In this document: piece by piece, positions 1-64,000 of the stretch
Numbering within the stretch: the stretch's first letter is position 1
How the letters are laid out: each line of letters begins with the position of its first letter
Source of the DNA: Microcystis aeruginosa LEGE 91341
GTDB taxonomy: Bacteria > Cyanobacteriota > Cyanobacteriia > Cyanobacteriales > Microcystaceae
Direction of reading: 5' to 3'
Assembly: GCF_015206885.1 (NCBI RefSeq)
Contig: NZ_JADEXY010000001.1
Coordinates: 1-64,000 of the forward strand
DNA: 64,000 bases
Notes under the pieces: generated by a model
What the model was told of the DNA's origin: nothing
What the model saw: the letters and a program-made list of their open reading frames with translations, nothing else
Database searches by the model: none
Program-made: the position numbers and the translations under genes

Positions 1-126
1 TCATAATTCATAATTCATAATTCATAATTCATAATTCATAATTCATAATTCATAATTCATAATTCATAATTCATAATTCATAATTCATAATTCATAATTC
101 ATAATTCATAATTCATAATTCATAAT
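1..126. repeat. Heptanucleotide tandem array (TCATAAT x18)
   Basis: Eighteen uninterrupted copies of the 7-bp unit TCATAAT start at the window edge, so the array may extend further upstream. It stops 5 bp before the stop codon of the minus-strand ABC exporter gene. Shorter arrays of the same unit or its complement recur at about 10157, 22163, 52154 and 59791. This is the STRR type of repeat known from filamentous and bloom-forming cyanobacteria. The copies here are identical, so length probably varies between strains. Confidence 0.95.
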
Positions 127-131
127 TTAGA

Positions 132-2531
132 TCACAAAATATCTTTTCTTTTTTGCAACCAATAGGTAAGGAGAAAATAAATAAGGGAATGAAGAATTAA
201 AACTCCCCAATTCAATAACAAATTATTGATAGATAATTGATAAACCTGATTGCTATCCTCAAAGGGTAAAGGGAAATTAAAAGTATTTTGTTCTTTCGCT
301 TCTGCAATCATAGTTTCCACCTCTACTAATACCCCGTAGGCAGCAATCGACCAGCGACTAATCATCAACCATGATAGATATTTTCCTAGACCTTCTAAGT
401 TAAATAATACCCCAGCAAAGATAATCTGAGGGATTAAAATTAAAGGTAAGGCACTATTTGCTTGGGTGATATTATTAACGCCAGCAGAAATTAACAAACC
501 GAGATTAATTGCCGCAAATATAGTTAAAAATGTGGTAACAAAACAGCCAATTAACCAAGTCATTAATTCCGGCTGCGGGTCAGTAAATCCCCAAAATATC
601 ACGCAGGTAATTACAATTGTTTGCAGAAAAGCTAAGGCTGCTAAAACCAGAATTTTTGAGAATAAATAGGATAATAATCCCAGATTAACTAATCTTTCTC
701 GCTGATAAATGGCTGATTCTTTGACAATTTCCTGTAGGGAACAGGCAAAACCTACCCACAATTGCGCGCAGGTAAAAACAAAGAGAGTTTTTAATGCTAA
801 AGGTGCCGATTGGATAACCTGATCAAAACTGGGATTATCTCCCAAAAATAAAGGATTTTTGCCACCTAAAACCATAGCCATTAAGAAAATTCCGATCGGG
901 GCGGTTAATAGGTATAAAATTAAACTAACCTGATCACGGATAATTAATTGGCTATAGCGTTGACATAAAACCTGTAGTTGTGGCCAGAAAGATTGTTGAA
1001 CCTGTTGCGGTTTACTATGATTTTGCTGAAATATTTTAGCGATTCTTGCTTCAATATTATTTTTGTAGTAGTCGGATTGTTGGAAACGTTGGCATTCTTG
1101 CTCAACTTTTTCCCTAGTTTCCAGATGAATATAAACATCAGCAAAATCTCCATGAGGTAAAGAGAAAAAATTTAAGGCCTCCCCCGGAGAACCAAAGTAA
1201 CATAAATTGCCTCCTTGACCAAGAAAAACTAATCGATCGCAGAGATTGATATTATTAGTAGCATGGGTGACTAGGAGAATTGTTCTGCCTTCTTTGGCCA
1301 ATTTTGCCAGCAATTCCATCATCTTTTTATCTAAACCGGGGTCTAATCCCGAGGTGGGTTCATCTAAAAAGAATAATTTGGGATTGGCTAATAATTCTAC
1401 CGCAATACTTACCCTTTTTAATTGACCACCGCTTAAGTCTTTGACTAAAGTATTTCTTCTTTCTAACAATTCCACCTGCTGCAGGGTTTTCTCGATCACT
1501 TCTTGGCAATTAATATCCGGAGGTAGCCTTAATTTAGAAGCGTAATATAACACTTCTCCCACGGTTAAATCCCTGTGGACGATATCGTATTGGGGAACAT
1601 AACCGATTTGGGTGCGATAGATATTAAAATTCTGGCGCAGCTCTTCCCCATTCAGATAAACAGTTCCCGAGGTGGTGGGTTCAATTCCTAATAAAGTCTT
1701 TAATAAAGTCGATTTTCCCGCACCACTTCCCCCGACAATCGCCACTAATTGACTCGGTTCGATCGGTAGGGAGATATGATTGAGAATTATCAAAGGTCGT
1801 TTCTTTTTATCCCGCACCATCCTGACGATATTTTCGGCATCCAGACGGATATTATCCCCTGTATCCAATAAAACTAAGTCATCTCCCTGCAAACGAAAAC
1901 TATAGGGTCCGATTCTCACCGTACAACCATTAGTTAAAATGGCACTACCCGATACTTTTTGTCTGTCGATAAAGACTCCATTGGTGCTTTTGTCGTGGAG
2001 AATATAACGATTTTGGTTATCGCTGTCGATAATCGCGTGTTGTCGGGAAATTGTCGGTGCGTCTAAAACCACAGTGGCAGCATTATCTCGTCCTAAAACT
2101 ACACTGCGATTGCTTAGGGAAACCGATTTAAAAGCTAAAGGTGGGCTTTTTACCTGTTGGTTAGGATGATAATAGGTAATCTTGACGCAATTTTTGACAT
2201 CTTGACCGATATTAATCTCATCCCCATTTCGTAAAAGATAGCCCTCTTTGGGAGTAATGACGCGATTGTTGATAAAAAGTTGATTGGAACTAGGATTAGT
2301 CCCGTCTCCATCGTAGATATAGTAATCATCTCCCTGACGACGAAAACAAGCTTGGACTCGACTCACCACTGTCCAGTGTTGGGGAACAACTAAATCCACC
2401 TGTTGACCATCCCGACCCAATTTATAATTAGGACGACTTAGATTAATAGAAGGGAGAATTTCTCCCTGATTGTTAAGAATAATGTAGGGTTCTTGGCTAA
2501 TAACCGTTTTAATGTTAGGAGAATTGGTCAT
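132..2531 (-). CDS. FHA-domain ABC transporter, ATPase-permease fusion (ABCG type)
   Basis: A single 799-residue half-transporter of the ABCG/White type. Two forkhead-associated domains come first (about residues 35-115 and 143-215; the second has the GRD...SRQHA core), so the protein probably docks phosphothreonine peptides and may be controlled by a Ser/Thr kinase. The ATPase follows, with Walker A GGSGAGKST at 267-275, signature LSGGQ at 366-370 and Walker B LFFLDEP at 386-392. The C-terminal part (about 540-799) is an ABC2-type membrane domain with roughly six helices. It probably works as a homodimer in a cell membrane; the substrate is unknown. It lies divergently from sulfite reductase. 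Confidence 0.9.
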   Translation of the reverse strand: MTNSPNIKTVISQEPYIILNNQGEILPSINLSRPNYKLGRDGQQVDLVVPQHWTVVSRVQACFRRQGDDYYIYDGDGTNPSSNQLFINNRVITPKEGYLLRNGDEINIGQDVKNCVKITYYHPNQQVKSPPLAFKSVSLSNRSVVLGRDNAATVVLDAPTISRQHAIIDSDNQNRYILHDKSTNGVFIDRQKVSGSAILTNGCTVRIGPYSFRLQGDDLVLLDTGDNIRLDAENIVRMVRDKKKRPLIILNHISLPIEPSQLVAIVGGSGAGKSTLLKTLLGIEPTTSGTVYLNGEELRQNFNIYRTQIGYVPQYDIVHRDLTVGEVLYYASKLRLPPDINCQEVIEKTLQQVELLERRNTLVKDLSGGQLKRVSIAVELLANPKLFFLDEPTSGLDPGLDKKMMELLAKLAKEGRTILLVTHATNNINLCDRLVFLGQGGNLCYFGSPGEALNFFSLPHGDFADVYIHLETREKVEQECQRFQQSDYYKNNIEARIAKIFQQNHSKPQQVQQSFWPQLQVLCQRYSQLIIRDQVSLILYLLTAPIGIFLMAMVLGGKNPLFLGDNPSFDQVIQSAPLALKTLFVFTCAQLWVGFACSLQEIVKESAIYQRERLVNLGLLSYLFSKILVLAALAFLQTIVITCVIFWGFTDPQPELMTWLIGCFVTTFLTIFAAINLGLLISAGVNNITQANSALPLILIPQIIFAGVLFNLEGLGKYLSWLMISRWSIAAYGVLVEVETMIAEAKEQNTFNFPLPFEDSNQVYQLSINNLLLNWGVLILHSLIYFLLTYWLQKRKDIL

Positions 2532-2721
2532 AAAAATTCGATCGGTAGATGGCGTTCGCGGGGGACAGTAAGAAGTTAAGATAGAATTAATGTCTCGATC
2601 GCTACTGTAAACCTCAGAGTCTGGAACGAACTCTAGAGATCATGTTAGTAAAACTTCTTAGGATCGATCGAGCTTGTCTAAATTCCTAAGACCTATCCAC
2701 AGGTTATCGTGCTGTTAGACG

Positions 2722-4659
2722 ATGGTTACAACTCCTATTTCTCCTACCGCCAAGGTTTCTAAAGTCGAAGGTATCAAAGAACGCAGTAATTATCTACGAG
2801 AACCTTTGGCCAGTGAACTCCTCGAAGATACAACCCATTTTACCGATGCGGCGGTGCAGATCCTCAAATTTCACGGTTCCTATCAACAGGATAATCGCGA
2901 CAATAGAGCCAAAGGTCAAGAAAAAGACTATCAAATGATGTTGCGTACCCGCAGTCCGGGGGGGTTTATTCCCGCGCAACTATATCTTACCCTCGATAGT
3001 TTGTCCGATCGCTACGGTAACGGCACTTTACGCGTGACAACCCGCCAAGGCTTCCAATTACACGGCATTTTAAAGAAAAATCTCAAAGCAACCCTCGGGG
3101 AAATTATCCGCAGTATGGGATCCACTTTAGCGGCCTGTGGTGATGTTAACCGCAATGTCACCGCACCGCCAGCCCCCTACAAAAATCGCCCCGAATACGG
3201 CTATGCTTGGGAATATGCCAATAATATCGCCGATTTGCTCACTCCCCAAACTGGAGCTTACTACGAAATTTGGCTCGATGGCGAAAAAGTGATCAGTGCA
3301 GAAGAAGCGCCAGAAGTCAAGGCATCGAGACAAAAAGATACAAATGGCATTAACAAAAACGATCCGATCGAACCGATCTACGGTCAACATTATATGCCCC
3401 GTAAGTTCAAGATGGGTGTCACCGTGCCGGGAGACAACTCCATCGATATCTACACCAATGACATCGGTTTAGTGGTGATTACCGACGCAAACGGTCAATT
3501 ACAGGGTTTTAACGTCCTTGCGGGGGGTGGACTGGGAAGAACCCACAATAAGGAAGAAACTTTCCCCAGAATGGCCGATGCGATCGGTTATGTGAGTAAA
3601 GAGGAGGTATATGATCTAGTAAAAGCGATCGTGGCAACCCAAAGGGATTACGGAGATCGCGGCGATCGTCGTCATGCGAGAATGAAATATATCCTCGAAG
3701 AATGGGGAGTAGAAAAATTCCGCAGCACTGTTGAGGGTTATTTCGGCCAAAAAATTGCCCCCTACCAACCCCTCCCCGATTGGGAATATCAAGACTTTTT
3801 GGGATGGAATGAACAGGGAGACGGAAAATTATTTTTTGGTCTTCACGTAGAAAATGGCCGGGTCAAAAATGAAGGCAGTTTTCAGCTAAAAACCGCCTTA
3901 AAAGTGATTATCGAGCGTTTTCAGTTGCCCATGCGCTTGACGGCTAACCATAATATCATTCTCTACGAAATTGAACCCAAAGATCAGCAAGCGATCGAGG
4001 CGATCCTGAAAGAACACGGAATTATCACCAATCCCGCCGAAATTGACCCTTTAACCCGTTATTCCATGGCCTGTCCCGCTTGGCCCACCTGTGGATTAGC
4101 GATTACCGAGTCAGAAAGAATTTTACCCAGCGTGATTGAACGCATTCGCACCCTGCTTAATCGCTTAGGATTATCCAAAGAGGAATTTGTCATCCGCATG
4201 ACAGGATGTCCCAATGGCTGCGCGCGTCCCTATATGGCAGAATTAGGATTTGTGGGTAGCGCTCCCAATTCCTACCAACTCTGGTTAGGGGGAACAGCCG
4301 ATCAAACTCGACTAGCGCGCCCCTATTTGGATAAAATGGCGATCGATGATCTAGAAAAGGTCTTAGAACCGATTTTCGTTTACTTCCAACAGGAGCAACA
4401 AAATAACGAAACCTTCGGAGAATTCTGTCATCGAGTCAATTTCCCTGCTTTACAAGCATTTTCAGCCACCTACACACCTAAAATGACCGAAACTACTACC
4501 ACTGAATCAAAACCCAAACGCGTGCGTAAAAATCAAAACCGTGTCAGCGTCCCCGATGATATGTTTGTCCGTCTCAAGGAAGCTTCGGAAACGGAAAAAC
4601 GGCCGATGAATCAAATCATCAATGAGGCGCTAGAGGCCTATTTCAGCCAAAAATCCTAA
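2722..4659 (+). CDS. sir: Ferredoxin-sulfite reductase with C-terminal RHH-like tail
   Basis: Reduces sulfite to sulfide with six electrons from ferredoxin, in assimilatory sulfur metabolism in the cytoplasm. Both nitrite/sulfite reductase repeats are present. The four cysteines that hold the coupled 4Fe-4S/sirohaem centre are C451-x5-C457 and C496-x3-C500. After a basic Thr/Lys-rich linker (about 586-605), residues 606-642 read like a complete ribbon-helix-helix fold of the CopG/Arc class: a short strand RVSVP, then two amphipathic helices ending NEALEAYF. Plant plastid sulfite reductase is known to bind nucleoid DNA; whether this tail does the same is inference. Sulfite rather than nitrite reductase is chosen on overall sequence and length. 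Confidence 0.93.
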
Positions 4660-4695
4660 TCAGTTATCAGTTAACAGTTATCAGTGACCAGTTGT
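4660..4695. repeat. CAGTTATC-type short tandem repeat
   Basis: Imperfect 7-8 bp units of the CAGTTATC/CAGTTAAC kind begin directly after the sulfite reductase stop codon. The same motif follows mutL (about 33623) and ecfT (about 36846). No gene or clear terminator is visible in the rest of the gap up to 4837. Confidence 0.75.
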
Positions 4696-4837
4696 CAATT
4701 TAAGAGAATTAACTTTTGGGAGTTATCTGGGAAGATTACCAATAACTCTTAATTCTCGTATATATCCTCAGTCTATGCTTAAAAATGAATGAGGGAAGTT
4801 CCGGTCATATCAATTTGTACCCCTCTGGTGGGAAATT

Positions 4838-6049
4838 ATGACAATCTCACAAACTAAAACAAATCCTTGGCAAAAACGTTCCCGAAAGGATGTTAAAAAA
4901 TTATCAGATAATGAAATTAATGAAAAATATGAACAAGGTGAACGAAGAATACTATTAGAAATGAATCGAGAAAAGTTGCCTAGTTTTGCTGAGTCTTTAA
5001 ATAAACCTAACTATGTGAAAAAGCGTCCTTTCTATCAGAGACGGGATCGCTGGGACGCACAAAAACAATCGAGACTGATTGAATCTTTTTTGATGAATAT
5101 TCCCGTACCTCCTCTGATTCTCTATGAAACTTCCTATAACTCCTATGAAGTAATGGATGGTCAACAAAGAATCACAGCAATTGATAATTTTTATAATAAC
5201 AAATTAAAATTAACAGGGTTGGATATCTGGCCTGAATTAGAAGGAAGAACCTATGAAAGTCTTCCTGCAAAAATCAAAGATGGTATCAATCGACGCGCCA
5301 TTTCAACTATAGTTGTTATTACCGAGTCTCTATCGGATATAGAGGAAGCTTTATCTTTAAAACAACTGGTTTTTGAACGCCTCAATACAGGAGGTGTACG
5401 TTTGAGTCGCCAAGAAATAAGAAACTGTCTTTACTCTGGGAAATTCAATGAACTTTTATTAAAGCTTTCTGAGAATACTATTTTTGCTAAAGCTTGGGAT
5501 ATTCCTATTGATGATAAAGAAGAACTTAAAGAAAATGGATTTTATAAAAAGATGGAAGATGTAGAATTAATCCTCCGTTTTTTTGCCCTGAGGGATATTG
5601 ATCAATATACTGGTAATTTATCTAAATATCTGGATAATTATATGATGAAAAAAAGTCTTAATTTTTCCGACGAGAATATCCAAGAGTTCGAGCAAGTATT
5701 TAACCAAACTATAGAGTTAGTATCTAACATTTATCAGGATCAGTTATTTAAGCCTTTCGATAGTAAAACCAAAACACATAAATCGAAAGCTTATAAAGTT
5801 TACTATGATGCAGTGATGATCAGTTTCAGCAACCATTTATCTGATTATCAAGAATTAATTACTAGAAAATCAGCGATAATTGATGAAACTATCAGCTTAT
5901 TTACTCAAGATTCCCAGGGAATTACTCATCAAGATAAAAAATTTAAAAAAGGACTTTTCACCGGAGAAGGGGATACCAAAGATGATTTTAAAGCTCGTAT
6001 TCAAATTTTTGATTCTCTGATTCAACGAGTTCTTAAGCAGAGTATTTGA
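4838..6049 (+). CDS. DUF262 (GmrSD N-terminal/ParB-like) protein
   Basis: A 403-residue DUF262 protein. The diagnostic parts are PFYQR at 64-68, the DGQQR motif at 107-111 followed by ITAI, and FERLNTGG at 179-186. In this superfamily (DndB/ParB/Srx-like fold, also the GmrS half of type IV restriction enzymes) DGQQR forms a nucleotide-binding site. The C-terminus shows no HNH/DUF1524 nuclease domain, so this is not a full GmrSD enzyme. Its stop codon nearly touches the start of the next gene, a HEPN protein, so the two are very likely co-translated and work together. I infer a regulatory or sensing NTPase for the partner; no function is proven. Confidence 0.85.
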   Translation: MTISQTKTNPWQKRSRKDVKKLSDNEINEKYEQGERRILLEMNREKLPSFAESLNKPNYVKKRPFYQRRDRWDAQKQSRLIESFLMNIPVPPLILYETSYNSYEVMDGQQRITAIDNFYNNKLKLTGLDIWPELEGRTYESLPAKIKDGINRRAISTIVVITESLSDIEEALSLKQLVFERLNTGGVRLSRQEIRNCLYSGKFNELLLKLSENTIFAKAWDIPIDDKEELKENGFYKKMEDVELILRFFALRDIDQYTGNLSKYLDNYMMKKSLNFSDENIQEFEQVFNQTIELVSNIYQDQLFKPFDSKTKTHKSKAYKVYYDAVMISFSNHLSDYQELITRKSAIIDETISLFTQDSQGITHQDKKFKKGLFTGEGDTKDDFKARIQIFDSLIQRVLKQSI

Positions 6050-6051
6050 GA

Positions 6052-7131
6052 ATGTTTGAAGGACTTTTAAATAACCTAAAAGATGATATAAATACCATTC
6101 GATCAATAATTAATATCAGTGAAAAACTTAGAGAAATTATTGCGGATAATCCTTCACAACTCAACACAGAAGACTTAAAATATCTTCAAGCAAATGCTCC
6201 TTTAGGAGACAAGTGGCTAGTTAACGATCATTGTTCATCTATCACAAGGTTATATGCTCTTTACGAAAATTTTGTCGAAAATCTAGTGGGAGATTGGATT
6301 ATTTTGCTGCCTCAATTATATAGTTGCTATCAAGATTTACCTGAATCTGTAAGAAATAAGCATCAGACTGGTTGTGCTACATTACTAGGCAATGAAAATA
6401 AAAGAAATTGCTTCGATTCTCTTTCAGAGAGGGACATTATCAAAAATTTATTTGATACTGAATACAAAAATACAACTAAATATAATCTCACATCAGCTGC
6501 TTTTTTGTTACATGAAGCTAATCTGAGAAAAGATCAATTAACCAGACTTTTAGTCGATGCTGGCATATCTGCAACTGATTCTTGGCAATGGATAGAAAAT
6601 CATAAAAAAGTTAAGAATTTTATTGACAATAATAGTAGGGGTAGTGTGGAAAATGAATTAAAGAATTTTATAGAACTTCGTAATAATTCTGCTCATGGTA
6701 AAGAAATAGATACCGTTCTTAATGCCAATGAGTTACTACAATTATGTGATTTTGTCGAAGCTATATGTCAAGCTATGAGTGAATTAGTTCTTTATTGCTT
6801 TGTTGATAGGAAGAAAAAGATAGGAAAGCTTCAAAAGATCGGTAAAGTTGTCAATTGGTATCAACAGCAACAAGCTTGCGCTATCAAAATATCAGATGAG
6901 CCACAGGAACCCAATAAAAGACTAGAAGTTGGTAAAAAAGTTTTTTTAGTCAGTGAAAATAAAAAAATATGTCAAAATGCTATTATTGAAAGTATTCAAA
7001 TTAATAAAAATGGCAAAAATACCCCTCGCCGAAGAATTCCAATAAGAGAGATAAAAGATTCTGAAATAGGCTTAAAATTTGACAAAGAAGGTCAAAAAGG
7101 ATTAGAAGTTTATTTAGTTATTTCGGAATGA
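6052..7131 (+). CDS. HEPN-domain protein (MAE_28990/MAE_18760-like), putative RNase
   Basis: A 359-residue protein with an alpha-helical HEPN domain. The motif ELRNNSAHGK (R210 and H215 from the ATG) is the Rx4H signature of HEPN ribonucleases, and the context matches the Pfam HEPN families named after Microcystis locus tags. The last about 70 residues, after RLEVGKKVFLV, are predicted beta-rich and end with a KKG/EVYL-like pattern resembling domain-2 barrels of translation factors; that comparison is tentative. The ATG at 6052 lies two bases past the DUF262 stop; a TTG at 6046 would overlap it. HEPN proteins commonly cut RNA in toxin-antitoxin and abortive-infection systems, so a toxin role is inferred. 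Confidence 0.8.
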   Translation: MFEGLLNNLKDDINTIRSIINISEKLREIIADNPSQLNTEDLKYLQANAPLGDKWLVNDHCSSITRLYALYENFVENLVGDWIILLPQLYSCYQDLPESVRNKHQTGCATLLGNENKRNCFDSLSERDIIKNLFDTEYKNTTKYNLTSAAFLLHEANLRKDQLTRLLVDAGISATDSWQWIENHKKVKNFIDNNSRGSVENELKNFIELRNNSAHGKEIDTVLNANELLQLCDFVEAICQAMSELVLYCFVDRKKKIGKLQKIGKVVNWYQQQQACAIKISDEPQEPNKRLEVGKKVFLVSENKKICQNAIIESIQINKNGKNTPRRRIPIREIKDSEIGLKFDKEGQKGLEVYLVISE

Positions 7132-7242
7132 TTGAAATGAATATAGCGTTTCTGGTAAATGTGAATTATAACTAGATTTGGCATCATTTCCCTACTCCCT
7201 AACCCTTCACGGATTACTGTTTAATGAAAAATCTCTTGTCTC

Positions 7243-8172
7243 TTAATCAAATTCTGCTTTTAGATCCCGACGCATTAATTCATAAACGGCAACTTGGGGA
7301 GAAATTTCCCCGCGCAAAAGACGATCAACTTGACAGGTAATCGGTACATATAAATTTTTTTCTTGGGCAATTCTCATCAAAACTTCTGTGGTATTTATTC
7401 CCTCGGCAGTTCCCTCTAATTTCGCTAAAACTTCTGGCAAAGATAAACCTAAAGCTAATTGATAACCCACTTGATAATTGCGGGATAAAGGACTATTACA
7501 GGTAGCTAATAAATCCCCTAAACCTGATAAACCGAAGAAAGTTTCTTGACAACCTCCTAGACAAGTTCCCACCCGAATTATTTCCGGTAAAGCGCGAGTT
7601 AATAGGGCAGATTTGGCATTAGTACCTAACTGTAAACCATCACAAACCCCAGAAGCGATCGCCATGACATTTTTGAGAGTGCCACCTAACTCAGTCCCCA
7701 AGGGATCGCTATTCAGATAAACCCGAAAAGATTCCCCAGATAATAATTTTTGTAACAATATTGCCGCTTTTTGCTGATAACTTGCTACCACCGTCGCAGC
7801 GGGTAAACCTTGATTAATTTCTTTAGCTAAATTGGGACCGGAAAGAACCACAAGGGGATTAGCGGGAAAAGCTTGATTCCACAGATGAAAAGGTGTACGA
7901 GTGGTGATTGGATCTAAACCCTTGGTAGCGGTGACGATAATTATGCGACAATTTAATAGTAATTGCTGTAATTTTTCGATCGTTGGAGCAACTCCTTTAA
8001 TCGAAACGGCCGAAATAATTACGTCAGTATCTGCTATAATGGCTCCCAAATCTTCCCCACTATGACGCGACCAAACCCTAACAGTTAAGTGATTACGTCT
8101 AGCCAAATTAGCGAGAGTTTGTCCCCAAATTCCCCCACCTATTACCGTAATTTTCTTGGCATTTTCTAACAA
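7243..8172 (-). CDS. gpsA: Glycerol-3-phosphate dehydrogenase [NAD(P)+]
   Basis: Makes sn-glycerol 3-phosphate from dihydroxyacetone phosphate for phospholipid synthesis, in the cytoplasm. The N-terminal Rossmann motif GGGIWG, the substrate loop SGPNLAKEI and the catalytic-lysine stretch GGTLKNVMAIA are all present, and 309 residues is usual for cyanobacterial GpsA. The start is a TTG: a strong ribosome-binding site GGAGGAG lies 8 bases upstream on the minus strand and no ATG fits better. It stands alone, upstream of a MITE-type repeat. Confidence 0.95.
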   Translation of the reverse strand: MLENAKKITVIGGGIWGQTLANLARRNHLTVRVWSRHSGEDLGAIIADTDVIISAVSIKGVAPTIEKLQQLLLNCRIIIVTATKGLDPITTRTPFHLWNQAFPANPLVVLSGPNLAKEINQGLPAATVVASYQQKAAILLQKLLSGESFRVYLNSDPLGTELGGTLKNVMAIASGVCDGLQLGTNAKSALLTRALPEIIRVGTCLGGCQETFFGLSGLGDLLATCNSPLSRNYQVGYQLALGLSLPEVLAKLEGTAEGINTTEVLMRIAQEKNLYVPITCQVDRLLRGEISPQVAVYELMRRDLKAEFD

Positions 8173-8275
8173 CTTTTATTCTCCTCCTTATTAGTGATCC
8201 CTGATCAGTGACTGGTTAGAAAGCATTCGATTTTAAGGTTATGAGTGTTAAATGAAATTATTCACCGATTACTGA

Positions 8276-8411
8276 TAAGTAGGTAGGTGTTAAAAGTTGT
8301 CTGATCCCCCCTTATCAAGGGGGGACTAAGGGGGGATCGGCACCCCCCTTATCAAGGGGGGCAGGGGGGATCAGAGGCAAAATCTATCTTCAATTTAATT
8401 ATAACTACTTA
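8276..8411. mobile_element. MITE family B, copy 1 (136 bp)
   Basis: Begins TAAGTAGGTAGG and ends in CTACTTA, with TA at both ends, consistent with TA target duplication as in IS630/Tc1-type elements. The core holds two units of a C6/G6 hairpin (CCCCCCTTATCAAGGGGGG). Three further copies lie at 14102, 42235 and 53584. It ends 28 bp before the NUDIX start codon and so supplies most of that gene's upstream region. Confidence 0.8.
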
Positions 8412-8439
8412 CTTAACTGTTCACTGACAACTGAAAAAA

Positions 8440-8871
8440 ATGACAACCTATCGCAATCCTGCCCCCACTGTTGATATTATCATCGAACTGATCGACTCGC
8501 CCCACCGTCCGATCGTACTAATTGAGAGAAAAAATCCGCCTTTTGGTTGGGCAATTCCGGGGGGATTCGTGGACTACGGCGAATCGGTGGAAACGGCGGC
8601 CATTCGGGAAGCTTACGAGGAAATCAGTTTAGAGGTGCAGTTAATCGAGCAATTTCACGTCTATTCCGATCCTAACCGCGATCCACGTCAACACACCATT
8701 AGTATCGTTTTTATCGCCACGGCAAAAGGAAAACCGATCGCTGCCGATGATGCCAAAAAAGTGGGGATTTTTCATCTCTGGGAATTCCCCCAACCCTTAT
8801 GCTTTGATCATGATCGCATTCTCAATGATTATCGTCGTTATCGGGATTATCAAATCCGTCCCACACATTAG
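8440..8871 (+). CDS. NUDIX hydrolase
   Basis: A 143-residue single-domain NUDIX protein. The Nudix box is complete from GFVDYGE through REAYEE, differing from consensus only in having Ser where Gly is usual after EE-I. It probably hydrolyses a nucleoside diphosphate derivative such as ADP-ribose, using a divalent metal; the substrate cannot be read from sequence. It faces the MacB-type permease gene (61 bp between the stops). The upstream flank is a MITE copy. Confidence 0.88.
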
Positions 8872-8932
8872 ACCCCAACCTGGCCATAAAAGCAATCCTT
8901 GCCCAAAACCTCCCCGAAAAAACCTTAAAAAG

Positions 8933-10150
8933 TTATACACTTCTGAGGGCGACAATCGGCTCCAATTTAGAGGCACGATAGGCGGGAAAAACGCCAAAAA
9001 AGAGACCAATACCCGTGGAAACGCTCAAAGACAGGATGACGGCGGTGGCGGAAACAGTGGCGGATAAGGGAGAGAAACTGGAGACGAGAACGATCGCTCC
9101 TGCACCGACGAGAATACCAAGCGCACCACCGGCGATGGAAACGAGAGTTGATTCAATCAGAAATTGTAAGAGAATATCCTGTTCTCTGGCTCCGATCGCT
9201 TTTCTTAGTCCGATTTCCCCAGTTCTTTCCGAAACCGAAACGAGCATAATATTCATCACCCCGATACCACCGACAATTAGGGAAATACCAGCGATTAGAG
9301 CCAAAAGTAGGGTTAGACCCTTGGTAATCGTGCCGAAGATTTCGATCATCTGTTTAGCAGTTTCGACGCGAAAATCATCCTCAGCGACAATTTTATGGCG
9401 TAAACGCAGAAGATTCTGGATTTGGAACTTAGCGGCGCGGATTTCCTCCCCAGATCGCGCGGTGAGACTAATCCAACTCAACTCGACACCGTAGGGAGAG
9501 GTTTTGCCCACCAGTTGCGAGTTCATGGTGCTGAGGGGAATAATCAGCATTTCATCCTGATTATTGCCAAAAAAGGAGCCTTTCGCCTCTAAAATCCCGA
9601 TCACCTCAAAACTGAGATTTTTGATCCGCAGCTGTTGACCGAGGGGATTTTGGGTGGGGAAAAGTTGCGCTACCACTTCACGGCCGATTACCGTTACTCG
9701 TTTGTTGCGAGCTAGATCGATTTTATTGATAAAACGACCTTTTTCTAGGGTAAAATTGCGGACAGAAGCGTATTCTGGGGTGCTTCCCGTCACTAAAGCC
9801 GTCATGTTGCGATTACGATAGGAAATCAAGAAACGAGCGTTTATTTCTGGGGCGACTTCGGCGACGGTGGCCACCTGTTCGGCGATCGCCTGAGCATCGG
9901 CTAAAACCAAGGTTTTCGGTAAATCAACGGTGGTATTGCGTGCTTGTCGCGACCCCGGCACCACAAAAAGAGTATTAGGTCCCAAGTTAGCAAACTGGTC
10001 ATTGGCTAAGGTTTGCGCCCCCTGGCCAATACCGATCATGGCCACCACCGAAGCATTACCGATGATAATTCCTAGCATGGTCAGGCCGCTACGCACTTTA
10101 TTGGCCCTTAGGGTGGAGACGGCCATTTTTAAACTTTCGATGATAAACAT
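8933..10150 (-). CDS. MacB/FtsX-type ABC transporter permease
   Basis: A 405-residue permease with one N-terminal membrane helix (MLGIIIGNASVVAMIGIGQ), a large periplasmic MacB-core domain, and three C-terminal helices after EIFGTITKG, the last containing the FtsX-family pattern ERTGEIGLRKAIGA. It lacks the ATPase domain that E. coli MacB carries. The HlyD-type adaptor lies just upstream on the same strand (159 bp away, with a short tandem repeat between), so the two probably form a tripartite-type exporter with an ATPase encoded elsewhere. The substrate is unknown; DevBCA-like glycolipid export is one possibility. Confidence 0.88.
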   Translation of the reverse strand: MFIIESLKMAVSTLRANKVRSGLTMLGIIIGNASVVAMIGIGQGAQTLANDQFANLGPNTLFVVPGSRQARNTTVDLPKTLVLADAQAIAEQVATVAEVAPEINARFLISYRNRNMTALVTGSTPEYASVRNFTLEKGRFINKIDLARNKRVTVIGREVVAQLFPTQNPLGQQLRIKNLSFEVIGILEAKGSFFGNNQDEMLIIPLSTMNSQLVGKTSPYGVELSWISLTARSGEEIRAAKFQIQNLLRLRHKIVAEDDFRVETAKQMIEIFGTITKGLTLLLALIAGISLIVGGIGVMNIMLVSVSERTGEIGLRKAIGAREQDILLQFLIESTLVSIAGGALGILVGAGAIVLVSSFSPLSATVSATAVILSLSVSTGIGLFFGVFPAYRASKLEPIVALRSV

Positions 10151-10156
10151 ATAGGG

Positions 10157-10183
10157 GAATTATGAATTATGAATTATGAATTA
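10157..10183. repeat. GAATTAT heptamer array
   Basis: Just under four units of GAATTAT, the complement of the heptamer at the window start. It lies between the adaptor and permease genes and is followed by GGGGTGTGG-type short repeats. Confidence 0.85.
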
Positions 10184-10309
10184 GGAAGTGGGGTGTGGGG
10201 TGTGGGGAGAATAAATAAAATAATCTCCTGTCTCCTATCTCCTGACGACCGACGACCGACTGCTGCCCGATCATAAAAAAGACAATTTGGAGATACTTGT
10301 TAAAGAAAA

Positions 10310-11794
10310 TTATTGAGATTTTTTATTAGTTTTTGAGGTATCTTCAGATCCTTCGGGGAGATCGATAAAGACCTTTTCTCCGGCTTCCAAACCTGATAAA
10401 ATTTGGGTTTTATCGTCTAGAACCAAACCGATCGAAACGGGTTTAAAACTGGGTTTATTTTCGGCATCGGGAACTAAAACTCCTGACCTGCCTTCCCGGG
10501 TGACAATGGCTACAGTAGGCACGACCAGGGCATTATCTAACTGCTGGCCGACAAAAGTTACATCCACATTCATTTTCGATTTGAGTTTGTCCCGTCCCGT
10601 CACCAAACCGATTCTGACCTCAAAAGAAGTAACATTATTCTCGATAATTGCTTCGGGAGCCACAAGAATAACTCGACCTTCAAAGACTTCTTCAGGAAAA
10701 GCATCAGCGACAATGCGCACGGGTTGGCCGCGCTGTAATAAACCCACATCTACTTCTGGCACTTTCGCAATTACTTCCAATCCCGATGCTAGGGCGATAA
10801 TCGAGGTGGAAGTGGCGGAAGCGGTACTAGAGGCCGAAGTGGTGGGAGTGACAAAAGAACCCTCGGTGGCATATTTTTGGGTGACGATGCCATCAAAGGG
10901 AGCAGTAATGACCGTATCGCGGTATTGAATCTTGATTTGCTCTAAATCGGCCCTAGCAGCCGCTACAGATGATTCTAGTCGAGCAAGCTCCGTTTCTTGG
11001 GTTTTTTGGCGTTGTTCGAGGGCAAATTTCGCTTCAGCGATCGCTGCTGCCGCTCGGATCATTTCCTGCTCAATTCCCGCTACTTCTGGGGAAGCGGTTT
11101 TATCCGCTTGTTCCAAACGGCGGATCGATTCGTCTAAGTTGGCTTTAGCATTGAGATATTCATTGAGGACGGCATCAAATTGGTCTTGAGCGATCGCCCC
11201 TTCCCGGACTAAATTTTCATTGCGTTTAATCCGGTTTTCTGCTAGTCGAAAACGGGATTGGGCCGCCTGTACCTGAGCTTGCAGCTGGTCTAAATCTTTG
11301 GGAATTCTTTCTTTGGCCTGAGCTAAACGGGCTTCTAATTGCTTATAACTGGCCTGGGCCTGATAAAATCGGGCTTGTAATTGCCGGATATCTTCGGGAA
11401 TACTGCGTTTAGCCTGTTCCAGACTGGCTAGAGCTTCCCGCAGTCGCGCTTCTGACTGCATTCCTCGGGCATACACCTCTAAATTATCCATGACGGCGAG
11501 GGTTTGTCCCTTTTTAACCACCATGCCCTGATCTACCAATAATCGCACTAATCGGCCGGGGTTTTTCGGGCTAATGTTGACACTTTGGATTGGTTCCACC
11601 CTACCACTAGCTTTAATTTCCACAGCGAGGGTTTCCCGTTGAGCAGGAACGGTCATTTTCGCCAATTCTACGCCAGGAGGAGGAGTTTGCAGCAAGCGAT
11701 AAGAAACCACTCCCACCGCCAGAAAACCACTAGCCATGAGTCCGAATATCCAAAATAGGGGGCGATTTGATTTTCCCAACACGGTTATTGCCAT
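10310..11794 (-). CDS. HlyD/RND-type membrane fusion protein (efflux adaptor)
   Basis: A 494-residue periplasmic adaptor. It has an N-terminal membrane anchor (about residues 13-34), a split lipoyl half-motif at GRVEPIQSVNISPKNPGRLV, a long Gln/Ala/Glu-rich coiled-coil hairpin (about 105-285), the second lipoyl half and a beta-barrel (DTVITAPFDGIVTQKY onward), and a membrane-proximal domain. It should link the inner-membrane permease encoded next to it with an outer-membrane channel such as TolC. The very long coiled coil agrees with a tripartite pump. No ATPase gene is adjacent. Confidence 0.9.
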   Translation of the reverse strand: MAITVLGKSNRPLFWIFGLMASGFLAVGVVSYRLLQTPPPGVELAKMTVPAQRETLAVEIKASGRVEPIQSVNISPKNPGRLVRLLVDQGMVVKKGQTLAVMDNLEVYARGMQSEARLREALASLEQAKRSIPEDIRQLQARFYQAQASYKQLEARLAQAKERIPKDLDQLQAQVQAAQSRFRLAENRIKRNENLVREGAIAQDQFDAVLNEYLNAKANLDESIRRLEQADKTASPEVAGIEQEMIRAAAAIAEAKFALEQRQKTQETELARLESSVAAARADLEQIKIQYRDTVITAPFDGIVTQKYATEGSFVTPTTSASSTASATSTSIIALASGLEVIAKVPEVDVGLLQRGQPVRIVADAFPEEVFEGRVILVAPEAIIENNVTSFEVRIGLVTGRDKLKSKMNVDVTFVGQQLDNALVVPTVAIVTREGRSGVLVPDAENKPSFKPVSIGLVLDDKTQILSGLEAGEKVFIDLPEGSEDTSKTNKKSQ

Positions 11795-11916
11795 CGATCA
11801 GCCAAAAGTTAATTGGTTATATACTAACGTCTCTAGAGTTGCCTTTGTTGTTTCTTTAGCCAACAACTCCCAAGCGAGATAGACTGATTAAAAAAGGCTT
11901 ATCGCAGGGGTAAACT

Positions 11917-12798
11917 GTGCCAAAACTTCGATTAATCATTTCTTTGCTCATTTTTTTCGTCGCTGGCAGCCCGCCAGCTTTTTCCCAAGCACTACTCCCC
12001 TACGCCATCGAACCGGAGTTAGAACAGATGGAACAAGCGGGAATTGAAATCGCCGAGGAAGCCATCCAATTGGCTCGTTTTCGTCGTACCGACGCAGCCC
12101 TCGGACGGGCTAAGTTAGCGGTGCAGTTGGCCCCCCATCTCTATCAAACTTGGTTTATTCTCGGTAGTTTATATCTGCAAGACGATCAGGTGCAACTCGG
12201 TATCGAGGCATTAAATCAATCTTTGTCCCTTGCTCCCGCCGATGCCCACGCTAATATTAAATTTTCCCTCGGTAGTGCTTATTTTCAGAATCAAGATTAC
12301 CAGTCTGCTATTGCCCAGATTGAAGCGGGTTTGCAAATTAAACCCGATGTCTCCCCCGCTCTTTTTGATCTCGGTAATTCCTATCTCAAGTTAGCACAAT
12401 ATACCCAAGCGATCGCATCTTACGAAAAGGCTGTTAGTCAAGATAAAGATTTTTGGCCCGCTATTAATAATATTGGTTTAGTTAAATACGAACAGGGTGA
12501 CAAGGAAGCGGCTCTTAAAGATTGGCGGGCTGCTTTGAAAATCGATCCTAAACAGCCAGAACCTCAGTTAGCTATTGCGGTGGCTATTTATAGTCAAGGA
12601 AAAACTGAGGAGGGCATCAAATTAGCTCAGGCAGCTCTCACTAGCGATAGTCGTTATGTCAGTCTAGAATTTTTAGGGGAAAATCTCTGGGGTCAACGTC
12701 TTCTGCAAGACACGGAGAAAATGTTTAATCATCCCAAAATGAAAGATTTTATCGCTCGTTTACCACAACCAACCCCAGAAGCCGACGAAGAAAATTAA
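11917..12798 (+). CDS. Secreted TPR-repeat protein
   Basis: A 293-residue protein starting at GTG with a Sec signal peptide (LIISLLIFFVAG, cleavage likely after AFS-QA). About five tetratricopeptide repeats fill residues 40-245, for example IASYEKAVSQDKDFWPAINN. TPR proteins are protein-binding scaffolds; the partner is unknown. It is transcribed away from the adaptor gene across a 120-bp gap. It resembles small periplasmic or lumenal TPR proteins common in cyanobacteria. Confidence 0.85.
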   Translation: MPKLRLIISLLIFFVAGSPPAFSQALLPYAIEPELEQMEQAGIEIAEEAIQLARFRRTDAALGRAKLAVQLAPHLYQTWFILGSLYLQDDQVQLGIEALNQSLSLAPADAHANIKFSLGSAYFQNQDYQSAIAQIEAGLQIKPDVSPALFDLGNSYLKLAQYTQAIASYEKAVSQDKDFWPAINNIGLVKYEQGDKEAALKDWRAALKIDPKQPEPQLAIAVAIYSQGKTEEGIKLAQAALTSDSRYVSLEFLGENLWGQRLLQDTEKMFNHPKMKDFIARLPQPTPEADEEN

Positions 12799-12866
12799 GC
12801 TGATAGCCGCAAGCATTAAGATAACCCCTTGGTGAATTGGCTAGGAATTCTAGAGGCTTGCTCTAG

Positions 12867-14054
12867 CTAATTAGGATAAACTCGCCCTTTCCATCCCCCT
12901 CCTTGACCGCGCCAATAACGCAGGGCAGAATCGACGGTCATTAAACTATAAAAGAGGGCAATTAGGGGTAAAGTTAAAGCCCGCAGGGGGGATAGTTTAT
13001 ATAGTCTTAAAGTCGGGCTATAGGAGAGGGCAATTAGTAATAAGGTGATGGTGCTAATTATGATAATTGATGTTTCTTTTAAGACCAATCCCCAGATTAA
13101 GCCGAAGGGGGCGGCTAAATAGGTTAAAAACATCCCGAAAATTGTCCCGATTAACCAAAGTGTTGAGTAATTTAGTTGCGTAAAGGCGGTGCGGGCTACC
13201 ATATTCCAAATGCTGGCTAAATCGGGATAGGGACGGAGACTATAGGTGGTTTCTGTTAATCCTAACCAGATGGATTTTTCGGTATTTTCGGGGTGATTTT
13301 GCAGATATTTTTTAACCGCAATCGCCAAAGAACAATCATCAATTAAAGCTTGTTTAAGAATCTCAATACCGCCAATTTTTTCTAGAATATCTCGGCGAAT
13401 TAAAATGCAACCTCCGGCAGCGGCTGCTATCGGGGAATTAGGATTATTAACTAAGGCAAAAGGATAGAGTTTCTCGAAGAAAAAAACAAAGGCAGGAATG
13501 AGGAATTTTTCCAAAAAACTGTGACAGCGTAGCAACACCATCAGGGAAACTAAAGCTTGTTTTTCTTGTATTGCTTTGGTGACTAATTGGGTTAAATTAT
13601 CTGGTGCGTGGGCAATATCGGCATCGGTAAAGAGAAAATAATCGGGTGCGAATTTCTCGGTAGCCTCTGTTATTCCCTGTTTCATTGCCCATAATTTACC
13701 TGTCCATCCTATCTCTAAAGGTTGTCCAGAAATAATAGTTATCTGGTCAGATTTATGAGATTGTTTAGCAATTTCTTGGGCAACTTTTCCCGTGTCATCA
13801 CTGCTTTGATCGTCAATTAAAATAATGGAAAATTCGCCTTGATAATCTTGGTTAAAGAGGGAAGTTAAACTGATAGGTAAAACGTCGGCTTCGTTTCGCG
13901 CGGGGATAATTGCCGAGACTTTTGGATAATTTGTTAAGGGAGAAGTGACAGGATTAATTTTTTGGTTAGATAGCCAAAATTGTCCCCTAGCTAAGATTAA
14001 ATATAACCAAATTATCAGCGATAGGAAAGTAACTAATAATAAGAAAAATGTCAT
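12867..14054 (-). CDS. Family 2 glycosyltransferase, HpnB-like
   Basis: A 395-residue membrane GT2 enzyme. An N-terminal helix precedes the GT-A domain, with KVSAIIPARNEADVLP, the nucleotide-sugar aspartates DDQSSDD and DADIAH (DxD), and a C-terminal block of about three helices after QLNYSTLWLIG. It matches the hopene-associated glycosyltransferase HpnB group by layout and length. No hopanoid gene lies nearby, so the acceptor is uncertain; a lipid or carotenoid acceptor is possible. Confidence 0.82.
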   Translation of the reverse strand: MTFFLLLVTFLSLIIWLYLILARGQFWLSNQKINPVTSPLTNYPKVSAIIPARNEADVLPISLTSLFNQDYQGEFSIILIDDQSSDDTGKVAQEIAKQSHKSDQITIISGQPLEIGWTGKLWAMKQGITEATEKFAPDYFLFTDADIAHAPDNLTQLVTKAIQEKQALVSLMVLLRCHSFLEKFLIPAFVFFFEKLYPFALVNNPNSPIAAAAGGCILIRRDILEKIGGIEILKQALIDDCSLAIAVKKYLQNHPENTEKSIWLGLTETTYSLRPYPDLASIWNMVARTAFTQLNYSTLWLIGTIFGMFLTYLAAPFGLIWGLVLKETSIIIISTITLLLIALSYSPTLRLYKLSPLRALTLPLIALFYSLMTVDSALRYWRGQGGGWKGRVYPN

Positions 14055-14101
14055 AAGCTGGTGGCCTTTCGATGAGGGAATAGGGAACAGGTTAAAAAGA
14101 G

Positions 14102-14345
14102 TAAGTAGGTAGGTGTTAAAAGTTGTCAGACACCCCCCTTAATAAGGGGGGCAGGGGGGATCGGCTCTTCTGGTTTCTGTGTGGAAACGAGGTCTATACT
14201 GATAGTTTCTTCGGCAAAATAGTCCTAAAAGTCTTTCTTGGTCAACATTTTACGATTCCATAAGCAAAAATTATCACACAAAGTCGAGAAGAGCCGGGGA
14301 TCGAACCTAAAATCCATTTTTAATTTAATTATAATCAGCTACTTA
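14102..14345. mobile_element. MITE family B, copy 2, interrupted by a second element
   Basis: Starts TAAGTAGGTAGG and ends AGCTACTTA, in the same orientation as the copy at 8276. Its core is split by a 132-bp element (14164-14295) with an 8-bp target duplication. Removing the insertion and one duplication (140 bp) leaves 104 bp, exactly the length of the uninterrupted copy at 53584. Confidence 0.82.
14164..14295. mobile_element. Small inverted-repeat element (family E, ISL3-like ends)
   Basis: A 132-bp element with ends GCTCTTCTGG... and ...GAGAAGAGCC, an imperfect inverted repeat of about 24 bp. It is flanked by an 8-bp direct repeat GGGGATCG (14156-14163 and 14296-14303). The GGCTCTTC-type terminus and 8-bp duplication fit the ISL3 family, so it is probably a MITE mobilised by an ISL3 transposase. 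It has no coding capacity. Confidence 0.75.
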
Positions 14346-14447
14346 TCAAATTTAGATGGACAACAGCTTAACCAGTTTGGGGTTTAACAGGAGACAATTT
14401 AGGGTAAAATAGAAGCAAGTTAGCAAGATTAGATGAGGGAGTAAATC

Positions 14448-15671
14448 ATGGATTATGATGTCGTAATTATTGGGGGTGGACCGGCGGGAGGTCACTGTGG
14501 TAGATTATTAAGTGAAAAAGGTTATCGTGTTCTTTTAGTGGAACAACATTCTAGTTGGCAAGATAATAACTTTTCTAGTGCCGCTTCTCCCCTAGAAATT
14601 TTAGAACAATTCAATCTCCCCGAAACCGTAGTGGCTAGGTTTTGGAAAAATCTCGAAATTATCTCCACTAGCATACATCATTTTTGGTCATCAGCGCAAC
14701 CTTTAGGGGTAGTTTTTGATTTTGCTAAATTGCGAGAGTTTTTAGCCGCAGAAGTGCTGCGTTGGGGGGGAGAAGTTCGTTTAGGTTGTCGTTATCTGAA
14801 ATATCAACAAACGGAGAATCAGCTAACTGTTTTCTTGAAATCAAAAGGCGAGGAAATCGAGACAGTTACTACTCGTTTATTGGTTGATGCTACCGGATAC
14901 GCTAGAGCAGTTATGTATAAACATAGACGAGAAAAACCTAATTTTTTAAAGGGGGTAGGTATTGAATATTTAATTGCTGTGCCAGAAGGCGATTATCAAA
15001 AATATCAAGATAGTTTAGTATTTTTTCTCGGTCATAAATGGAGTCCTAAAGGTTATGGCTGGATTTTTCCTATGGATAATCGGCAATTAAAAATAGGAGC
15101 CGCTTGGTTAGAGGGAGAACATCCTTATATTTCTGAAGTTAAGCCTTTAAAAAGTTATATTATCGAGATAATAAAAGACTACATGAACTTAGATAATTAC
15201 GAGCTAGTAGAGCAACACGGTTCCATCGTGGAATATTCCTCTGGACTGCAAGATATTTACTATAAAAAACCAAATATTATCGCCATAGGTGATGCAGTTT
15301 CAACTATCAATGCTTTAGGAGGGGAAGGCATTCGCCATGCTATGAAAGGAGCCGAAATTGCCTGTCAATACATGGAAGAATATTTACAGGGAAAATCGAG
15401 TAATTTTGCTGCTTATCAACAGCGGATGCAAGAATATTTTCAACCCAAATGGAATTTATCCGATCGCCTCAGTCGCAAAGTTTATTTAGAATATAGTGAT
15501 GCGCGTATTGATCAAGGAGTATCCTATCTCAAGTATCTTTCTACTCAGGATATAATCGACGTTTTATTTTACTACAAATTTGAAAAATACACAAAAGGGT
15601 TAGGAGGATTTCTGCTGGGGAAATTACGTCAATGGTGGCGCAAAATTTTTCCTAGTCAAAAACCTGAGTAA
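14448..15671 (+). CDS. FAD-dependent oxidoreductase, geranylgeranyl-reductase family
   Basis: A 407-residue flavoprotein. The FAD-binding start is VVIIGGGPAGGHCGRLL, followed by the FAD-ribose glutamate in VEQ; the second FAD motif IAIGDAVSTINALGGEGI lies around residue 280. It resembles the geranylgeranyl/digeranylgeranyl reductase and lycopene-cyclase-like branch rather than ChlP itself, and probably reduces an isoprenoid or related lipid. The substrate is not readable from sequence. The next gene, an SLH lipoprotein, starts 30 bp later on the same strand. Confidence 0.82.
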   Translation: MDYDVVIIGGGPAGGHCGRLLSEKGYRVLLVEQHSSWQDNNFSSAASPLEILEQFNLPETVVARFWKNLEIISTSIHHFWSSAQPLGVVFDFAKLREFLAAEVLRWGGEVRLGCRYLKYQQTENQLTVFLKSKGEEIETVTTRLLVDATGYARAVMYKHRREKPNFLKGVGIEYLIAVPEGDYQKYQDSLVFFLGHKWSPKGYGWIFPMDNRQLKIGAAWLEGEHPYISEVKPLKSYIIEIIKDYMNLDNYELVEQHGSIVEYSSGLQDIYYKKPNIIAIGDAVSTINALGGEGIRHAMKGAEIACQYMEEYLQGKSSNFAAYQQRMQEYFQPKWNLSDRLSRKVYLEYSDARIDQGVSYLKYLSTQDIIDVLFYYKFEKYTKGLGGFLLGKLRQWWRKIFPSQKPE

Positions 15672-15701
15672 ATAAGCTAGGATAAAGCTAAGGAAACAAT
15701 A

Positions 15702-16916
15702 TTGGTAAAGACCGTGAGTAAGTTTATTCGCTACAGTACAATTATCACCCTGCTGGGCATTTTAGCAGCCTGTAGTGGCAATCCTGACCTAGAAAATCGT
15801 CTGGCTGCCGATCCTAATCTACAAACAAATCCCATACCAGAAAACTCTCCTAATAACAGGCAATTACCCGCAAATTTTCCCGCAGAAATTCCTCGATATA
15901 GTCAATCAGAATTATTATCCGTGCAGACAAATCCTGATAATACTGGTGGACAAACCCGTTGGCAATCCAACGATCCCAGCAATGCGATCGAGGCTTTTTA
16001 TCAACAGGAATTAGTTAATAATAATTGGGAAATTATTACTCCATTTTCTGGGGAAGGAGTTAATAGTACCCTAACGGCCCGTCGAGATAATTTAGAGTTA
16101 ACTATCACCATAACTGCCACTTCTCCCAATACTGAATATAGCCTCGATTATCGTCCAATAGGAACCCCGATTGCTTCCCCTAGTCCCTCCCCTAGTCCTT
16201 CCCTTAGTCCCTCCCCGTTACCCAATCTTAATCCCACCAGTTTTAACGATCTAGAATCCTTACCTAATCCCTTAAAAAGCCACATTCAAGACTTAGCTAG
16301 ATTAGGAGTATTAACAGGTAATAACAATCAGTTTAACCCTAATAATACCATAACGCGCCGAGAATTTGCTCGCTGGTTGTTGCAGGCTAATAATGCCATT
16401 TATGCTAATGTAGCGGGTAAACAAATCCGTTTAGCTACTGCCAATAGTTCCCCGACTTTTAGTGATGTTAAAAATAACGATCCCGATTATATTTATATTC
16501 AAGGATTAGCAGAAGCGGGGTTAATTCCCTCTCCTTTAACGGGAGATAGTAGCGCCATTTTATTCCGTCCCAATGCTCCTTTAACCCGGGAAGATTTAAT
16601 CGCTTGGAAAGTGCCATTAGATGTCAGAAAAGCTTTACCGAGTGCCAATCTTGATACGATTAAAAATACTTGGGGTTTTCAGGATACTAATAAAATTAAC
16701 CCGCAGCTGGTGCGCGCTCTTTATGCCGATTTTCAAAATGCTGAACAAGCTAATATTCGGCGAGTTTTTGGTTTTACTACCCTATTTCAGCCAAAAAGGC
16801 CAGTAACTCGCGCTGAAGCTGCCGCTGCTTTATGGTATTTTGGTTTTCAGGGTGATGGTGTTTCCGCTGCCGACGCTGTGCAGGGTCAAGATACGCAACA
16901 GAGTGGGGTTAATTGA
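15702..16916 (+). CDS. S-layer-homology (SLH) lipoprotein
   Basis: A 404-residue exported protein. A lipobox LGILAAC puts a lipidated Cys near residue 24. A Ser/Pro repeat linker (SPSPSPSLSPSP, around 155-170) leads to SLH-type modules in the C-terminal half, for example RLGVLTGNNNQFNPNN with TRREFARWL. SLH modules bind peptidoglycan-linked polymers, and in cyanobacteria they often anchor outer-membrane porins. The TTG start is preferred because AGGA lies 7 bases upstream; a GTG at 15714 is the alternative and gives a similar signal peptide. Confidence 0.82.
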   Translation: MVKTVSKFIRYSTIITLLGILAACSGNPDLENRLAADPNLQTNPIPENSPNNRQLPANFPAEIPRYSQSELLSVQTNPDNTGGQTRWQSNDPSNAIEAFYQQELVNNNWEIITPFSGEGVNSTLTARRDNLELTITITATSPNTEYSLDYRPIGTPIASPSPSPSPSLSPSPLPNLNPTSFNDLESLPNPLKSHIQDLARLGVLTGNNNQFNPNNTITRREFARWLLQANNAIYANVAGKQIRLATANSSPTFSDVKNNDPDYIYIQGLAEAGLIPSPLTGDSSAILFRPNAPLTREDLIAWKVPLDVRKALPSANLDTIKNTWGFQDTNKINPQLVRALYADFQNAEQANIRRVFGFTTLFQPKRPVTRAEAAAALWYFGFQGDGVSAADAVQGQDTQQSGVN

Positions 16917-17100
16917 AATTTGTCCATAAAAACTAAGGGTGTGTTAGGAAAATACAAGCCATTCTTTTTTACATTTCTTCATATCTATTCAGAAAAATTA
17001 ACAGAGGATTCTTGACCCTGCAGCTAGGGGAATATTTTATCCTAAAGATATAACTCTGCTGCAGGGGATTTTGTTGCTGACTTCCGCTGCTATTAACATT

Positions 17101-19320
17101 ATGACCCATCAAACTCTCAAACTCGCCGGGATGAGTTGCGCTGGTTGTGCTAATTCGATCGAGCGGATAATTAAATCTATCCCCGGAGTGATTCGATGTC
17201 AAGTTAATTTTGGCATGGAACAGGTGGATGTGGACTATGACCCCAAGCGTACCGATCTTAACACTATTCAAGCAAAAGTTAGGGATGCTGGTTTCCAGAC
17301 CACACCGATAACAGAAATTAATCTCGAATCCAGGCCAGAAAAAGAACTTCTCCCTAAACTATTGATCGCTATTGTTATTAGTATTATACTTTTGATCGGT
17401 TCTTTACCGATGATGACGGGTTTATCTCTATCTTTTATTCCCCATTGGTTACACGATCCTTTACTACAATTAATTCTCGCTACTCCCGTCCAATTTTGGT
17501 GTGGTCAAAGTTTTTATAAAAATGCTTGGAAAGCTTTTAAAAATCGCACTGCCACCATGGACACTTTAGTGGTTTTGGGAACCAGTGCCGCCTATTTTTA
17601 TTCCCTATTTTTAACCTTCGAGAGTGATTTTATCGAAAAACAGGGGTTTCCTTCCCATGTCTATTACGAAGCATCAGCTATCGTCATTACTCTGATTTTA
17701 CTTGGTCGTTTCCTCGAAAAACGGGCCAGAAAAGAAACAGCTGCCGCGATTAAACAATTAATGGGATTACAGGCCAAAACTGCTAGGGTGATTAGGGAAG
17801 AACAGACGCTAGATCTACCAATAGAAGAGGTGAAAGTAGGAGATATAATTTTAGTGCGTCCGGGGGAAAAAATTCCCGTCGATGGCATAATTATCCAAGG
17901 CAGTTCTAGCATTGATGAATCGATGGTGACGGGGGAAAGTTTACCCGTGCGAAAAACCGTCAATCAACAGGTAATAGGTGCGACAATTAATAAAACCGGT
18001 AGCCTACAAATGCAAGCGTTACGGGTGGGAAAAGATACGGTTTTAGCTCAGATTGTCCGATTAGTGCAAACCGCGCAAACATCAAAAGCACCTATACAAA
18101 GATTAGTCGATCGAGTGACTGCTTATTTTGTGCCGGTGGTGATGATTATTGCGGTAATAACTTTCTTATTTTGGATTCTCCGCACGGGTAATCTCACCCT
18201 CGCTTTGATTACAATGGTGGAAGTCCTAATTATCGCTTGTCCCTGTGCGCTAGGATTAGCTACACCCACCTCGATTATGGTGGGAACAGGACAGGGAGCA
18301 AAACAGGGAATTTTAATTAAAAATGCCGAAAGTTTAGAATTAGCCCATGGTATTACTACTATTGTCCTCGATAAAACGGGAACTCTCACCCAGGGTAAAC
18401 CAACGGTGACGGACTTCTTGACTCGCGAGGGGGTGAGGGATGGACGGGAATTGTCGCTGCTGCAGTTAGTCGTGTCGGTGGAGAATCATTCTGAACACCC
18501 GTTAGGAGAAGCAATAGTTAAATATGGGCAGTTAAACCAGATTAAAACCCTAGAAGTAAGCGAATTTGACTCAATAACTGGGTCAGGAGTGCAGGGAAAA
18601 GTCGGGTCAGATTTCGTGCAAATCGGTACACAACAATGGTTAGAAAGTCAAGGGATCGAAACAAAAGTTCTTAAAAAAGTCGCCCACGATTGGGAATGGC
18701 AGAAAAAAACCGTGGTCTGGATAGCGGTTAACGGAAGTTTAGAGGGGGTGATTGCCATTTCCGACGTTTTAAAACCTTTTTCTTCCTCAGTGGTCGCCAA
18801 GCTCAAAAAAATGGGCTTAGAAGTGATGATGATGACGGGGGACAACCTCGAAACTGCAGAGGCGATCGCCAGTGAGTTGGGTATCCGGCGCTTTTTTGCC
18901 GCACTCCGTCCCCAACAAAAAGCCGAAAAAATCGAATATTTGCAGAAAAAAGGGAAAATAGTCGCCATGGTTGGAGATGGTATCAATGATGCGATCGCAT
19001 TGGCACAAGCGGACTTAGGTATTGCTATTGGCACGGGGACCGATATAGCGATCGCCGCCAGTGATATAACCTTAATTTCGGGAGATTTACAGGGAATTGT
19101 GACCGCTATTGAGTTAAGTCGAGCAACAATGGCAAATATCAAAGAAAATCTCTTTTTTGCTTTTATTTATAACCTGATTGCCATTCCCATCGCTGCCGGA
19201 GTCCTCTATCCTTTTCTGCTCAATCCGATTATTGCCGGTGCTGCCATGGCTTTAAGTTCCCTTTCCGTGGTGACAAATGCCTTGCGATTGCGTCGAGTTC
19301 ATCCCAGGGTGGGGGGATAA
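17101..19320 (+). CDS. Copper-transporting P1B-type ATPase
   Basis: A 739-residue Cu(+) pump. It has an N-terminal heavy-metal domain with GMSCAGC (C13, C16), membrane helices, the transport motif CPC at 380-382, the phosphorylated aspartate in DKTGTLT at 424, the HP motif at 466-467 and GDGIND at 625-630. Cyanobacteria have two such pumps, CtaA (plasma membrane, import) and PacS (thylakoid, delivery to plastocyanin); I cannot tell which this is. The ATG at 17101 is preferred over an in-frame TTG at 17071 because it starts just before the metal-binding domain. Confidence 0.94.
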
Positions 19321-19410
19321 TTTTCGTTAACAATTCTTAAGGAAAAACCAGAAAAATTAGCTGTACGGGGGATGATACCGTAGAAAAGGCAATAGAATAA
19401 TCACCGTGAT

Positions 19411-20460
19411 ATGACTGACTCCCCTGAAATACCTTATTTATTACGCGCTGCCAAAGGAGAAATCTTACCCCGTCCTCCCGTGTGGATGATGAGACAAGCA
19501 GGACGTTATATGCAGATTTATCGAGAATTGCGGGATAAATACCCCAGTTTTCGGGAAAGATCAGAAAATGCCGATTTAGCGATCGAAATCTCCCTGCAAC
19601 CTTGGCGTGCTTTTCAACCGGATGGGGTGATCATGTTCTCCGATATCCTTACTCCCCTAGCGGGAATCGGTATTCCCTTTGATATTATCGAAAGTAAGGG
19701 GCCGATTATCGATTCTCCCATTCGTACTCAAGCGCAGGTGGACCAACTTAATCCCCTCGATCCCGATCAGTCTTTACCTTTTATCAAAACGATTTTAAAA
19801 ACCCTGCGTCAAGAGGTGGGAAATAAATCCACTGTACTAGGTTTTGTCGGAGCGCCTTGGACTTTAGCAGCATACGCAGTGGAAGGGAAAGGTTCTAAAA
19901 GTTATTCTGTGATTAAAGGGATGGCTTTTTCGGAACCCTCGGTACTGCACCAATTTTTAGATAAATTAGCGGATATGATTGCCACCTATGTCCGTTATCA
20001 AATCGATTGTGGGGCGCAAGTGGTACAAATGTTCGATTCTTGGGCGGGTCAATTAACTCCCCAAGATTACGATGTTTTTGCCTTACCCTATCAACAAAAA
20101 GTAGTTCGTTTGGTGAAAGAAACCCATCCCGATACACCTTTAATTCTCTACATTAGTGGCAGCGCTGGCGTTTTGGAAAGAATGGCTAAATCGGGGGTTG
20201 ATATTATTAGCGTCGATTGGACTGTCGATATGGCGGAAGCGAGACAGCGTTTAGGTAAAGCGATGATGGTTCAAGGTAATATCGATCCGGGGGTTTTATT
20301 CGGTTCCCAGTCTTTTATTCGCGAGCGGATTCTTGATACTATTCGTAAAGCGGGTAATCAAGGCCATATTCTTAATTTAGGTCATGGTGTTTTGGTGGGA
20401 ACTCCTGAAGATAACGTGCGTTTCTTCTTTGAAACTGCTAAAGGATTTAGTTATCAATAA
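19411..20460 (+). CDS. hemE: Uroporphyrinogen decarboxylase
   Basis: Converts uroporphyrinogen III to coproporphyrinogen III in haem and chlorophyll synthesis, in the cytoplasm. The family signatures [12 protein letters not shown] near the N-terminus and [13 protein letters not shown] near residue 150 are intact, and 349 residues is the normal length. It lies 90 bp after the copper pump on the same strand. The downstream gap is filled with octamer repeats. Confidence 0.97.
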
Positions 20461-20477
20461 AGTTACTCAGGGAACAG

Positions 20478-20592
20478 GAAATGGGGAAATGGGGAAATGG
20501 GGAAATGGGGGAATTTAACTAAAACCCTAAAACCCCAAAACCCTAAAACCCCAAAACCCTAAAACCCCAAAACCCCAAAACCCTAAAACCCC
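20478..20592. repeat. Octamer repeats GGGGAAAT and AAAACCCY
   Basis: Two different 8-bp tandem repeats lie side by side: about four units of GGGGAAAT, then about nine of AAAACCCT/AAAACCCC. The complement TTTTAGGG appears at 24281. These are STRR-type intergenic repeats; there is no gene between 20461 and 20668. Confidence 0.9.
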
Positions 20593-20668
20593 AACACACA
20601 ACACCCTTTTTGACTTTTTACTTTTACTTTCAAACTGTCCCCTAAATTCTGCTGGATAAATTAAAATA

Positions 20669-21616
20669 ATGAAAAAAATATTTCTAACAGGTGTGAGTGG
20701 CTGTATTGGACATTATATCGCTGAGATTTTACTGGAAAATCCCGACTATGAATTATATTTTTTAGTGCGTAATCCAGAGAAGTTAAAATTTACTTACCAA
20801 GGGCGATCAAATGTTCATATACTTTTAGGCGATATGGAAAATATTGGGGTATATGGCGAGCTTTTAAAAACAATGAATATAGCGGTTTTAATCGCTACCA
20901 GTTGGGGAGGAGAGGAGGAAAGTTATCAGATTAATGTGGTAAAAACCCTAGAATTAATTAGTTATTTAGATGCTCAAATCTGCGAGAAAGTCCTCTACTT
21001 TTCTACCGCCAGCATTCTCAATCAAAATAATCAACCTTTACCGGAAGCTGGGGAGATAGGAACTAATTATATCCGCACTAAATACACTTGTTATAGTAAA
21101 TTTGCTGACCTAGAAATCGCCGATAAAATTATCACTTTATACCCCACTTTTGTCTTAGGTGGTGATGAAAATAAACCCTATTCTCATATCTATGGTGGTT
21201 TACCAGATGTGTTGAAATATATCGGTTTAGTGCGTTGGTTTCAAGCTGATGGCAGTTTTCATTTTATCCATGCTCAAGATATAGCTCAAGTGGTGAATTA
21301 TTTAATCGAAAATCCTGCGCCAGAAAGCAAAATTGTTCTAGGCAATCAACGCACAACAGCTAACCAAGCAGTGGAGGAAATCTGCACTTATTTAAACAAA
21401 AAAATCTATTTTCGGATTCCTTTATCTTTAACCATTGCTAACTTTTTTATCAAAGTTTTTAACTTGCAGATGGAAGCATGGGACCGTTTTGCGATGAATT
21501 ATCGCCACTTCACCCACATTAAAACCTATACTCCTGCTGATTTTGGTTTAAAAAACTATTGTTCCACCCTCGATGATGTTTTAACCTTGCGAGGAATTCC
21601 CCGAAAAAAACCCTAA
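20669..21616 (+). CDS. NAD-dependent epimerase/dehydratase (extended SDR)
   Basis: A 315-residue short-chain dehydrogenase-like protein. The dinucleotide motif LTGVSGCIGHYIAE is at the N-terminus. The usual YxxxK is represented by YIRTKYTCYSKF, so the exact catalytic pair is unclear and could be degenerate. It is likely to act on a nucleotide-sugar or isoprenoid-type substrate; the reaction cannot be assigned. It stands alone between repeat-rich gaps. Confidence 0.78.
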   Translation: MKKIFLTGVSGCIGHYIAEILLENPDYELYFLVRNPEKLKFTYQGRSNVHILLGDMENIGVYGELLKTMNIAVLIATSWGGEEESYQINVVKTLELISYLDAQICEKVLYFSTASILNQNNQPLPEAGEIGTNYIRTKYTCYSKFADLEIADKIITLYPTFVLGGDENKPYSHIYGGLPDVLKYIGLVRWFQADGSFHFIHAQDIAQVVNYLIENPAPESKIVLGNQRTTANQAVEEICTYLNKKIYFRIPLSLTIANFFIKVFNLQMEAWDRFAMNYRHFTHIKTYTPADFGLKNYCSTLDDVLTLRGIPRKKP

Positions 21617-21706
21617 GTAGTTGGACAAAATGGTTCTTCCGAACTTACACTGTAGAAAATTCCCCAAGCTCCCTCTCTGTCCAGCAATGCTTTAAAGTTG
21701 ATAAAT

Positions 21707-21934
<228 letters not shown>

Positions 21935-21998
21935 AAATATCAATCTAACAAAAACTAAAAGCCCTAGTATACAAGCTTTACAAGCATGAGTTGTTGAT

Positions 21999-22113
21999 AT
22001 AGCGTTTCCTAAGCTAGTGAGGTACGCCTATTTTGCTTCCTTTTTGGCTTTTGTCTCTTGCCTTTTGCCTAAAACCCATAACTTTTGTACCTCAGCAGAC
22101 TGAAAAACGCTGT
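21999..22113. mobile_element. MITE-like element, family D
   Basis: About 115 bp with ends (TA)TAGCGTTTCCTAAG and CAGACTGAAAAACGCTGTA, an imperfect inverted repeat that also includes GAGGTAC on both inner arms. A TA is present at each end. It lies in the 310-bp gap between MITE A and the aminotransferase gene, followed by a deleted family B end (22127-22163). Confidence 0.55.
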
Positions 22114-22126
22114 AGTTTTACATTAC

Positions 22127-22234
22127 AGGTTCGGTAGAGCCACAATTTTTAACACCTACCTACATAATTCATAATTCATAATTCATAATTCATAATTCAT
22201 AATTCATAATTCCTAATTCCTAATTCCTAATTCC
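22127..22234. repeat. Family B remnant and CATAATT heptamer array
   Basis: The remnant (AGGTTCG then TTTTTAACACCTACCTAC) is one end of the family B MITE with its hairpin core lost. It runs straight into about seven units of CATAATT and four of TCCTAAT up to 22234, 11 bp from the DegT gene end. Confidence 0.75.
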
Positions 22235-22244
22235 CACTGATAAC

Positions 22245-23357
22245 TCAGGAACTATGCAAACAATCTTTCAGCGCATAGGCTACCTGTTGTTGTTCCTCAA
22301 AGCTCAAATCGGGGAACATAGGTAAAGATAACACTTTTTCACTGGCCAATTCAGCCATGGGTAAATCACCTTTTTTATAGCCTAAATACTGATAAACTGG
22401 CTGTAAATGTAGGGGAATCGGATAATAAACCATGGATAGGACATCTTTTTCCTGCAAAGCTGCCCGAATTTGGTCACGATTTTCCGTTAGGATTGTGTAC
22501 TGATTCCAAACGTGCTTACCCCCAGCTAAAGCGGCAGGTAAAGTGATATTAGGCAAAGGTTGCAGTAATTCTCGATAACGTTGGGCAATCTCGATCCGTT
22601 GATTATTCCAAAAATCGAGATATTTTAGCTTAATTTGCAAAATAACCGCTTGAATGGCATCTAAGCGGCTATTGACACCGATTACCTCGTGGAGATAACG
22701 CACCTTGCTACCGTGTTCTTTAACCATGCGAATTTGTGCCGCTAACTCGGGGTTATTGGTGGTAATTGCGCCACCATCGCCACAACCGCCTAAATTTTTG
22801 GTGGGAAAGAAGCTAAAACAGCCAATATCGCCGATACTCCCCACTTTCTGCCCATGCCATTCTGCTCCTGTTGCCTGCGCGCAATCCTCAATCACCAATA
22901 AATTATGGGAACGAGCCAAATTTACCACCTCAGACATATTGACAGATTGCCCAAAAAGGTGTACTGGGATAATCGCTTTCGTCTGGGGAGTAATCGCTTT
23001 TTCCAACAGTGCCACATCGAGGTTAAAAGTATTAATATCGATATCGACAAAAACCGGCACTGCCCCGACTAAATTAATCGCTTCGGCGGTGGCAATAAAC
23101 GAAAAAGTGGAAGTAATTACTTCATCCCCCGCTTGAATACCGAGGGAGCGCAGTGCCAGATAAAGGGCATCGGTTCCCGAATTACAGGCAACACAATCGC
23201 TAACACCGTGATAGAGGGCAAATTGTCGTTCTAATTCGCTCACAGCTTCACCGCCAATATAGCGCCCAGAACGGAGGATTTCTAAAACGGCATGATTAGC
23301 CTCTTCGCTGATGACTTGGTATTGACGGGATAAATCGACGGGGGGAATTTTACTCAC
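22245..23357 (-). CDS. DegT/DnrJ/EryC1/StrS-family aminotransferase
   Basis: A PLP-dependent sugar aminotransferase of 370 residues. The Schiff-base lysine lies in SFFPTKNLGGCGDGGA, and the PLP-phosphate and ring contacts are visible in ACNSGTDALYLAL and EDCAQATGAEW. The family makes amino sugars, usually on nucleotide-linked keto sugars, for polysaccharide or glycoprotein synthesis. No partner dehydratase lies nearby, so the sugar is unknown. Confidence 0.92.
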   Translation of the reverse strand: MSKIPPVDLSRQYQVISEEANHAVLEILRSGRYIGGEAVSELERQFALYHGVSDCVACNSGTDALYLALRSLGIQAGDEVITSTFSFIATAEAINLVGAVPVFVDIDINTFNLDVALLEKAITPQTKAIIPVHLFGQSVNMSEVVNLARSHNLLVIEDCAQATGAEWHGQKVGSIGDIGCFSFFPTKNLGGCGDGGAITTNNPELAAQIRMVKEHGSKVRYLHEVIGVNSRLDAIQAVILQIKLKYLDFWNNQRIEIAQRYRELLQPLPNITLPAALAGGKHVWNQYTILTENRDQIRAALQEKDVLSMVYYPIPLHLQPVYQYLGYKKGDLPMAELASEKVLSLPMFPDLSFEEQQQVAYALKDCLHSS

Positions 23358-23484
23358 GCGCTTTCACTCAAAATTAGAGACTAATCGGGATTTGTCGGCG
23401 AAAAGAAGGAATAATTAGTCAAAAATAATTATAAACTTGCTATTTATAGATGAAGTGTCCTTTTAATTTGTTTCTTTTATTTTT

Positions 23485-24261
23485 ATGGATGGATTAGTAG
23501 AACTAAATCTGGTGGATTTGGGTTGGGCTTTGGGGATGATGGGTATTTGTTTAATCCTCTCCCGTTGGTCAAATTTAGCCCTAGAGGGACAATTATTATT
23601 GGCGACTGCTCGATCGATCCTGCAATTATTAGTGGTAGGCTACGTTATCGCCGTTATTTTTTCCCTGGATAATCCTCTAGCCGTGCTGGGGATTTTGGCA
23701 GTAATGATGACCATCGCGACTATTGTTGCTAAAAATCGCATTGATAGCCGAGATAAAGGCTTATTACCCCTAGTTTTCGGCTCTTTATTGATTAGTAGCT
23801 GTCTAACTCTAGGTTATGCAATCGCTTTAATCATTCAACCAGAACAATGGTACTCACCCCAATACTTAATTCCCTTGACGGGGATGGTGTTAGGCAATGC
23901 CATGAATAGTGCCTCTTTAGCCGGGGAGAGATTAAGCAGTGCCATTAAAAGTCACCGTTTGGAAATCGAAACCCATCTTTGTTTGGGGGCAACTCCTCAA
24001 CAAGCGATCTCATCTTACCAAAAAGCAGCGATTCGAGCTAGTTTAATACCCACCCTCAATCAGATGATGGTAGTGGGTTTAGTCAGTTTACCCGGAATGT
24101 TCACTGGACAGGTATTGGCAGGAAGTGAACCTTTAAACGCCGCTTCCTACCAGATACTGATCCTGTTTATGATTGCCCTAGCTAACCTAATCACCGCTCA
24201 ATTGGTGACAGAGGGAATCTATCGGCGCTTTTTTAGTGAGAATTTATCACTTATTAGTTGA
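23485..24261 (+). CDS. FetB/UPF0014-family ABC permease
   Basis: A 258-residue integral membrane protein with about seven helices. It belongs to the UPF0014 group, whose E. coli member FetB exports iron with the ATPase FetA. The family pattern around ATARSILQLLVVGYV and GMVLGNAMNSASL is present. No FetA-like ATPase gene is adjacent. Export of a metal is inferred from the family only. Confidence 0.85.
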   Translation: MDGLVELNLVDLGWALGMMGICLILSRWSNLALEGQLLLATARSILQLLVVGYVIAVIFSLDNPLAVLGILAVMMTIATIVAKNRIDSRDKGLLPLVFGSLLISSCLTLGYAIALIIQPEQWYSPQYLIPLTGMVLGNAMNSASLAGERLSSAIKSHRLEIETHLCLGATPQQAISSYQKAAIRASLIPTLNQMMVVGLVSLPGMFTGQVLAGSEPLNAASYQILILFMIALANLITAQLVTEGIYRRFFSENLSLIS

Positions 24262-24280
24262 AAGGAATCGGGGGGCGGGG

Positions 24281-24309
24281 GTTAGGGTTTTAGGGTTTTA
24301 GGGTTTTAG
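24281..24309. repeat. TTTTAGGG octamer repeat
   Basis: Three to four units of TTTTAGGG, the complement of the array at 20520. It lies between the convergent FetB-like and gap2 genes. Confidence 0.85.
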
Positions 24310-24348
24310 TTGAATTCCCCCATTCCCCTATCCCCTAACGGCCAAAAA

Positions 24349-25365
24349 TTAGGCCTTCCACTTGCTGGCAACGACTTCAGCGAGATCAACCACCCGTTGG
24401 GAGTAACCCCATTCGTTATCGTACCAAGCGATAACTTTCACCATATCGCCACCCATCACCATGGTGAGACTGGCATCAATGATCGAGGAGGCATCAACAC
24501 CACGATAATCAGAGGAAACGAGAGGCAAATCATTATATTCGAGAATTCCTTTCAAAGAATTTTCCGAAGCTTCTTTGAGGACTTCGTTTACCTGTTCTGC
24601 GATCGTGCTTTTTTCTACTTGCGCCACTAAATCCACCACAGAAACGTTAGGAGTGGGTACGCGCAGAGCGATACCGTTAAGTTTCCCTTTCATTGCGGGG
24701 ATAACTAAGGCTACAGCTTTAGCGGCACCGGTGGAGGTGGGAACGATGTTAACGGCGGCGGCGCGAGCGCGACGCAGATCTCGGTGACTAGCATCTAGAA
24801 TCCGTTGATCACCAGTGTAACTGTGGGTGGTGGTCATTGTCCCTTTGATGATGCCGAAGTTTTCGTGAATCACTTTAACGACAGGAGCCAGACAGTTGGT
24901 GGTACAACTGGCATTACTGATGACGTTGTATTTATCGTGTTCGTATTCGTGAGCGTTGACACCAACTACATAGGTTCCCACACCCGAACCTTTACCCGGT
25001 GCGGTGATGAGGACTTTTTTAGCTCCTGCGACAATATGCTTAGAAGCGCCCTCTTCATCGACGAAAACACCGGTAGCTTCGATCACTAAATCTACACCCC
25101 ATTCTGCCCAGGGCAGATTGAGGGGATTGCGATCGGAATAACATTTAATGGTTTTACCGTTAACAATTAAAGAATTATCATCGGCATCGATATTAGCGTT
25201 AAGTTTGCCTAACATCGAGTCATATTTGAGCAGGTGAGCGTTACTCCGGGGATCGGATGTATCATTGATCCCCACTACCTCTAAGCCACTATTAGTCCGT
25301 CCTAACCAACATCTTAGGAAATTACGTCCAATCCGTCCGAAACCATTGATCGCTACTCTAATCAC
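24349..25365 (-). CDS. gap2: NAD(P)-dependent glyceraldehyde-3-phosphate dehydrogenase (Gap2 type)
   Basis: The photosynthetic GAPDH of the Calvin cycle, able to use NADPH. The protein begins [20 protein letters not shown] from a GTG at 25365, as in cyanobacterial Gap2; the catalytic cysteine is in [11 protein letters not shown] and the end is [15 protein letters not shown] longer frame from 25422 would add 19 residues with no counterpart in the family, so the GTG is chosen. At 338 residues it has no CP12-like tail. Confidence 0.95.
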
Positions 25366-25615
25366 TGCTGCTTGCCCTCTACGTTTTAGTGCAATACATA
25401 AAAAAATAATTAATGTTCCCAATCATACCTTAAAGGTTGAACTTTACGATCCTGATCGAAAATAATTTATTAGCTCACCAATCCTATCGGGTTTAAATGA
25501 GGAAATTTCATTGATTAAAGCGATTTAAAGCTAAAATTAGCCTAAATAACCGCTAAAAAATTCTCATAACCCCATTCCCTCCTTAGCTGTTCGCCTTTTC
25601 GGCGATCGGATGTGA

Positions 25616-25713
25616 TACTAAATCCAGTTATTAAAAACTGATTATCTATTCCCCCTTGTGCCTCTTGCCTTTTGCCTATCCTGATATGTTACCTATATTT
25701 AACGGATTTAGTA
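25616..25713. mobile_element. MITE-like element, family C, copy 1 (98 bp)
   Basis: Ends TACTAAATCCAGTTA and TAACGGATTTAGTA form an inverted repeat, with TA at both ends. The inside holds CTTTTGCC/GCCTCTT short repeats. Other copies lie near 33701, 36991 (one end only) and 54456. It sits in the 472-bp gap between gap2 and the DUF3155 gene. Confidence 0.7.
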
Positions 25714-25770
25714 TGAGTTTCCAGTTCACTGATTACTGATCACTCAAAGATCCCCGCTCCTCTTATCCTC

Positions 25771-25804
25771 AAAAAAAACTCGTTTACTTTTCTGTAAACG
25801 AGTT
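25771..25804 (-). terminator. Rho-independent terminator of the DUF3155 gene
   Basis: An 11-bp perfect stem, AACTCGTTTAC and GTAAACGAGTT, with a 6-base loop. On the minus strand it is followed by a run of eight T. It lies 33 bp past the stop codon of the DUF3155 gene. Confidence 0.85.
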
Positions 25805-25837
25805 CACTTTCCATGATAAGATTAATAGTCCTGTGAT

Positions 25838-26152
25838 TTATTTAGCAACTGCTACTGCTACCTTGAGGGGCTGAGGCTGTAGGTCGCGCAAACTTGGGAA
25901 AAGGAAGTGGTTTTCCTCCACATATTGCGCTCCAAACAGTCCTTTTTCAGCCCAGAAATAGCGATCGGTTGTATGCTCGTTACGCTTAACAATCAATAAA
26001 GCTGGTGGGCTAATGCCTATAGCTTGAATATACTTACGCGCCGCAGTTACGGGTTTATCCTCGCCACTTTCAATACTATACTGGGGTACAAGTTCAAGTA
26101 TCTTACGTCCTTCTTGACGACGGCGACTTTTACGTTTCCGTTTTCTGGCCAA
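25838..26152 (-). CDS. DUF3155 protein
   Basis: A small basic cyanobacterial protein of 104 residues. It starts with a Lys/Arg-rich stretch (MARKRKRKSRRRQEGRKIL) and has the conserved centre TAARKYIQAIGISPPALLIV and YFWAEKGLFGAQYVEENHF. The function is unknown; the basic N-terminus suggests nucleic-acid binding, which is inference. A strong terminator follows. The 388-bp upstream gap holds the divergent histidine kinase promoter region and nothing else I can identify. Confidence 0.85.
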   Translation of the reverse strand: MARKRKRKSRRRQEGRKILELVPQYSIESGEDKPVTAARKYIQAIGISPPALLIVKRNEHTTDRYFWAEKGLFGAQYVEENHFLFPSLRDLQPQPLKVAVAVAK

Positions 26153-26540
26153 CCCAATTACCTCCTGTTCTGGCTAATCGTTGTAATGATAGTTACAAAA
26201 GCCGTAGCGATTATATCCCTTCTAGACCAAGAAATCAAGTGTCCCTCACAAAGCCAATTACAAACAAGTTTGACTGGAAGCTAGACTGGGACTATGTTTA
26301 AGTTTTTCTGACAAAAACACAGCCCCAAATCCCGATACAAAACTTATTATTCTTAAACTTTTTTTAATATATACCGTGAGCCACCCCGAAAATATTGACC
26401 AAACCCTTGTCCTACTTGCTTTTTACTGGCTGCCCTCCCTCCAAGGAGAGAGTCATTCTCTCCCCTGTCAACTGGGAAATAAAACTCGCAACCCTAGCTT
26501 TATCAAGGTTTTCTGATTTTTTACTTTTTACTTTCTTAGT

Positions 26541-27797
26541 ATGCCCTTCTCCTTCCCCTCCCGGACTCCCCTGAGTGATGATTTTATTGCCCTGTGTCAG
26601 GCACAGATGGAACTTTTGCGGGAGCAAATGGAAGCGGACAGAAGTGCGGTTTATTTAACTGAACCTTTATCGAGTAATTTAATCCCAGTTGTTGTTTATC
26701 CGCCTTTTAATCCCCCTTCTCACCCAAAAAAGCGGCTTTCCTTACAACCAGGGCAACCGGCGGCTGACTTGTTAACTGCGGTTAAGTTAGAAGATTTATC
26801 CCACCTCTGGAGTAATCAGGAGACCGTCAGCGGTCATCGCTTGTTTTTACCCTTAATGTACGAAGAGGGCATGATCGGATTATTGGTGACAACCAGAGAA
26901 AAACGACCTTGGCAAAGTTGGGAATTAACCCGGATGGCAAAAATCACCCAAACTCTCGCTTTAGCCTGTGTACTTGATCGCCAATTGGGAGAAGAACGTT
27001 ATTATCGACAATGGCAACGTCAGCGCCTCGATACCTTTCTCCATCAAATCCGCAATCCCCTTACCGCTTTAAAAACCTTTGGTAAACTTCTACTCAAAAG
27101 GCTTTTAGCCGAAGAAGGTAACGATCCTGCCATTACTGGTATATTGAGGGAAAGCGATCGAGTTCGGGACTTAATTGCCGAATTTGAGGCACAAATTCAG
27201 CAAGAAAGGGAAAACTACCCCACCGTCGATATTCCTCTCCTGCAAGCTCAATCTTCCCCCACCGCCTTTCTCTTGCCTGCTGGCAGCAGCCAACTAACTC
27301 TGATCGATCTCCATGATATTCTCGATCCGCTGCTCCTTTCGGCCCAGGCCGTAGCCAAAGAGAGAAATCTCAGTCTAGAAACGATTTATGGGGAAGATAT
27401 AGCACTTATTCCGGCCAATATCCCCGGTTTGCGGGAAGTATTCAGCAATTTAATTGATAATGCTCTCAAATATACTCCTGCTGGCGGAAAAGTCACCGTC
27501 GAGGTAAAAAATGTTAAGAATAGTGTAGAAATTGTTTTTAAAGACACAGGTTATGGTATAGCGAGGAGTGATCAAGAAAGAATTTTTCAACGTCACTACC
27601 GGGGAGTGCAAGCAGGGGGAGATATACCTGGTACAGGATTGGGTTTAGCGATCGCCAAAGAATTAATTACCAGCATGGGGGGGACGATTGAATTTATCAG
27701 TCCTAATCCCGATCCAACAAGTTCCCCTTACCCCGGCACGGTTTTTCGGGTTAGCATGCCAGTTATAGCCGATGATCACCTCAGTAGAGAAAGTTGA
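26541..27797 (+). CDS. GAF-type sensor histidine kinase
   Basis: A cytoplasmic two-component kinase of 418 residues. A GAF-like sensor occupies about residues 12-145. The HisKA helix carries H168 in FLHQIRNPLTALK. The ATPase has the N box NLIDNALKYTP, the G1 box DTGYGIA and the G2 box GTGLGLAIAKEL. No membrane helix and no response regulator are next to it. The next gene, an EbsA-like protein, starts 121 bp later on the same strand. Confidence 0.9.
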   Translation: MPFSFPSRTPLSDDFIALCQAQMELLREQMEADRSAVYLTEPLSSNLIPVVVYPPFNPPSHPKKRLSLQPGQPAADLLTAVKLEDLSHLWSNQETVSGHRLFLPLMYEEGMIGLLVTTREKRPWQSWELTRMAKITQTLALACVLDRQLGEERYYRQWQRQRLDTFLHQIRNPLTALKTFGKLLLKRLLAEEGNDPAITGILRESDRVRDLIAEFEAQIQQERENYPTVDIPLLQAQSSPTAFLLPAGSSQLTLIDLHDILDPLLLSAQAVAKERNLSLETIYGEDIALIPANIPGLREVFSNLIDNALKYTPAGGKVTVEVKNVKNSVEIVFKDTGYGIARSDQERIFQRHYRGVQAGGDIPGTGLGLAIAKELITSMGGTIEFISPNPDPTSSPYPGTVFRVSMPVIADDHLSRES

Positions 27798-27917
27798 TCT
27801 GGTCGTCAATTCTGCCTATGTTCTCGATCGGGAGATTGCCTGGGGCGATCGGTTAAAATATAGGGAAAATATCAGTGTCACTGGTAACTTGGCCGTGAAG
27901 CAAAGAATTAACTAATT

Positions 27918-28292
27918 ATGCCGACGATCGAACAATTAGAACCCGCTAATAAGGCTGATGTGTTAGTATATATGCCCTACTATGCCAAGGACAAACATAG
28001 TATCCTGCCCTATGCGATCGCTTTGTATCAAGGAGGATCTTTAGAAGGTTGTCGTCACATAGAAAACAGTGAAGGGATTCCCTTTGTGGCCTCTTGGTAT
28101 GTATCAAAATTGCCCTCGGAATTGACCCGTTGTCGTTTACAATTTGAAGGACAGGCCGACCTAAGCTATGAGATGACGATTATTAACGCCGAGTTGATCG
28201 AATATCTCATCGGTGCAATTAAAACCTTTAAGCAGCTAGGTTCGGCCGACTTTTCGCAGGGATTTTATCGGAAACTGCTGCGATTTGAATGA
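27918..28292 (+). CDS. EbsA-like protein (type IV pilus/biofilm self-suppression)
   Basis: A 124-residue soluble protein with the pattern YMPYYAKDKHSILPYAI and EGIPFVASWYVSKLP, which I recognise as like EbsA of Synechococcus elongatus. EbsA is needed there for type IV pilus assembly and secretion and so for biofilm suppression. The assignment is from memory of the family pattern and should be read as probable. It is followed 37 bp later by a phosphotransacetylase-family gene and probably shares its transcript. Confidence 0.6.
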   Translation: MPTIEQLEPANKADVLVYMPYYAKDKHSILPYAIALYQGGSLEGCRHIENSEGIPFVASWYVSKLPSELTRCRLQFEGQADLSYEMTIINAELIEYLIGAIKTFKQLGSADFSQGFYRKLLRFE

Positions 28293-28329
28293 TAAAAGTC
28301 GGGATTTTACGGGTTAAAAGGAGCAAATC

Positions 28330-29406
28330 GTGGCCAAATCAGCCAAATCTATACTTATCTCTTCCCTAGAACCCCTCAGTGGTAAATCGGGAACTGTCGT
28401 CGGTTTAGCGCATCTCTTGCGACAAAAAGGACTAGAGATAAGTTACGGCAAACCAGTGGGCAATTGTCCGGGCTACGTCGATGGGCAATTGGTCGATGAG
28501 GATGTAGAATTTATTCGGCAATTATTAGAATTATCCCCCGATCAGCTGCGTTTACCCCTGATCTACACTGATGCGGATTCCGTTGCTAAACGTTTACAAG
28601 GTGTAGATCAACAGGACTACGGCAATATTCTTGCTGGTTATCTCGCTCGAGTTAACAGTGATATTATCCTCCTCGAAGGGCCGGGGACTCTCTGGGAAGG
28701 CAGTATTTTTCAGTTATCGATGGGGGAGATGGCCAAAATTCTCCACACTCCAATCCTATTGGTGGCCCGCTATAGTTCTCCCCTAATTGCCGAGAGTCTG
28801 CTGAAAGCAAGAGAGGAATTAAATAATCAGCTGCTGGGGGTAGTGATTAGTGATATCCCGGCCGATGATTGGGAGGAAGTACAATCTCTCCTGAAACCCT
28901 ATTTGTCCCGCCAAGGGGTGGAAGTTTTAGGACTGTTACCTGCTAGTAAATTATTGCGTAGTATTAGTGTTCGGGAAATTGTCCATCTTTTGGGGGCAAA
29001 AGTATTATGTCGGCCCGATCGTTTAGATTGGATGGTAGAAAGTTTAGCGATCGGGGCGATGAATGTCAACGCCGCTTTAGAATATTTTCGCAAGGGGGAA
29101 AATATGGCTGTGATTACGGGGGGTGATCGCACAGATCTCCAGTTAGCTGCCCTAGAAACTTCTACCACCTGTTTAATCTTAACTGGTTCTATCTCTCCGG
29201 ATCCCCTAATTTTGGGCAGGGCCGAGGATTTAGAAGTACCGATTCTCTCGGTAAATTTAGATACTCTCAGTACCGTGGAAATCGTCGATCAGGCTTTCGG
29301 GAAGATCCGCTTACAGGAACAGGTAAAAGTCGCTTGTATTCGAGAATTAATGGAGGAACATTTCCAAATTGATCGCCTGTTAGAAAAGTTAACAATAGGG
29401 GCGTAA
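28330..29406 (+). CDS. Phosphotransacetylase-family protein (AAA/dethiobiotin-synthase-like plus DRTGG)
   Basis: A 358-residue protein starting at GTG with AAAGGAG about 8 bases upstream. The N-terminal half looks like a P-loop dethiobiotin synthetase/CobB-type domain, although the usual GKT is altered (SLEPLSGKSGTVVGLA). The C-terminal half carries a DRTGG domain (ITGGDRTDLQLAAL). This arrangement matches the N-terminal part of bacterial Pta without its catalytic acetyltransferase domain, so a regulatory role is more likely than catalysis. It follows the EbsA-like gene closely. Confidence 0.78.
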   Translation: MAKSAKSILISSLEPLSGKSGTVVGLAHLLRQKGLEISYGKPVGNCPGYVDGQLVDEDVEFIRQLLELSPDQLRLPLIYTDADSVAKRLQGVDQQDYGNILAGYLARVNSDIILLEGPGTLWEGSIFQLSMGEMAKILHTPILLVARYSSPLIAESLLKAREELNNQLLGVVISDIPADDWEEVQSLLKPYLSRQGVEVLGLLPASKLLRSISVREIVHLLGAKVLCRPDRLDWMVESLAIGAMNVNAALEYFRKGENMAVITGGDRTDLQLAALETSTTCLILTGSISPDPLILGRAEDLEVPILSVNLDTLSTVEIVDQAFGKIRLQEQVKVACIRELMEEHFQIDRLLEKLTIGA

Positions 29407-29446
29407 TTTCTCCCCAGCTGCCCAGAATTTCACTGGAAATCACTTC

Positions 29447-31246
29447 ATGAGTCTATCATCCTCCCCTGTGTCATCTCCGGTCAAAGAAAATGACTGGAGC
29501 TTATTATTAAGATTACTTCCCTACGCAAAAAAGCAAAAAGCCCTGCTATTTTGGTCATTAATACTTCTTTTTCCCCTATCTCTCACGGGGGCGATCCAAC
29601 CCTTAATTATCGGTCAAGCGGTTTCCCTTTTGCAAAAGGAACAAACTTGGGATTTTTTGGCTCGAATACCCTTAACAGCAGCCATTAATACCCTAATTAT
29701 TATCCTATCGGCTGCGATTATTTTACGACTGATTTTAGGGACAACACAAGGTTATCTAGTGCAGAAAGTCGGTCAGTCAATTACTGCTAATGTCCGGGAA
29801 GATTTATTTAGCCATGTTACTTCCCTTTCCTCTAGTTTTTTTGATCGCTCTCCCGTGGGACGTTTAGTCACTCGTTTAACTAGCGATGTGGAAGCATTAG
29901 GAGAAGTTTTTGCTAGTGGGGCGATCGGAGTTGTCAGTGATCTGGTTAATATTTTAGTTATTATCCTCACCATGTTTACCCTGCAATGGCAATTAGCTCT
30001 ATTGTTGGTGTTGATGTTATTTCCTGTCACTGCTTTAATTATCTTTTTTCAAAAACAATATCGCAGCGCTAACTATCAAGTACGCGAGCAATTATCAAAA
30101 CTTAATGCTCAATTACAGGAAAATGTAGTCGGAGTTAATATTGTTCAATTATTTCGCCGCGAACGCTTTAACGCTGAAATGTTTCGCGCTACCAATACTC
30201 AGTATCGTCGCTCCCTAGATAAAACAATTTTTTATGATTCGGCCGTCTCAGCTACTTTAGAATGGATCGGATTAATTGCCGTGGCAGGAGTATTATGGTT
30301 AGGGGGTATTTTGATTCTCCAAAAAACTATTGATTTTGGGGTTTTATCGGCTTTTATTTTATTCTCCCAACGTCTCTTTAATCCCCTGCGTCAGTTTGCC
30401 GAAAAATTTACCATGTTTCAATCGGGTTTTACTGCTATTGAGCGCATTGGGGAATTAATTAGTATTCCCATTGAAATCAAAGATTCTAACAATTATAAAG
30501 AGATTTCTTTCCCAGAAAAACGTCAAACTGGCGAGATTATTTTTGAAAATGTTTGGTTTGGTTATAAACCTGATGAATATATTATTAAAGGTCTTAATTT
30601 TACCATTAATCCCGGTGAAAAAGTCGCTTTAGTCGGTCCCACCGGTGCGGGAAAAAGTTCGATTATTCGTCTTCTCTGTCGTCTTTATGAACCAAGTAAG
30701 GGCAGAATTCTAGTGGATGGTATCGATATCCGTTATCTTCCCCAAGCGGAATTAAGACGTTATATCGGTGTGATTCTCCAAGAAACTTTTCTCTTTGCTG
30801 GAGATGTTACTCGCAATATTACTTTAGGAGAAAATTATGATTTTGAGCAGGTGAAGGCAGCGGCTAAATTAACTAATATCGATCACTTTATCGAGGAGTT
30901 ACCCGATGGTTATCATACTCTTTTACGCGAACGGGGCGCAAATTTATCGGGAGGACAAAAACAATTACTCGCTTTTGCGAGAGTCGCTATTCGTAATCCC
31001 GAAATTCTAGTTTTAGATGAAGCTACCGCTAGTTTAGACGTGGGGACAGAAGTATTAATTCAAGAAGCTTTAGAACAGATTTTAGTCGATCGTACTGCTA
31101 TTATTATCGCCCATCGTCTCTCCACTATTCGCAATGTCGATCGAATTCTTGTGCTGAAACGCGGGGAATTAGTCGAATCGGGAACCCATGAAGATTTATT
31201 AACCAAAGACGGCCTCTACGCTAGTTTATCGAAAATTTGGGTTTAA
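29447..31246 (+). CDS. ABC exporter, fused permease-ATPase (MsbA/LmrA type)
   Basis: A 599-residue half-transporter with six membrane helices (about 30-320) and a C-terminal ATPase. Walker A GPTGAGKSS starts at 397, and the signature LSGGQ is at 500-504, followed by the Walker B region ILVLDEATASLD. It is likely to homodimerise and export a lipid or hydrophobic compound. It starts 40 bp after the phosphotransacetylase-family gene and may be in the same transcription unit. Confidence 0.92.
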   Translation: MSLSSSPVSSPVKENDWSLLLRLLPYAKKQKALLFWSLILLFPLSLTGAIQPLIIGQAVSLLQKEQTWDFLARIPLTAAINTLIIILSAAIILRLILGTTQGYLVQKVGQSITANVREDLFSHVTSLSSSFFDRSPVGRLVTRLTSDVEALGEVFASGAIGVVSDLVNILVIILTMFTLQWQLALLLVLMLFPVTALIIFFQKQYRSANYQVREQLSKLNAQLQENVVGVNIVQLFRRERFNAEMFRATNTQYRRSLDKTIFYDSAVSATLEWIGLIAVAGVLWLGGILILQKTIDFGVLSAFILFSQRLFNPLRQFAEKFTMFQSGFTAIERIGELISIPIEIKDSNNYKEISFPEKRQTGEIIFENVWFGYKPDEYIIKGLNFTINPGEKVALVGPTGAGKSSIIRLLCRLYEPSKGRILVDGIDIRYLPQAELRRYIGVILQETFLFAGDVTRNITLGENYDFEQVKAAAKLTNIDHFIEELPDGYHTLLRERGANLSGGQKQLLAFARVAIRNPEILVLDEATASLDVGTEVLIQEALEQILVDRTAIIIAHRLSTIRNVDRILVLKRGELVESGTHEDLLTKDGLYASLSKIWV

Positions 31247-31270
31247 AACCCCGAAGTTCGAGCATTTGTA

Positions 31271-31744
31271 TTAAATTTTCCCATTCTTTTGCAAATAATC
31301 GACTAATGCCCATAATCCTAAGCGATAACTTTCGGCCCCAAAACCGCTAATCTGTCCGATAGCTATATCGGCAATGTAGGAATGATGACGAAAAGACTCG
31401 CGTTTGTAAATATTGCTTAAGTGTACTTCCACACAGGCAATTTTTGTGCCTAAGAGTGCGTCGCGGATGGCGATACTGGTATGAGTATAAGCTCCTGCAT
31501 TAATCAAAATACCGTCATGCTGACCCCATGCTTGCTGAATCCAGTCCACTAATTGCCCTTCCTGATTGGACTGGTGCGCGGTTAAATTCACCCCTAAACG
31601 GGTAGCTTCTTCGCTTAAAAACTGGTTAATCGCCTCTAAATTGATGTTACCGTAGAGATTCGGCTCTCTTTTCCCCAATAGGTTTAAATTCGGTCCGTGT
31701 AAAACCAGAATGCTTAGTTTATTCACTACTGTCTTCCCTATCAT
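31271..31744 (-). CDS. aroQ: Type II 3-dehydroquinate dehydratase
   Basis: Dehydrates 3-dehydroquinate to 3-dehydroshikimate in the shikimate pathway, as a dodecamer in the cytoplasm. The N-terminal signature [16 protein letters not shown], the catalytic tyrosine in PNLYG and the substrate-binding region [23 protein letters not shown] and [13 protein letters not shown] are present. It starts at ATG 31744; a GTG one codon upstream is possible. It is convergent with the ABC exporter. Confidence 0.96.
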
Positions 31745-31969
31745 CACCAGAATTAATCTTATCTCGATCAGGGATTATTGCCTATCAACAGCATTTTTGC
31801 CGATTTAGTATCATTGGACTTGCTCCAGGAATATCGCTATATTTGATCAGTGGAGCGGGATAGCAAGGAAGCAGCGATCGCCGATAAATTGGTAGGGAGG
31901 GGAGTCCTTAATCATGCACCCCCTGTGCGACAATATATCGAGTTTGCCCTTGGCTAAAACCATTAATTG

Positions 31970-33622
31970 ATGACCTTGCCCATACAAGTTTTACCCCAAG
32001 ACGTAATCGATTTAATTGCCGCAGGAGAGGTAATCGACTCTTTAGGCGCTGTAGTGCGGGAATTAGTCGAAAATGCCATTGATGCGGGGGCAGATAGGAT
32101 TAGCATTGATATATCTCCCCAAAATTGGCGAATACAAGTATCGGATAACGGTAGGGGAATGTCTAGAGAAGATTTGCAACTGTGTAGCTATGCCCACAGT
32201 ACCAGCAAAATCCGCCAACGGGACGATCTTTGGCAGATTACCAGTCTCGGATTCCGTGGTGAAGCTTTGCACAGTATCGCACAGGTGGCGCGTCTGCGGG
32301 TTGCCAGTCGTCATGACGATGATTTAGGTTGTTATTGTCTTTACAATCACCGGGGTGAGCCGGATAATTTAGAAACGATTCCTATAGCTATCGGCACTAT
32401 CGTCACGGTAGAGAATCTCTTTGGTAACTTTCCCGTGCGTCGTCAAGCTTTACCTTCAATTAACAAACAATTAAAGGATATACAGACTTTAATTCATAAT
32501 TTTGCTCTCTGTCATCCCCAAATTACTTGGCAGGTTTTCCAAGATCATCAAGATTGGTTACGCATCAGTCCGAGTAAGGATGCCAGTCAAATATTACCGC
32601 AATTAGTTAAATCTCTGCATTTTAACGATTTAGCAGCCCTAAAACTTGACTTAACGACTCCTGACGCAGAATTGGCTCAAATTGAATTAGTCATTGGGTT
32701 GCCCGATCGCATTTCTCGCCATCAACCGGATTGGGTTAAAATTGCTGTTAATGGGCGAATGGTGCGCTCATCGGAGTTAGAACAGGCAATATTTCAAGCT
32801 TTCGCTCGCACAGTCCCGAAAGATCGCTATCCCGTTTGTTTTCTCCATTTACATCTTAACCCTCGTTCGATCGATTGGAATCGTCACCCAGCTAAAGCGG
32901 AAATATACCTGCATAACCTCGTTTTTTGGCAAGAACAGATAATTTCAGCCATAGACAAGGCGTTAGGACTAAATCCCGAACATATACCCGAAAAAGCGCA
33001 AAATCAGCGCATCAGTCAAATTCTCAAGGCTGCCGAAGAAAAAAGCACTTATATAATAGGGGAGAAATCCAGGAAAAATCGGCTGGAATTAAAGGCATTA
33101 GCCCAAATTCATCAAACTTATATAGTTGCCGAACATCCTAACGGATTATGGTTAGTGGAACAACATATTGCCCATGAGCGGGTTTTGTACGAACGTTTAG
33201 AGGATAACTGGGAAATCGTGCCTTTAGACAATCCGATCATCTTAAATCAGTTAACTACTCGACAAATCGAACAATTACAACGTTTAGGATTAGAAGTTGC
33301 TAGTTTTGGCGATCGCTCTTGGGCAATTCGTAGTATTCCTGTTCTACTAAAAGAACGGGAGGATCGGGCTGATGCTTTACTAGAATTAAGTTTAGGGGGG
33401 GATTTACAAACTGCTCAGGTGGCCACCGCTTGCCGTAGTGCGATCCGCAACGGTACAGCTTTAAGTTTAGAAGAAATGCAGAATTTACTCGATGATTGGC
33501 AAAATACCCGTAATCCCCGCACTTGTCCGCATGGAAGACCGATTTACTTATCCTTAGAAGAAACTTCGCTCGCTCGCTTCTTCCGTCGTCATTGGGTAAT
33601 CGGCAAAAGTCACGGCATTTAA
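31970..33622 (+). CDS. mutL: DNA mismatch repair protein MutL
   Basis: A 550-residue MutL. The GHKL ATPase motifs are ELVENAIDAGA, DNGRGM, and TSKI with GFRGEAL. The C-terminal part keeps CPHGRP and an EQHIAHERVLYE sequence, a variant of the DQHA(x2)E(x4)E metal site of MutL endonucleases, with Glu for Asp and Ile for Ala. This suggests that it nicks DNA itself, as expected where MutH is absent. The upstream gap of 222 bp shows no other gene. Confidence 0.94.
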   Translation: MTLPIQVLPQDVIDLIAAGEVIDSLGAVVRELVENAIDAGADRISIDISPQNWRIQVSDNGRGMSREDLQLCSYAHSTSKIRQRDDLWQITSLGFRGEALHSIAQVARLRVASRHDDDLGCYCLYNHRGEPDNLETIPIAIGTIVTVENLFGNFPVRRQALPSINKQLKDIQTLIHNFALCHPQITWQVFQDHQDWLRISPSKDASQILPQLVKSLHFNDLAALKLDLTTPDAELAQIELVIGLPDRISRHQPDWVKIAVNGRMVRSSELEQAIFQAFARTVPKDRYPVCFLHLHLNPRSIDWNRHPAKAEIYLHNLVFWQEQIISAIDKALGLNPEHIPEKAQNQRISQILKAAEEKSTYIIGEKSRKNRLELKALAQIHQTYIVAEHPNGLWLVEQHIAHERVLYERLEDNWEIVPLDNPIILNQLTTRQIEQLQRLGLEVASFGDRSWAIRSIPVLLKEREDRADALLELSLGGDLQTAQVATACRSAIRNGTALSLEEMQNLLDDWQNTRNPRTCPHGRPIYLSLEETSLARFFRRHWVIGKSHGI

Positions 33623-33803
33623 TCAGTTATCAGTGATCAGTTATCAGTTATTAGTGAACTGTTCACTGAAAATTGGCAGATATGGCTAGGGAGCATCTCA
33701 TACTAAATCCGTTAAGTATAGGCTACTTATGAGGACAGGCAAAAGGCAATAGGCAATAGGCAAAAGGAGCAATAGATAATCAGTTTTAATAACTGGATTT
33801 AGT
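33623..33803. mobile_element. CAGTTATC repeat and MITE family C, copy 2
   Basis: Directly after mutL come CAGTTATC-type units (33623-33652). A family C element follows at 33701-33803, from TACTAAATCCG to AACTGGATTTAGTG, with three to four units of AGGCAAT/AGGCAAA inside. No gene is visible here. Confidence 0.65.
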
Positions 33804-33881
33804 GTCAGTTTTTTGCTCCCCTCTCCCTTCTCCCATGGGGTGAGATGCGTCTGATGACGCATCCTCTCTGTTTAGGTTTTC

Positions 33882-34352
33882 TTACATTTTGCTGAGAATA
33901 CGCTGGACTATATCCATTCCTGTGAAGGCTTGCCAGCCAAAAAGACCTAAAATGACGGCATTAAGGGTAATATGGGTGATTCTAGCCAATTCGTTGCCTT
34001 TTTGCATTAAAGGTACTAAAGCGGCACTGATTGAGATTAAACCCACCATCCCTAAACCGGCCAGCAGATGGGGACCGACAAATAATTTACCGTTATTAAT
34101 ATAAGTCACCGCCATACCCCCGATCGTCCCCAACACCATTAAAGCGAGGATGAGGGAGCCAATTTGATAGTGTTTAGTGCGAAAATTTTTGGGCAATAAT
34201 TCTTTTTTTAGATCTTTATCTGCTGTCCGCGTCCGTCGCCATTGTAGCCCCGAATAGAGCGCATAGATAGTTAATCCTAATAAAACCCACATGAGAATGG
34301 GATGGCCAAATTGTGACCAAGTTTTTACGGCACTGGGAATCTCGAAGTTCAT
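33882..34352 (-). CDS. DUF4079 membrane protein
   Basis: A 156-residue integral membrane protein with about four helices, for example HPILMWVLLGLTIYAL and the C-terminal THITLNAVILGLFGWQAF. Conserved histidines (H17, H61, H95, H126 region) in or near the helices recall haem-binding cytochrome b561-like proteins, but this is inference. The family is found widely in cyanobacteria and plant plastids, and its function is unknown. Confidence 0.82.
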   Translation of the reverse strand: MNFEIPSAVKTWSQFGHPILMWVLLGLTIYALYSGLQWRRTRTADKDLKKELLPKNFRTKHYQIGSLILALMVLGTIGGMAVTYINNGKLFVGPHLLAGLGMVGLISISAALVPLMQKGNELARITHITLNAVILGLFGWQAFTGMDIVQRILSKM

Positions 34353-34442
34353 AGTTGTCTGTTCTCATCAAAGATCGCTTCTTAATAAAAATTAACATGA
34401 ATCGCTCGCGCTTCCTTGTTTTCTGGGTCACTAGACCTGTCA

Positions 34443-34607
34443 TACTAAATCCCGTTTAAAAGCTATAGGAGAGTGGGGTGCGGGGAGAATAAATAAAAAT
34501 AGTCTCCTGACTATCTTTGTTCAAACCAACATTTAAATCAACCAAGGTCGATCGCAAATCGCTATGATAGAATATTGGGTCTTTAATTTCCGTCCCCTCC
34601 TCCCTTT
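34443..34607. other. Intergenic stretch upstream of der with one family C end
   Basis: A single TACTAAATCC terminus of family C starts at 34443, with no matching partner, followed by the common filler GGGGAGAATAAATAAAAATAGTCTCCTGAC. The promoter of der probably lies in 34520-34600, but no clear -35/-10 pair can be defended. Confidence 0.45.
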
Positions 34608-35966
34608 ATGAAACTGCCTGTCGTCGCTATTATCGGTCGTCCCAATGTGGGCAAATCTACCCTCGTCAATCGTATCGCTGGAGATCAACAGGCGATCGTT
34701 TTCGATCAACCCGGGATTACCAGAGATCGCACCTATCAACCAGCTTTCTGGTGCGATCGAGATTTTCAAATTGTCGATACAGGAGGGCTAGTTTTTAACG
34801 ATGACAGCGAATTTCTCCCTTTAATCCGCGAACAGGCTTTAATCGCCCTAGCAGAGGCAAGTGTGGCGATTTTTGTCGTCGATGGCCAGGCAGGAATTAC
34901 CGCCGGCGATCGAGAAATTGCCGCTTGGTTACGACAGCAAAATGTCCCGATACTTTTGGCAGTTAATAAATGTGAATCGGTGGAACAGGGTATCCTGCAA
35001 GCGACGGAATTCTGGGAATTAGCCATCGGTGAACCCTTCCCCATCTCGGCCATTCACGGCTCTGGTACAGGAGAACTACTTGATGCGCTGATTAAATATT
35101 TGCCACCCGGGGCGGCAATTCCCGAAAATGAAGAAATTAAAGTGGCAATTATCGGTCGTCCTAACGTCGGTAAATCCAGTCTCCTCAATGCTTTAACTGG
35201 ACAACAACGGGCGATCGTTAGTCCGATTTCGGGAACCACCAGAGACTCGATCGATACTTTAATTGAACGAGAAGGACAGGTGTATCGGTTAATTGACACC
35301 GCCGGCATTCGCCGCAAGAAGAATGTGGACTATGGAGCCGAATTTTTCAGTATTAACCGTGCTTTTAAGGCAATTCGCCGGTCTGACGTGGTGCTATTCG
35401 TCATCGATGTGCTAGATGGTGTCACCGAACAGGATTTAAAATTAGCGGGGCGAATCATTGAAGAAGGGCGTGCGGTGGTGTTAGTGGTCAATAAATGGGA
35501 TGCGGTGGAGAAAGACACCTATACCATCAATACTTACACCAAAATGCTCCAGGATCGGCTGTATTTCATGGATTGGGCAGAAATGATCTTTGTCAGCGCC
35601 ATGACGGGGCAAAGAGTCACCAAAATCCTCGAATTAGTCGATATTGCCGCCGAATCTCACCGTCGTCGCGTCAGTACCTCGGTAATCAACGATGTGATCG
35701 AAGATGCGGTTAAATGGCACAATCCCCCCACCACCCGGGGCGGAAAACAGGGGAAACTATACTATGGCACGCAAGTATCGAGTCAACCCCCCACGATCGC
35801 CCTTTTCGTTAACGATCCCCAGCGCTTTAATGATAACTATCGCCGTTACATCGAAGGGCAATTCCGGCAACAGTTAGGCTTTAAAGGAACCCCGATCCGC
35901 TTAATCTGGCGGGGCAAACCGGCGCGAGAAGTGGAAAAAACGGTTAATAGAGCCACCAAGGTCTAA
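34608..35966 (+). CDS. der: Ribosome-assembly GTPase Der (EngA)
   Basis: A double-GTPase essential for 50S subunit assembly. Two G1 motifs GRPNVGKST and GRPNVGKSS head the two G domains, with DTGG and DTAGI as the two G3 motifs and NKCE and NKWD as G4. A KH-like C-terminal domain completes its 452 residues. The ecfT gene begins 3 bp after its stop codon, so the two are probably translated from one transcript. Confidence 0.97.
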
Positions 35967-35969
35967 TTT

Positions 35970-36845
35970 ATGGATTTATTGCGAAGTTTGCCCATCGGTC
36001 TTTATCTCGATCAACCGATCACCCGACTACATCAACTAGATGCCAGGGTAAAATTTATCTGGTTAATGGCGTTTTTAGCAGCACCTTTATTGGCTAATGC
36101 TTGGTGGCGTTTAGCTTTGGTGGGATTATTAATGTTGTTAACCCTGCTTGCACCTATTCCCCCCCGCGTCTGGCGGCAACAGATGGGCTGGCTGATATTT
36201 TTAGCGATTATCGTCTTTCTGATTACTGCCATCACTCCCGATGGTTTAGGGGTGAGTATTCAGCCTCGTTTACCGGAGGAAGGGCTGAATTTACCGCCAG
36301 CAAGTGATTATCAGTATGTTTTATGGGATAAAGGCCGTTTATTTGTTACCCGACGTTCTTTGGAATTAGCAGTGAGAATTAGTACCCTAATTTTTACTTT
36401 GATTTATAGCACTAATCTCTTTTTATTGACGACGGCCCCGGAAGAAATTACCGAAGGTTTAGAGAATTTAATCAGTCCTTTACGGCGATTTAATGTGCCG
36501 GTGACGGAAATTTCTCTGACTCTGACCCTCTCTTTGCGCTTTATTCCTCTGGTTTTAGAAGAAGTGCAAAATCTAGCTAGGGCAGTGCGAACTAGGGCGA
36601 TCGATTGGCAAAAATTAGGGATTAAAAGAAGTTTAAACGTCTGGTTAACAGTCGTGGAAAAGTTACTAGATAATTTGCTTTTACGCGCCGAACAAATAGC
36701 GATCGCTATGGAGGTTCGCGGTTTTACCAGTCCCAATCAGCATCAAGTACGCTGGCACCAATTACAGTTAAGATGGGCTGATTTTATTGCTTTATTTTTG
36801 TTAATTCCCTTTTGGGCAGCCCGATTAGTTTGGGGGGGGTTATAG
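35970..36845 (+). CDS. ecfT: Energy-coupling factor transporter T component (EcfT/CbiQ)
   Basis: The membrane coupling subunit of ECF-type vitamin or metal transporters, 291 residues with about five helices. It has two cytoplasmic Ala-Arg-x motifs: ARAVRTRAIDW, then the family-typical AEQIAIAMEVRGF near residue 245. The S component and the ATPases are not nearby, so it probably serves several substrate binders. It is tightly coupled to der, an arrangement I see here but cannot rate for conservation. Confidence 0.88.
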   Translation: MDLLRSLPIGLYLDQPITRLHQLDARVKFIWLMAFLAAPLLANAWWRLALVGLLMLLTLLAPIPPRVWRQQMGWLIFLAIIVFLITAITPDGLGVSIQPRLPEEGLNLPPASDYQYVLWDKGRLFVTRRSLELAVRISTLIFTLIYSTNLFLLTTAPEEITEGLENLISPLRRFNVPVTEISLTLTLSLRFIPLVLEEVQNLARAVRTRAIDWQKLGIKRSLNVWLTVVEKLLDNLLLRAEQIAIAMEVRGFTSPNQHQVRWHQLQLRWADFIALFLLIPFWAARLVWGGL

Positions 36846-37060
36846 CAGTTATCAGTTATCAGTTAGCAGTTAGCAGTTATCAGTTATCACTTCACTGATT
36901 ACTCTTTACTGTTTACTAAAAAAACTCGCCACTTGCCAATTTCCTACTACAGATAGATAAGTAGTCATGCAAAATAAATTTCCTAGTGAAGACAGGCAAA
37001 AGGCAAGAGGGAAAAGGCAAGAGGGGAAATAAATAATCAGTTTTTAATAACTGGATTTAG
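36846..37060. repeat. CAGTTAT heptamers and a family C end
   Basis: Six CAGTTAT/CAGTTAG units follow ecfT (36846-36889). From about 36991 a family C-like sequence (GACAGGCAAAAGGCAAGAGG ... AACTGGATTTAGG) has one recognisable end only. The remaining 240 bp up to the RTX gene hold a long inverted repeat, listed separately. Confidence 0.7.
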
Positions 37061-37171
37061 GATAATTCTCCCTTTCTGCCACCCCAGGAGACTCCTTCCA
37101 CAGAATCAATGCCACTGGCTGCTTGCCCCCCCTAAATGGTTACATACGATACATAATCTGTTATCATGTAG

Positions 37172-37269
37172 ATACGGCGATTCTTCTGTCCGTTTTGTAC
37201 CGATAACTCCTTATTGGATAAGCATTTCCACTTACAAGATGTACCAGACTGAGCCTGAATCCGCCGTAT
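37172..37269. promoter_or_regulatory. Long inverted repeat upstream of the RTX gene
   Basis: ATACGGCGATTC (37172-37183) is repeated inverted as GAATCCGCCGTAT (37257-37269), one base longer. GTACC/GGTAC-like bases lie inside both arms. The structure ends 30 bp before the RTX start codon. It could be a 5' leader hairpin or the ends of a small element. Confidence 0.4.
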
Positions 37270-37299
37270 GTATAGAATTGTTGATTGGGAATTTTTATT

Positions 37300-39582
37300 A
37301 TGACATTGCAGGAAGGCACTTACATCTGGGAATACGGCGATACCACCCAGGCTCTCTGGTTCACCGCTTCTTACAACACGGTCACAAATAAGTGGACTGT
37401 TGATATGAAGAACGGGTCGATGGACCTCAACGCATTGTGGTGGTCTAATGGCGATAGCAACGCGGATGGCGCTATCAAGTTGTTATCAAAGGATAACAGT
37501 CTCAATATGAATGGGACTGGTATCGTCTGGGATGGATACGACAAGATTTCCGATACGGGGTTAACGGGAACGGAGCATAATGGCAGCAATCTTCTGACTG
37601 CGGGTAATACCTACACTTACAGCTACAGCAAGGATCAAGGGGTAGAGATTGAATCGTTATTGGCGCAGGGTGTTGTCACCCTTGGTGTCAGAGCCACAAG
37701 CGTCAACGGCACTGGTGGTATCAAGGCGGTAGATGGGCAATTTGTTTTCGTTCCCTACGACAATACCCCACCCACAGTGACAGTCGATATCGTTAATGCT
37801 TCCCTGAACGACGGAACTAACAGTTCTCTAGTCAGCTTTGAATTCAGCGAAGATGTCACCGGTTTTGCCGACAGTGATGTGAACGTCAGCGGCGGAACCT
37901 TGAGCGACTTCACCCAGGTGGATGGCAACAGCTATACGGCCATCTTCACGGCCGACGATGCTGTGGAAACCATTGGCTCGGTGTCCGTGGCAGCCGATAG
38001 CTACAGTGACGCGGCCGGTAACAATGGTGGGGCCGGCTCGGATACGGTGACGATTGACACGCTCAATCCGACCCTCGCAGTCGATATAGTTGATGCTTCC
38101 CTGAACGACGGAACTAACAGTTCTCTAGTCAGCTTTGAATTCAGCGAAGATGTCACCGGTTTTGCCGACAGTGATGTGAACGTCAGCGGCGGAACCCTGA
38201 GCGACTTCACCCAGGTGGATGGCAACAGCTATACGGCCATCTTCACGGCCGACGATGGGGTGGAAACCACTGGCTCGGTGTCCGTGGCAGCCGATAGCTA
38301 CAGTGATCTTGTCGGTAACAATGGTGGAGCTGGCTCGGATACGGTGACGATTGATACACTTAATCCGACCCTCGCAGTCGATATAGTTGATGCTTCCCTG
38401 AACGACGGAACTAACAGTTCTCTAGTCAGCTTTGAATTCAGCGAAGATGTCACCGGTTTTGCCGACAGTGATGTGAACGTCAGCGGCGGAACCTTGAGCG
38501 ACTTCACCCAGGTGGATGGCAACAGCTATACGGCCATCTTCACGGCCGACGATGCTGTGGAAACCACTGGCTCGGTGTCCGTGGCAGCCGATAGCTACAG
38601 TGACGCGGCCGGTAACAATGGTGGAGCCGGCTCGGATACGGTGACGATTGATACACTTAATCCGACCGTGGGCATCACCTTCGACAACTCACCACTCACC
38701 GGCCAGAACTTTAGCACTACAGTTACCTTCCAGTTCAGCGAAGCCGTAAGTTTCACGGCCAGTAATGTCACCCTAGCCAACGGGGTGTTGAGCAACTTCA
38801 CTGGCAGCGGCAGCAGCTACACCGCCACCTTCACCGCGACTGACTTCCAGTCGCCAACGGGAACAGTGGCAGTGTCCAACGACTATTTCGATACCCTTGG
38901 CAACCAGGGTGTTGCCAATTCGGCCAACATCGCCCTGACCGTGGGCGGCGGTTCTGACCCGAATGATGGGCCGTCTGGAGGCGACAGTGTGATTGGCTCA
39001 GGTACAATTGGCGCGGATTTCATCACCGGATCAACCGGTGACGACGACCTTAGCGGCATCGACGGCGCTGACACCATCAATGGCGGCGACGGCAATGACA
39101 CCATCAACGGCGGCACCGGCGCCGACATTATCAGGGGCGGCACCGGCAACGACAACATCATCGGACTCGGCGGCTTTGATCTGATCTACGGCGGATCTGG
39201 CAATGATACCATCAATGGTGGTAATGGTATTGACACCATCGTCGGCGGGTTCGGCAACGATTCCCTCATCGGTGGCGGCGGCGACACCTTCCAGTTTCTG
39301 AGCATCTACGACCAGCAGGATGTGATCACCGGTTTCAACGACACCATCGTGTTCGATATAACCGGTGCCAGCGCCTTCACAGCCTTGGGTAGCGGGGCTT
39401 TGGGAACTACAACCTACACCGGTGCAATTGCTGGCGGTTACCTCACCTACAGCGGCGGGGTACTCTCCTACGATGCCGATGGCTCTGCGGGATCAACCTT
39501 CAGTCCGTTGGCGATCATCACGTTGACCGGAACTCTCACCCCCATCCTCTCCGACACCAACGTGCTGTTCCAGGCGCTCTAG
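37300..39582 (+). CDS. Secreted RTX protein with Ig-like repeats
   Basis: A 760-residue surface or secreted protein. A unique N-terminal domain (1-155) is followed by three nearly identical 99-residue Ig-like repeats (156-254, 255-353, 354-452) and a diverged fourth (453-551), each with the pattern VSFEFSEDVTGF. Calcium-binding nonapeptides (GGDGNDTINGG and similar) fill about 580-665, and the end lacks Cys, as in type I secretion substrates. No Sec signal is seen, so export by a type I system is likely; none is encoded here. Base composition is clearly more GC-rich than in neighbours, suggesting transfer. ATG at 37300 is preferred to TTG at 37285. Confidence 0.88.
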   Translation: MTLQEGTYIWEYGDTTQALWFTASYNTVTNKWTVDMKNGSMDLNALWWSNGDSNADGAIKLLSKDNSLNMNGTGIVWDGYDKISDTGLTGTEHNGSNLLTAGNTYTYSYSKDQGVEIESLLAQGVVTLGVRATSVNGTGGIKAVDGQFVFVPYDNTPPTVTVDIVNASLNDGTNSSLVSFEFSEDVTGFADSDVNVSGGTLSDFTQVDGNSYTAIFTADDAVETIGSVSVAADSYSDAAGNNGGAGSDTVTIDTLNPTLAVDIVDASLNDGTNSSLVSFEFSEDVTGFADSDVNVSGGTLSDFTQVDGNSYTAIFTADDGVETTGSVSVAADSYSDLVGNNGGAGSDTVTIDTLNPTLAVDIVDASLNDGTNSSLVSFEFSEDVTGFADSDVNVSGGTLSDFTQVDGNSYTAIFTADDAVETTGSVSVAADSYSDAAGNNGGAGSDTVTIDTLNPTVGITFDNSPLTGQNFSTTVTFQFSEAVSFTASNVTLANGVLSNFTGSGSSYTATFTATDFQSPTGTVAVSNDYFDTLGNQGVANSANIALTVGGGSDPNDGPSGGDSVIGSGTIGADFITGSTGDDDLSGIDGADTINGGDGNDTINGGTGADIIRGGTGNDNIIGLGGFDLIYGGSGNDTINGGNGIDTIVGGFGNDSLIGGGGDTFQFLSIYDQQDVITGFNDTIVFDITGASAFTALGSGALGTTTYTGAIAGGYLTYSGGVLSYDADGSAGSTFSPLAIITLTGTLTPILSDTNVLFQAL
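37765..38655 (+). repeat. Three near-identical 297-bp coding repeats
   Basis: Units 37765-38061, 38062-38358 and 38359-38655 encode the Ig-like domains of the RTX protein. Units 2 and 3 differ by only a few bases, with synonymous changes such as ACGCTC/ACACTT at the joints. The low divergence at DNA level points to recent amplification or gene conversion. Confidence 0.93.
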
Positions 39583-39593
39583 CTCAAGCAGGC

Positions 39594-39642
39594 ATTCCCC
39601 GTCTTATTTCTCCGGCCCCTGCTGGCCATTATTGCGGGGAAT
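39594..39642 (+). terminator. Probable terminator of the RTX gene
   Basis: An outer stem ATTCCCCG / CGGGGAAT encloses a small GGCC/GGCC hairpin. It starts 12 bp past the stop codon, and a T/C-rich stretch follows (TTCTTAACTTCTTCT). The stem is good but the T run is broken. Confidence 0.5.
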
Positions 39643-39795
39643 GTTCTTAACTTCTTCTGCTCCGCACCTGCTGGTAATGATTTGGTAGTAGTGGTGAGCG
39701 ATGTTGCTTATCGAAAAAATCGGGTCTAAAACCTCGCCTTAAGGCGGAAAGTTTTTGGAGCGGGGCATAAATCCCCGTTACAAAAACGGCTTGCT

Positions 39796-39820
39796 TTCGG
39801 CTGAACTCACCGTCGAAGCC
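39796..39820. repeat. Short palindromic repeat shared with the IS1 relic
   Basis: The 25 bases here, read on the minus strand, match positions 54114-54138 inside the IS1 relic except for one base (GAGTTCAGCC against GAGCTCAGCC). They lie in the 322-bp gap after the RTX gene, which also holds small hairpins (CCTTAAGG; GGGGCATAAATCCCC) but no gene. Confidence 0.75.
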
Positions 39821-39904
39821 TGCCCCCTGCCTTCGTTAACGGATAGATGTTTTAATTTCTTCCCAACTAATTATCTGATCGGGATTTCTTTCATAATCAT
39901 TAAC

Positions 39905-40360
39905 CTAAAAAGATTTAATTGTGTTTAAAGATTCGGTAACGTGAGCTTTAAAATCTAACATAGAATCAAAAATATGTCTGACGATTCCCTCTTTATCAAT
40001 GATATAGGTAACTCGTCCGGGGAGGACGAACAAAGTAGAGGGAACACCGAATAACTTCCGCACTCGGTTATCGCTATCACTTAAAAGGGTGAAGGGAAGA
40101 TTATATTTTTGGGCAAATTGTTGATGGGATTGGGGACTATCGGCACTAATCCCAATAACTTCCGCACCCGCATCGGTAAACACTTCGTAACTATCGCGGA
40201 AAGCGCAGGATTCTGCGGTACAACCCGGAGTATCATCTTTGGGATAGAAATAAATTACTAGGGATTTTTTACCGATTAAATCGCCGATATTAACCGTTGC
40301 CCCTGTTTGAGAAGGAAGAGAAAAATTAGGAACTCGATCGCCTACTTTTATAGCTGCCAT
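39905..40360 (-). CDS. Peroxiredoxin, Bcp/PrxQ type
   Basis: A thioredoxin-dependent peroxidase of 151 residues. The peroxidatic cysteine is in DDTPGCTAESCAFRD, with the resolving cysteine five residues later (CxxxxC), as in PrxQ. It should detoxify hydroperoxides in the cytoplasm, and is monomeric in this group. The gene lies 50 bp after the ABC-F gene on the same strand. Confidence 0.94.
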   Translation of the reverse strand: MAAIKVGDRVPNFSLPSQTGATVNIGDLIGKKSLVIYFYPKDDTPGCTAESCAFRDSYEVFTDAGAEVIGISADSPQSHQQFAQKYNLPFTLLSDSDNRVRKLFGVPSTLFVLPGRVTYIIDKEGIVRHIFDSMLDFKAHVTESLNTIKSF

Positions 40361-40409
40361 AAGATTAATTAATCGATAGATAATTGTGGATAGGGTGATA
40401 CTTTACATT

Positions 40410-42104
40410 CTAACCTTTTTTGGCCTTTTGTTTAGCCCGTTTCGCGGCAGCTTTAGCCGCTTTTTCGGCTTCAATGCGTTTTTGTTCGGCTTTTTGTTTT
40501 TCTTCGTCTAGTTTTTCTAGATAATAGTGATAATCTCCCGCATAGACAATTAATTCCCCATCCCGAATCTCGACAATTTTGTTAGCTACCTGGGAGATAA
40601 AATAACGATCATGGGAAACAATTAAAACCGTGCCTTCATAAACTTTTAAAGCCGATTCTAACATTTCCTTGGCGGGAATATCGAGGTGATTAGTGGGTTC
40701 ATCGAGAATTAATAAGTTAGCGGGAGCAAGTAACATCTTGGCTAAGGCAAGACGCGCTTTTTCGCCACCACTCAAGGATTCTACTTTTTTTAATACCGTT
40801 TCCCCACTGAATAAAAATCGCCCTAAAAGACTGCGAACTTCCACATCTTTCCAATCGGGAACTTCATCATGAATGGTATTTAAAACAGTTTTAGTTAGGT
40901 CTAAAGCTTCCGCTTGGTTCTGCTCAAAATAACTAGGAATAACGTTATGTTTACCGATTTCGATCGAGCCTTCTGTGGGAGCTTCTAACCCAACGATTAA
41001 ACGTAAAAGCGTCGATTTTCCCGCACCATTCGGTCCTAAAAACGCCACTTGATCGCCCCTTTCTATTTCCAGATTTGCTCCCAAAAAGAGAATTTTATCA
41101 TCATAGATGTGAACGAGATTTTTAATCGTTACCACTTCTCTACCACTACGCACTGCTGGAGGAAACTGGAATTTTAAGGTACGCACATCCGCAATTGGTG
41201 CTTCAATTTTTTCTACCTTTTCTAATTGTTTTTCCCGGCTTTTTGCTTGGGTACTGCGGGTGGCACTAGCCCGGAACCGATCAACGAAAGTTTGCTGTTT
41301 TTCTAGTTCTTTTTGTTGACGTTCGTAGGCACTTAACTGAGCAGATTGTTGTTCGTATTTTTGCTGTAGGTAGGCAGAATAATTACCTAAATAAGTAGTA
41401 GAAACTCCCCTTTCAGTTTCGACAATTTTGGTACAGAGGCGATCGAGAAATTCCCGGTCGTGGGACACTATGACCATGGGAGTGGTTAAATCCTTGAGGA
41501 ATTTTTCTAACCATTCAATGGTTTCTAAGTCTAAATGGTTAGTTGGTTCATCGAGGAGTAAAATATCGGGAGTTTGCAGGAGAATTTTGCCTAAACTCAT
41601 CCGCATTTGCCAGCCACCACTAAAGGAACTTACCAAGCGATCGCCGTCATCAATAGTAAAGCCCATTTCTGGTAAAATTTTCTCGATGCGTGCTTCTAAT
41701 CCGTAACCATCTAACCCTTCAAATTGTCTTTGTAGGCGATCCAATTGATGAATTAAGCGATCTAATTCTTCAGGATCAGCTTTTTCCATCTGCTGGGGAA
41801 TTTCTATTAGTTGATGGTGGACTTGATTCGCTTCTTGAAACACCGTCCAAAATTCCTCGCGTACCGTCCGACGGGGATCCACTTCAAATTCTTGGGTAAG
41901 ATAGCCGATATGGAGACTGGTAGGACGGATGATCTCCCCGGCGGTGGGTTCCACTTCCCCCATAATAATCTTCAGTTGGGTGGATTTTCCAGCCCCATTG
42001 ACTCCCACCAACCCGATGCGATCGCCAGTTTTTACTTCCCAAGTGACATCTTTTAACACTTCTCCCGTCGGGTAAATCTTACTAATTTTCTCTAGTCGTA
42101 GCAT
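40410..42104 (-). CDS. ABC-F family ATPase
   Basis: A 564-residue soluble tandem ABC ATPase without membrane helices. Walker A motifs are GVNGAGKSTQLK and GPNGAGKSTLLR, and signatures are SFSGGWQMR and SLSGGEKARL. A linker of charged helices separates the two ATPases, and the C-terminus is a Lys/Ala-rich coiled coil. ABC-F proteins act on ribosomes (EttA, Uup, YheS types); the length and C-terminal coil fit Uup or YheS better than EttA. Confidence 0.93.
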   Translation of the reverse strand: MLRLEKISKIYPTGEVLKDVTWEVKTGDRIGLVGVNGAGKSTQLKIIMGEVEPTAGEIIRPTSLHIGYLTQEFEVDPRRTVREEFWTVFQEANQVHHQLIEIPQQMEKADPEELDRLIHQLDRLQRQFEGLDGYGLEARIEKILPEMGFTIDDGDRLVSSFSGGWQMRMSLGKILLQTPDILLLDEPTNHLDLETIEWLEKFLKDLTTPMVIVSHDREFLDRLCTKIVETERGVSTTYLGNYSAYLQQKYEQQSAQLSAYERQQKELEKQQTFVDRFRASATRSTQAKSREKQLEKVEKIEAPIADVRTLKFQFPPAVRSGREVVTIKNLVHIYDDKILFLGANLEIERGDQVAFLGPNGAGKSTLLRLIVGLEAPTEGSIEIGKHNVIPSYFEQNQAEALDLTKTVLNTIHDEVPDWKDVEVRSLLGRFLFSGETVLKKVESLSGGEKARLALAKMLLAPANLLILDEPTNHLDIPAKEMLESALKVYEGTVLIVSHDRYFISQVANKIVEIRDGELIVYAGDYHYYLEKLDEEKQKAEQKRIEAEKAAKAAAKRAKQKAKKG

Positions 42105-42234
42105 CGCTGATTTTTCTCCAGTCCTAGGCAGTTGAGGCAGTCCGTCTTTATTGTAACATTTAGTTAAGCTTTATCTGGTCTTTGTCAAGTTTTCTTGATT
42201 GAGCCACCTGACAGTATTTTTGATCTGAAAGAGA

Positions 42235-42378
42235 TAAGTAGCTGCTTATAATTAAATTAAAAATGGATTTTAGGTTCGATCCCCCCTTAGTCCCCCCTTA
42301 ATAAGGGGGGTGCCGATCCCCCCTTAGTCCCCCCTTAATAAGGGGGGTGTCTGATAATTTTTAACGCCTACCTACTTA
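42235..42378. mobile_element. MITE family B, copy 3 (144 bp)
   Basis: Ends TAAGTAGCTGC and GCCTACCTACTTA, in the opposite orientation to the copy at 8276. It has two C6/G6 hairpin units in the core. It ends 3 bp before the ATG of the CocE-type gene and so forms that gene's whole immediate upstream region. Confidence 0.85.
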
Positions 42379-42381
42379 ATA

Positions 42382-44025
42382 ATGTTTAATCCCTACCCCA
42401 TAAAAAAAGAAACAGCTAGTTTGATCACCAAAGATGGAATTAGTTTAGCTGCCGATATTTATCGTCCCGATAGTAGGGAATCTTTTCCTATTTTACTAAT
42501 GCGACAACCCTACGGAAAAACGATCGCTTCCACGGTGGTTTATGCCCATCCTAGCTGGTATGCACGTCAGGGTTATATTGTAGTAATTCAGGATGTGCGG
42601 GGACGGGGAAACTCGACGGGAAATTTTAATTTATTTGCCCATGAAATTAGCGATGGATTAGAAACTATTGAATGGGTTTTAACTATTCCTAATAATACGG
42701 GTGTGGTGGGAATGTATGGTTTTTCCTATCAGGGAATGACCCAATTATACGCGGCTGCTAATGGTCACGGCGCTTTAAAAACTATTTGTCCAGCGATGAT
42801 CGCTCACGATTTATATCGAGATTGGGCCTATGAAAATGAAGCATTTAATTTACAATATAATCTCGCTTGGGCAATACAATTAGCATCGGAAACAGCTAAA
42901 TTAAAAGGGGACGAAACTGCCTATCAAAAACTCTGGGTAGCTTCCCGAAATTTGCCCCTTTTTGATCCTGTTGCTGCCTCTCCCCAAATTTTACAGGATT
43001 TAGCCGCCGATTCTTTTTATCACGATTGGATTACTCGTTATCTTCCCGATGACTATTGGCAAAATTTATCACCGCAAAACCTTTTAAAAAATATCGATTT
43101 ACCGATGTTACATATCGGAGGTTGGTTCGATCCTCATCTCCGGGGAACTTTGAGTTTATACCAAGAAATGCAAGCGCGTTCTATCTATCCCCAACGACTA
43201 ATTATTGGTGCTTGGACTCATCTACCCTGGGGGAGAAAAGTAGGAGAGATAGATTATGGTCAACAGGCAATTAGTCCTGTGGATAAAATGCAGCTGCAAT
43301 GGTTTGATTATTTCTTAAAAGGTCAGGAAACGGAGTTATTAAAAAATTCTCCTATGTATCTATTTCAAATGGGGTCTAATCAATGGCGATATCTGGAAAA
43401 TTTTCCCAGAGAAAATCAGCAAATTTATTATCTTGCTAGTCAAGGTTTAGCCAATCTGCGCGAGGATGAGGGGAAATTAAGCGCGATTTTGTTAGAACCT
43501 GCGATCGAGGATACCATCGTTCACGATCCTTGGCGACCGGTCCCATCTTTAGGAGGTCATAGCGCCCTACCGGGGGGAATATTCGACCGCACCATGCTAG
43601 ACTGTCGCAGTGATGTGATTACCTACACTTCTCCCCCCCTAGGGAAAGATTTAACTATTTTGGGTAGTCCCCGTCTGGATTGTTATTGTCAAGCAGACGC
43701 GGTTAGTTTCGATATCTGCGCGGTGGTTTCTCAAGTTACCCCCGATGGTCGAGTTTTTAATATCACTCAGGGTTATAAACGGGTAAATAATCCCGAATTG
43801 CCCCTAAATATGGGCCTGCAAGCCACTTTTATCACTATTCCTCAAGGTCATAGCTTGCGTTTGAGTCTCAGTGCCTCTTGCTTTCCCGCACATCCCGTCA
43901 ACGCGGGAACCGGCAGCTATCCCCACGCAAGTCGAGCGATTGATTTTTTTAGTATCACAATTAAGGTTTTTTGTCAAGGAAATTTTCCTGCAAAATTGTT
44001 ATTACCTTTAGTCGGGGAAAGCTAA
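42382..44025 (+). CDS. CocE/NonD-family alpha/beta-hydrolase
   Basis: A 547-residue serine hydrolase of the X-Pro dipeptidyl-peptidase/cocaine-esterase group. The nucleophile is in GFSYQGMTQL, the acid is probably Asp in WFDPHLRG and the base His in WTHLPWG. The C-terminal jelly-roll domain (about 400-547) is typical. It has no signal peptide. The natural substrate is unknown. Its end overlaps the convergent neighbour by 18 bp. Confidence 0.9.
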   Translation: MFNPYPIKKETASLITKDGISLAADIYRPDSRESFPILLMRQPYGKTIASTVVYAHPSWYARQGYIVVIQDVRGRGNSTGNFNLFAHEISDGLETIEWVLTIPNNTGVVGMYGFSYQGMTQLYAAANGHGALKTICPAMIAHDLYRDWAYENEAFNLQYNLAWAIQLASETAKLKGDETAYQKLWVASRNLPLFDPVAASPQILQDLAADSFYHDWITRYLPDDYWQNLSPQNLLKNIDLPMLHIGGWFDPHLRGTLSLYQEMQARSIYPQRLIIGAWTHLPWGRKVGEIDYGQQAISPVDKMQLQWFDYFLKGQETELLKNSPMYLFQMGSNQWRYLENFPRENQQIYYLASQGLANLREDEGKLSAILLEPAIEDTIVHDPWRPVPSLGGHSALPGGIFDRTMLDCRSDVITYTSPPLGKDLTILGSPRLDCYCQADAVSFDICAVVSQVTPDGRVFNITQGYKRVNNPELPLNMGLQATFITIPQGHSLRLSLSASCFPAHPVNAGTGSYPHASRAIDFFSITIKVFCQGNFPAKLLLPLVGES

Positions 44026-44583
44026 ACCGCTGCGGGGATCGCGAATGTATAAACCTAACACCAAGGAGGAGATAACCGTATCCCACACGGGGGTGAATTT
44101 GGGAGCACCATCGACCCAATAATCCATAGTAATTAAACATTGAACCCCGGAACCAATACCCACGGCAATGCGCGAATAAGCGGGCCGATTTTCTTGGGGG
44201 TCGATGAATTGAATTTGCACCCAAACAATGCGGACAGTTTGGCGTTTTTCTTGGATAACTTCGCCGATTTCGTGAGGATTGCGGCTATCTTCACGAGCTA
44301 ACTTTTTGACCATTCCTTTCAGGGGTAATTCTTTCCAATCTCCGGGGGGAAGTAAATTATAGGAAACCTCTAAACGACAATCATCATCGGGGGGTTTTCT
44401 ATCCAAAAAACGAAAGGAATTATCATCGGGTTCAAAATGCCAATCTTGAGGAACTTCAAAGCGAACTGCACCGCGACCAGCTACAAAAATACTGTTACCC
44501 GGACTAGATTTCCAGTTATGATCTGGATTTAAGTCGAGGGTTTCTTTAATCCATTGCAGATTGTGTTTTTTCGATTTAGCCAT
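44008..44583 (-). CDS. Conserved hypothetical protein
   Basis: I do not recognise this 191-residue protein. It is soluble and acidic, and begins with a Lys-rich MAKSKKHNLQW followed by strand-rich sequence (RGAVRFEVPQDWHFEP). There is no signal peptide or membrane segment. The C-terminal third (GIGSGVQCLITMDYW, FTPVWDTVISSLVLG) recalls phage-tail-like or PsbP/Mog1-fold domains, but I would not assign it. It overlaps the CocE gene end. Confidence 0.7.
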   Translation of the reverse strand: MAKSKKHNLQWIKETLDLNPDHNWKSSPGNSIFVAGRGAVRFEVPQDWHFEPDDNSFRFLDRKPPDDDCRLEVSYNLLPPGDWKELPLKGMVKKLAREDSRNPHEIGEVIQEKRQTVRIVWVQIQFIDPQENRPAYSRIAVGIGSGVQCLITMDYWVDGAPKFTPVWDTVISSLVLGLYIRDPRSGLAFPD

Positions 44584-44693
44584 AGGGATAATCCTGCGGT
44601 AAGAATCGGACTATAGCTATAATTATACAGGCTTTTTCCTAAGAATTAACCAAAACTTCTATCCTCACCCTTAGGATAACTGCTGCATAATTT

Positions 44694-45653
44694 TTAAAAA
44701 TCCCACAGCACAGGATTATCATCTAAGAAATCAGTTACCTGTTTACCAATATTATCAATTAATTTTAGGTCTTCTGGGGTTAAATTAATTGTCATTGCTT
44801 GAGCGTTATTAACTGCTTGAGCGGCATTTCTTACCCCAGCAATTGCATTAGTTTGTGGTTGTTTAATTAACCAAGCAAGAGATAATTGAGCTAGGGAACA
44901 ATTATAGCCTTTAGCAATCGGTTCTAATTGAGTTAAAGCCGCTTGTACCCTCTGAAAGTTTTCGCCATGAAAAAGTTTATTTTTAATTCTATGATCCTCC
45001 GATGCTAACTGATAACCATTTCTAAATTTTCCTGTTAATAAACCTTGGGCAAGGGGAGAATAGGCCAAAATAGAAATATTATTTTCTATACAATAGGGCG
45101 TAATTTCCTTTTCTACCGAGCGCCAAAAGAGAGAATAGGGAGGTTGAATACTCTCAATTCTACCGTATTGACTGGCTTCTTCCAGTTGAGAGCGGGAGAA
45201 ATTGGAAACCCCGATAGCGCGAATTTTTCCCTGTGCTTTTAGATAATTAAGAGCGGCCATAGTTTCAGAAATAGGCACTATTTCCGTGTTCCATGAGCCA
45301 CTAGGCCAATGAATTTGGTAAAGATCAATATAATCAGTTTGGAGGTTTTTTAAAGAGCGATCACAAGCTGCGATCACTTCCTCATATTTGAGGTGATTAG
45401 CAAAGACTTTCGTGGCATAAATTACCCGTTCTCGCACATCTGCCAAAGCTTGAGCGACAATCGATTCCGAGTGACCTTCCCCGTAGATTTCGGCTGTATC
45501 TACAGTGGTAATTCCTGCCTCAAAAGCGGCACGAATAGCCCTAATACTTTCCTCATCTTCAATACCTGCCCACATCTTTTTTCCTGCTTGCCAAGTACCC
45601 ACGAGAAGGGGAGTAATTTCTATATTAGTCTGACCGAGATAGCGTTTTTGCAT
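44694..45653 (-). CDS. Aldo/keto reductase
   Basis: An NAD(P)H-dependent oxidoreductase of 319 residues in a TIM-barrel fold. The catalytic tetrad is readable as Asp and Tyr in DTAEIYGEG, Lys in YATKVF and His in DLYQIHWPSG. The cofactor region AIGVSNFSRSQL and the C-terminal AIAGVRNAAQ are normal. The substrate is unknown. Confidence 0.93.
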   Translation of the reverse strand: MQKRYLGQTNIEITPLLVGTWQAGKKMWAGIEDEESIRAIRAAFEAGITTVDTAEIYGEGHSESIVAQALADVRERVIYATKVFANHLKYEEVIAACDRSLKNLQTDYIDLYQIHWPSGSWNTEIVPISETMAALNYLKAQGKIRAIGVSNFSRSQLEEASQYGRIESIQPPYSLFWRSVEKEITPYCIENNISILAYSPLAQGLLTGKFRNGYQLASEDHRIKNKLFHGENFQRVQAALTQLEPIAKGYNCSLAQLSLAWLIKQPQTNAIAGVRNAAQAVNNAQAMTINLTPEDLKLIDNIGKQVTDFLDDNPVLWDF

Positions 45654-45699
45654 AACAGTTTTTTTGATGGGTGAGATATGCTTAGGGTTTTAGTCGAGT

Positions 45700-45891
45700 T
45701 TAGGGCTGAAAATCCCACTGGAAGAGGACTAAAGTGACAAGGATAAAAACTTTTACCAGTAGGGGTGTAAAGAACAAACTTAATAAGCCACAAAAAAGAC
45801 CTAATAAGCGGGTACTGAGGCTAATTATTTCGCCGTGAACATTATAGCTAATCGACAGGGAGATTAGGGCTAGGGTAAGGAGAAAAATCAT
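45700..45891 (-). CDS. Small membrane protein, unknown
   Basis: A 63-residue hydrophobic protein with two predicted membrane helices (MIFLLTLALISLSI and about 35-58). A clear AGGAAAG ribosome-binding site lies 6 bases before its ATG on the minus strand, which is the main reason for calling it. It lies between the aldo/keto reductase and a hairpin. I do not recognise the family. Confidence 0.5.
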   Translation of the reverse strand: MIFLLTLALISLSISYNVHGEIISLSTRLLGLFCGLLSLFFTPLLVKVFILVTLVLFQWDFQP

Positions 45892-45919
45892 AGTTTTCTT
45901 TCCTGAGTCTATCGAGCAG

Positions 45920-45945
45920 AAAAGCCGTGACCGCTCACGACTTTT
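45920..45945. terminator. Hairpin between small ORF and polysaccharide-export gene
   Basis: AAAAGCCGTGA and TCACGACTTTT form an 11-bp stem with one mismatch around a CCGC loop. The flanking A and T runs let it act on either strand. It is most useful as a terminator for the minus-strand export gene ending at 46012. Confidence 0.5.
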
Positions 45946-46011
45946 CGCCGTTTCTATATCTATTATTAGCTCGATTACTTAGCTAATGACATCGGGTTAA
46001 AGTAAACTTTT

Positions 46012-47475
46012 TTAACGGAAAAGATTTAAAAATCCGTTGAAGAGGCCTGTCAGACCAGTAAAAGGACTTAAAACCGTGCCGAGGGTGTCGGTGGCAGAGG
46101 CCAGATTGCTACGATGAACCACAACCACATCATTATTGCGGAGGATCGGGTTAGTTTTCTCGTTGATACCCTGGGAAAAATCGATGTTAATTGAGGTTTT
46201 GGTGACGGTTCCGTTAGGATTGAGACGAATTAATTCCACTGTGGACTGATTAGCGCGACGCTTATCAAAGTCTCCTGCGGTTAAAATTGCCTGATTGAGA
46301 GGGGTATTGGGAGGAACTTCAATTATCCCCGGTTTTTTCACCTCCCCGACCACTTTCACGTTAATGGTTTTAGGGGCAAAACTAGCCGATGCAAGGGTTT
46401 CCGATTCCTTGGCCGAGATTTCAGTCGCGGTGGGGATAATCACCGTATCTCCTTCTTGAAGAAAGATATCGCCAGTTATATCACCTTTTTCGAGCAAACT
46501 CCAGAGATCTACGGGGATTTTCTGCTGGGAACCGTCACGAGTATAACGCAGCACTTGCACCTGTCGGATATCGGCGAGGGGTTTGATGCCTCCCGCTTGT
46601 TGGATAGCTTGGGTTAGTCGGGCCGGTTGTCGTCGAATTCCCCGATTATTCTCTGTGGTAACGGTGTTAACTTGATTGGGGACAATACGATGAGACCCCG
46701 GGCGATAAACTTCTCCCACCACAGTAACATTAATTTCTCGATCGCTATCTAGTCCAAAATTGGCATCGGCTAATTGATTGACTTCCCCGACGCTAAGGGT
46801 CGTTTTAGTGGGAATAACGATGCTATCGCCATCTCTAAGGCTAATATCTTGGGTTTTATCGCCTTTTTGGATTAATTGCCAGAGATTGGCTTGAATTAGC
46901 TGTTCTTGTCCCTTGAGATTGCGTCGAATTTGAACTTGACCAATATCGGCCACCATAGTCACTCCCCCCGCTTGCCGGATTATTTCGGTCAATAGGGGCG
47001 TTTTTTGGCTTTGTTCGGGGTTAATTGTATAAGTACCCGGACGATTGATTTCCCCCGCGATGGCGATTTGCAGGGGCCGGGGGGTGAGAACGCTAACAGT
47101 AACCACGGGACGTTTGAGATAGGTGGTGTAACGTTTGGCCAGGGTTTGGCCGGCTTCGGTGACGGTCATTCCTTCCACTTTGACGCTACCAATTAGAGGT
47201 AAAGTTAGGGTTCCATCGGCTAAAACAAGGAAATCACCGCTTAAATCCGCGACTTGGTAGATGGTGACGCGCACTTTATCCCCTTCTCCTAGGGTGTAAT
47301 CTTTGCTTTCTGCGGGGATAGGGGCAATCGCTTCTTTAGGGGGTGCAGCGCTACTAGGAGGATTAGCTTGGACTGGGCGAGCTTCTAAGGAAGTTAGAGG
47401 GGCAATAGTGCCGATAATTAATAGATAACGTAGTGATTTGCTGATTAAATGCTGTAATTGGCTGCTATTTAACAT
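46012..47475 (-). CDS. Polysaccharide export protein (Wza/GumB type, SLBB repeats)
   Basis: An exported protein with a signal peptide (YLLIIGTIAPLTSLEA), a polysaccharide-export domain (YTLGEGDKVRVTIYQV, about 58-150), and about three SLBB modules, each starting with a VVGEVxxPG-type sequence, the last near 365-430. It should form the outer-membrane channel for exopolysaccharide export. The ATG at 47475 gives a normal signal peptide; a start at 47505 would add ten hydrophobic residues. No Wzc or other capsule gene is adjacent. Confidence 0.87.
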   Translation of the reverse strand: MLNSSQLQHLISKSLRYLLIIGTIAPLTSLEARPVQANPPSSAAPPKEAIAPIPAESKDYTLGEGDKVRVTIYQVADLSGDFLVLADGTLTLPLIGSVKVEGMTVTEAGQTLAKRYTTYLKRPVVTVSVLTPRPLQIAIAGEINRPGTYTINPEQSQKTPLLTEIIRQAGGVTMVADIGQVQIRRNLKGQEQLIQANLWQLIQKGDKTQDISLRDGDSIVIPTKTTLSVGEVNQLADANFGLDSDREINVTVVGEVYRPGSHRIVPNQVNTVTTENNRGIRRQPARLTQAIQQAGGIKPLADIRQVQVLRYTRDGSQQKIPVDLWSLLEKGDITGDIFLQEGDTVIIPTATEISAKESETLASASFAPKTINVKVVGEVKKPGIIEVPPNTPLNQAILTAGDFDKRRANQSTVELIRLNPNGTVTKTSINIDFSQGINEKTNPILRNNDVVVVHRSNLASATDTLGTVLSPFTGLTGLFNGFLNLFR

Positions 47476-47641
47476 GATTAATAGGATTAATTTTATCGTT
47501 AACATTGGCGATCAGTGTAGCACAAATAGTCGATCGCCTATGGAAACCCCCTGTAATATCGCATCTATCGAGAGTTACCGCTAACTGTAAGATAGTTTTA
47601 ATGATTGCCTGTATGTAAATGTAAAGGGGTATATTAATTTT

Positions 47642-49840
47642 ATGACAGCTACTAGCACAATTCCCGATTTTTGTCAAGGAATAAAATATTTTGGGGGTTC
47701 CTTACCCGAATTTGATAAATATGCAGGAAAAGCCGCTATCGCTGAGGGAAAAACCGCTATTATTGCCGCTAATGACCCAAATGCTATCTATCAAACTCTC
47801 CTAGCCGCCGATGCTTTGCGTTACCTCACCCTACAAATCACCGCTACCAAAGAATCGGGACACCCCGGCGGTTTTGCCAGCGCTGCCGACGTGATTGCCT
47901 CTTTGATGATGTTAGGCCAGAAAAATATTTTCACCGAAGTGGGCCATCATGCTCCCGGTTTTTATAGTAACGTCTTTCTCGATCGCTCTCTGGAAGCCAT
48001 GGGCATCAGCAACGTCAGCCAATTGGGAGAACGTTTTCGGGAAAAACACGGACTTTTAGGACATCTTTCTGGACAAATCCCCGGACTGCTCGGGCCCGCT
48101 GGTCCTTTGGGCCAAGGCCAACATTTCGCCATGGCAGCGGCCAAATTACACCCTAATACCCTTTTCCCTGTGACTATCGGGGATGGTGGTTTAGGAGAAC
48201 CCTACATTATGAGTAGTTTTGGTCATTTTCACACTGCTTATCCAGAAATTACTAATTTTCTGCCGATTTTAGTTTGGAATGGCTATTCTCAAGAACACCA
48301 TAGCATGGTGTCCCTGAAAACTAACGCCGAAATGGAAGCCTATTGGCGCGGTAATGGTTTTGAGGAAGTGATTCTTATTAATGCTAAAGACTTCGATGAT
48401 GCTAATCAAAATGGGGAATATGTAGATAGCACCAAATTCTCTTTTAACCAGCGTCTGGAGTTCATGAAAGCGGTGTTAATGGCCACGGATAAAGCCGCCC
48501 AATTAGCTCTAGGTGGTAAACTAACCGTTATCATTATTAAACAACTGAAAGGGGCGGGAGTTCACAAACGGGGAGCGGCTTCCCATAATCTTTATCCTGG
48601 AGATTCTTTAGAAAAAGATTATATCGTTGCTGCCTTACAAGAACGCGCTTTACCCCCAGAAGCTTGGGCAATTGTTCGTACTAATTTCGAGCGCTCTGGA
48701 GGGGGTTCAGCAGGGGAAACAGTGGTGACGGAAAAAGTCTTACCGCTGCCGGATTTAGGAACCTTACCGATGACCGAATATACTGTGGGTGGCGATAAAA
48801 AAGTGGCCACCACTGCTATGGGGGAATTAGTGGTAGCTGTGGGTAAAGCTGACCCTAATTTTGTTGTCACTAATGCTGATGGTAATGCCGCTTCAGGAAT
48901 TAATAATATTAACGTCGGTTTAAAGATTATTCACCCCACCACCGATGATACCTATTTCCAAGCACCTAATGGTCAAGTTTATGAACCTTTAAGCGAGGAT
49001 GCCTGTGCCGGATTAGCCGTCGGTTTATCTCTCTTAGGAGCGCGGACTTTATGGTGTTCCTACGAGTCTTTTGCTATCAATGGTTTACCGATTTGGCAAA
49101 CTGTAACCCAAGCGATGGCCGAGTTACGTCGTCCCACCCCTTCTACTATTACTTTATTCACCGCCGGAGCCTTGGAACAAGGGCGTAATGGTTGGACACA
49201 CCAACGCCCAGAGATTGAAAATTATTTCGCCGCTATGATGCGAAATGGTAATATTTTCCCGCTCTTTCCCTGCGATGCTAACAGTATTCAAGTCTGTTAT
49301 GAATGGGCGTTAGGAACTAGCAATAAAGGCATTACAATCACCGCGAGTAAATCGCCTTTACCAGTACGAACCAGCTTTGAGCAAACCCGTCAAGCTTTGG
49401 AAAAAGGCGGCATAATTCTCCACGAATCGGAAGGCAGTAAAAAAGTCGTTTTTGCCGTCATTGGTGATATGACTTTATTACCCGTTTTTGATTCTGCACA
49501 ACAGTTAGAAGCAGCTGGAATCGGCGTAAAAATCGTCTCGGTAATTAATCCTCGTCGTCTCTATCGTCCTAGCGATGTGATGAGTGAAACTAGCTCGCAA
49601 GCTGATAATAATTTCCTTGATGATGCTGGTTTTGATAGTCTCTTTGCTGGTGATGCTTTAATCGGAGTAACCGGTGGTACAAGCGCCATGTTAGAACCGA
49701 TTCTGTTACGCAGTAACACCCGTCGGGATGTCTTCGCTTGGAAACGGGGAGAAACCACCGCCAGTGCCGGGGAAATTATGGCCTATAATGGCTTAACTGC
49801 CAATGCTTTAACTGCGCGTGCTACCCAGTTATTAGGTTAA
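47642..49840 (+). CDS. Phosphoketolase/transketolase-like ThDP enzyme
   Basis: A 732-residue thiamine-diphosphate enzyme. The N-terminal SGHPGGFASAADV and GHLSGQIPG, the ThDP motif GDGGLGEPYI...WNGYSQEHHSM, and the GAGVHKRGA segment follow the phosphoketolase layout, yet the sequence is well diverged from standard XFP. It resembles the second phosphoketolase-like protein of cyanobacteria (Synechocystis sll0529 type). It would cleave xylulose 5-phosphate or a related ketose phosphate to acetyl phosphate; activity is inferred. It stands divergently from the polysaccharide-export gene. Confidence 0.8.
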   Translation: MTATSTIPDFCQGIKYFGGSLPEFDKYAGKAAIAEGKTAIIAANDPNAIYQTLLAADALRYLTLQITATKESGHPGGFASAADVIASLMMLGQKNIFTEVGHHAPGFYSNVFLDRSLEAMGISNVSQLGERFREKHGLLGHLSGQIPGLLGPAGPLGQGQHFAMAAAKLHPNTLFPVTIGDGGLGEPYIMSSFGHFHTAYPEITNFLPILVWNGYSQEHHSMVSLKTNAEMEAYWRGNGFEEVILINAKDFDDANQNGEYVDSTKFSFNQRLEFMKAVLMATDKAAQLALGGKLTVIIIKQLKGAGVHKRGAASHNLYPGDSLEKDYIVAALQERALPPEAWAIVRTNFERSGGGSAGETVVTEKVLPLPDLGTLPMTEYTVGGDKKVATTAMGELVVAVGKADPNFVVTNADGNAASGINNINVGLKIIHPTTDDTYFQAPNGQVYEPLSEDACAGLAVGLSLLGARTLWCSYESFAINGLPIWQTVTQAMAELRRPTPSTITLFTAGALEQGRNGWTHQRPEIENYFAAMMRNGNIFPLFPCDANSIQVCYEWALGTSNKGITITASKSPLPVRTSFEQTRQALEKGGIILHESEGSKKVVFAVIGDMTLLPVFDSAQQLEAAGIGVKIVSVINPRRLYRPSDVMSETSSQADNNFLDDAGFDSLFAGDALIGVTGGTSAMLEPILLRSNTRRDVFAWKRGETTASAGEIMAYNGLTANALTARATQLLG

Positions 49841-49867
49841 GTTCCCAGTTAGTTTTTTTTGATTATT

Positions 49868-49903
49868 CCCTACTCTCTCTGATTGGAAAGTAGGGATTTT
49901 TTT
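49868..49903 (+). terminator. Rho-independent terminator of the phosphoketolase-like gene
   Basis: Stem CCCTACT/AGTAGGG with a 14-base loop, then a run of seven T (49897-49903). It starts 28 bp after the stop codon. Confidence 0.75.
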
Positions 49904-49907
49904 CAGG

Positions 49908-50843
49908 TCACTTTTGCCAACGGGGTAAACTTTTAATCACTTTCCATAGGCGAGGATATTGGAGGGATAGATAGCGTTTAATATGGGATTTTAAACTAAC
50001 TAAATCCTGAGATTCTTTTAGTTCTCTATCTTGATAAAAACGAATTAAATCATCCCGTCTTTTCAGTAAAATTTTAATTTGTTGGTAATCTTCTGCGCTT
50101 AAAACTTGATGGGGTTGAATATTTTCTGGCAGCGGGCGCGGGATGTAAAAAGTTGTATGAGATGGGGATAATTCTTCGATAGGACGTTCTTTGGTATAGA
50201 GATAGATAGAAAGAGATTTCCGGGATAAATGTCGTTGATTTTCTGGTAAATTAATCTGAGAAAATCCATGCCATGAATATTCATTGGTTTCAAAAATAAG
50301 ACAACGATTAAAGATAGGGACAAAAGATTTAATCTTATTTTCTTCCGGTTGGCGAGGATTGGAATGTAACTCTAGATTCCCTCCCCAATCTGCTTGCCAT
50401 TGGGGATTTAAATAGATTAATAAATTCAAGCGGCGATGATACCAGTGACGCTCATCGAGGTTAAAATCAATGTGAGGATCTAATTCTTGACCGTGTAAAT
50501 TTTCGTGGGTTCCACCCCCATAAAAACTAGGGTCTGGAATTAAATTGTCGATACCAGTTAATTGGGAAATTAACTCGAGAAACTCTTGAGCTTGAATGTA
50601 GCGGCCAAACTGTTGATAAACACCCCCCAAACCGATTAAATCCTCATTAACCGCCTTCCCGCCAACTTTTCCTAACTCACTAATGGCTTTTTGCGGATTA
50701 AAACTGGGAAAATTTTCCAGCAAAATTTGCGCTTGCTCCCTAACTAGAAAATTATCGATGACCAAATGCTTAAACGGTTGCGCTGTCTCAAAATCTTGAC
50801 GATAGACAGAAGATTTCTCATAAACAAGGGGATTGATAAACAT
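49908..50843 (-). CDS. 2-oxoglutarate/Fe(II)-dependent oxygenase (prolyl-4-hydroxylase-like)
   Basis: A 311-residue dioxygenase with a double-stranded beta-helix. The metal ligands are in HIDFNLDERHWYH (HxD) and a distal His in ETNEYSWHGF, with the 2-oxoglutarate Arg probably in HLSRKSLSIYLY. It resembles SM-20/prolyl-hydroxylase-like proteins that modify proteins or sugars. The substrate is unknown. It runs divergently from the OppC-like permease. Confidence 0.87.
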   Translation of the reverse strand: MFINPLVYEKSSVYRQDFETAQPFKHLVIDNFLVREQAQILLENFPSFNPQKAISELGKVGGKAVNEDLIGLGGVYQQFGRYIQAQEFLELISQLTGIDNLIPDPSFYGGGTHENLHGQELDPHIDFNLDERHWYHRRLNLLIYLNPQWQADWGGNLELHSNPRQPEENKIKSFVPIFNRCLIFETNEYSWHGFSQINLPENQRHLSRKSLSIYLYTKERPIEELSPSHTTFYIPRPLPENIQPHQVLSAEDYQQIKILLKRRDDLIRFYQDRELKESQDLVSLKSHIKRYLSLQYPRLWKVIKSLPRWQK

Positions 50844-50927
50844 TAGACAGCTTTTTTGTTGGTATGATAAATTGTAGCAATCAAACTAGCAAAATAAAGA
50901 TTAACTCTCCTATTGACCTCATCGCCT

Positions 50928-52055
50928 ATGGACTGGTGGCACAAACTCAAAGATAATCCTCTCGCCCGTTGGGGAGCAGTTTTACTGTTAATCTTCTATT
51001 TAAGCGTAATAGCGGCGGATTTTGTCGCTCCCTACTCTCCCTACTCCTCCCAACCCGGTCAGTCTCTCCTCCCTCCCACCCAAATCTTTTGGCGCTCGCA
51101 GTCGGGAAGTAACAAGGGTGAGTGGATTGGCCCCCACGTCTATCCCACTACTCAAAGTGCTATTAATATAGAAACTGGTGAGCGGAAGCTAATTAGAGAT
51201 TTTAACAACCCCTTGCCGCTACGTCTCTTGGTTAAGGGTGAACCCTATAATTTCGGTCAAATTCGCCTACCTTTGCCGCCAAAATGGCAGGAAGTAACTT
51301 TATTCCCTGGTATCCCTTTTGATCGCCATCTGTTCGGGGTCATCGGCGATGGTAGAATCAATATATTGGGAACTGACGAATCAGGACGCGATAGTTTTAG
51401 TCGCCTGATTTTTGGGGGCAGAATTAGTTTATTTATCGGTTTGGTGGGGATTTTAATTTCTTTCCCTATCGGTTTATTTGTTGGTGGCGTTTCTGGCTAT
51501 TTTGGTGGTTGGTTAGATGCGATTTTAATGCGTTTTGTGGAAGTTTTAATGACTATCCCCGGCATATATTTACTCGTGGCTCTGGCGGCCGTTTTACCCG
51601 CAGGATTAACCAGCACCCAGCGCTTTTTATTAATCGTTCTGATTACTTCTTTTATCAGTTGGTCGGGATTAGCGCGAGTAATTCGCGGTCAAGTTTTATC
51701 CCTGAAAGAACAGGAATTTATTCAGGCCGCTAAAGCTATGGGAGCAAAACCACTTTATATTATTCTGCGTCATGTGCTGCCCCAAACTGCCAGTTATATC
51801 ATTATTTCTGCTACGTTAGCCGTGCCGGGATTTATCGTGGCCGAATCGGTTTTAAGTTTAATTGGTTTGGGAATTCAACAACCTGATCCTAGTTGGGGAA
51901 ATATGCTTTCTTTGGCTACCAATGCCTCAATTATTGTTCTACAACCCTGGTTAATTTGGCCACCTGCGTTGTTAATTATTCTCACCGTTTTAGCTTTTAA
52001 TTTACTCGGTGATGGTTTACGCGATTCTCTAGATCCTCGCAATTTAGAGAGATAA
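50928..52055 (+). CDS. OppC/DppC-type ABC transporter permease
   Basis: A 375-residue inner-membrane permease. An N-terminal OppC helix is followed by an unusually long extracytoplasmic segment (about 25-145) before the core of six helices. The cytoplasmic EAA loop is RGQVLSLKEQEFIQAAKAMGA. It imports a peptide or similar solute, but no partner permease, binding protein or ATPase is adjacent. ATG 50928 is preferred to the in-frame TTG at 50913. Confidence 0.88.
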   Translation: MDWWHKLKDNPLARWGAVLLLIFYLSVIAADFVAPYSPYSSQPGQSLLPPTQIFWRSQSGSNKGEWIGPHVYPTTQSAINIETGERKLIRDFNNPLPLRLLVKGEPYNFGQIRLPLPPKWQEVTLFPGIPFDRHLFGVIGDGRINILGTDESGRDSFSRLIFGGRISLFIGLVGILISFPIGLFVGGVSGYFGGWLDAILMRFVEVLMTIPGIYLLVALAAVLPAGLTSTQRFLLIVLITSFISWSGLARVIRGQVLSLKEQEFIQAAKAMGAKPLYIILRHVLPQTASYIIISATLAVPGFIVAESVLSLIGLGIQQPDPSWGNMLSLATNASIIVLQPWLIWPPALLIILTVLAFNLLGDGLRDSLDPRNLER

Positions 52056-52153
52056 TTTAGTTATTTTAACAGTCAGGAGGCGATCGGCATGAGTCAGGAG
52101 ATTATTTTTATTTATTCTCCCTTCTCCCTGCTCCCTGCTCCCCTCTCACCACT

Positions 52154-52183
52154 TCATAATTCATAATTCATAATTCATAATTC
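52154..52183. repeat. TCATAAT heptamer array
   Basis: About four units of TCATAAT, as at the window start. It sits between the permease gene and the glycosidase-like gene. Confidence 0.85.
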
Positions 52184-52203
52184 TTACTCCCTCACTTCCC
52201 ATT

Positions 52204-53439
52204 ATGAATAAAATCAGTAAAACCTTTAATAATTTCGCCGATAGTTTGGTGATTTATAGTCAAAGATACGGAAAAATAAGCTGGTTAATATTTTTAATTA
52301 TCTTTGCTTGTATCATGACGATAACCTTTAATGATCCGGCACAATCGACCAATCAACCCCAAGAAAAACCCGAAATTCGTGGAGTTTGGTTAACTAATAT
52401 CGATAGTGAGGTATTATTTAAACCGCAAACCCTAAAAGATGCCCTTGATAGGTTGGCTGATTTAAACTTTAACACTATTTATCCCACGGTCTGGAATTGG
52501 GGTTATACACTCTATCCTTCTAAGGTAGCAGAAAAAGTCACGGGACGAGCGATCGATCCCCATGAATCTTTAAAAAATCGTGACTTTTTAAAGGAAATGA
52601 TTAGCCAAGGTCATCGAAAAAAATTAAGAATTATTCCCTGGTTTGAATTTGGTTTTATGGCTCCTGCGGATTCAGAATTAGCCAAACGACATCCCGATTG
52701 GTTAACCCAAAGACAGGATAAAAGTGTGATTTGGTGGGAAGGAAAAGTGCATCAACGGGTGTGGTTAAATCCCTTACATCCGCAGGTACAAAACTTTATT
52801 ACGGATTTAGTCAGCGAGATTATTACTAACTACGATATAGAAGGAATTCAGTTTGATGACCATTTTGGTTATCCCGCCGATTTTGGCTATGATGAAATGA
52901 CGATTAAACTCTACCAAAGGGAACATTCTGGACAATTACCACCGCAAGATTACCAAGATAAAGCATGGATTCAATGGCGGGCCGATAAAATTACTGACTA
53001 TATGAATAGTTTAGCCCAGACGATTAAAAAGCAGCAACCTAGAGCGATTATTTCCCTATCTCCTAATCCCTACACTTTCTCCCTAGAATCCTATCTTTTA
53101 GATTGGCAAAAATGGCAGCAAAAAAACTTGATTGATGAGTTAGTAATACAAGTGTATCGAACTGATATGAACGCCTTTGACTGGGAATTATCCCAACCAG
53201 AATTACAGCAAGCTAGAGAATCTATCCCCGTGGCTATTGGGATTTTATCTGGTTTAAAAGGTCGTCCGATTCCGATGGTTAATATTACTCAACAAGTGGA
53301 AAAATCGAGACAAGAAAATTTTGGTGTTTCTTTCTTTTTCTACGAAACCTTATGGAATATCAGCAATGAATCCCCTTCCTATCGACGCAGGATTTTTAGG
53401 GAAATACTCCAGTCTGCTAATCCAGTGGTGATTCGGTAG
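52204..53439 (+). CDS. GH10-like (YngK/DUF187) glycosidase-family protein
   Basis: A 411-residue protein with one N-terminal membrane segment (ISWLIFLIIFACIMTITF), then the GHL10 barrel. The family start EIRGVWLTNIDSEVLF is clear, and the putative catalytic region GIQFDDHFGYP matches. It probably acts on peptidoglycan or another glycan in the periplasm; the specificity is unknown. The region after its stop is an IS1 relic. Confidence 0.88.
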   Translation: MNKISKTFNNFADSLVIYSQRYGKISWLIFLIIFACIMTITFNDPAQSTNQPQEKPEIRGVWLTNIDSEVLFKPQTLKDALDRLADLNFNTIYPTVWNWGYTLYPSKVAEKVTGRAIDPHESLKNRDFLKEMISQGHRKKLRIIPWFEFGFMAPADSELAKRHPDWLTQRQDKSVIWWEGKVHQRVWLNPLHPQVQNFITDLVSEIITNYDIEGIQFDDHFGYPADFGYDEMTIKLYQREHSGQLPPQDYQDKAWIQWRADKITDYMNSLAQTIKKQQPRAIISLSPNPYTFSLESYLLDWQKWQQKNLIDELVIQVYRTDMNAFDWELSQPELQQARESIPVAIGILSGLKGRPIPMVNITQQVEKSRQENFGVSFFFYETLWNISNESPSYRRRIFREILQSANPVVIR

Positions 53440-53583
53440 TAGTGATGGCGGCTTAATCCTTTGCTTTGCTGTGCATTGTAGTCATGGATAAAATACCAAA
53501 GGGTTCCCCAACGTGATTCTCCATTTTTTTGGAGAAAGATAGACTCTCTCTCACCAACCGAGAAATCCTTTGTCGAAAGGTAT

Positions 53584-53687
53584 TAAGTAGCTGGTTATAA
53601 TTAAATTAAAAATGGATTTTAGGTTCGATCCCCCCTGCCCCCCTTGATAAGGGGGGTGTCTGATGATTTTTAACGCCTACCTACTTA
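53584..53687. mobile_element. MITE family B, copy 4 (104 bp)
   Basis: Ends TAAGTAGCTGG and GCCTACCTACTTA, with one C6/G6 hairpin unit. It is inserted at a TA inside the IS1 transposase gene, between codons for ERL and NTFRQR. The empty site can be rebuilt exactly, which proves TA duplication. Confidence 0.9.
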
Positions 53688-54052
53688 TTTAATCTTTCAA
53701 TAGGATTAGTTTGACCAGTTTCTTTTCCGACCGTTCGATGACTTTTACTGGGAATTACTGTCTTATAGGACTCCCAAAAGTCTGTGTAAGCAACAGCGCT
53801 CGGTAAACACCTAGTAAACTGTCCCCAAAGTTTTTTGGCTGATTGACGACTTCTATCTCCTAAATAGCAACCAATAACTTCCCTTGTTTTTCTATCAATT
53901 AACCGCCAAATATAAACCTTTATCATCTTAGAAAAAACAAAAGACCACCCTTCGGCTTCTCTCAGGGTCAACATCTCATCAGATTCTATAACCAATTTAC
54001 CTTTTGGTTTGTCCGAAACCTTTATTTGACGGGGGACAGCCGCCAGTTTATT

Positions 54053-54153
54053 GTTGACCCTTCGGCTTCGCTCAGGCTTCGGCCGTGAGCTCAGCCGAAC
54101 GGGTCAACGTCGAGGCTTCGACGGTGAGCTCAGCCGAACCGCGAAGTCGAGAC
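54053..54153. mobile_element. 101-bp palindromic element inside the IS1 relic
   Basis: Made of two hairpins: GTTGACCC...GGGTCAAC (54053-54108), then a stem with AACGTC/GACGTT arms. The inside is rich in TTCGGCT/AGCCGAA. It is flanked by the direct repeat GTTGAC (54053-54058 and 54154-54159). Its removal restores the transposase frame. Confidence 0.78.
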
Positions 54154-54300
54154 GTTGACATAATCTTGTAACCATGACCAACTTACCCCTGTTACTCTAG
54201 CAATTTCTCGTAAGAAAATTCGTTCGAGCAAAAGTTTATCAATTAATTTTTTAGTTTCGTCAGAGACGGTTTTATTAGTGGGATTGCTCACAAACGGTTG

Positions 54301-54323
54301 ACCACACTTCGACAGGCTCAGTG
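54301..54323. mobile_element. 23-bp element (CTTCGACAGGCTCAGTG) inside the IS1 relic
   Basis: A 23-bp insertion carrying the palindrome-like ACTTCGACAGGCTCAGTG. Direct repeats TGACCACA (54299-54306 and 54322-54329) flank it. It shifts the frame in the zinc-ribbon part of the transposase; removing it restores CGQPFVSN. Confidence 0.72.
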
Positions 54324-54455
54324 ACCACATTCTTTACATTGACGTTTGGGGTTTCCATTATGAATAGAAGCATTCTTGATAGTATGTGAGAACCACAACG
54401 CTTGACAGGGGAATAGAGGTGAACTAGGGGGGGTATTTTTTCGGTGCTAGACTGA

Positions 54456-54546
54456 TACTAAATCCGTTGAGCATAGGCTACTTATGAGGAGAGACAAGAG
54501 GCAAAAGGGGGAATAAATAATCAGTTTTTAATAACCAAATTTAGTA
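54456..54546. mobile_element. MITE family C, copy 3
   Basis: Begins TACTAAATCCGTTGAGC and ends AACCAAATTTAGTA, with TA at both ends. The centre GAGGCAAAAGGGGGAATAAA is typical of the family. It lies between the IS1 relic and the acetyltransferase gene. Confidence 0.65.
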
Positions 54547-54560
54547 TAATATTTGAGTAA

Positions 54561-54788
54561 GCCAGACAGGAGCCAGAAAAAGATATTTATCAGAAAATTC
54601 ATGATCAAGCTAGAGGTTTAAAAACTGATTCTAGCCAATTATTTTTATTAATAAATATTCTACACAATTCATACCAGGTAAGCAAGAGGACTACGGCACT
54701 ACTACCGAATCATTACCTATTGGCAGATGATGATTATCTAACAGTTATTTCCTGTCATTATCATTACCAAGATTACTGCGATCGCTGA
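54561..54788 (+). pseudogene. Possible gene remnant, unknown
   Basis: An open stretch of 75 codons begins right after an in-frame TAA and ends at TGA, with no start codon in its first half. It would read ARQEPEKDIYQKIHDQARGL and so on, with ordinary-looking composition. It starts 14 bp after a family C element, so it may be the 3' end of a disrupted gene. I do not recognise it, and it may be chance. Confidence 0.25.
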
Positions 54789-54840
54789 TTTTGGATGGTG
54801 CGTGTTTGCGACAATAATCTCTGATAAAATGCCTCTTAGC

Positions 54841-55431
54841 TTAACTACTATAAGAATTCATCTTTCTATCGTATTGAGGACGACAGGGGCTGCCCCAAGC
54901 GACCTTTTGAGCGGGAATATCGGCAAATACGCTACTTCTTGCCCCAATAACAACATTAGAGCCAATTTTTACCCCCGGAGCCAAAAAACAATCGGCGGCG
55001 ATCCATGTACCATTACCGATGAGGATGGGAGTGGTTTTTAAGCCAAAAGAGCGATCGCCCGGATCGTGACTGCCAGTGCAAAGATAGCATTTTTGAGAAA
55101 TCACACAATGACTGCCGATGGTAACGTTATCTAAACTATAAATCACCACATCATCGCCAATCCAAGTATAATCGCCGATCGCTACTTTCCAAGGATAAGT
55201 CACCCTTACCGTCGGGCGAATTTTCACCCCAAGGCCGATTTTAGCCCCAAATAGCCGCAAAACAGCACAGCGAAAGCTGTCCATCTGGTGCAAACTGAGG
55301 GGAAAAAGAATTCCCTGTACTAACCACCAAAGTAGGATAATTGGATTAGAACGACCGCGATCAAACCAAGATTGATCGTAGGTACGCAGATCTAGCCACG
55401 CTTCCTCATCGGTGCGGATTTCTGGGGACAT
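54841..55431 (-). CDS. WcaF-type hexapeptide acetyltransferase
   Basis: A 196-residue left-handed beta-helix acetyltransferase like WcaF of colanic acid synthesis. The N-terminal LDLRTYDQSWFDRGRS and the hexapeptide coils (IGDDVVIYSLDNVTIGSHCVI onward) are typical. It probably O-acetylates a polysaccharide sugar with acetyl-CoA. It starts 5 bp after the glycosyltransferase stop, so the two form an operon. Confidence 0.9.
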   Translation of the reverse strand: MSPEIRTDEEAWLDLRTYDQSWFDRGRSNPIILLWWLVQGILFPLSLHQMDSFRCAVLRLFGAKIGLGVKIRPTVRVTYPWKVAIGDYTWIGDDVVIYSLDNVTIGSHCVISQKCYLCTGSHDPGDRSFGLKTTPILIGNGTWIAADCFLAPGVKIGSNVVIGARSSVFADIPAQKVAWGSPCRPQYDRKMNSYSS

Positions 55432-55436
55432 AGGAC

Positions 55437-56387
55437 CTATTTAATCATTTCTGCGGGTTGAGGTTCCGAGGGTTTAATCGGGGGATTAGTCTGGGTATTA
55501 ACGTTTAATTTACCGCCAAATTGCCGTAATTCATACAATTTAACCCCTATTTGGTATTCGTACTGACTCAAAAGACGACCGTAGATATAACCAGCTTTGC
55601 CATCCAAGAAACCGAGACGGATAAAATAAAAGAGAATAAAGCGCAGCAGCGGTTTAAAGGGCAGTTTTACCCATATTTTCTTTAAAAAACGTTTTCTCTG
55701 CACTGCATCACCGAACAGGTGCGCTCCGATCGTGCCGCTTTCATCATTACCCGTGAGAATATTGTAATAAACCCGGGCTTCCCAGTTGGAATAACGATTA
55801 TGTCTTTCTAACCAATGATAGATATCGCGGAAATCGATGTGCAGCATATCATTTTTGAGATAGCCCACCTTGCCATCAAGGATAACGTGTTCGTGAACTT
55901 CGTTATCTCCCGTGTTGGGGATATCTTCCGTGTTTAAATTCTCGTATCTGCCGGACTTATGTTTAAATAAGCGCAGATTCCAGTCGGGATACTTGCCACC
56001 ATAACGGATCCATTGTCCGAGGAAGAAGACGCGACGATTGAGGTAATAACCGTTATAGTTGGGATCTTGGATCACGGTGGCGATTTCGTCCCATAGTTCG
56101 GGGGTGATTCTCTCATCACAATCGACGATTAATACCCATTCATTGCGAAAAGGCAGATTATCGAGGGACCAGTTTTTCTTTTTCGGCCAACGACCATTAA
56201 AATAAAATTGGACTACATTAGCACCATAGTTGGTAGATATTTCGATCGAGTGATCGCTGCTTTGGGAATCGACGACAAACACTTCATCAGCCCTAGCAAC
56301 ACTCTCTAAACAAGCGGGAAGGTTGGATTCCTCGTTTTTGGCGGGAATTAACACCGAAACGGGAATTTTTTCTGATTGACTAAACAT
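55437..56387 (-). CDS. Family 2 glycosyltransferase
   Basis: A cytoplasmic GT2 enzyme of 316 residues: PVSVLIPAKNEESNLP at the N-terminus, DSQSSDHS, and the DxD motif in VDCDERITPE. It resembles the LPS core-type glycosyltransferases (WaaE/KdtX group). It is the first gene of a two-gene operon with the acetyltransferase, so both probably decorate the same surface glycan. Confidence 0.92.
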   Translation of the reverse strand: MFSQSEKIPVSVLIPAKNEESNLPACLESVARADEVFVVDSQSSDHSIEISTNYGANVVQFYFNGRWPKKKNWSLDNLPFRNEWVLIVDCDERITPELWDEIATVIQDPNYNGYYLNRRVFFLGQWIRYGGKYPDWNLRLFKHKSGRYENLNTEDIPNTGDNEVHEHVILDGKVGYLKNDMLHIDFRDIYHWLERHNRYSNWEARVYYNILTGNDESGTIGAHLFGDAVQRKRFLKKIWVKLPFKPLLRFILFYFIRLGFLDGKAGYIYGRLLSQYEYQIGVKLYELRQFGGKLNVNTQTNPPIKPSEPQPAEMIK

Positions 56388-56536
56388 TGGTACACTGTGG
56401 CTAGGTAGAGTGTTCGCACCTTTCCTTAAAACCCTTAGTTACTCAGAAAGCGAGAACTAAGACTTAAGATTTTTTTCAATCATACTATACCTTATTCGGT
56501 TTTTTCCGTCATTCTTCTGCTCTTCTCCCTAAATTG

Positions 56537-57202
56537 CTAACTGCGAAATAGACGACTATACTGGGTTTCGTGGTTTATACTGGCAAAACTTAGCCCCCAA
56601 CTCCAACTGCTCAGGTTTTCATCGGCTAAACTGATAATATCTGCTGTTGCCGTTAATAAACTGGGCTGTAAACCGAGCAGAAGTGCTTGTCCTAGGGTTT
56701 GTCCAAGGGGAATTAAACGCAATCCCGCATTGATTAAATTACTTGCCCAACTGTGTAAATAGCCTAAAACCGCTAATTCTTCCCCAATTTGCCAATGACT
56801 TGCCCCGATCGCAAAGGCGGTGGCATAATTGGCCTGTTCCGGTAGATTATCTCTGTCCGCTGCTAACTCCCGTAATAAGTTTAACAGCGATCGCCCCATT
56901 TGCCAGCTTTGTTGTCTTAATTCGGCTGTTTCTCGCGTTGCCGATAACCAATTATCCCAATAATTAAGTTTTGTAAAATCTTCTTGACAAAAACAACGAT
57001 ATACCCTCAGCAAAACAGCCGTTTCTAAGCGAATCGAGCCTTGAGAAAGCGATCGCTCTAACCAATCATTTAAGCTGGCACTATTGGAGATAATCCCCTT
57101 TTCGACGAGGGTTTCTAGCCCTTCGGAATAACTATAGGCCCCCACGGGTAAAATGGGACTAGCCAATTGTAATAAACACAAAAGTTCTTTTTGATCGAGC
57201 AT
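56537..57202 (-). CDS. ureF: Urease accessory protein UreF
   Basis: Acts with UreD/H and UreG to insert nickel into urease, by gating the UreG GTPase. The family start LLQLASPILPVGAYSYSEGLE and the length of 221 residues fit. No other ure gene is in the window, as is usual for cyanobacteria with scattered urease genes. Confidence 0.95.
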   Translation of the reverse strand: MLDQKELLCLLQLASPILPVGAYSYSEGLETLVEKGIISNSASLNDWLERSLSQGSIRLETAVLLRVYRCFCQEDFTKLNYWDNWLSATRETAELRQQSWQMGRSLLNLLRELAADRDNLPEQANYATAFAIGASHWQIGEELAVLGYLHSWASNLINAGLRLIPLGQTLGQALLLGLQPSLLTATADIISLADENLSSWSWGLSFASINHETQYSRLFRS

Positions 57203-57336
57203 AGAAAACCGAGAAAATTGTCCTTAACACAACTGGGGAAATGCTTGGCGCTTCGTTATTTAGATTGAGCGGGTAGAAAGCGGCACTTTGTGAATTATAC
57301 CGTGATTAATAGGCACAATTATCAACTGTTATACTT

Positions 57337-57948
57337 ATGTCCTCACGAGAACAGCATTTTCTGAAAATAAATCTTGTCGTTCTCCTCTTGATTTTAGTTT
57401 TGATTGCTGGGGTTGATCGGGCAGAATTACCCTCTAGTCTTTTATTTTATCCTCCCGCTACTCCCCCAACTCCGATTGCTGGTTTATTAACCCATTCTTT
57501 TCAATTGCTTTGTTGTTTACCTCCGATTGTTTGCCTTTTTAGTTATGCTTTATTGTCCCGCAAGACAAGTTTCAATAATTCTGACATTTTTTTACTTTTT
57601 TCTGGTATAATAACGGGACTTTTTGCCATCAATGAAATCTTCAGAATTCATATCATTCTCCTCTATTTTAATATTCCCAAATTCTTGACTATCTCTGTTT
57701 ATGCCCTCGCAATTCTGATTTATGGTTTAGCATTTTGGCGGCGAATAGGACAAACTTATTACCAAATTTTAATCATTGCTTTAGCACTTTTAACTTTTGC
57801 AATCGCTATCGATTTTCTCCAGATTAAAAATCAAGGTTTTGCTAGTCTAAGTGAAGGAATTCCTAAACTTTTAAGCGCAGTGAATCTGGCCAGCTATTTT
57901 TGGGATCTATGTTTTCAAGAAATTTTAGCCCAGATCAAATCCCAATAA
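57337..57948 (+). CDS. Hypothetical multi-pass membrane protein
   Basis: A 203-residue protein with about six hydrophobic helices, the first at LVVLLLILVLIAGVD. I do not recognise it. The layout has no obvious catalytic residues. It ends 1 bp before the moaB stop on the opposite strand. Confidence 0.7.
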   Translation: MSSREQHFLKINLVVLLLILVLIAGVDRAELPSSLLFYPPATPPTPIAGLLTHSFQLLCCLPPIVCLFSYALLSRKTSFNNSDIFLLFSGIITGLFAINEIFRIHIILLYFNIPKFLTISVYALAILIYGLAFWRRIGQTYYQILIIALALLTFAIAIDFLQIKNQGFASLSEGIPKLLSAVNLASYFWDLCFQEILAQIKSQ

Positions 57949-57949
57949 A

Positions 57950-58453
57950 TTACTCATTCATCTGTTTAACCAGATGTAAAATTTCAGGAAGAATCAGTTT
58001 TTCTAGGGCTAATTTAACGGCATTAGTGGAACCGGGGAGAGAAAAGACTAATAAGTTTTGATAAACCCCAGCTATTGCCCTCGATGCCATGGCACGGGAG
58101 CCAATTTCTTGATAACTGAGATAACGAAATAATTCGCCAAAACCAGGCAAAGTAATCCTTAATAAAGGTACTAAAGCATCGTATGTAGTATCTCTGGGAG
58201 CAATACCTGTACCCCCATTGAGAATTAAGACTTTTATCTGATTTTGATTGCTAATCTCTGGTAAAATTGCTTGAATTTGTGAGGGTTCATCGGGGATAAT
58301 TAAGTATAGGCCGATATCGTGACCCGATCGAGTTAGTAACTCTTGAATTATTTGGCCACTTCTATCCGTCTCTGGGGTACGAGTATCGCTCACCGTGACT
58401 ACGGCACAGCTAAGGTGAAGGGGGGTGGTGTCGGGATGGGGAATAAAGGTCAT
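57950..58453 (-). CDS. moaB: Molybdenum cofactor biosynthesis protein (MoaB/Mog family)
   Basis: An adenylyltransferase-type MPT-binding protein of 168 residues. The signatures AVVTVSDTRTPETDRSGQ, LNGGTGIAPRDTTYDAL and FSLPGSTNAVKLA are complete. It should adenylate molybdopterin before molybdenum insertion. The ATG at 58453 is chosen: the longer frame from TTG 58471 would start inside a MITE. The MITE's target duplication AATT touches the ATG, so its upstream signals are all element-derived. Confidence 0.93.
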   Translation of the reverse strand: MTFIPHPDTTPLHLSCAVVTVSDTRTPETDRSGQIIQELLTRSGHDIGLYLIIPDEPSQIQAILPEISNQNQIKVLILNGGTGIAPRDTTYDALVPLLRITLPGFGELFRYLSYQEIGSRAMASRAIAGVYQNLLVFSLPGSTNAVKLALEKLILPEILHLVKQMNE

Positions 58454-58457
58454 AATT

Positions 58458-58673
58458 AGGGTTTGCGGCAAAAAGTTTTTCCTGGGGACAGGGTGTGGGG
58501 TGTAGGGTGTAGGGTGTAGGGTTTTACCGATTTTGAGGTAGTCAATTACCTAATTTTCAGGGAAAAAGTCCAGGGATTTTCCCCCTGATCACTCCCATAT
58601 CGGGTACTTTTTGATTGACAAAAAGTCTAAAAGTCTTATCCAACAAGGTTTTTAGATTTATTCAGCCAGCCCT
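58458..58673. mobile_element. MITE family A, copy 2 (216 bp)
   Basis: Ends AGGGTTTGCGGCAAAAAG and TTTATTCAGCCAGCCCT, flanked by AATT on both sides (58454-58457 and 58674-58677). Four GGTGTAG-type heptamers lie at 58491-58522, at the place where copy 1 has GGAGTCA units. It is inserted directly before the moaB start codon. Confidence 0.82.
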
Positions 58674-58906
58674 AATTAACGATATGCTGAGAGTTCGAGA
58701 AAAACAAGCATTAAGAACAAATGTATGTATTATCTGGTCAGTGCAGTCACCATGGAATAAAAAACTTAACTTTGGCAAGTATTGCCGATTTTTGCCAGTT
58801 TTTGGAACCTTTTCGCCAGTAATGGTGACAAGGTATAAGGATCTTCTAGAGAACAGATTATCCCAAAATAACAAAATCGAGATTATCATCTAAGTTGGTA
58901 TAGATT

Positions 58907-59761
58907 ATGACTGGAATTATGAGTCAACTCAGTCCCCTACAAGCCGAACAAATCAAGGAAATAGGGACTTATTTACGTCAAAAACGAGAAGAAAGCTGCC
59001 TGAGCATAGACGATATCGCCGCCCTGACGATGATTAGATTGCCAATGCTAGAAGCGTTGGAAACGGGGAATTGGGAGAAATTACCAGAATTAATTTATGT
59101 CAAGGGATTTATTAAACGCTACGGTGATGCCCTAAAAATTGATGGTAAAGCTTTAGCCGATCGCTTGTCTCCTAGTGCGGAACAATTAGCTCAAGAGGTA
59201 ACTATCCCGAAAAAACTGCCCACAAAAGCTACCCCCATCCCCAAGGCTGAACCCGCTGCCCCAAAAGCGGAGCGGGTGAAACCAGAAAAACCAGCCCCAG
59301 AAACTAGCCCCCAACCAGCTAAATCGACCTTTTTTGGGATATATCTCTGGCTAGGCTTGCTGGCGGGCATATTTTGTGGTATTGGCTATCTTTTCCTCCG
59401 TCCCCCTCTCTCTAATCCCCCTGCGGTTACTCCCTCTCCTTCCCCCGTGGGTTCCCCCGCACCGGTAGTCTCTCCCGTGCTGGTAGCCTCTCCCTCCCCT
59501 TCTCCTCCGCCAAAAGTTCCCCTCTCAGCCGAAGTAACTATTGAACAGGCCGCTTGGGTAAGGGTAATTGCCGATGGCAAAAAAGTCCATGAAGGCAATC
59601 TCCAACCCGGGACCAAACGAACTTGGACAGCCCAAAAGAGTTTAAATATTCGATCGGGCAATGCTGGTGCTGTTAAAATCTCTCTTAACGAAAACCCTGC
59701 CCAATTAATGGGTAAAGCTGGTCAAATTGGCGAAATCACTTTAACTGCACCTCCTCAGTAG
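58907..59761 (+). CDS. RodZ-like helix-turn-helix membrane protein
   Basis: A 284-residue protein with an Xre-type HTH (about 20-80, with YLRQKREESCLSIDDIA), a Pro/Ala/Lys-rich linker, one membrane helix (FFGIYLWLGLLAGIFCGIGY, near 145), a Pro/Ser-rich periplasmic linker, and a DUF4115 beta domain. RodZ links the MreB cytoskeleton with the cell wall synthesis machinery; this shares its architecture. The 230-bp gap upstream holds no other gene. Confidence 0.85.
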   Translation: MTGIMSQLSPLQAEQIKEIGTYLRQKREESCLSIDDIAALTMIRLPMLEALETGNWEKLPELIYVKGFIKRYGDALKIDGKALADRLSPSAEQLAQEVTIPKKLPTKATPIPKAEPAAPKAERVKPEKPAPETSPQPAKSTFFGIYLWLGLLAGIFCGIGYLFLRPPLSNPPAVTPSPSPVGSPAPVVSPVLVASPSPSPPPKVPLSAEVTIEQAAWVRVIADGKKVHEGNLQPGTKRTWTAQKSLNIRSGNAGAVKISLNENPAQLMGKAGQIGEITLTAPPQ

Positions 59762-59790
59762 GATGGGGGTTTGGGGTGATGGGGTGTGGG

Positions 59791-59922
59791 AATTATGAAT
59801 TATGAATTATGAATTATGAATTGGTGAGGGGAGAGTAGGGAGAACAAATAAAAATAATCTCCTGACTCCCGACTCCCGACTCCTGAAAACTGAAAACTGA
59901 AAACTGATAACTGATAACTGAT
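59791..59922. repeat. GAATTAT and AACTGAA/AACTGAT heptamers
   Basis: About four and a half GAATTAT units (59791-59822), then filler, then about five heptamers AACTGAA/AACTGAT (59885-59922) that run into the end of the cytochrome gene. Confidence 0.85.
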
Positions 59923-60434
59923 TAGGCTGCATTATCCCAGATGGGGGTAAGGGTTTGATAATCGTAGCGGGAAGCGTTGGGATGACAGGTGACACAGGTG
60001 GTGTGACCGAGAGGAGTGGGTAAATTGACCCTAGGGTGCAAAACCTTTACATAGCTGGACTGTTCAATTAAGAGGGGAACGAAAGTAGTCTCCCTAAGAG
60101 GGCGGGAAGAATAACTGAGATAATCCCAGATAAGACGCTGAGTAATGCCAACAATTGGTTTTAAACGGATACCATAGTGAGAATTAGGATTTTCTAGGAT
60201 TTTTTTCCAAGTTTGACTCGGTAGGATACTGGGGGGAATGGCAATATGGCAAGTGGCACAATTTTCTAGATAGGTTTGCTCTCCAATTTGATAACGATTC
60301 AGCAATGTATCCGAGGCAGGAGATTGGGCGATCGCTGGTTGTTGAAGTAGCGAAGCCAGTAGAATACCCCCTAGAATACTGAGGAGAAAGAGGATCGGAA
60401 AAAAAATCGATTTCACTTGACCGCTGGAAGGCAT
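59922..60434 (-). CDS. Periplasmic dihaem cytochrome c
   Basis: A 170-residue exported protein with a signal peptide (FFPILFLLSILGGILLASLL, cleaved near AIAQS). Two haem-binding motifs, CATCH and CVTCH, lie near residues 60 and 150. This fits the dihaem cytochrome c (DHC) family. The electron partner is unknown, and no oxidase or haem protein partner is nearby. Confidence 0.87.
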   Translation of the reverse strand: MPSSGQVKSIFFPILFLLSILGGILLASLLQQPAIAQSPASDTLLNRYQIGEQTYLENCATCHIAIPPSILPSQTWKKILENPNSHYGIRLKPIVGITQRLIWDYLSYSSRPLRETTFVPLLIEQSSYVKVLHPRVNLPTPLGHTTCVTCHPNASRYDYQTLTPIWDNAA

Positions 60435-60519
60435 GACTGGGATGACGAGTAATTGAACACAATTATGGAGTCCTATAGCAGCGGTCAGAAGGCAGGATTT
60501 CCGCTGCTTTTGCCCCCTT

Positions 60520-61737
60520 TTAGAGAGATTCTTCGCTCACGGAACCATCTTCTTGCACCCAGGCGAGATTTTTAATCATTCGATCGCGGGCATAGGTGCG
60601 AATTTCTGCCTCGCTGCGACCACCTAAATCGATCGCCACCCTCAGATTAGGATCACTGGTGCGAAGGGAGCGAGCTTTACTAAAAGTCGCTATCTGGGCG
60701 TTATTACCCAAAGGGATAAGCAACCAGTCGAGGGGAGGAGCCTGGGTGGGTAAAGTCTGGCCTGATAATAAACTTTCGTGCAGTTCTTCGATATTCAGGG
60801 AAAAACCGATACCGGGAGCCGATTGACCCTGGGGATGAAAAACGCCCAATAATTGATCATAGCGTCCGCCCTGGCCTAAAATACTGAGATTTTGCTGGTG
60901 ATCACTAACCGCTTTAAAAACGATGCCGGTGTAGTAATCAAAGGTTTGAATGAGACTTAAATCGAGAATTAGGGGGAAGGGTTCAGAGCGATCGGCATTA
61001 AGCAGCTCGACTAGGGATTTAAGGTTATTAACGGCTTTTTGGGCCGATTCTTCCTGGGCTAATACTGCCACTTGTGCGAGGACATCGTGAGGATTACCGC
61101 GCAGGTGAAATAATTGTCGGGCTTGCTGCCGGAGGGTTTCGTTGGGATAGGGAAGATTTTCGAGGCTAACGTAGTCAAGGAGGGCTAAACAGCGTTTCAC
61201 CTGTTCCCGTAAGGGATCGGGAAAAGGGGAAAGTAGGGAACGAGTCAAACCCGCTTCTCCTAGAATAATCTGCCAGTTAGGGACGGCCAAACTATCGAAA
61301 CAGTCGGCCAGGAGCAGTAAAATCTCGGCATCAGCTAGTAAACCGCCAGAAAAGAGCAATTCTACCCCCGCTTGATAGAATTCCACTTGACGACCGTGAT
61401 AACCGGCGCTAGGGCTACGAAAAACGTTGGCCCGATAACAGAGACGTTGGGGATAAGACTCCCCACTCATGCGGGAGACGGCACTACGGGCAATGGAAGC
61501 AGTTAATTCAGGGCGTAATCCCGATAGTCCTTGACTATCCCCGTGCAGTTGGATCACGGTGCTGGGATCGATCGTACCGCCTGCGGTGAGGGTATCGAGC
61601 CATTCAATGGTGGAGGTGACGATCCTTTGATAGCCCCAACGCTGAAAGACAGACTGAAGGCGATCGTTAATCCAGCCTTTTTGGGTAACTTCTAGGGGTA
61701 ATAAATCCCTTGTCCCCGCCGGGGGTTGATGAATCAT
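60520..61737 (-). CDS. hisZ: ATP phosphoribosyltransferase regulatory subunit
   Basis: A catalytically inactive histidyl-tRNA-synthetase-like protein that activates short-form HisG, the first step of histidine synthesis. It starts PPAGTRDLLPLEV and has the class II motifs GLRPELTASIARS and YYTGIVFKA with GGRYDQLLG. The length of 405 residues is normal. It is the last of four closely spaced minus-strand genes. Confidence 0.93.
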   Translation of the reverse strand: MIHQPPAGTRDLLPLEVTQKGWINDRLQSVFQRWGYQRIVTSTIEWLDTLTAGGTIDPSTVIQLHGDSQGLSGLRPELTASIARSAVSRMSGESYPQRLCYRANVFRSPSAGYHGRQVEFYQAGVELLFSGGLLADAEILLLLADCFDSLAVPNWQIILGEAGLTRSLLSPFPDPLREQVKRCLALLDYVSLENLPYPNETLRQQARQLFHLRGNPHDVLAQVAVLAQEESAQKAVNNLKSLVELLNADRSEPFPLILDLSLIQTFDYYTGIVFKAVSDHQQNLSILGQGGRYDQLLGVFHPQGQSAPGIGFSLNIEELHESLLSGQTLPTQAPPLDWLLIPLGNNAQIATFSKARSLRTSDPNLRVAIDLGGRSEAEIRTYARDRMIKNLAWVQEDGSVSEESL

Positions 61738-61775
61738 GGGAGTTTGCTAATCAAAATCGGTGGCACTGGTCAGTC

Positions 61776-62717
61776 CTATTTCTTTTTACCACCAAATCGA
61801 GACCAAAAACCGCCCTTGCGCTCTCCTTCCTCTTTTTGTTCTTTCTGGTCTTGCATTTCAATATTAGAATTAACTGCTTTATCTAGTTCCCGTTTGCACT
61901 TAATCACCGTCGCATCTTTGGGGTTGGTTTGCCAAGCGCGATTGATATGAACCCGGGCCATGGATAGTTGATTTTGTCGCAGGTAGGCTAAACCGATCAG
62001 GGCGTGACAGATGCCATTATCCGGTTCTTGCCGCAGGGCATCGCGCAATTCTCGCAAAGCTTGGGCGGGGTTATTTTCGTCAAGAGAGGCTTGGGCGCGG
62101 CGAATATAGGCTTCTAGGGGCGATTCCTTGGCTCTAGTCCGGGCTGCCGTGGTGGTGACAGTCGCTGTAACTAACTCGGACTGGTTAGTATTGCCCTGGG
62201 AGATAAAGACTTTCGGGGTGGTTTTCCTGCTGCCCCTACCTTCGGTTAAGATCAGATAGACCAGATTGAGTTCACTGAGTTGGGCGATTTTCTGATAGGT
62301 ATTTTCCAGGGCAGTATATTGATCGATCGCCAAAGATTGCAGGATTTTTTGATAGGCTAATTCATAGTTAGCGCTAGATTGGGCTAGTTTTCTAGCTGGT
62401 TCGCTACTGATGGTGATTTTACTCAAATCTTTCCCCATTGCCTTGCCCATTTGTGCTAAAACAAGGCGAAATTCTTCGCGAGATAGATCGTGGCTCAGAT
62501 GTTCGTAGGCGGGGTTAACTAATTTTGAAAGTAACTGATTAGCCCGTTTCTTTTCATCAGTGGTGTAAGTGCGACAGGTATCAGGATGGATTTTATAGGC
62601 GATTTTTAAGTAACGCTCGCGAATCTCCTCCTGTTCGGCATCGATCGAGACTCCTAAAATAGCGAAATGATCGATTAAATCATATTGAAATAATCCCTGG
62701 GAAATTGGAAAAGTCAT
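61776..62717 (-). CDS. J-domain and TPR protein
   Basis: A 313-residue protein with an N-terminal J domain (DHFAILGVSIDAEQ, HPD motif at KIHPDTC), a linker, and two to three TPRs (about 210-285), with a charged C-terminus. It is a DnaK co-chaperone by domain content; the client is unknown. It lies between hisZ and the inositol monophosphatase gene, with gaps of 38 and 36 bp. Confidence 0.85.
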   Translation of the reverse strand: MTFPISQGLFQYDLIDHFAILGVSIDAEQEEIRERYLKIAYKIHPDTCRTYTTDEKKRANQLLSKLVNPAYEHLSHDLSREEFRLVLAQMGKAMGKDLSKITISSEPARKLAQSSANYELAYQKILQSLAIDQYTALENTYQKIAQLSELNLVYLILTEGRGSRKTTPKVFISQGNTNQSELVTATVTTTAARTRAKESPLEAYIRRAQASLDENNPAQALRELRDALRQEPDNGICHALIGLAYLRQNQLSMARVHINRAWQTNPKDATVIKCKRELDKAVNSNIEMQDQKEQKEEGERKGGFWSRFGGKKK

Positions 62718-62753
62718 AGAGAGTATCCTGCTCTAATTAAAATAATAATCGCA

Positions 62754-63575
62754 TTAAAACTGAAAACTCCAAGAGGCCGCTTTTTGCAGAGCTTGGCTTA
62801 AGGGGGTGTGAATCTGTCCGTTAGTAGCCAGGATTCGCCCCGTTTCTATCAGAAAAGGACTCTCATCGTAGGCGCTAATTTTACCCCCAGCTTCTTCGAT
62901 CAGAATAACTCCTGCGGCCAGATCCCAGGGATTAATTCCTCGTTCCCAATAACCATCTAAGCGCCCACAGGCCACATCGGTTAAGTCTTTGGCAGCGGAA
63001 CCGCTGCGGCGTACCCCTTGGGTCAGATGGGTCAGATAACAGAATTCGGCATAATTATTATCGGGGGTTTGACAGCGATCGTAGGCAAAACCCGTCACCA
63101 GTAAACTTTTTTCTAGTTCACTGGTCCGGGAGACATGGATGGGACGACGGTTCAGAGTAGCCCCTAAACCCTGGGCTGCCCGAAATAGTTCCTTTCTAAA
63201 GGGGTTATAGATGACTCCCACTGCTGCTTTCCCTGCGATCAGGAGTCCGATGGAGACGACGGATACGGGATAACCGTGGGCATAGTTGGTGGTTCCGTCG
63301 AGAGGATCGATCGCCCAGAGATAGTCGCTATCGGTCCCTGGCAGTTTTCCCGATTCTTCCGCTAAAATCCCGTGTTTGGGAAAGTGACGGCCAAGAATTT
63401 TGAGAATTTCTGTTTCCGCTCGACGATCTATTTCCGTCACTAAATCGCCCGATCGCCCTTTTTCTTCTATTGTCTCGATTTTACCCCAATTATCGAGGAT
63501 AATTGTTCCCGCCGTTAGGGCGGCTTCGCTGGCAATGTCTAAGTATTTTTCTAATTGGCTGCTGGTATCTAGCAC
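62754..63575 (-). CDS. Inositol monophosphatase family protein
   Basis: A metal-dependent phosphatase of 273 residues. Metal ligands are in EESG, DPLDGTTNYAHG and INPWDLAAGVIL. The family covers inositol-1-phosphatase, histidinol phosphatase and 3'-phosphoadenosine phosphatase; the actual substrate is open. With hisZ two genes downstream, a histidinol-phosphatase role is conceivable but only inferred. Confidence 0.92.
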   Translation of the reverse strand: MLDTSSQLEKYLDIASEAALTAGTIILDNWGKIETIEEKGRSGDLVTEIDRRAETEILKILGRHFPKHGILAEESGKLPGTDSDYLWAIDPLDGTTNYAHGYPVSVVSIGLLIAGKAAVGVIYNPFRKELFRAAQGLGATLNRRPIHVSRTSELEKSLLVTGFAYDRCQTPDNNYAEFCYLTHLTQGVRRSGSAAKDLTDVACGRLDGYWERGINPWDLAAGVILIEEAGGKISAYDESPFLIETGRILATNGQIHTPLSQALQKAASWSFQF

Positions 63576-63589
63576 GATTAATCCCTAAT

Positions 63590-63958
63590 CTATTCCTCAT
63601 CTAAGGGTAAACCAAAACGCACTTTCCCACGAGCAAAAAAGCGACCAAATTGCAGTTCATAGACTTCATCTTCGTCTTGGGTGGCTACTTCCAGATCGCC
63701 CCGGGCATAACTGACACAAAGTAAAGCATAACCTCTGGCTTTTAATTCCGGCGATAGTCCGATCGCTTCTGGTTGATGGATATCTCCCGATAATACCCTG
63801 ACCGCGCAGCTGGTACAAGCTCCATTGCGACAGGAAAAGGGTAATTGATAGCCCTGTTTTTCCAGACTGTGCAGTATATAGTTATCGTCGGGAACGGTGG
63901 TGGTAATTTTTTCGCCCGTCTGACGATTGTTAACGGTGATTTGATGATATTTAGTCAT
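63590..63958 (-). CDS. Plant-type 2Fe-2S ferredoxin
   Basis: A 122-residue ferredoxin. Cluster cysteines are in SCRNGACTSC and a distal LLCVSYARGD. It is longer than PetF (about 97) through a C-terminal extension (LQFGRFFARGKVRFGLPLD), as in a minor ferredoxin group of cyanobacteria. It lies 14 bp before the inositol monophosphatase gene and heads the four-gene run. Confidence 0.92.
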   Translation of the reverse strand: MTKYHQITVNNRQTGEKITTTVPDDNYILHSLEKQGYQLPFSCRNGACTSCAVRVLSGDIHQPEAIGLSPELKARGYALLCVSYARGDLEVATQDEDEVYELQFGRFFARGKVRFGLPLDEE

Positions 63959-64000
63959 AGTTTAGTTAGGCGGAAATTAAATTATCGATGCAATTCTAGA

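Follow-up and report, generated by a model that had tools for sequence, protein, structure and literature searches.

The IS1 element at positions 53425-54717 of the window (the whole 64,000-nucleotide stretch analysed, part of contig C174 in a genome of 4.5 Mb) in all likelihood belongs to a multicopy IS1 of Microcystis type, of which it is a dead copy that accumulated its small insertions in several rounds, and the pieces of 23-27 bp within it very probably form one superfamily of small dispersed repeats with a TGAG...CGAA core and covarying arms. The total load of this single IS1 comes to at least seven small insertions, namely six hairpin repeats and one MITE, where a preliminary description had counted three different elements. 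At 24 bp such repeats come close to the smallest size that mobile DNA can have. A multicopy IS1 acts as a natural library of targets, whose empty and filled copies yield exact junctions, lengths and the order of events.

The relic IS1 and its insertions

The element belongs to the IS1 family, as both its transposase domain and its terminal inverted repeats are present. Its transposase fragments, on the minus strand, match DDE_Tnp_IS1 (PF03400; E=2e-7 for a relic fragment and 3.6e-11 for a relative), which bears out the host proposed at the outset; NF033558 was also matched, with a score below cut-off because the relic pieces are fragments. The terminal inverted repeat CACTACTACCGAATCA is perfect over 16 bp (53429-53444 and 54697-54712). 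Its right copy occupies 53425-53444 (minus strand) and its left copy 54697-54717 (plus strand), the latter with a matching end in a G005 copy (L116), and in alignment the other IS1 copies end at the identical base as the relic, so that the element is longer than the 53450-54400 first assigned to it.

On one side lies a GHL10 glycosyl-hydrolase-like gene (52204-53439, plus strand, PF02638) in which the IS1 end has taken the place of the gene's own end. Homology of the gene to 11 relatives reaches no further than 53423, and in the same relatives the DNA beyond the IS1 (54718 onward) is located elsewhere. Since the two flanks are separate in 11 of 11 relatives, the IS1 marks a rearrangement junction, and rearrangement may also have removed the flanking 8-9 bp target duplication, none of which was seen by eye around the relic.

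All insertions described below are on the minus strand. The MITE (53584-53687, about 104 bp, ends TAAGTAG..CTACTTA) has dozens of genomic copies and is short, multicopy, bounded by terminal inverted repeats and flanked by a target duplication, with TAA repeated; no longer parent transposon of it was found in the fetched loci, where the spans seen for it ran only from 100 to 317 bp. A second left end of this MITE family is seen within the window at 42365-42378. Alignment with other IS1 copies, together with joined BLAST pieces, gives net insertions of 102 bp for the MITE, 101 bp for a composite segment (54053-54153) and 23 bp for a hairpin repeat, TGGTCACTGAGCCTGTCGAAGTG (54305-54327), whose 15-base core also occurs at other genomic sites. 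The same alignment revealed an overlooked 24-bp hairpin repeat, TTGACCCTGAGAGAAGCCGAAGGG (53948-53971), which is in frame and lengthens the reading frame by eight codons (LTLREAEG).

The 101-bp segment, at first taken for a single element, is a nested composite of two adjacent 24-bp repeats, each of which has been invaded. It parses into GTCTCGACTTCGC/TCGACGTTGAC and CC/TGAGCGAAGCCGAAGGGTCAAC (24 bp each), with a 27-bp repeat, GGTTCGGCTGAGCTCACCGTCGAAGCC (54114-54140), inside the first and a 26-bp repeat, GTTCGGCTGAGCTCACGGCCGAAGCC (54075-54100), inside the second, and 24+24+27+26 = 101 accounts for its full length. The 26-mer is also seen alone at four unrelated places (L179, L183, L187, L198), the un-invaded 48-bp pair is present at the identical IS1 site in G009:C28 (L157), and a 62-bp part of the composite recurs in G000:C50 in a flank unlike IS1.

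Empty and filled copies in other genomes

IS1 copies from 12 genomes of the genus were aligned to the relic. Most of them are without the MITE, the 101-bp and the 23-bp segments and run straight across all three junctions, and thus the earlier proposal that removal of the 104-, 101- and 23-bp segments rejoins the transposase holds, as does the view of them as separate insertions rather than a normal part of the IS. They are not, however, confined to one copy as had been supposed. G010:C93, a copy in another genome, has both the 101-bp and the 24-bp insertion and lacks the 23-mer and the MITE, and G000:C13, in the relic's own genome and the one other copy with the MITE, has a longer version of it at the matching position; part of the load was therefore inherited by the relic. 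In G010:C71 a 23-mer sits at the site of the relic's own, and the IS1 there has another allele downstream, which makes shared descent and a second hit by the 23-mer look alike.

In three further copies (G009:C9, G011:C59, G001:C221) the two sites that carry repeats have merged, with loss of the 80 bp of IS1 that separate them, as would be expected from recombination between repeats. Additional insertions of about 137, 186, 215 and 430-440 bp occur in the IS1 copies of L095, L098, L101, L104 and L125, where the small insertions are edged by repeats of 3-9 bp. Across the 12 genomes, IS1 copies also contain short blocks that are wholly different amid near-identical surroundings, in varied combinations and in several cases shifting the frame; a single rule for these odd differences was attempted and none fitted.

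The probable order of events is as follows. First came two adjacent 24-bp repeats at one site and a single in-frame 24-bp repeat at a second, followed by invasion of the adjacent pair by the two 26/27-bp repeats, stages which the relic has in common with other IS1 copies. The 23-bp repeat and the TA-type MITE came later, or in other sub-lineages, in either order.

A family of 23/24-bp hairpin repeats

The small pieces represent a single type of element, N6-CTGAG-M-N2-3-GY-CGAAG-NN, with a length of 23 or 24 bp and covarying hairpin arms. Roughly 2 Mb of DNA fetched from the genus holds 76 distinct contexts of the motif CTGAG-M-N2-3-GY-CGAAG. To its left these have about six bases in common and to its right two, which gives the length of 23 or 24 bp. 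In 74 of the 76 copies the innermost flank pair is complementary, where shuffling gives 39, and the pair is variously C-G, A-T, T-A or G-C. Thermodynamic folding of single 23/24-mers was weak and mostly no better than that of shuffled sequences, so the hairpin claim rests on covariation and not on energy.

Roughly half of the copies (36 of 76) lie within open frames of at least 150 codons, compared with 73% of random places; the repeats thus enter genes, yet less often than chance. Being in frame, the 24-mers lengthen predicted proteins by eight residues (PFDLAQGK, PLRLGSGQA, CPEPSRRG), and some of the frames that hold them exceed 1000 codons. One locus in G000:C75 (L186:8545-9094) has four 24-bp repeats in about 550 bp, none of which is found in the G002 orthologue (L204).

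How the repeats insert

These repeats insert in quantised lengths and generally without target duplication, they nest in one another, their arms covary, and their copies are dispersed. Among 24 empty/filled pairs from Microcystis-like genomes, the net difference is 24 bp in 12, 23 bp in five, 48 bp in five, 47 bp in one and 18 bp in one; the last is a poor alignment, so that the other 23 of 24 all show 23, 24, 47 or 48 bp. Some of the 24 come from homologous loci and one locus was counted on both strands, so that by our count about 18 are independent. In 10 of the 24 no target duplication is possible, and with GGTCA-type repeats two target bases (GT or GC) are repeated. The 48-bp pairs are located after TCAAC, which they repeat, and some members may therefore follow a different rule. 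Nesting is seen in L195, an inverted 24-mer within a 24-mer, and likewise in the 101-bp composite.

Each insertion in the relic had been credited with its own direct repeat. As letters these are there: TAA flanks the MITE, GTCAAC the 101-bp segment and TGTGGTCA the 23-bp segment. The 8 bp repeated around the 23-mer are, however, for the most part a coincidence, in which the GGTCA end of the element meets a target reading GGTCA, because repeats of the family generally leave a duplication of 0 or 2 bp.

Taken together, insertion is exact, in steps of 23/24 bp, leaves a target duplication of 2 bp or none, and also takes place within other copies of the repeats. They may move as a single-stranded hairpin copy, of DNA or RNA, which a trans-acting enzyme would insert. 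Movement by Y1 (HUH) single-strand transposases, in the manner of REPs and RAYTs and leaving no target duplication, would suit both the hairpins and the exact, duplication-free insertion, and Y1 genes exist in this genome and its relatives. It is nevertheless unlikely, since no Y1_Tnp was detected in four of 20 repeat-rich genomes (G135, G142, G145, G146), some being drafts that may miss genes, and none of the Y1 loci examined has the hairpin on both sides of the gene; Y1 is thus not supported as the mover. In G085, a single repeat lies some 85 bp upstream of each of three copies of one Y1 gene (L340, L346, L352), with none on the other side.

Equally improbable in our estimate is an RNA-mediated route, in which transcripts of the repeats are reverse-copied into DNA breaks or flaps. 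Compensatory changes in the arms fit folding of an RNA no less than folding of a DNA strand, and such a route has reportedly been proposed earlier for repeats of Nostoc. Against it, an RVT_1 match is missing from six of 21 repeat-rich genomes, partly drafts in which genes may be missed, and G146 has neither Y1 nor RVT_1 matches; RVT_1 as the mover was accordingly set aside.

Somewhat less probable still is movement with no dedicated enzyme, where template switching during replication or palindrome-driven slippage copies short hairpins to new places. The very short length, the self-nesting and the mutually complementary arms speak for it, whereas the exact quanta of 23/24 bp at unrelated sites and the conservation of the core across phyla suggest specific recognition. 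It is very unlikely that the relic records independent hits by three different small elements, each with its own target-site duplication, for although letters repeated at the edges flank all three segments and relatives lack them, this reading is opposed by the fourth insertion and the composite nature of the 101-mer, by the insertions shared with G010:C93 and G000:C13 and the same-site 23-mer in G010:C71, and by the scarcity of target duplication across the family.

Relation to known repeats

In a search of the open-access literature the letters of the repeat matched no paper. Small dispersed repeats of Nostoc, SDR1-8, are reportedly 21-27 nt in length and form hairpins with compensatory changes; they are also said to make nested insertions and to occur in minitransposons, with RNA intermediates considered possible. 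By their described features these are the closest known kind, and we file the present repeats as a variant of them (Elhai et al., 2008, Genome Res 18:1484). The likeness extends to size, with 23/24-mers and 26/27-mers falling within the class of 21-27 nt, to a hairpin backed by compensatory changes, and to nesting in own or sister copies (L195 and the 101-bp composite). PMC4390886 and PMC3116915 cite the SDR work, and the former states that SDR5 inserts precisely into HIP1. Unlike the SDRs of Nostoc, the present repeats do not target one fixed octamer, their host is a unicellular Microcystis-type organism, and their core recurs outside the cyanobacteria.

Rickettsia palindromic elements are small palindromic inserts that stay in frame within proteins and exceed 100 bp. 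They are thus longer than the 23/24-bp repeats and alike in their in-frame insertion into proteins. REPs and REPINs with their RAYTs (PMC3116915, PMC3733652) are likewise short dispersed hairpins, probably with single-strand intermediates; here, in contrast, no repeat-flanked Y1 gene was found among the loci examined, some repeat-rich genomes have no detected Y1, and about half of the copies lie within long open frames. IS1-like elements of the ISMae3 type and MITEs have been reported as mobile in Microcystis (PMC11448079), and the 187-nt MITE with GGCTCTTCG ends described there is distinct from the 104-bp TA-type MITE of the relic.

Distribution within and beyond the genus

The genome that carries the relic has 61 copies of the core, against one match to a reversed-pattern control. 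The same comparison of pattern and reversed control was made in 117 genomes sampled evenly from the phylum, where the pattern is strongly enriched in some genomes, for example G097 (216 vs 2) and G085 (189 vs 5), and absent in many. A longer exact pattern, for which we estimate about 30 chance matches in the whole collection, was found among the matches listed in contigs titled Bacteroidetes, Spirochaetales, Clostridia, Acidobacteria, Chloroflexi, Planctomycetota, Patescibacteria, Proteobacteria and others. Further copies with covarying arms surround these cross-phylum matches, and in 67 cross-phylum copies the first three arm positions are complementary in 55, 60 and 47 cases, compared with 23-28 after shuffling. 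In the whole genomes behind 30 cross-phylum loci the count reaches as many as 697 copies, with 0 controls; as these genomes were chosen for one match each, selection cannot explain tens to hundreds of copies.

It is possible, though still short of probable, that a superfamily of hairpins of about 24 bp, with the core TGAGC-N2-3-GY-CGA, spans many phyla at tens to hundreds of copies in each genome, inserts exactly and for the most part without target duplication, and is moved by widespread, as yet undescribed machinery that needs neither Y1 nor RVT_1; the evidence of movement comes from Microcystis-like genomes, and the cross-phylum data consist of copy counts and arm covariation. Should the repeats of the various phyla form one mobile family, short in-frame peptides such as PFDLAQGK and PLRLGSGQA in many bacterial proteins would be its traces. 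In Baaleninema simplex PCC 7105 (L394:164-455), the repeats form a tandem array with a spacing of 23 bp, about 1 kb from a reverse-transcriptase gene.
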